This document shows, piece after piece, positions 1 to 13,084 of a stretch of DNA of 13,084 nucleotides. Every line of letters starts with the position of its first letter. The stretch's first letter is position 1. A program made the translations under genes and the position numbers. The DNA lies in the NCBI GenBank assembly GCA_903903935.1, contig CAIVAX010000042.1, positions 1-13,084 of the forward strand, written 5' to 3'. The notes beneath the pieces were generated by a model. That model had not been told where the DNA came from. It was given only the letters and a program-made list of their open reading frames with translations, and made no database searches. The DNA comes from an uncultured Hyphomicrobiales bacterium (lineage in GTDB: Bacteria > Pseudomonadota > Alphaproteobacteria > Rhizobiales > Beijerinckiaceae).

Positions 1-987
1 AGCGGCTGCGGCAAATCCACAACTCTCCGCATGATAGCAGGCTTGGAAGAGCCTGATTCAGGCGCCATTCATTTGGGCCAAACACCGCTCTACTCTTCCG
101 CTTCGGGCGTGCTGTTGCCGCCGCAAAAGCGCAATATGGGCATGGTCTTTCAATCCTATGCCATTTGGCCGCATCTCAATGTCTACGAGACGGTGTCCTA
201 TCCTCTCAATATCCGTCCGCTCTCTCACGATGAGCGCAAAACCCGCACTTTAGCTGCGATCAAACAAGTTGGGCTGGCCGGTTATGAAGAGCGTCCCGCC
301 ACCAATCTCAGTGGTGGCCAACAACAGCGCGTGGCTTTGGCCCGTGCGCTAGTTTATGAGCCCGATGTTCTGCTGCTTGATGAACCCTTCAGCAATCTCG
401 ATCTGCGCGTGCGCGAGCAAATGCGGATTGAATTAAAGCTATTGCAAAAACGTTTGCACATTGGGGTCATTCTGGTCACCCATGATCAGGTGGAAGCGCT
501 CAGCCTGTCCGATCGCATTGCGGTGATGAATGGCGGCAGGATTGAACAGATCGGCTCACCCATGCAGCTCTATGATCAGCCGCGCACCGCCTTTGTGCGC
601 GATTTCATCGGCAGTTTTGCCAAAATCAAAGGCCGCATCACGCAGCGCCATCACAATCGGATTGAGCTCTCCATCCCCGGCGCAGGTCACATCTGGGGCA
701 CTGCGCATGAGAGCTGTCAGGCGAACATCGGCGATGAGGCCCTGCTCACCATCCGCCCCGAGCAAATCCAAATGCTCGCCACTCACACCACCGCCTTGCC
801 CAATACCATTCAGATGCGCATCGATGCTTTGCTCTTTACCGGGGATCGCTTTGAGGCTGTTCTGACCTGCGGCGAGCAAAGCCTTGCCACTTGGTTGCCG
901 CGCAGCCTTTCTGGCTCAGGCTTGCGCGAGGCGGATGTGATCACCCTCAGCCTGCCCGAACAGGCCGTCACAATCTGGACCCATTAG
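1..987 (+). CDS. ABC transporter ATP-binding protein, FbpC/PotA class (5' truncated)
   Basis: This is the ATPase subunit of an importer. It reads in frame from base 1, and the first codons (SGCGKST) are the end of the Walker A loop, so roughly 35 N-terminal residues lie outside the window. Counting from base 1, a Q-loop (VFQSYAIWPHL, Q51), the ABC signature LSGGQQQR (103-110), Walker B VLLLDEPFSNLD (about 123-134) and the H-loop in VTHDQVEAL follow in order. After about residue 220 comes a TOBE-like C-terminal domain, as in the CUT1/Fe(III)/polyamine/2-aminoethylphosphonate ATPases. The partner permease and binding protein would lie upstream, off the window, so the substrate cannot be fixed. 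It is not of the DppD/DppF type and is unlikely to energise the Dpp-like permeases at 5573-7374. Family confidence is high; substrate is open. Confidence 0.93.
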   Translation, partial: SGCGKSTTLRMIAGLEEPDSGAIHLGQTPLYSSASGVLLPPQKRNMGMVFQSYAIWPHLNVYETVSYPLNIRPLSHDERKTRTLAAIKQVGLAGYEERPATNLSGGQQQRVALARALVYEPDVLLLDEPFSNLDLRVREQMRIELKLLQKRLHIGVILVTHDQVEALSLSDRIAVMNGGRIEQIGSPMQLYDQPRTAFVRDFIGSFAKIKGRITQRHHNRIELSIPGAGHIWGTAHESCQANIGDEALLTIRPEQIQMLATHTTALPNTIQMRIDALLFTGDRFEAVLTCGEQSLATWLPRSLSGSGLREADVITLSLPEQAVTIWTH

Positions 988-1061
988 TCTGCCAGACTCA
1001 TCCACTAGGCCCTTGCCTGCGTAGACTATGCAGTTTCCCTCCATGGCAGCGAGATCTCCCC

Positions 1062-1628
1062 ATGAGCAAAACCATTTTCAAATATATCGCTTTAGCCGCT
1101 CATGCGTTTTTAGCGCTCGTTTTGGGCACCCCCGCTCATGCCCAGCTCAAGACCGGGCAAGGCGCCCCTGATTTCACTCTGGCGGCGGCTTTGGGTGGCA
1201 AGGACATGTCCTTTTCACTGGCAAAAGCCTTGAAAAAGGGCCCAGTGGTCATTTTCTTCTATCCCAAATCTTTCACCTCAGTGTGCACGGAAGAGGCACA
1301 TTTATTTGCTGAAGCGATGAGTGACTTTGACTCCTATCAAGCGACAGTGATTGGCATTTCGGCTGACAAGATCGAAACCCAGAGAGAATTCTCAGTCGCT
1401 GAATGCCGCGACCGCTTTCCTGTTGCCGCAGATCCTGACATGAAAGTGATCAAAGCCTATCAGGTCGCCTTTGGCGCTTTGGGCGCGGTTCTCCCCTTTG
1501 CTGATCGCGTCTCTTTCGTGATTGCGCCTGATGGGCGCATTCTCTCCCAAGTCAAATCCTCTGATGCGGCCCCGCATGTCCAGAAATCTCTGGAAGCATT
1601 GCGCAATTGGGCGGCCAAACGAAGCTAA
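1062..1628 (+). CDS. Exported peroxiredoxin (AhpC/TSA, Bcp-like)
   Basis: A thiol peroxidase predicted to reduce hydroperoxides outside the cytoplasm. The 188-residue product starts with a lysine-bearing n-region, a hydrophobic stretch at residues 8-22 and a likely signal-peptidase site after PAHA (27/28). The mature part opens with GAPDFTL, the usual peroxiredoxin start. It then carries the peroxidatic motif FTSVCTEEAHLF, with the catalytic Cys at 75 and the TxxC threonine at 72. A second Cys at 115 (VAECRDRF) could be the resolving residue, 40 positions later rather than the 5-residue spacing of classical BCP. The frame stays open upstream to 891, but that extension would overlap the ATPase gene and bury the signal peptide, so ATG 1062 is chosen. 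A stem-loop follows the stop codon. Family assignment is secure; export is inferred from the N-terminus. Confidence 0.9.
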   Translation: MSKTIFKYIALAAHAFLALVLGTPAHAQLKTGQGAPDFTLAAALGGKDMSFSLAKALKKGPVVIFFYPKSFTSVCTEEAHLFAEAMSDFDSYQATVIGISADKIETQREFSVAECRDRFPVAADPDMKVIKAYQVAFGALGAVLPFADRVSFVIAPDGRILSQVKSSDAAPHVQKSLEALRNWAAKRS

Positions 1629-1659
1629 GATTAATAGAGCGAAGCTAAGATCAAGAGAG
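1620..1659. repeat. 20-bp tandem duplication over the peroxiredoxin stop codon
   Basis: Two adjacent 20-bp units (1620-1639 and 1640-1659), both beginning CGAAGCTAAGAT, differ at two or three positions. The peroxiredoxin TAA lies inside the first copy (1626-1628) and the second copy runs into the stem of the following hairpin. Seen directly; probably a slippage duplication. Confidence 0.7.
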
Positions 1660-1679
1660 TGAAGCATTCACTCTTGATC
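1649..1679 (+). terminator. Hairpin terminator after the peroxiredoxin gene
   Basis: GATCAAGA (1649-1656) pairs with TCTTGATC (1672-1679), and GTGAA (1659-1663) pairs with TTCAC (1667-1671), around a GCA loop. A two-base bulge (GA, 1657-1658) lies on the left arm. The right arm is followed by C and three T residues. The stem is strong but the T-tract is short, so termination may be partial. Confidence 0.55.
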
Positions 1680-1725
1680 CTTTGGCAAAGCCTCGTCATA
1701 TAGGCCGGTCTTGACCGGAGAGCCT

Positions 1726-2235
1726 ATGGCCGAAGCCCTCACCAACAGAAGCTGTGGCAGCTGCACAATGTGCTGCAAGCTTTATGATGCGCCTGAAATT
1801 CCTAAAAAGGCAGGGCAATGGTGCCAGCATTGCGCCATAGGCAAGGGCTGTAAAATTTATGACGCGCGCCCGCAGCTCTGCCGCGACTTTCTCTGCCTGT
1901 GGATGCAGGATGCCGGACTGCCTGAGGATTGGAAGCCTGATCAATCGAAAATGATCGCCAGCATCTCGAAGGAAACCGGCTTTGTGCATATCCGCTGTGA
2001 TCCGTCTAATCCCAATGTCTGGCGGAGCAAAGCCCGCTACGCCTTTTTGCGCGATTGGGCCAAACAATTGCTCGAACGCGGCACGCATCTGCTGGTTTTG
2101 ATTGGCGAACAGGCCTTTGTCATCATGCCGGATCAAGATGTGCCGCTAGGCAAAATGAACCCCGATCACGGCTTTATTTTAAAACGTAGCGTCAGCCCCA
2201 TGGGCGTGACTTATGACGTCTCACCGGCGCCTTAA
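1726..2235 (+). CDS. YkgJ-type cysteine-cluster (Zn/Fe-chelating) protein
   Basis: A 169-residue cytoplasmic protein of the YkgJ family, whose members carry a CxxCxxCC metal-binding cluster and mostly have no assigned reaction. Seen here: C10-x2-C13-x2-CC16-17 (SCGSCTMCC), then C33, C36, C42, C52 and C57 (WCQHC, GCKIYDARPQLC, FLCLW). The stretch GCKIYDARPQLCRDF is the typical family signature. The C-terminal half lacks further cysteine clusters apart from C91. A TTG start at 1711 is possible, but ATG 1726 has a GGAGAG-like ribosome site just upstream (1717-1722) and is preferred. It sits alone between the peroxiredoxin terminator and a convergent MFS gene. Family is certain, function unknown. 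Confidence 0.88.
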   Translation: MAEALTNRSCGSCTMCCKLYDAPEIPKKAGQWCQHCAIGKGCKIYDARPQLCRDFLCLWMQDAGLPEDWKPDQSKMIASISKETGFVHIRCDPSNPNVWRSKARYAFLRDWAKQLLERGTHLLVLIGEQAFVIMPDQDVPLGKMNPDHGFILKRSVSPMGVTYDVSPAP

Positions 2236-2247
2236 ACTGATCAGCTC

Positions 2248-3669
2248 TTATGGCCCCTGAGTGGGTGAGGGCTCAAGCGCAGGATTGCCCGAATGGCCAC
2301 TCATCTCCGCCCCAGCATCTGTGCGCAATCCAATGAAAAACAGGATTGAAGCAAGCGAGATCACCGCGCTGACAAGCAGTGTGACCTTAAACTCAAATGT
2401 ACTGAGCTGCGTGCCTCCACGCCAAGCCAAACTTAAATTGAGCATGGAGGCTGCGATTGCAACACCAACACCCTTGCCAAGCTGTTGCATGAGTTGGGAG
2501 AGGCTGGTGGCACCGCTCATCTTGTGCACCGGCACATCCGCATAAGGCAGCGAATTAAGCGTCGAAAATTGCAGCGATTGCACAAAGCCGCTGCTCATCA
2601 GCACCAATAAAATGACAAGGATCGGTGTCGTTGGTTCAAAGAAGGCATAGGCAACTAAAGCAAGGGCTGCCAATGTCCCGTTCCAAATCACCACCTGACG
2701 ATAGCCAAAGCGCCGCAGAATGGGTGGGGTCGAGGCCTTCATCGCCACCGCCCCCAAGGAACTGGTGAAAATCAGCAGACCCGATACAAACACGGACAGA
2801 CCAAAAACAATTTGAAACAACAGAGGCAAGAGAAACGACAAGCTTCCCAGCCCGATACGAAACAAAGTTCCACCCCAGAAATTGGCGGCAAAGGTTGGTA
2901 TTTTGATGAGCGACAAATCAATCAGCGGATGGTCACAACGTTTGGCATGCCAGACTGCACAGGCCCCAATGAGAAGACCACAGAGAAGAATAAGTGCTGC
3001 AAATTGTGGATCACTACGCGAACGGCCAATCGCATCCAGCCCGTAAATGGTGCAGGCCATGGCCCCGCCAAACAGAAAGAACCCCTTCCAATCCAGCGGC
3101 CTGCGCTTCTCTTCGCGGAAATTCTCAATATGGATCGAAGCAAGTACAAGCCCCATTAGCCCAATGGGCAGATTGACCAGAAAGATCCAGCGCCAAGACA
3201 AATAAGTGACAATCACACCGCCCAAAGGCGGACCCAGCAAGGGCCCCATTTGCGCTGGCACGGATAACACTGCCATGGCCGCGACCAAGCCGGCCTTGCC
3301 CACCGTGCGCAGCATCACAAGCCGGCCAACCGGCACCAACATCGCCCCGCCGACACCCTGCACCATGCGGGCAATATCCAATTGAATGACATTGCTGCTG
3401 CTAGCGCAAATGATCGAACCAATGAGAAAGGCAATAATGGCAGCCTGAAAAATGGTGCGCGCACCAAAGCGATCCGCCAACCAGCCACTAATGGGAATAA
3501 ATATAGCCAAGCTAATGATGTAAGAGGTGATCGCGCCAGACAGACGCACCGGATCTTCCCCAAAAGACGCCGCAATCTGCGGCAGCGCCGAGGAGACGAT
3601 TGAACTATCCATGCCCTGCATGAAAAAGGCACTGGCAACAATCAGGGCGACGAGACTCGATCTTTTCAT
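2248..3669 (-). CDS. MFS multidrug-type exporter, DHA2 family (EmrB/QacA-like)
   Basis: A proton-driven exporter of the inner membrane. From ATG 3669 the product has 473 residues, normal for the 14-helix DHA2 family. Markers are the first-helix motif MDSSIVSSALPQI (20-32, with acidic D21 in the membrane), motif A GWLADRFGARTI (62-73) between helices 2 and 3, RMVQGVGGAMLVP (101-113) and motif C GPLLGPPLGGVI (142-153), which is characteristic of exporters. An upstream ATG at 3699 would add ten residues, but AGAGG sits at suitable distance before 3669, so the shorter form is preferred. It lies downstream of the YHYH gene on the same strand, separated by about 210 bp that contain an 18-bp triple repeat. 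No membrane-fusion partner gene (EmrA) or regulator lies beside it, so the substrate cannot be inferred. Confidence 0.92.
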   Translation of the reverse strand: MKRSSLVALIVASAFFMQGMDSSIVSSALPQIAASFGEDPVRLSGAITSYIISLAIFIPISGWLADRFGARTIFQAAIIAFLIGSIICASSSNVIQLDIARMVQGVGGAMLVPVGRLVMLRTVGKAGLVAAMAVLSVPAQMGPLLGPPLGGVIVTYLSWRWIFLVNLPIGLMGLVLASIHIENFREEKRRPLDWKGFFLFGGAMACTIYGLDAIGRSRSDPQFAALILLCGLLIGACAVWHAKRCDHPLIDLSLIKIPTFAANFWGGTLFRIGLGSLSFLLPLLFQIVFGLSVFVSGLLIFTSSLGAVAMKASTPPILRRFGYRQVVIWNGTLAALALVAYAFFEPTTPILVILLVLMSSGFVQSLQFSTLNSLPYADVPVHKMSGATSLSQLMQQLGKGVGVAIAASMLNLSLAWRGGTQLSTFEFKVTLLVSAVISLASILFFIGLRTDAGAEMSGHSGNPALEPSPTQGP

Positions 3670-3739
3670 AAGGCCTCTGATGGGCGAGCTTGAGAGCATC
3701 TGTATGAGCCCGCACTCCCATCAACGCAAGGGGCAGGAC

Positions 3740-3793
3740 TCATCGCTCAAGCAAAGCTCATCGCTCAGGCAGGTCTTATCGCTCAGGCAAAGC
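3740..3793. repeat. Three tandem 18-bp repeats upstream of the MFS gene
   Basis: Three contiguous 18-bp units (3740-3757, 3758-3775, 3776-3793) share the core ATCGCTCAGGCAAAGC with one to four differences per copy. They lie in the 208-bp gap between the YHYH gene and the MFS start, 71 bp or more upstream of the MFS ATG. This could be an operator array or a slippage tract. No hairpin is evident in the rest of the gap. Confidence 0.75.
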
Positions 3794-3877
3794 TATCCAA
3801 CAGAACCCACCCAGACAGGCATAATCAAACCCAAGCTTCAACATGCGCTTCGACTCAAAAGCAGCACTGCAGAGCCT

Positions 3878-4822
3878 TTATTGAGGACGGGGCCGGTTGG
3901 GGCCGGGCGGACGCGCTCCCGCCACGGGCGTGCCTATGTAGCAGCCCAAGGAATAAGGATATTCGTCGGTGAAGTGGTAGTGATAGGCAAGCTGCATGCG
4001 GCCATCTTTCATGACCTGATGCGCATGGCCATGGCAGGCATCAAGATCAGCATTGGTGAGCCGCTGACCGGCTTCGCCATGGGGGCCGTAAATGCCATAG
4101 CCATCGAGCGTATATCCCACCAGATCGCTATGCCGCCCCGCCTTTCCAGCGCTGTCCTGCAGGCAAGGGCTAAAGTCATGATAATGATATTCACCCGTGC
4201 GCTCGGGATGACCGCCGCAGCGATCAAGAATTTCCCACACAGCCGCATCACGGCCGCGCGCATCTAAAGCATTGAAGATGGCCACGCCGGACAGAGCAAA
4301 TCCGATCATCCCCATAGAGGCACACACAGGCTGTGCCGCAGGCTTTGGATCAACCGGCAGGCGCAGCACAACATCCTGCACACGGATCATATTGGGATTG
4401 CGGTCATAGGCGAAAGCGGGATCAGTGTGATCTATCGGGAACTGACCGGTTGCATGTTTGGGCAGACCATTGGCGCGCACAAGACGCTGGCCCCCTTCAA
4501 TCGACAGGCTAATGGCGGCATTGGGCCAATTGACCGAGCCTTGAACCGCAATCTTCTCATCTGGCTTCCAAAGCCCATTTGAAGCCCAGGGACCAGAGCG
4601 ATTGGCGCCCGGCCCATTGGGTGGAAACTGCGATTGACAGGAGAAAAGATAACCGCGCTGCGGCCCGCGGCTAATCTTGCCATCCCCAATGGGCTGCGCA
4701 CCCACGCCGCTCTCATGCGCCTGAACTGGCAAGACCATGAAGGGCAAATGCAACCCGATCACCAGCAGGCCAACCCTCATCGAGTGAAGCCCCCAATGAC
4801 AGCGCTTCATACTGCAGACCAT
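3878..4822 (-). CDS. Exported YHYH-domain protein
   Basis: A secreted or periplasmic protein of the YHYH family, whose function is not established. From ATG 4822 it has 314 residues. A basic n-region (MKR, MR) and the hydrophobic stretch VGLLVIGLHLPFMVLPV (17-33) end in a likely cleavage site after VQA (35). The YHYH motif occurs twice: EYHYHDFSPC (211-220) and AYHYHFTDEYPY (279-290). Between them is the family-typical DGYGIYGPHGE (240-250). Several cysteines (C202, C220, C263, C294) flank the histidine motifs and could form disulfides. The tail is proline-rich (ARPPGPNRPRPQ). The frame is open up to 4894, but AGGGG lies six bases before 4822 and the longer form would bury the signal peptide. 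ATG 4810 or 4780 are alternatives. Confidence 0.85.
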   Translation of the reverse strand: MVCSMKRCHWGLHSMRVGLLVIGLHLPFMVLPVQAHESGVGAQPIGDGKISRGPQRGYLFSCQSQFPPNGPGANRSGPWASNGLWKPDEKIAVQGSVNWPNAAISLSIEGGQRLVRANGLPKHATGQFPIDHTDPAFAYDRNPNMIRVQDVVLRLPVDPKPAAQPVCASMGMIGFALSGVAIFNALDARGRDAAVWEILDRCGGHPERTGEYHYHDFSPCLQDSAGKAGRHSDLVGYTLDGYGIYGPHGEAGQRLTNADLDACHGHAHQVMKDGRMQLAYHYHFTDEYPYSLGCYIGTPVAGARPPGPNRPRPQ

Positions 4823-4861
4823 CGCAAACCCCTGTAACAGCCCCAACCCAAGGGCCAGCGT

Positions 4862-4871
4862 CACAATTGTG
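4862..4871. promoter_or_regulatory. Palindrome CACAATTGTG in the divergent YHYH/VOC gap
   Basis: A perfect 10-bp palindrome, CACAATTGTG, lies 40 bp upstream of the YHYH start in the divergent gap (4823-5053). Its position would suit an operator for the YHYH promoter. It is short enough to occur by chance and no known regulator is recognised. Confidence 0.25.
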
Positions 4872-4957
4872 CATGCGCTGACCTGATGTTGCAACCAATC
4901 GCACAGCTAAAATTGTCGCCAAGTTTTGTCTCTTTGGGCTATCTATGGAAGCTCTTA

Positions 4958-5001
4958 GACAGTTGATTGAAGTTCTTGGGACTGTTGATTGACGCTCTGG
5001 G
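4958..5001. repeat. 22-bp imperfect tandem duplication upstream of the VOC gene
   Basis: Units 4958-4979 and 4980-5001 agree at 18 of 22 positions, sharing the core GTTGATTGA. They lie about 50-100 bp before the VOC start, in the divergent intergenic region. Whether they act as half-sites for a regulator is unknown. Confidence 0.6.
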
Positions 5002-5053
5002 GGCTTCCTATTGAAAGCCTATCGCTTATACTTCAGGCAAAATGGAGACCCAT

Positions 5054-5449
5054 ATGACCGAGACCTTCGCCAGCATTCGCCTGATCGTCAATGATCTTGA
5101 CGCCTCCCTTGCCTTTTACACGGATCTGCTTGGCTTTGCTCTGCAGGTACGCGCTGGCAATGCCTTTGCTTCTGTCACCAAAGGCCCGATGCGGCTGATG
5201 CTCTCCAGCCGCACCAGCTCGGGCGCAACGCCTATGCCCGATGGCACGAAACAAGAACCTGGCGGCTGGACACGCATCCTCCTCACAATCGATCATCTGG
5301 ATGAAGAAATGGCACGCCTGCAAAAAGCTGGGGTGAAATTCCGCAACGACATCCTCAAAGGCGTCGGCGGCAGCCAAATCCTCATCCTCGACCCCTCCGG
5401 CAATGTGATCGAACTCTTCGAACCGGCCGAACATTCGCATGATCATTGA
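5054..5449 (+). CDS. VOC-superfamily (glyoxalase-fold) protein
   Basis: A small (131-residue) vicinal-oxygen-chelate fold protein; the fold includes glyoxalases, dioxygenases and antibiotic-binding proteins. The first βαβββ module opens with IRLIVNDLDASLAFYTDLLGF (8-28). The second ends with ILDPSGNVIELFEP (110-123), where E120 is the usual C-terminal metal ligand. The histidine normally found in the first strand is absent (ASIRLIV), so a metal-dependent activity is doubtful. A histidine-rich end (HSHDH) might bind metal but is outside the fold core. ATG 5042 is possible, but ATG 5054 has GGAG six bases upstream (5044-5047) and is chosen. The gene is divergent from the YHYH gene and convergent with the permease gene. 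Substrate unknown. Confidence 0.87.
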   Translation: MTETFASIRLIVNDLDASLAFYTDLLGFALQVRAGNAFASVTKGPMRLMLSSRTSSGATPMPDGTKQEPGGWTRILLTIDHLDEEMARLQKAGVKFRNDILKGVGGSQILILDPSGNVIELFEPAEHSHDH

Positions 5450-5543
5450 GAGAAGGAGGTGCTGGTCTTGAAGGCAAGCCCAGCCTTGGACTAAAAGATA
5501 ATCAAATTTGTGAAGTTCACATCAGAAGACTGAGATTTGAATT

Positions 5544-5560
5544 GGGACACAATCAGTCCC
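5544..5560 (-). terminator. Weak hairpin after the DppC-like gene
   Basis: GGGAC (5544-5548) and GTCCC (5556-5560) flank a 7-nt loop, 13 bp beyond the permease stop codon, in the 123-bp convergent gap with the VOC gene. The stem is only five base pairs and no clear T-run follows on the minus strand, so this is a weak candidate for the end of the cluster transcript. Confidence 0.25.
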
Positions 5561-5572
5561 CAAAAATAGGCT

Positions 5573-6442
5573 TTATTTCAGCGTTGGGTCTAGACGATCG
5601 CGCAACCAATCTCCAAGCATGCTCACGCTGAGCGCGGTCAAGACAATAACAGATGCCGGCGCGAGCAAGATCCAGGGGGCTCGCGTCAAATATTCGCGAC
5701 CATAGCCCACCATATTACCAAGACTTGTCATCGGGGGCTGAACGCCTAGTCCTAAAAAGGACAAGCCGCTTTCCAAAAGAATGATCTCCGGAAAAACCAG
5801 CGTCATCGACACGATCAAGGTTGAAGCCGTATTAGGCAAGATATGTCGCAAATAAACGCGCGAAGGTTCTGCGCCAAGTTGTCTGACAGCAGAAGCATAG
5901 CCCTGCGCATTTGCAGAAATGGCCAGACCACGGGCAATACGCGCGTAACGTTCCCACCCAAAAAGCCCCATAAGCATGATGAATAAGGAAAGGGAATTTC
6001 CAAAAAAAGCAAGGACTGCAAGAGCAAAAATGAGAAAGGGAATCGAGGCCTGAAAATCAGCAAGGATCAGCACGGCCTGCTCGACCCAGCCGCGAAAATG
6101 AGCCGCGAAAAATCCAAGTGCTGTCCCAAATATTGCAGAAATCAGAGTAGCGATCAAAGAGACGAGAAGAGATATTCGGATCGAGACAATCAGACGTGAC
6201 AGAACATCGCGCCCCAGCTCGTCCGTTCCAAGCCAATGCAAGCTAGCAAATGGCAGAGCAAGCCTCGCCTTCAAATCAATCGCGGTAAAAGAATAGGGCA
6301 TGAGACTAGGGCCAAGTAAGGCGACACATAACATGAGGCAAAGCCAGAGTGCGCCAAGTTTGACGCCCAAGGGAATGGTATCAGGCCTGTGGCTACGGAG
6401 GTCCGCAACGGGCGGCACATTTGTGTCAGATAAGAGGCTCAC
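5573..6442 (-). CDS. Peptide/opine/nickel-type ABC permease, DppC-like
   Basis: The second inner-membrane permease of a family-5 (Dpp/Opp/Nik-type) importer. The 289-residue length is normal. An N-terminal OppC-type segment with one helix (about 26-48) precedes the hallmark HWLGTDELGRDVLSRLI (69-85). The BPD_transp_1 helices follow, and the EAA coupling loop is at about 181-210 (GYASAVRQLGAEPSRVYLRH and ILPN). LLESGLSFLGLGVQPP (222-237) and the GDWLRDRLDPTLK end are also typical. Its ATG lies inside the stop codon of the DppB-like gene (4-bp overlap), so translation is probably coupled. It is the last gene of the minus-strand cluster. No ATPase gene follows; the next gene is convergent. Confidence 0.93.
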   Translation of the reverse strand: MSLLSDTNVPPVADLRSHRPDTIPLGVKLGALWLCLMLCVALLGPSLMPYSFTAIDLKARLALPFASLHWLGTDELGRDVLSRLIVSIRISLLVSLIATLISAIFGTALGFFAAHFRGWVEQAVLILADFQASIPFLIFALAVLAFFGNSLSLFIMLMGLFGWERYARIARGLAISANAQGYASAVRQLGAEPSRVYLRHILPNTASTLIVSMTLVFPEIILLESGLSFLGLGVQPPMTSLGNMVGYGREYLTRAPWILLAPASVIVLTALSVSMLGDWLRDRLDPTLK

Positions 6443-7374
6443 TTTGCGCCTCCGGGAGCGGCTTGCTTGATCCGCGGATCGAAAATGCCATAAGCCAAGT
6501 CAACCATAAAATTAGCGGCAACCATGGTGAGCGCCACGAGTAAAAGAATGACCTGTACAACGGCCAAATCACGGTTGGACACTGCCACCACAAGCAATCG
6601 GCCGACACCCGGCCATGCAAACACGCTTTCAACAACAACTGCGCCAGCCAAAAGACTTCCCACCATAAAACCTAAAACCGTTATAGTCGGGATAGCGGCG
6701 TTTGGCAGTGCGTGGGCACGCACCACAGCGGACCACGCCAATCCCTTGGCGCTCGCCGTGCGGATATAGGGCTGACCAAGTATTTCTAACATGGCGCTGC
6801 GGGTGAAGCGGGCGAGCACTGCCGCGCCACCAAGGCCGAGTGTCACAACTGGCAAGATCGCATGTCGCCAGCTATCAGCGCCTGAAGTGGGGAGCCAGCC
6901 CAGCCAGACTGAAAAGACCAATACCAACACAAGTGCCAAAACAAAACTTGGCACAGTAAAACCAAAAACAGCAAATGACATCACAAGACGATCGATCCGG
7001 CTATTGCGATGAAGCGCGGCATAGACACCTGAGGGAATTCCAATACTCACTTTGAGCAACAGCGCAGGCAAAGTGAGCAACAAAGTAGTTGGAATACGCT
7101 CCCCCACGATCTGGAGAGCCGGGCGCCCATCGCGCATAGATCGACCCATCTCACCTTCAAGGACAGCTGCAAAATAGTGAAAATATTGCAGCCAAATCGG
7201 GTCATCCAATCCCCAACTTTTACGAAAAGCCGCAATCGCTTCAGGCGGCGCATCGGGGCTCATAATGATCAAAGCGGGGTCGCCCGAAAGCCTAAGCACA
7301 ATGAAACTAAAGGTCATGACGAGAAAAATTGTCATCACTGCACGAGCCAGCCGCGAGACGATAAACCTAATCAT
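6439..7374 (-). CDS. Peptide/opine/nickel-type ABC permease, DppB-like
   Basis: The first inner-membrane permease of the same importer. From ATG 7374 it has 311 residues. The N-terminal helix FIVSRLARAVMTIFLVMTF, the segment SWGLDDPIWLQYFHYFAAVL (53-72), the EAA loop (about 203-231, YIRTASAKGLAWSAVVRAH and ALPNA), FAWPGVGRL (252-260) and the closing IFDPRIK (297-303) are standard for DppB/OppB. A TTG two codons upstream (7380) is an alternative start. Neither has a strong Shine-Dalgarno sequence, and the leader there consists of an 18-bp tandem repeat. It overlaps the DppC-like gene by 4 bp. It lies 245 bp downstream of the SBP-B gene, with a strong hairpin between, so expression may rely on read-through or on an unrecognised promoter in the gap. 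Confidence 0.92.
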   Translation of the reverse strand: MIRFIVSRLARAVMTIFLVMTFSFIVLRLSGDPALIIMSPDAPPEAIAAFRKSWGLDDPIWLQYFHYFAAVLEGEMGRSMRDGRPALQIVGERIPTTLLLTLPALLLKVSIGIPSGVYAALHRNSRIDRLVMSFAVFGFTVPSFVLALVLVLVFSVWLGWLPTSGADSWRHAILPVVTLGLGGAAVLARFTRSAMLEILGQPYIRTASAKGLAWSAVVRAHALPNAAIPTITVLGFMVGSLLAGAVVVESVFAWPGVGRLLVVAVSNRDLAVVQVILLLVALTMVAANFMVDLAYGIFDPRIKQAAPGGAK

Positions 7375-7376
7375 GT

Positions 7377-7412
7377 CCAAGCACTTTCACAGGACCAAGC
7401 ACCTTCACAAGA
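7377..7412. repeat. 18-bp tandem repeat in the leader of the DppB-like gene
   Basis: Units 7377-7394 and 7395-7412 agree at all but three positions (CCAAGCA(C/T)TTCACA core) and a third partial unit (CCAAGG) follows. On the minus strand this occupies the ribosome-binding region just before the permease start. It may explain the lack of a normal Shine-Dalgarno sequence. Confidence 0.7.
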
Positions 7413-7579
7413 CCAAGGCATCAAGGGATAACCGAGGGGGCTGATGTTCTCTATCATGTCGATCAACAAAACCCCTGCACACAGTTCAGAATGCCCGGAT
7501 ATGAAAGTTCAAGCATTGGCTCTGACATAGCGGATTTCATGAAGAGAAAGGCGGTGGGATGTCACAGATAGAGCCAGAC

Positions 7580-7611
7580 TAAAGAGCCGCAATTTAAGAT
7601 GCGGCTCTTTA
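7580..7611 (-). terminator. Strong hairpin between SBP-B and the permeases
   Basis: TAAAGAGCCGC (7580-7590) and GCGGCTCTTTA (7601-7611) form a perfect 11-bp stem with a 10-nt loop, 9 bp beyond the SBP-B stop codon. On the minus strand the stem ends in CTCTTTA, a short U-tract, so it may act as a partial terminator or as an mRNA-stabilising 3' hairpin. It separates the binding-protein gene from the permease pair. Confidence 0.65.
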
Positions 7612-7619
7612 ATTTGGGA

Positions 7620-9248
7620 TCAGAGTGAAAAATTACCCGTCCGAAAATCCATGGCAAAAGCCGGGGCAGTTTTCCACTTGATAGACTTGCGCTTAGCGGT
7701 ATAGGTCGCATTTTGATGCAAGACTGTATAGGCTGGATCTTCGCGTTCAGAAATGACCAACATCCGGCGGAAGATTTCCTTGCGCTTGGCCCGGTCGGTC
7801 GAAGACTCAAGAGTATTAGAGAGTGTGTTGAACTCTTCGTTCGTCCACTCGCCGATCTGCTGCTGTTGGCCATTTGGCCCATGCTGACTGACAATCGAGG
7901 AGACTGGATCATTGAAGGGCGCAGAGTTCGACCAGTCACGCACGCCCCGGGTCTGATTGCGTTCCATGATTTGCGACCAGTTTTCTTGCATTTGGATTTC
8001 GACATTCAGGCCCACAGCCTTCCACATCTCGACCACAGCCTGAGCTGTCTGCACCTGATTGGTGTAGTAATTATTGAGCAACCGATAGGGAATGACTTCA
8101 CCCTTGTAGCCAGCTGCCTTGAGCAGGTCCTGCGCAATTTTGGGATCATAGGCGGGAACAGACCAATCACTGATGAACATGTCATCATAATAAGACCATT
8201 GCAGACCCTGAGGAACGCTGGTTCGACCAGCCCAGAGTGCATCAACAATAGCCTGACGATCAATGGAATGAGTCATGGCGCGGCGCACACGTGGATCGGC
8301 GAGAACTGGATAGTTCTTGTCAAACACCATAATGCGATGATTGAGAATCGTACCTCCCTGCACCTCAAAGGCAGGATTCTTTTCAATCAGCGCGATCTGA
8401 TCTGGCGGTATGTCACATGCAAAATGGAAATCACCAGCAAACAATCCATTCACGCGCGTTGAGACTTCTGGGACTTCAACGAATTTAATCTGCTTCACAG
8501 GCGGACGGCCACCCCAATACTCATCATGAGCAACATAGGTGAGAGATTGGTCTGGCTTGAACTCCGCAACTTTATAAGGACCCGTAGTAATTGGCTTGCG
8601 TGCCCATTCGATATAATTACCACCCTCAACAAAGGCGCGGCGGTTCATAATCTCCGAGCCATAGCGACTGATGCGCCCCTCAAGCGTCACATCGGGAGAG
8701 CCGTTGATAAAGCGAACACGATATTTATCGACAATCTCAACCTTAACGAGGTTGGGCCAGGCACGACGCGCAACACCAAACACCTCTTGCGGAACTTCTT
8801 TAGCGCCAAGACCCGGGATACGCTCGCTATAGGGCAATGTCTTGGGATTAGCCGAAGGCTTGGTATCACCAAACATGCGATCGGGACCAAAGGAAAAGGC
8901 GACATCCTCGGCGGTCATTTCATCGCCATTGTGGAACTTCACGCCCTTACGCAAATCAAGCTCAAGAGTCGTGTCGTCTATGCGGCGCCACTCAGTGGCC
9001 AATAAGGGCACCTTACCAAGTCCATTGAGCCAATCACGTCCAATCAACCCTTCCCACAGCGAGGAAAAGAAAATCCGCTCGCCAACATTCGAGCCTTCGC
9101 GAAGCACGTCGAGTGTATTGGAGTTAGAGACTTTCTGAACGGCGATAACAATCGAGGGGCGATTATCAACCTGAGCCAGAGCAGAATGTGGCAGGATAAA
9201 TGGACTTGCCAATCCTGCAATGGCTGTGCGACGTGTGATTTTGGACAT
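7620..9248 (-). CDS. Family-5 extracellular solute-binding protein (SBP-B), Tat-type signal
   Basis: Periplasmic binding protein (SBP_bac_5, DppA/OppA-like) that would deliver substrate to the DppBC-like permeases. It has 542 residues. The start MSKITRRTAIAGL has a twin arginine at 6-7, a hydrophobic stretch and a probable cleavage site after SALA (25), suggesting Tat export. Family landmarks are LELDLRKGVKFHNGDEMTAE with DVAFSF, the segment ITTGPYKVAEFKPDQSLTYV, YWGGRPPVKQIKFV, and VRRAMTHSIDRQAIVDALW. AAGGG lies eight bases before the ATG. It is clearly paralogous to the binding protein at 9494-11098 (shared RPSI.IAVQKV..SNTL, TRVNGL, WAGRTSVP, NYYTNQVQTAQ). It has its own upstream array of 11-bp-spaced half-sites and is bracketed by two hairpins. 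The ligand cannot be read from sequence; neighbouring genes suggest an organophosphorus ester. Confidence 0.93.
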   Translation of the reverse strand: MSKITRRTAIAGLASPFILPHSALAQVDNRPSIVIAVQKVSNSNTLDVLREGSNVGERIFFSSLWEGLIGRDWLNGLGKVPLLATEWRRIDDTTLELDLRKGVKFHNGDEMTAEDVAFSFGPDRMFGDTKPSANPKTLPYSERIPGLGAKEVPQEVFGVARRAWPNLVKVEIVDKYRVRFINGSPDVTLEGRISRYGSEIMNRRAFVEGGNYIEWARKPITTGPYKVAEFKPDQSLTYVAHDEYWGGRPPVKQIKFVEVPEVSTRVNGLFAGDFHFACDIPPDQIALIEKNPAFEVQGGTILNHRIMVFDKNYPVLADPRVRRAMTHSIDRQAIVDALWAGRTSVPQGLQWSYYDDMFISDWSVPAYDPKIAQDLLKAAGYKGEVIPYRLLNNYYTNQVQTAQAVVEMWKAVGLNVEIQMQENWSQIMERNQTRGVRDWSNSAPFNDPVSSIVSQHGPNGQQQQIGEWTNEEFNTLSNTLESSTDRAKRKEIFRRMLVISEREDPAYTVLHQNATYTAKRKSIKWKTAPAFAMDFRTGNFSL

Positions 9249-9283
9249 GGTGCAATCCCTTAAACAATAAAACTGACCATAAA

Positions 9284-9289
9284 ATGGTA
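9284..9289 (-). promoter_or_regulatory. Candidate -10 element for SBP-B
   Basis: On the minus strand TACCAT (four of six matches to TATAAT) lies exactly 10 bp downstream of the last half-site of the 11-bp-phased array, the spacing expected for a PhoB-activated promoter that lacks a good -35. The resulting leader would be about 28 nt. Confidence 0.4.
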
Positions 9290-9299
9290 AGTGAAATCG

Positions 9300-9329
9300 A
9301 AGACACTGGATTGACGAATTAATGACGCT
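9300..9329 (-). promoter_or_regulatory. Pho-box-like array upstream of SBP-B
   Basis: On the minus strand GCGTCAT-TAAT-TCGTCAA-TCCA-GTGTCTT gives three half-sites (CGTCA, CGTCA, TGTCT) with an exact 11-bp period; the plus-strand cores TGACG, TGACG and AGACA start at 9323, 9312 and 9301. The PhoB consensus is two CTGTCAT-like 7-mers separated by 4 bp. The proximal edge lies 52 bp upstream of the start codon, the same distance as the array before the PMH gene. PhoB binding is inferred, not shown. Confidence 0.6.
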
Positions 9330-9453
9330 TCTGATTCAGCGTGTAAAAGATGCAGGGACGTGTTAAAACTCATATTCATGAGCACGCCTCAATCATCGCA
9401 ATGTCAATTATGATTCAGAGGGAGATCATTCCAAGCTTAGTGCTAAAAGGAAA

Positions 9454-9475
9454 GGCCTCCGCAATAACGGAGGCC
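9454..9475 (-). terminator. Rho-independent terminator after SBP-A
   Basis: GGCCTCCG (9454-9461) and CGGAGGCC (9468-9475) form a perfect 8-bp GC-rich stem with a 6-nt loop. On the minus strand it is followed by TTTCCTTTT. It lies 19 bp beyond the SBP-A stop codon and should end, or attenuate, the PMH-SBP-A transcript before the SBP-B promoter region. Confidence 0.8.
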
Positions 9476-9493
9476 CTCGCATAATCAGAAAAT

Positions 9494-11098
9494 TTATGCC
9501 CAATTATAAGAGCGCATATCCATTACGAATGAACCAGCAGGTTTCCATTTGAAATCTTTGCGCGTGCCCGTAAAGGTTCCGTTCTGATGCAGAACGATAT
9601 AACCAGGATCTTGGATTTCAACAATCTCAAGTGTCCGCCGGAAGGCTGCGCGGCGTTGAGCAAGATCTGTTCCTGTCTGCAAAGCCAGCACGGCGGCAGC
9701 CCCATCATCATTCTGCCATTGCTTCGTCATCCAGTTTTGTGCGCCCGGGGCGAAGGCGGCGCTAGAGGCGGAAGGATCGGGAAACCATGCTGAGACAGAA
9801 CCATCACAAAGGCCGCGCCGCGGCGTTGGTTCCAAAACTTGACTCCAGTTTTCCTTCATTTCAATTTCGACATTCAGGCCAATCTCTTTCCAACCCTCAA
9901 CAAGAATCTGCGCTGTCGGGACTTGCGCGGTGTAATAATTATTCAAGAGTTGATAAGAAATTGGATCTCCCTTATAGCCAGCCTCCTTTAAAAGGGCTTT
10001 CGCCTTGGCCAGATCATAACCTGTTGATTGCCAATCACTCAGATACATATCACCGAAGAATTCAAGTTGCATACCTCGAGGCACACTTGTACGACCCGCC
10101 CACAATGCGTCGACTATTCCTTGACGATCGACTGACCAAGTCATGGCCTGACGCACGCGCGGATCTTGCAAAACTGAATGCGTCTTATCAAAGGAGATCA
10201 TTCTGATATTGGTAATCTTACCGCCGACCACATGATACTTTGTGCTTTTTTCAACAGTCGGAATTTGATCTGGTGGAAGATCACAGGCGAAATCGAAATC
10301 ACCTGATAATAGACCATTCACACGCGTTGAAATCTCGGGTGTCTCGACCAATCGAATTTGCTTGATGGGCGGGCGGCCGCCCCAGTAATCATCATGAGCT
10401 TCAAGCAAAAGCATGTTATCTGGTTTATAATCAGCTATCCGATAAGGACCCGTGCCAATCGTCCTACGCGCCCAATCCATCCAATTGGGTGAGTCATTGA
10501 AAGCCCTCTGCGAAACAATAGCACCTGTAAATCTCGTCAACCGCCCCTCAAGAGCAAGGTCTGGCACTTTGTTCACAAACCTGATCGTGTTGCGATCGAT
10601 AATCTCTATTTTTTCAAAGCCAGGAAACGAGCTCTGTGCGATTTGAGGTACTTCCATGGGTGGCGTCTTAGTAGCTAACCCAGAATTATTATTGACATAA
10701 GCACCAGGTGCTAGAGGTGCACCAGACCACATGCGTTCTTTGCCGAAGGAAAAGGCAACATCCTCGACGCTCATCACATCGCCGTTATGCATGCGCACAT
10801 TATCGCGCAATTTTAATTCCAACGTTTTGAAATCGATTCGTCTGACGCTCTGGGCGAGCATGGGCTTCATGCCCATAGTGCCGATCCAATCGAGGTCAAG
10901 AAGAGATTCAAGGAAAAGAGAAAAGGTTCTCTGGCCAACATTAGAGACTTCACGAAGCGGCTCAAGAGTATTGGAGGTTGCTACTTTTTGTACCGCAATC
11001 GTAATCGAGGGGCGCGAGTCAGACTGCGCTATGGCGAAACAAGGCGCAACGAAAGTTGAGGCGCCACCAATAAGCACTTTTCGACGATGTATCAACAT
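9494..11098 (-). CDS. Family-5 extracellular solute-binding protein (SBP-A), Tat-type signal
   Basis: A second periplasmic SBP_bac_5 protein, 534 residues from ATG 11098. The N-terminus MLIHRRKVLIGG has twin arginines at 5-6 and a probable signal-peptidase site after FAIA (24), as for a Tat substrate. The frame is open to 11194, but AAGGA lies seven bases before 11098 and the extension would run into the hydrolase gene, so 11098 is used. Landmarks are RMHNGDVMSVEDVAFSF, IGTGPYRIADYKPDN, YWGGRPPIKQIRLVETP, VRQAMTWSVDRQGIVDALW and NYYTAQVPTAQ. It aligns along its whole length with SBP-B but diverges in loops (for example after FSFGKERMW and near the C-terminus, LCDGSVSAWFPDPSASS), which may mean different ligand preference. 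It starts 46 bp after the hydrolase stop codon with no terminator between, so the two are probably co-transcribed. Confidence 0.93.
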   Translation of the reverse strand: MLIHRRKVLIGGASTFVAPCFAIAQSDSRPSITIAVQKVATSNTLEPLREVSNVGQRTFSLFLESLLDLDWIGTMGMKPMLAQSVRRIDFKTLELKLRDNVRMHNGDVMSVEDVAFSFGKERMWSGAPLAPGAYVNNNSGLATKTPPMEVPQIAQSSFPGFEKIEIIDRNTIRFVNKVPDLALEGRLTRFTGAIVSQRAFNDSPNWMDWARRTIGTGPYRIADYKPDNMLLLEAHDDYWGGRPPIKQIRLVETPEISTRVNGLLSGDFDFACDLPPDQIPTVEKSTKYHVVGGKITNIRMISFDKTHSVLQDPRVRQAMTWSVDRQGIVDALWAGRTSVPRGMQLEFFGDMYLSDWQSTGYDLAKAKALLKEAGYKGDPISYQLLNNYYTAQVPTAQILVEGWKEIGLNVEIEMKENWSQVLEPTPRRGLCDGSVSAWFPDPSASSAAFAPGAQNWMTKQWQNDDGAAAVLALQTGTDLAQRRAAFRRTLEIVEIQDPGYIVLHQNGTFTGTRKDFKWKPAGSFVMDMRSYNWA

Positions 11099-11144
11099 AA
11101 TCTGATCCTTAAGGTTGAGTGAACGTGTCAACAATGGATAGGAT

Positions 11145-12731
11145 TTACTCAACAACTGGACGGGTACGAAGGCTGGTGGGCGAACCCTGCTCATCGCGAG
11201 TTAAAAGACCCTGCGGTGAAGACCTGTAATGAGTGAGAGACCGGTCAGCATGTTTTAATCGCCAAGATAAGGCCTTCTGCGCATAGTCGCGCACAAGAGG
11301 CGCGAAGGAGATGTCCTGCGCAAGATTGCGGAATTGTCCTGGATCGGCTTGCAAATCGAAAAAGAGCGGCGGAAGAGCAGAAAAATGAACATATTTATAT
11401 TTCTCATCTTGAATAACACATAAGCTCGATTCGCTTGAGGTCAGTGCCAAATCCTGTTGAGGTTGCGAGTAGAATATATCGCGGAAGTCATATTCATAAT
11501 GGAGCTCAGTGCGCCAATCGGCCGGCTTGCCTGTCGATAAAAAGGACGTCAAAGAACGACCATCGCACACTTGAGGAACCTCTCCTCCGAGCCATTCAAT
11601 CAAGGTCGGCATGAGGTCAATACTCTCGGTGAAAGCCTCCTCCACCTCGCCGTTACGTCCCATATTGCGGGGATCACAAATCACCAGAGGCACTCGGAAG
11701 CTCTCATCAAAATAGCCGATCTTGCCAAGCAAATAATGATCACCCAATTGCTCGCCATGGTCACTGGTGAATACGATCAACGTATCATCGATCTGACCGG
11801 TCTCCTCAAGATGATCGAGAAGCTTGCCTATATTGTCATCGACTTCACGGATCATGCCGCAATAAGTTGCCCGTAATTGCAAGATATCTGCCTCTGACAA
11901 TTCATGTCCATGACCGCTTGCCGATTCAAAGAAAGAGGCTTGGCGTGTCTGACGAAGATAGAAATCAAGGAGGGGATGCTGCTGTGACTCGTGCTGCCAA
12001 TCAGCAGCACGCACGGGGTGAGGCATAGCCTTTGCCTCAAACATATTGTGATAGGGTGCAGGCGCGACAAAGGGAGGATGCGGCCTATAATAGCCCATGT
12101 GAAGAAAAAAGGGACGACCTCCACGGCCCTTTAAATAAGTTAGTGCGCGCTCGGTGAAAAAGGCAGAATCCGACAATTCTTTGGGGATACGAGAGGGACG
12201 GTTTGTCACACCCGGTGTTGCATCCTCGCCCTCAGGCAACCAGATATCTTGACGACGCTCGCCAAGCGGAAAACCTTTCTGCGCAACCCATCCAAAATAA
12301 CCGTCCATATTGGGTTCAAACGCACCAACGCTGCGCCAGCCTTGCATCAGATCACCAAGCGATTGGAAAGCGGGATCATTAGGCGAAGTGGTGCGTGGAT
12401 CAGGCACAGTTGTTGTATAACCCACAAGCGCTGCGTCATATCCCAGATCACGTAAAGCTGTAGCAAGGGTGAGATGACGACGATCAAGTGGGATTGTGTT
12501 TTGAACCGCACGATGGTTCATCTGATAAAGTCCAGTCAATAGGCTTGCTCGAGCCGGCCCACAAGGCACAGCGGTCGTCACGTGATTTTTAAAAGTGACG
12601 CCAGTGCGGCACAGACGGTCTAGATTAGGTGTATCGAGAAACGGTTCTCTCCCCTCTGCCCTCATGATGTGGGGTACGAAGTCAGCGCGCCATTGATCGA
12701 CAACAATGAACAAGACATTCTTGCGAGACAT
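11145..12731 (-). CDS. pehA: Phosphonate monoester hydrolase / sulfatase-superfamily hydrolase (PMH)
   Basis: A formylglycine-dependent hydrolase of the alkaline phosphatase superfamily. From ATG 12731 (AGAGGA just upstream) it has 528 residues. The motif VPCGPARASLLTG is the C-x-P-x-R...TG modification site, with nucleophile Cys57. Metal-site and active-site residues fall at D12, Q13, N78, Y105, T107, H218, D324, H325 and K337. As I recall the characterised Rhizobium leguminosarum PMH, these are the same positions. Runs such as RKNVL-IVVDQWRADFVPH, GYTTTVPDPRTTSPNDP and CVIQDEKYKYVHFSALPPLFFDL also match that family. PMHs cleave phosphonate monoesters and phosphodiesters, with promiscuous sulfate-ester activity; the natural substrate is unknown. 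There is no signal peptide, so it should act in the cytoplasm on imported substrate. It heads the cluster, 46 bp before SBP-A, and has a Pho-box-like array upstream. The formylglycine-generating enzyme is not in the window. An arylsulfatase role is the main alternative. Confidence 0.93.
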   Translation of the reverse strand: MSRKNVLFIVVDQWRADFVPHIMRAEGREPFLDTPNLDRLCRTGVTFKNHVTTAVPCGPARASLLTGLYQMNHRAVQNTIPLDRRHLTLATALRDLGYDAALVGYTTTVPDPRTTSPNDPAFQSLGDLMQGWRSVGAFEPNMDGYFGWVAQKGFPLGERRQDIWLPEGEDATPGVTNRPSRIPKELSDSAFFTERALTYLKGRGGRPFFLHMGYYRPHPPFVAPAPYHNMFEAKAMPHPVRAADWQHESQQHPLLDFYLRQTRQASFFESASGHGHELSEADILQLRATYCGMIREVDDNIGKLLDHLEETGQIDDTLIVFTSDHGEQLGDHYLLGKIGYFDESFRVPLVICDPRNMGRNGEVEEAFTESIDLMPTLIEWLGGEVPQVCDGRSLTSFLSTGKPADWRTELHYEYDFRDIFYSQPQQDLALTSSESSLCVIQDEKYKYVHFSALPPLFFDLQADPGQFRNLAQDISFAPLVRDYAQKALSWRLKHADRSLTHYRSSPQGLLTRDEQGSPTSLRTRPVVE

Positions 12732-12782
12732 AGAATCCTCTTCCATAATTTCTTAAAACTTTTTTCACATCAGCAAGCCGAC

Positions 12783-12822
12783 ATGACGAAAGAATGACGC
12801 TGACTTGACAAGCCTAAGACAG
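12783..12822 (-). promoter_or_regulatory. Four-unit Pho-box-like array upstream of the PMH gene
   Basis: On the minus strand CTGTCTT-AGGC-TTGTCAA then GTCA-GCGTCAT-TCTT-TCGTCAT. The plus-strand cores AGACA, TGACA, TGACG and TGACG start at 12817, 12806, 12795 and 12784, exactly 11 bp apart. Seven-base direct repeats separated by four bases, one per helical turn, is the PhoB-box layout (consensus CTGTCAT). The proximal edge is 52 bp before the ATG. The -10 at the expected spacing (TGATGT, 12767-12772) is poor, consistent with activator dependence. PhoB as the binder is inferred. Confidence 0.65.
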
Positions 12823-12979
12823 ACCCCAGAGATGTAATTAGAATCTGAAAAAAATTCGCAGACTCTGCATAGGCTCTTTATACGTTTTCAGGAAGCATGA
12901 CTCAGAAGGCAAGACGATGAATAAAATGAGCGTCAAATCTCACCTAGTAGCCCGCGTCAACCAATTTGAAAGGAGTTTT

Positions 12980-13007
12980 TGATTCGCTTTCCAGATTGTG
13001 ATTCGCA
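12980..13007. repeat. Direct repeat TGATTCGC in the probable left end of an IS630-like element
   Basis: TGATTCGC occurs at 12980-12987 and 13000-13007, 20 bp apart, immediately upstream of the transposase start. Repeats here could be transposase-binding sites in the element's left end. The exact element boundary and TA target duplication cannot be fixed, because the right end is outside the window. Confidence 0.4.
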
Positions 13008-13019
13008 TGGGAGGCGATG

Positions 13020-13084
13020 ATGGCGCGGACGGATGTGGCGGTAAAGAATTACGTTGTGCGGCTGAGCGGTGAGGAACGGGCTCA
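13020..13084 (+). CDS. IS630-family transposase, N-terminal start (3' truncated by window)
   Basis: Only 21 codons are visible: MARTDVAVKNYVVRLSGEERA. The K-x-YVVRLS-x-EER opening is typical of the helix-turn-helix N-terminus of IS630-family transposases common in Alphaproteobacteria. GGGAGG lies five bases before this ATG; an adjacent ATG at 13017 is the other possible start. It runs divergently from the PMH cluster. The assignment rests on a short segment and needs the neighbouring sequence. Confidence 0.6.
   Translation, partial: MARTDVAVKNYVVRLSGEERA

What the first reader, a model, noticed from the sequence alone, without database searches (positions are those of the whole stretch)
12783..12822. 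Four 11-bp-phased half-sites form a Pho-box-like array in front of the PMH gene
Minus-strand cores TGTCT, TGTCA, CGTCA and CGTCA start at an exact 11-bp period. The last two give GCGTCAT-TCTT-TCGTCAT, the 7+4+7 PhoB-box layout. A phosphate-starvation switch fits a gene for a phospho/phosphonate-ester hydrolase. A four-unit array suggests cooperative binding by two PhoB dimers. Control by phosphate of this enzyme class would help explain its unsettled natural role.
Basis: partly seen in the sequence, partly recalled or inferred. Interest (0 to 1): 0.78.

Follow-up and report, generated by a model that had tools for sequence, protein, structure and literature searches.

The report
Phosphate-starvation switch on PMH scavenging operon
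A row of four evenly spaced DNA half-sites in front of an enzyme of unsettled natural role looks like a real phosphate-starvation switch, because related bacteria keep the same arrangement before the same gene, and the gene's neighbours suggest that it frees phosphate from imported phosphate esters.

Summary
Confirmed and strengthened. On the minus strand, 12822-12783 reads CTGTCTT-AGGC-TTGTCAA-GTCA-GCGTCAT-TCTT-TCGTCAT: four half-sites at an exact 11-bp period, the only YGTCx4 run of this period in the 2.6-Mb MAG. With a matrix built without PMH sites, its three- and four-unit scores exceed all 5,000 shuffles. The genome encodes PhoB with matching boxes at its pho locus. PMH is followed by an AccA-like binding protein in 76 of 80 loci. 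AccA imports agrocinopine, a sugar phosphodiester, and its operon is also phosphate-controlled (PMC4086400, passage). AccA's four phosphate contacts are kept in nearly all these proteins; its sugar anchor Glu510 is not. Best reading: a PhoB-activated operon that imports phosphate or phosphonate esters and hydrolyses them in the cell. Binding, phosphate response and substrate are inferred. In this MAG the operon lacks its two ATPase genes, and no FGE gene was found.

The parts
12783..12822 (-). Four-unit (two-box) PhoB-type array, 7+4 layout, 11-bp period: CTGTCTT aggc TTGTCAA gtca GCGTCAT tctt TCGTCAT
   Evidence: similar arrays upstream of orthologues
12768..12773 (-). Candidate -10 element CTGATG, beginning 9 bp after the array (weak)
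   Evidence: alignment of 36 promoters on the array end: C10 42%, T11 44%, A12 53%, A13 83%; later columns are as conserved, so this is inference
12736..12744 (-). Shine-Dalgarno-like GGAAGAGGA in front of the ATG at 12731
   Evidence: sequence; inference
11145..12731 (-). PMH/PehA gene (phosphonate monoester hydrolase/phosphodiesterase, alkaline phosphatase superfamily), nucleophile motif VPCGPAR; no signal peptide seen by eye (no predictor run); ATG 12746 is an alternative start
   Evidence: NF045661 PehA 903.1 bits over cut-off 900; nearest solved chains 2w8s and 2vqr, 881 and 875 bits
9494..11194 (-). SBP1, SBP_bac_5 binding protein, AccA-like (the ORF as listed overlaps PMH; true start probably further in)
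   Evidence: PF00496; AccA 222 bits, next other molecule 98; N54, Y375, Y376, S419 equivalents kept
7620..9248 (-). SBP2, SBP_bac_5 binding protein, AccA-like
   Evidence: PF00496; AccA 250 bits, next other molecule 115; phosphate contacts kept, Glu510 replaced by Phe
6439..7380 (-). Opp/Dpp-type permease 1
   Evidence: PF00528; best NCBIfam model Opp2B, below its cut-off
5573..6442 (-). Opp/Dpp-type permease 2
   Evidence: PF00528; best NCBIfam model Opp4C, below its cut-off

Best explanation
The array is a two-box (four half-site) PhoB operator. When phosphate runs short, phosphorylated PhoB binds the head-to-tail units as tandem dimers, takes the place of a -35 element and recruits RNA polymerase to the promoter of an operon that encodes PMH, AccA-like binding proteins and an Opp/Dpp-type permease pair. 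The transporter brings phosphodiesters (or phosphonate monoesters) into the cytoplasm, where PMH cleaves them as a phosphorus source. Shown here: the array, its recurrence in place, strand and period, a PhoB gene and matching boxes in the same genome, the conserved operon, and the AccA kinship with the phosphate contacts kept. Inferred: PhoB binding, induction by low phosphate, direction of transport, and the substrate.
For: Array exact and, as YGTCx4, unique in the genome; above shuffles with an independent matrix. Orthologues, three units: 77 of 80 above the 95th and 60 of 80 above the 99th percentile of 1,065 control gene starts, antisense 16 and 3; mean best pair score 9.9 at period 11, at most 2.1 at the nine other periods from 7 to 16; the 60 strongest arrays begin between -94 and -57. 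After collapsing promoters alike at 65% or more, 55 of 57 groups pass the 95th and 46 of 57 the 99th percentile. A matrix from pstS-locus sites alone gives 74, 77 and 78 of 80 above the 95th and 50, 66 and 69 above the 99th percentile for 2, 3 and 4 units. PhoB in the genome at 319.9 bits over the cut-off 296.2, after a histidine-kinase end, an ABC ATPase that looks like PstB and a PhoU protein, with boxes ATGTCATCTCACTGTCAT before the ATPase and CTGTCATTTATCTTTCAT before a calcineurin-like phosphatase gene. Operon: SBP next to PMH in 76 of 80 loci (2 of the 4 misses are contig ends); permease 1 at 60% or more identity in 60 of 69 loci with at least 5.9 kb downstream. AccA chains are the nearest solved relatives of both SBPs. 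Of 118 related SBPs, N54 is kept in 117 and Y375, Y376 and S419 in all 115 that cover the site.
Against: No binding or expression data. Individual half-sites in the window match CTGTCAT at 5-6 of 7 bases. L051 and L053 fail the 95th percentile for two and three units, L050 for three, L095 for two; 20 of 80 lie below the 99th for three units, among them the six-locus Brucella/Ochrobactrum cluster. The strand contrast depends on the matrix: with own-genome sites alone, antisense counts above the 95th percentile are 16, 36 and 42 of 80 for 2, 3 and 4 units against 72, 66 and 74 sense (above the 99th: 1, 6, 16 against 41, 48, 66). Two Mesorhizobium soli loci keep PMH and the array but show no SBP or permease behind it. 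In this MAG the operon lacks the two ATPase genes of the orthologues; the best OppF-like match elsewhere is 50% identical with one stop inside. No FGE gene was found (MAG 82% complete). A review notes experimentally confirmed PHO boxes at genes without obvious phosphate regulation (PMC4415409, passage).
Confidence: 0.8

Rival explanations
1. The array is bound by another OmpR/PhoB-family regulator that also prefers 11-bp tandem repeats, so the operon responds to something other than phosphate.
For: Besides PhoB, five further full-length matches to the PhoB model, below its cut-off, are in the genome; the half-sites in the window are degenerate.
Against: The half-site preference is CTGTCAT-like, as at the genome's own pho locus and at class-wide pstS loci; a matrix from the latter alone recovers 74, 77 and 78 of 80 orthologues at the 95th percentile for 2, 3 and 4 units.
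Confidence: 0.1
2. The array is functional and phosphate-responsive, but PMH serves sulfur or carbon acquisition, or detoxification, and the transporter carries peptides or something else without phosphorus.
For: The enzyme family is promiscuous (PMC5488252, abstract and passages); the transporter family includes peptide and nickel systems.
Against: Both SBPs are far closer to AccA than to DppA (250 against 101 bits for SBP2; 222 against 82 for SBP1) and keep the four phosphate contacts, which none of 12 other SBP_bac_5 proteins compared has as a set (loose alignment, some of them fragments).
Confidence: 0.12
3. The array is a chance run of CGTCA-like words.
For: Two-unit sites with up to 3 mismatches are common (208 in the genome), and the window has a three-unit run inside SBP1 (9702-9730, plus strand).
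Against: Four phased YGTC units are unique in the genome, and position, period and mostly strand recur in orthologues.
Confidence: 0.04

Closest known systems
PhoB-regulated promoters with pho boxes (Pho regulon)
   Same: 11-nt direct repeat units of 7 well conserved and 4 less conserved bases; CTGTCAT in E. coli (PMC4415409, passages); upstream of an operon that looks made for phosphorus acquisition
   Different: The half-sites in the window are weaker than those at the genome's own pho locus; no expression data
acc operon of Agrobacterium (agrocinopine import and cleavage)
   Same: SBP related to AccA with the same phosphate contacts; a phosphodiesterase acts after import (AccF: PMC7356202, abstract and passages); activation by phosphate limitation (PMC4086400, passage, citing Kim et al. 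2008, which is not held)
   Different: The hydrolase here is PMH of the alkaline phosphatase superfamily; the sugar anchor Glu510 of AccA is Phe in 103 of 118 related SBPs; an AccR-like control was not looked for
RlPMH (pRL90232) and BcPMH/PehA
   Same: 69.7% identity to the Rhizobium johnstonii 3841 pRL9 protein; 875-881 bits to both solved structures; the pRL9 gene heads the same operon and has a weaker array
   Different: Host lineage: in 24 genomes of the window's own genus no full-length match exceeds 37% identity (short N-terminal stretches reach 43%)

Membership tests
PhoB operator (pho box) | Direct repeats of 7 conserved bases at 11-bp period | tested here: met
PhoB operator (pho box) | Half-sites score above background with a PhoB-type matrix | tested here: met
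   the matrix sites were picked by likeness to CTGTCAT, not by experiment
PhoB operator (pho box) | Recurs in front of orthologues, same strand and distance | tested here: met
   77 of 80 loci, 55 of 57 groups at the 95th percentile for three units; L050, L051, L053 not
PhoB operator (pho box) | A cognate PhoB in the genome | tested here: met
PhoB operator (pho box) | PhoB binding and induction by low phosphate | not testable with these tools
   needs a footprint and transcript measurement
PMH/PehA family | Full-length match to the PehA equivalog model | tested here: met
   903.1 over 900 bits, a narrow pass
PMH/PehA family | Cys of the C-x-P-x-R motif that becomes formylglycine | tested here: met
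   VPCGPARASLLTG in the window and in 69 of 80 loci, one more with Val; the pattern was not found in 10, which were not looked at further
PMH/PehA family | A formylglycine-generating enzyme in the host | tested here: inconclusive
   no PF03781 match in the MAG, which is 82% complete; 4 of 14 control genomes ring
acc-type phosphodiester uptake operon | AccA-like binding protein with the phosphate contacts | tested here: met
acc-type phosphodiester uptake operon | Pyranose anchor Glu510 | tested here: not met
   Phe in SBP1, SBP2 and 103 of 118
acc-type phosphodiester uptake operon | AccF phosphodiesterase and AccR repressor | not tested
   not searched for; PMH stands in the place of the hydrolase

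The most novel reading that the evidence does not exclude
PMH is the cytoplasmic hydrolase of a widespread, PhoB-controlled scavenging system of Alphaproteobacteria that works like the acc system of Ti plasmids: an AccA-like binding protein with an unchanged phosphate clamp but a different organic pocket delivers a class of phosphodiesters or phosphonate monoesters, perhaps glycosidic ones from plants or polysaccharides, and PMH cleaves them. This would be the natural role of PMH.
Probability: 0.5. Interest if true: 0.75.

Novelty: new member of a known kind. Interest (0 to 1): 0.62.

Why it matters
PMHs are well-known promiscuous enzymes, and none of the passages I saw names a settled natural substrate. 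The conserved phosphate switch and the conserved AccA-like transporter together turn 'what is it for' into a short list of tests: phosphate starvation, a phoB deletion, and binding assays of the SBP with phosphodiesters. They also place PMH among phosphorus-scavenging enzymes; a marine study had already pointed to a PMH relative in connection with phosphonate esters of dissolved organic matter (PMC5649143, passages).

Tried and rejected
Single 18-mer consensus hits: rejected as evidence, since 208 sites with up to 3 mismatches occur in the genome. A general sulfatase trait: rejected; of 29 more distant sulfatase-type relatives only L119, L131 and L146 have a two-unit score of 12 or more (a region of up to 200 bases, for L118 shorter because the contig begins there). 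A divergent target on the plus strand: the only candidate start seen by eye (13017/13020) runs off the contig. An AEP/phosphonate transporter for the ABC gene at 1-987: best model PhnT2 at 289 bits, below its cut-off 457.7, and the gene is cut by the contig end; not pursued. The gene after phoB, first taken for PstS in my notes, is a calcineurin-like phosphatase. The regex used missed most distant relatives; one search replaced it. (MFS protein of the contig in 24 genus members, best 48%) did not settle whether the contig belongs to the bin. Two of the ten own-genome SBP_bac_5 matches (L191, L192, short) were left out; two others are the window's own. One of twelve sites listed (L164, plus strand, 2154) was left out of the matrix. 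Earlier mention of phosphate control of PMH cannot be excluded: Dotson 1996, Jonas 2008 and Kim 2008 are not held. Searches that showed no such paper: 2 papers; passages in both, do not link PMH to phosphate control; 1,060 papers match, only 10 listed; none; 2 listed, not opened. Of the 29 papers listed I opened passages of six.

Full report
The observation. The minus strand of 12822-12783 reads CTGTCTTAGGCTTGTCAAGTCAGCGTCATTCTTTCGTCAT. The four cores start at 12821, 12810, 12799 and 12788, an exact 11-bp period, and the last two units have the 7+4+7 layout. [quoted passage not shown] YGTC four times at this period has one match in the 2,605,226-bp genome, this site, and the reversed control none. 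A two-unit match alone would be weak: 208 sites with at most 3 mismatches exist in the genome, against 32 for the reversed pattern.

Independent scoring. I built a 7-base half-site matrix from 17 arrays that include no PMH promoter: six from this genome (before a PstB-like ATPase, before the phosphatase after phoB, two in a divergent glycosyltransferase region, one in the btaA-like region, one before ppk) and eleven from 10 of 30 class-wide loci of pstS-like genes (the other 20 loci have no site with two or fewer mismatches). All were chosen by likeness to CTGTCAT, none by experiment. The window's 150 bases upstream score 12.8, 16.7 and 22.6 for 2, 3 and 4 units; 0.42%, 0% and 0% of 5,000 shuffles reach this. 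With the matrix split into its own-genome and its pstS part, 8, 3 and 0 of 146 own-genome gene starts reach the window's score for 2, 3 and 4 units with either part; that control set was largely fetched because it holds Pho-like sites, so the test is strict.

Orthologues. One search kept the best 80 of 143 confirmed loci, with PMH at 63-71% identity, mostly from Rhizobiales and Acetobacteraceae by their record titles. Their upstream 130 bases were scored against 1,065 other gene starts from the same loci. For three units 77 of 80 exceed the 95th percentile and 60 of 80 the 99th; the antisense strand does so in 16 and 3. For two units the counts are 77 and 57 against 10 and 2. Period 11 stands out: mean best pair score 9.9, against at most 2.1 at the other nine periods from 7 to 16. 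Collapsing promoters alike at 65% or more leaves 57 groups, of which 55 and 46 pass. The failures at the 95th percentile are L050, L051 and L053 for three units and L051, L053 and L095 for two. Twenty of 80 lie below the 99th percentile for three units, among them a cluster of six Brucella/Ochrobactrum-type loci (one titled Rhizobiales bacterium).

Strand and length, with their limits. With the pstS part of the matrix the antisense counts above the 95th percentile are 10, 7 and 24 of 80 for 2, 3 and 4 units (99th: 2, 3, 4); with the own-genome part they rise to 16, 36 and 42 (99th: 1, 6, 16). Sense beats antisense in 71 to 78 of 80 promoters in all nine settings. The best four-unit arrays of 81 promoters show units 1 and 3 strong (mean 5.8 and 4.7; score of 3 or more in 77% and 64%) and units 2 and 4 degenerate (means -0.9 and 0.0; 25% and 35%), with the flanking units near -13 or lower and off-phase positions at -10.6 to -15.8 (choosing the best array favours inside over outside). 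In 36 well-scoring promoters aligned on the array end, A at position 13 is kept in 83% and C10, T11, A12 in 42-53%; the window has CTGATG at 10-15. This could be the -10 element of a promoter whose -35 is replaced by the array, but later columns are as conserved.

Specificity. Twenty-nine more distant sulfatase-type relatives were scored too: three have a two-unit score of 12 or more, 26 do not. The array is a mark of the PMH group, not of sulfatases at large.

The regulator. The genome encodes one PhoB over the curated cut-off (319.9 against 296.2 bits). It lies after a histidine-kinase end, an ABC ATPase that looks like PstB and a PhoU protein, and before a calcineurin-like phosphatase. Box ATGTCATCTCACTGTCAT stands before the ATPase and CTGTCATTTATCTTTCAT before the phosphatase.

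The operon. The window reads PMH, SBP1, SBP2, permease, permease on the minus strand. PMH passes the PehA model and is nearest to the solved BcPMH and RlPMH. In 76 of 80 orthologue loci an SBP_bac_5 gene follows PMH within 400 bases; of the other four, two are contig ends and two are Mesorhizobium soli. Of 69 loci with at least 5.9 kb downstream, 60 have the first permease at 60% identity or more. Of the nine misses five carry three or more SBP genes that fill the stretch, two (L107, L108) have an SBP and no permease found, and two are Mesorhizobium soli. In L043 two ATPase genes of the OppD and OppF kind stand between SBP and permease, and two ATPase-like matches stand there in most other loci. 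The window has none there; the best OppF-like match elsewhere in the MAG is 50% identical, with one stop inside.

What is imported. For both SBPs the best solved relatives are AccA chains (250 and 222 bits), with the next molecule at 115 and 98. AccA binds agrocinopine A and agrocin 84 through a pyranose-2-phosphate; N54, S419, Y375 and Y376 hold the phosphate, and N54, E510, N284 and S419 anchor a sugar hydroxyl (PMC4526662, passages). In 118 related SBPs of the 80 loci (45% identity or more to a window SBP) N54 is kept in 117, N284 in 118, and Y375, Y376 and S419 in all 115 that cover the site, while E510 is Phe in 103. With the window's two added, 64 of 475 AccA positions are kept in at least 97%; all four phosphate contacts fall among them, which random choice would give with probability 0.0003 (neighbours in a fold are not independent, so this is a guide only). 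None of 12 other SBP_bac_5 proteins has all four, but their alignment is loose around loops and some are fragments. [quoted passage not shown] The PMH operon has the same logic with another hydrolase.

Limits. Nothing here shows binding, induction or substrate. The host is an 82%-complete MAG; no FGE gene was found. In 24 genomes of its genus no full-length PMH match exceeds 37% identity, so the operon was probably acquired from another lineage, or the contig was binned wrongly; one search did not decide this. Whether phosphate control of PMH has been reported before could not be settled: the searches showed no such paper (only by its first 10 of 1,060), but three key older papers are not held.

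Verdict. Observation confirmed, interpretation supported. It is a new member of the Pho regulon rather than a new kind of switch, and its main value is that it makes the natural role of PMH testable.

Noticed in passing
window 7380-7620: The PMH operon of the window lacks the two Opp/Dpp ATPase genes that stand between SBP and permease in L043 and, by similarity, most other orthologue loci; the transporter may borrow ATPases.
   Followed up: partly
window 13017-13084, plus strand: A frame beginning MMARTDVAVKNYVVRLSGEERA runs off the contig end and resembles the start of an IS630-type transposase (recalled, not searched); it may mark the edge of an acquired region.
   Followed up: no
window 9702-9730, plus strand: A three-unit 11-bp-phased Pho-like run inside the SBP1 coding sequence with no plus-strand gene noticed behind it; probably chance.
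   Followed up: no
L151 (G000:C211) 592-620 and L148 (G000:C285) 4150-4260: Pho-like boxes between a glycosyltransferase-like gene (by eye) and a divergent DUF3419/BtaA-type gene followed by a methyltransferase, and between another glycosyltransferase and a polyketide-cyclase/lipid-transport-like gene: perhaps phosphate-controlled membrane-lipid exchange.
   Followed up: partly
L149 (G000:C249) 3318-3301, minus strand: CTGTCATGGTTTTGTCGT just before the 839-3286 polyphosphate kinase frame, which is followed by a PPX-like gene (by eye).
   Followed up: partly
G000 whole genome: No formylglycine-generating enzyme (PF03781) found although PMH carries the CxPxR nucleophile motif.
   Followed up: partly
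L036, L037: Two Mesorhizobium soli records keep PMH and the array but show no SBP or permease behind it; a long minus-strand frame (about 1,260 codons) follows.
   Followed up: no
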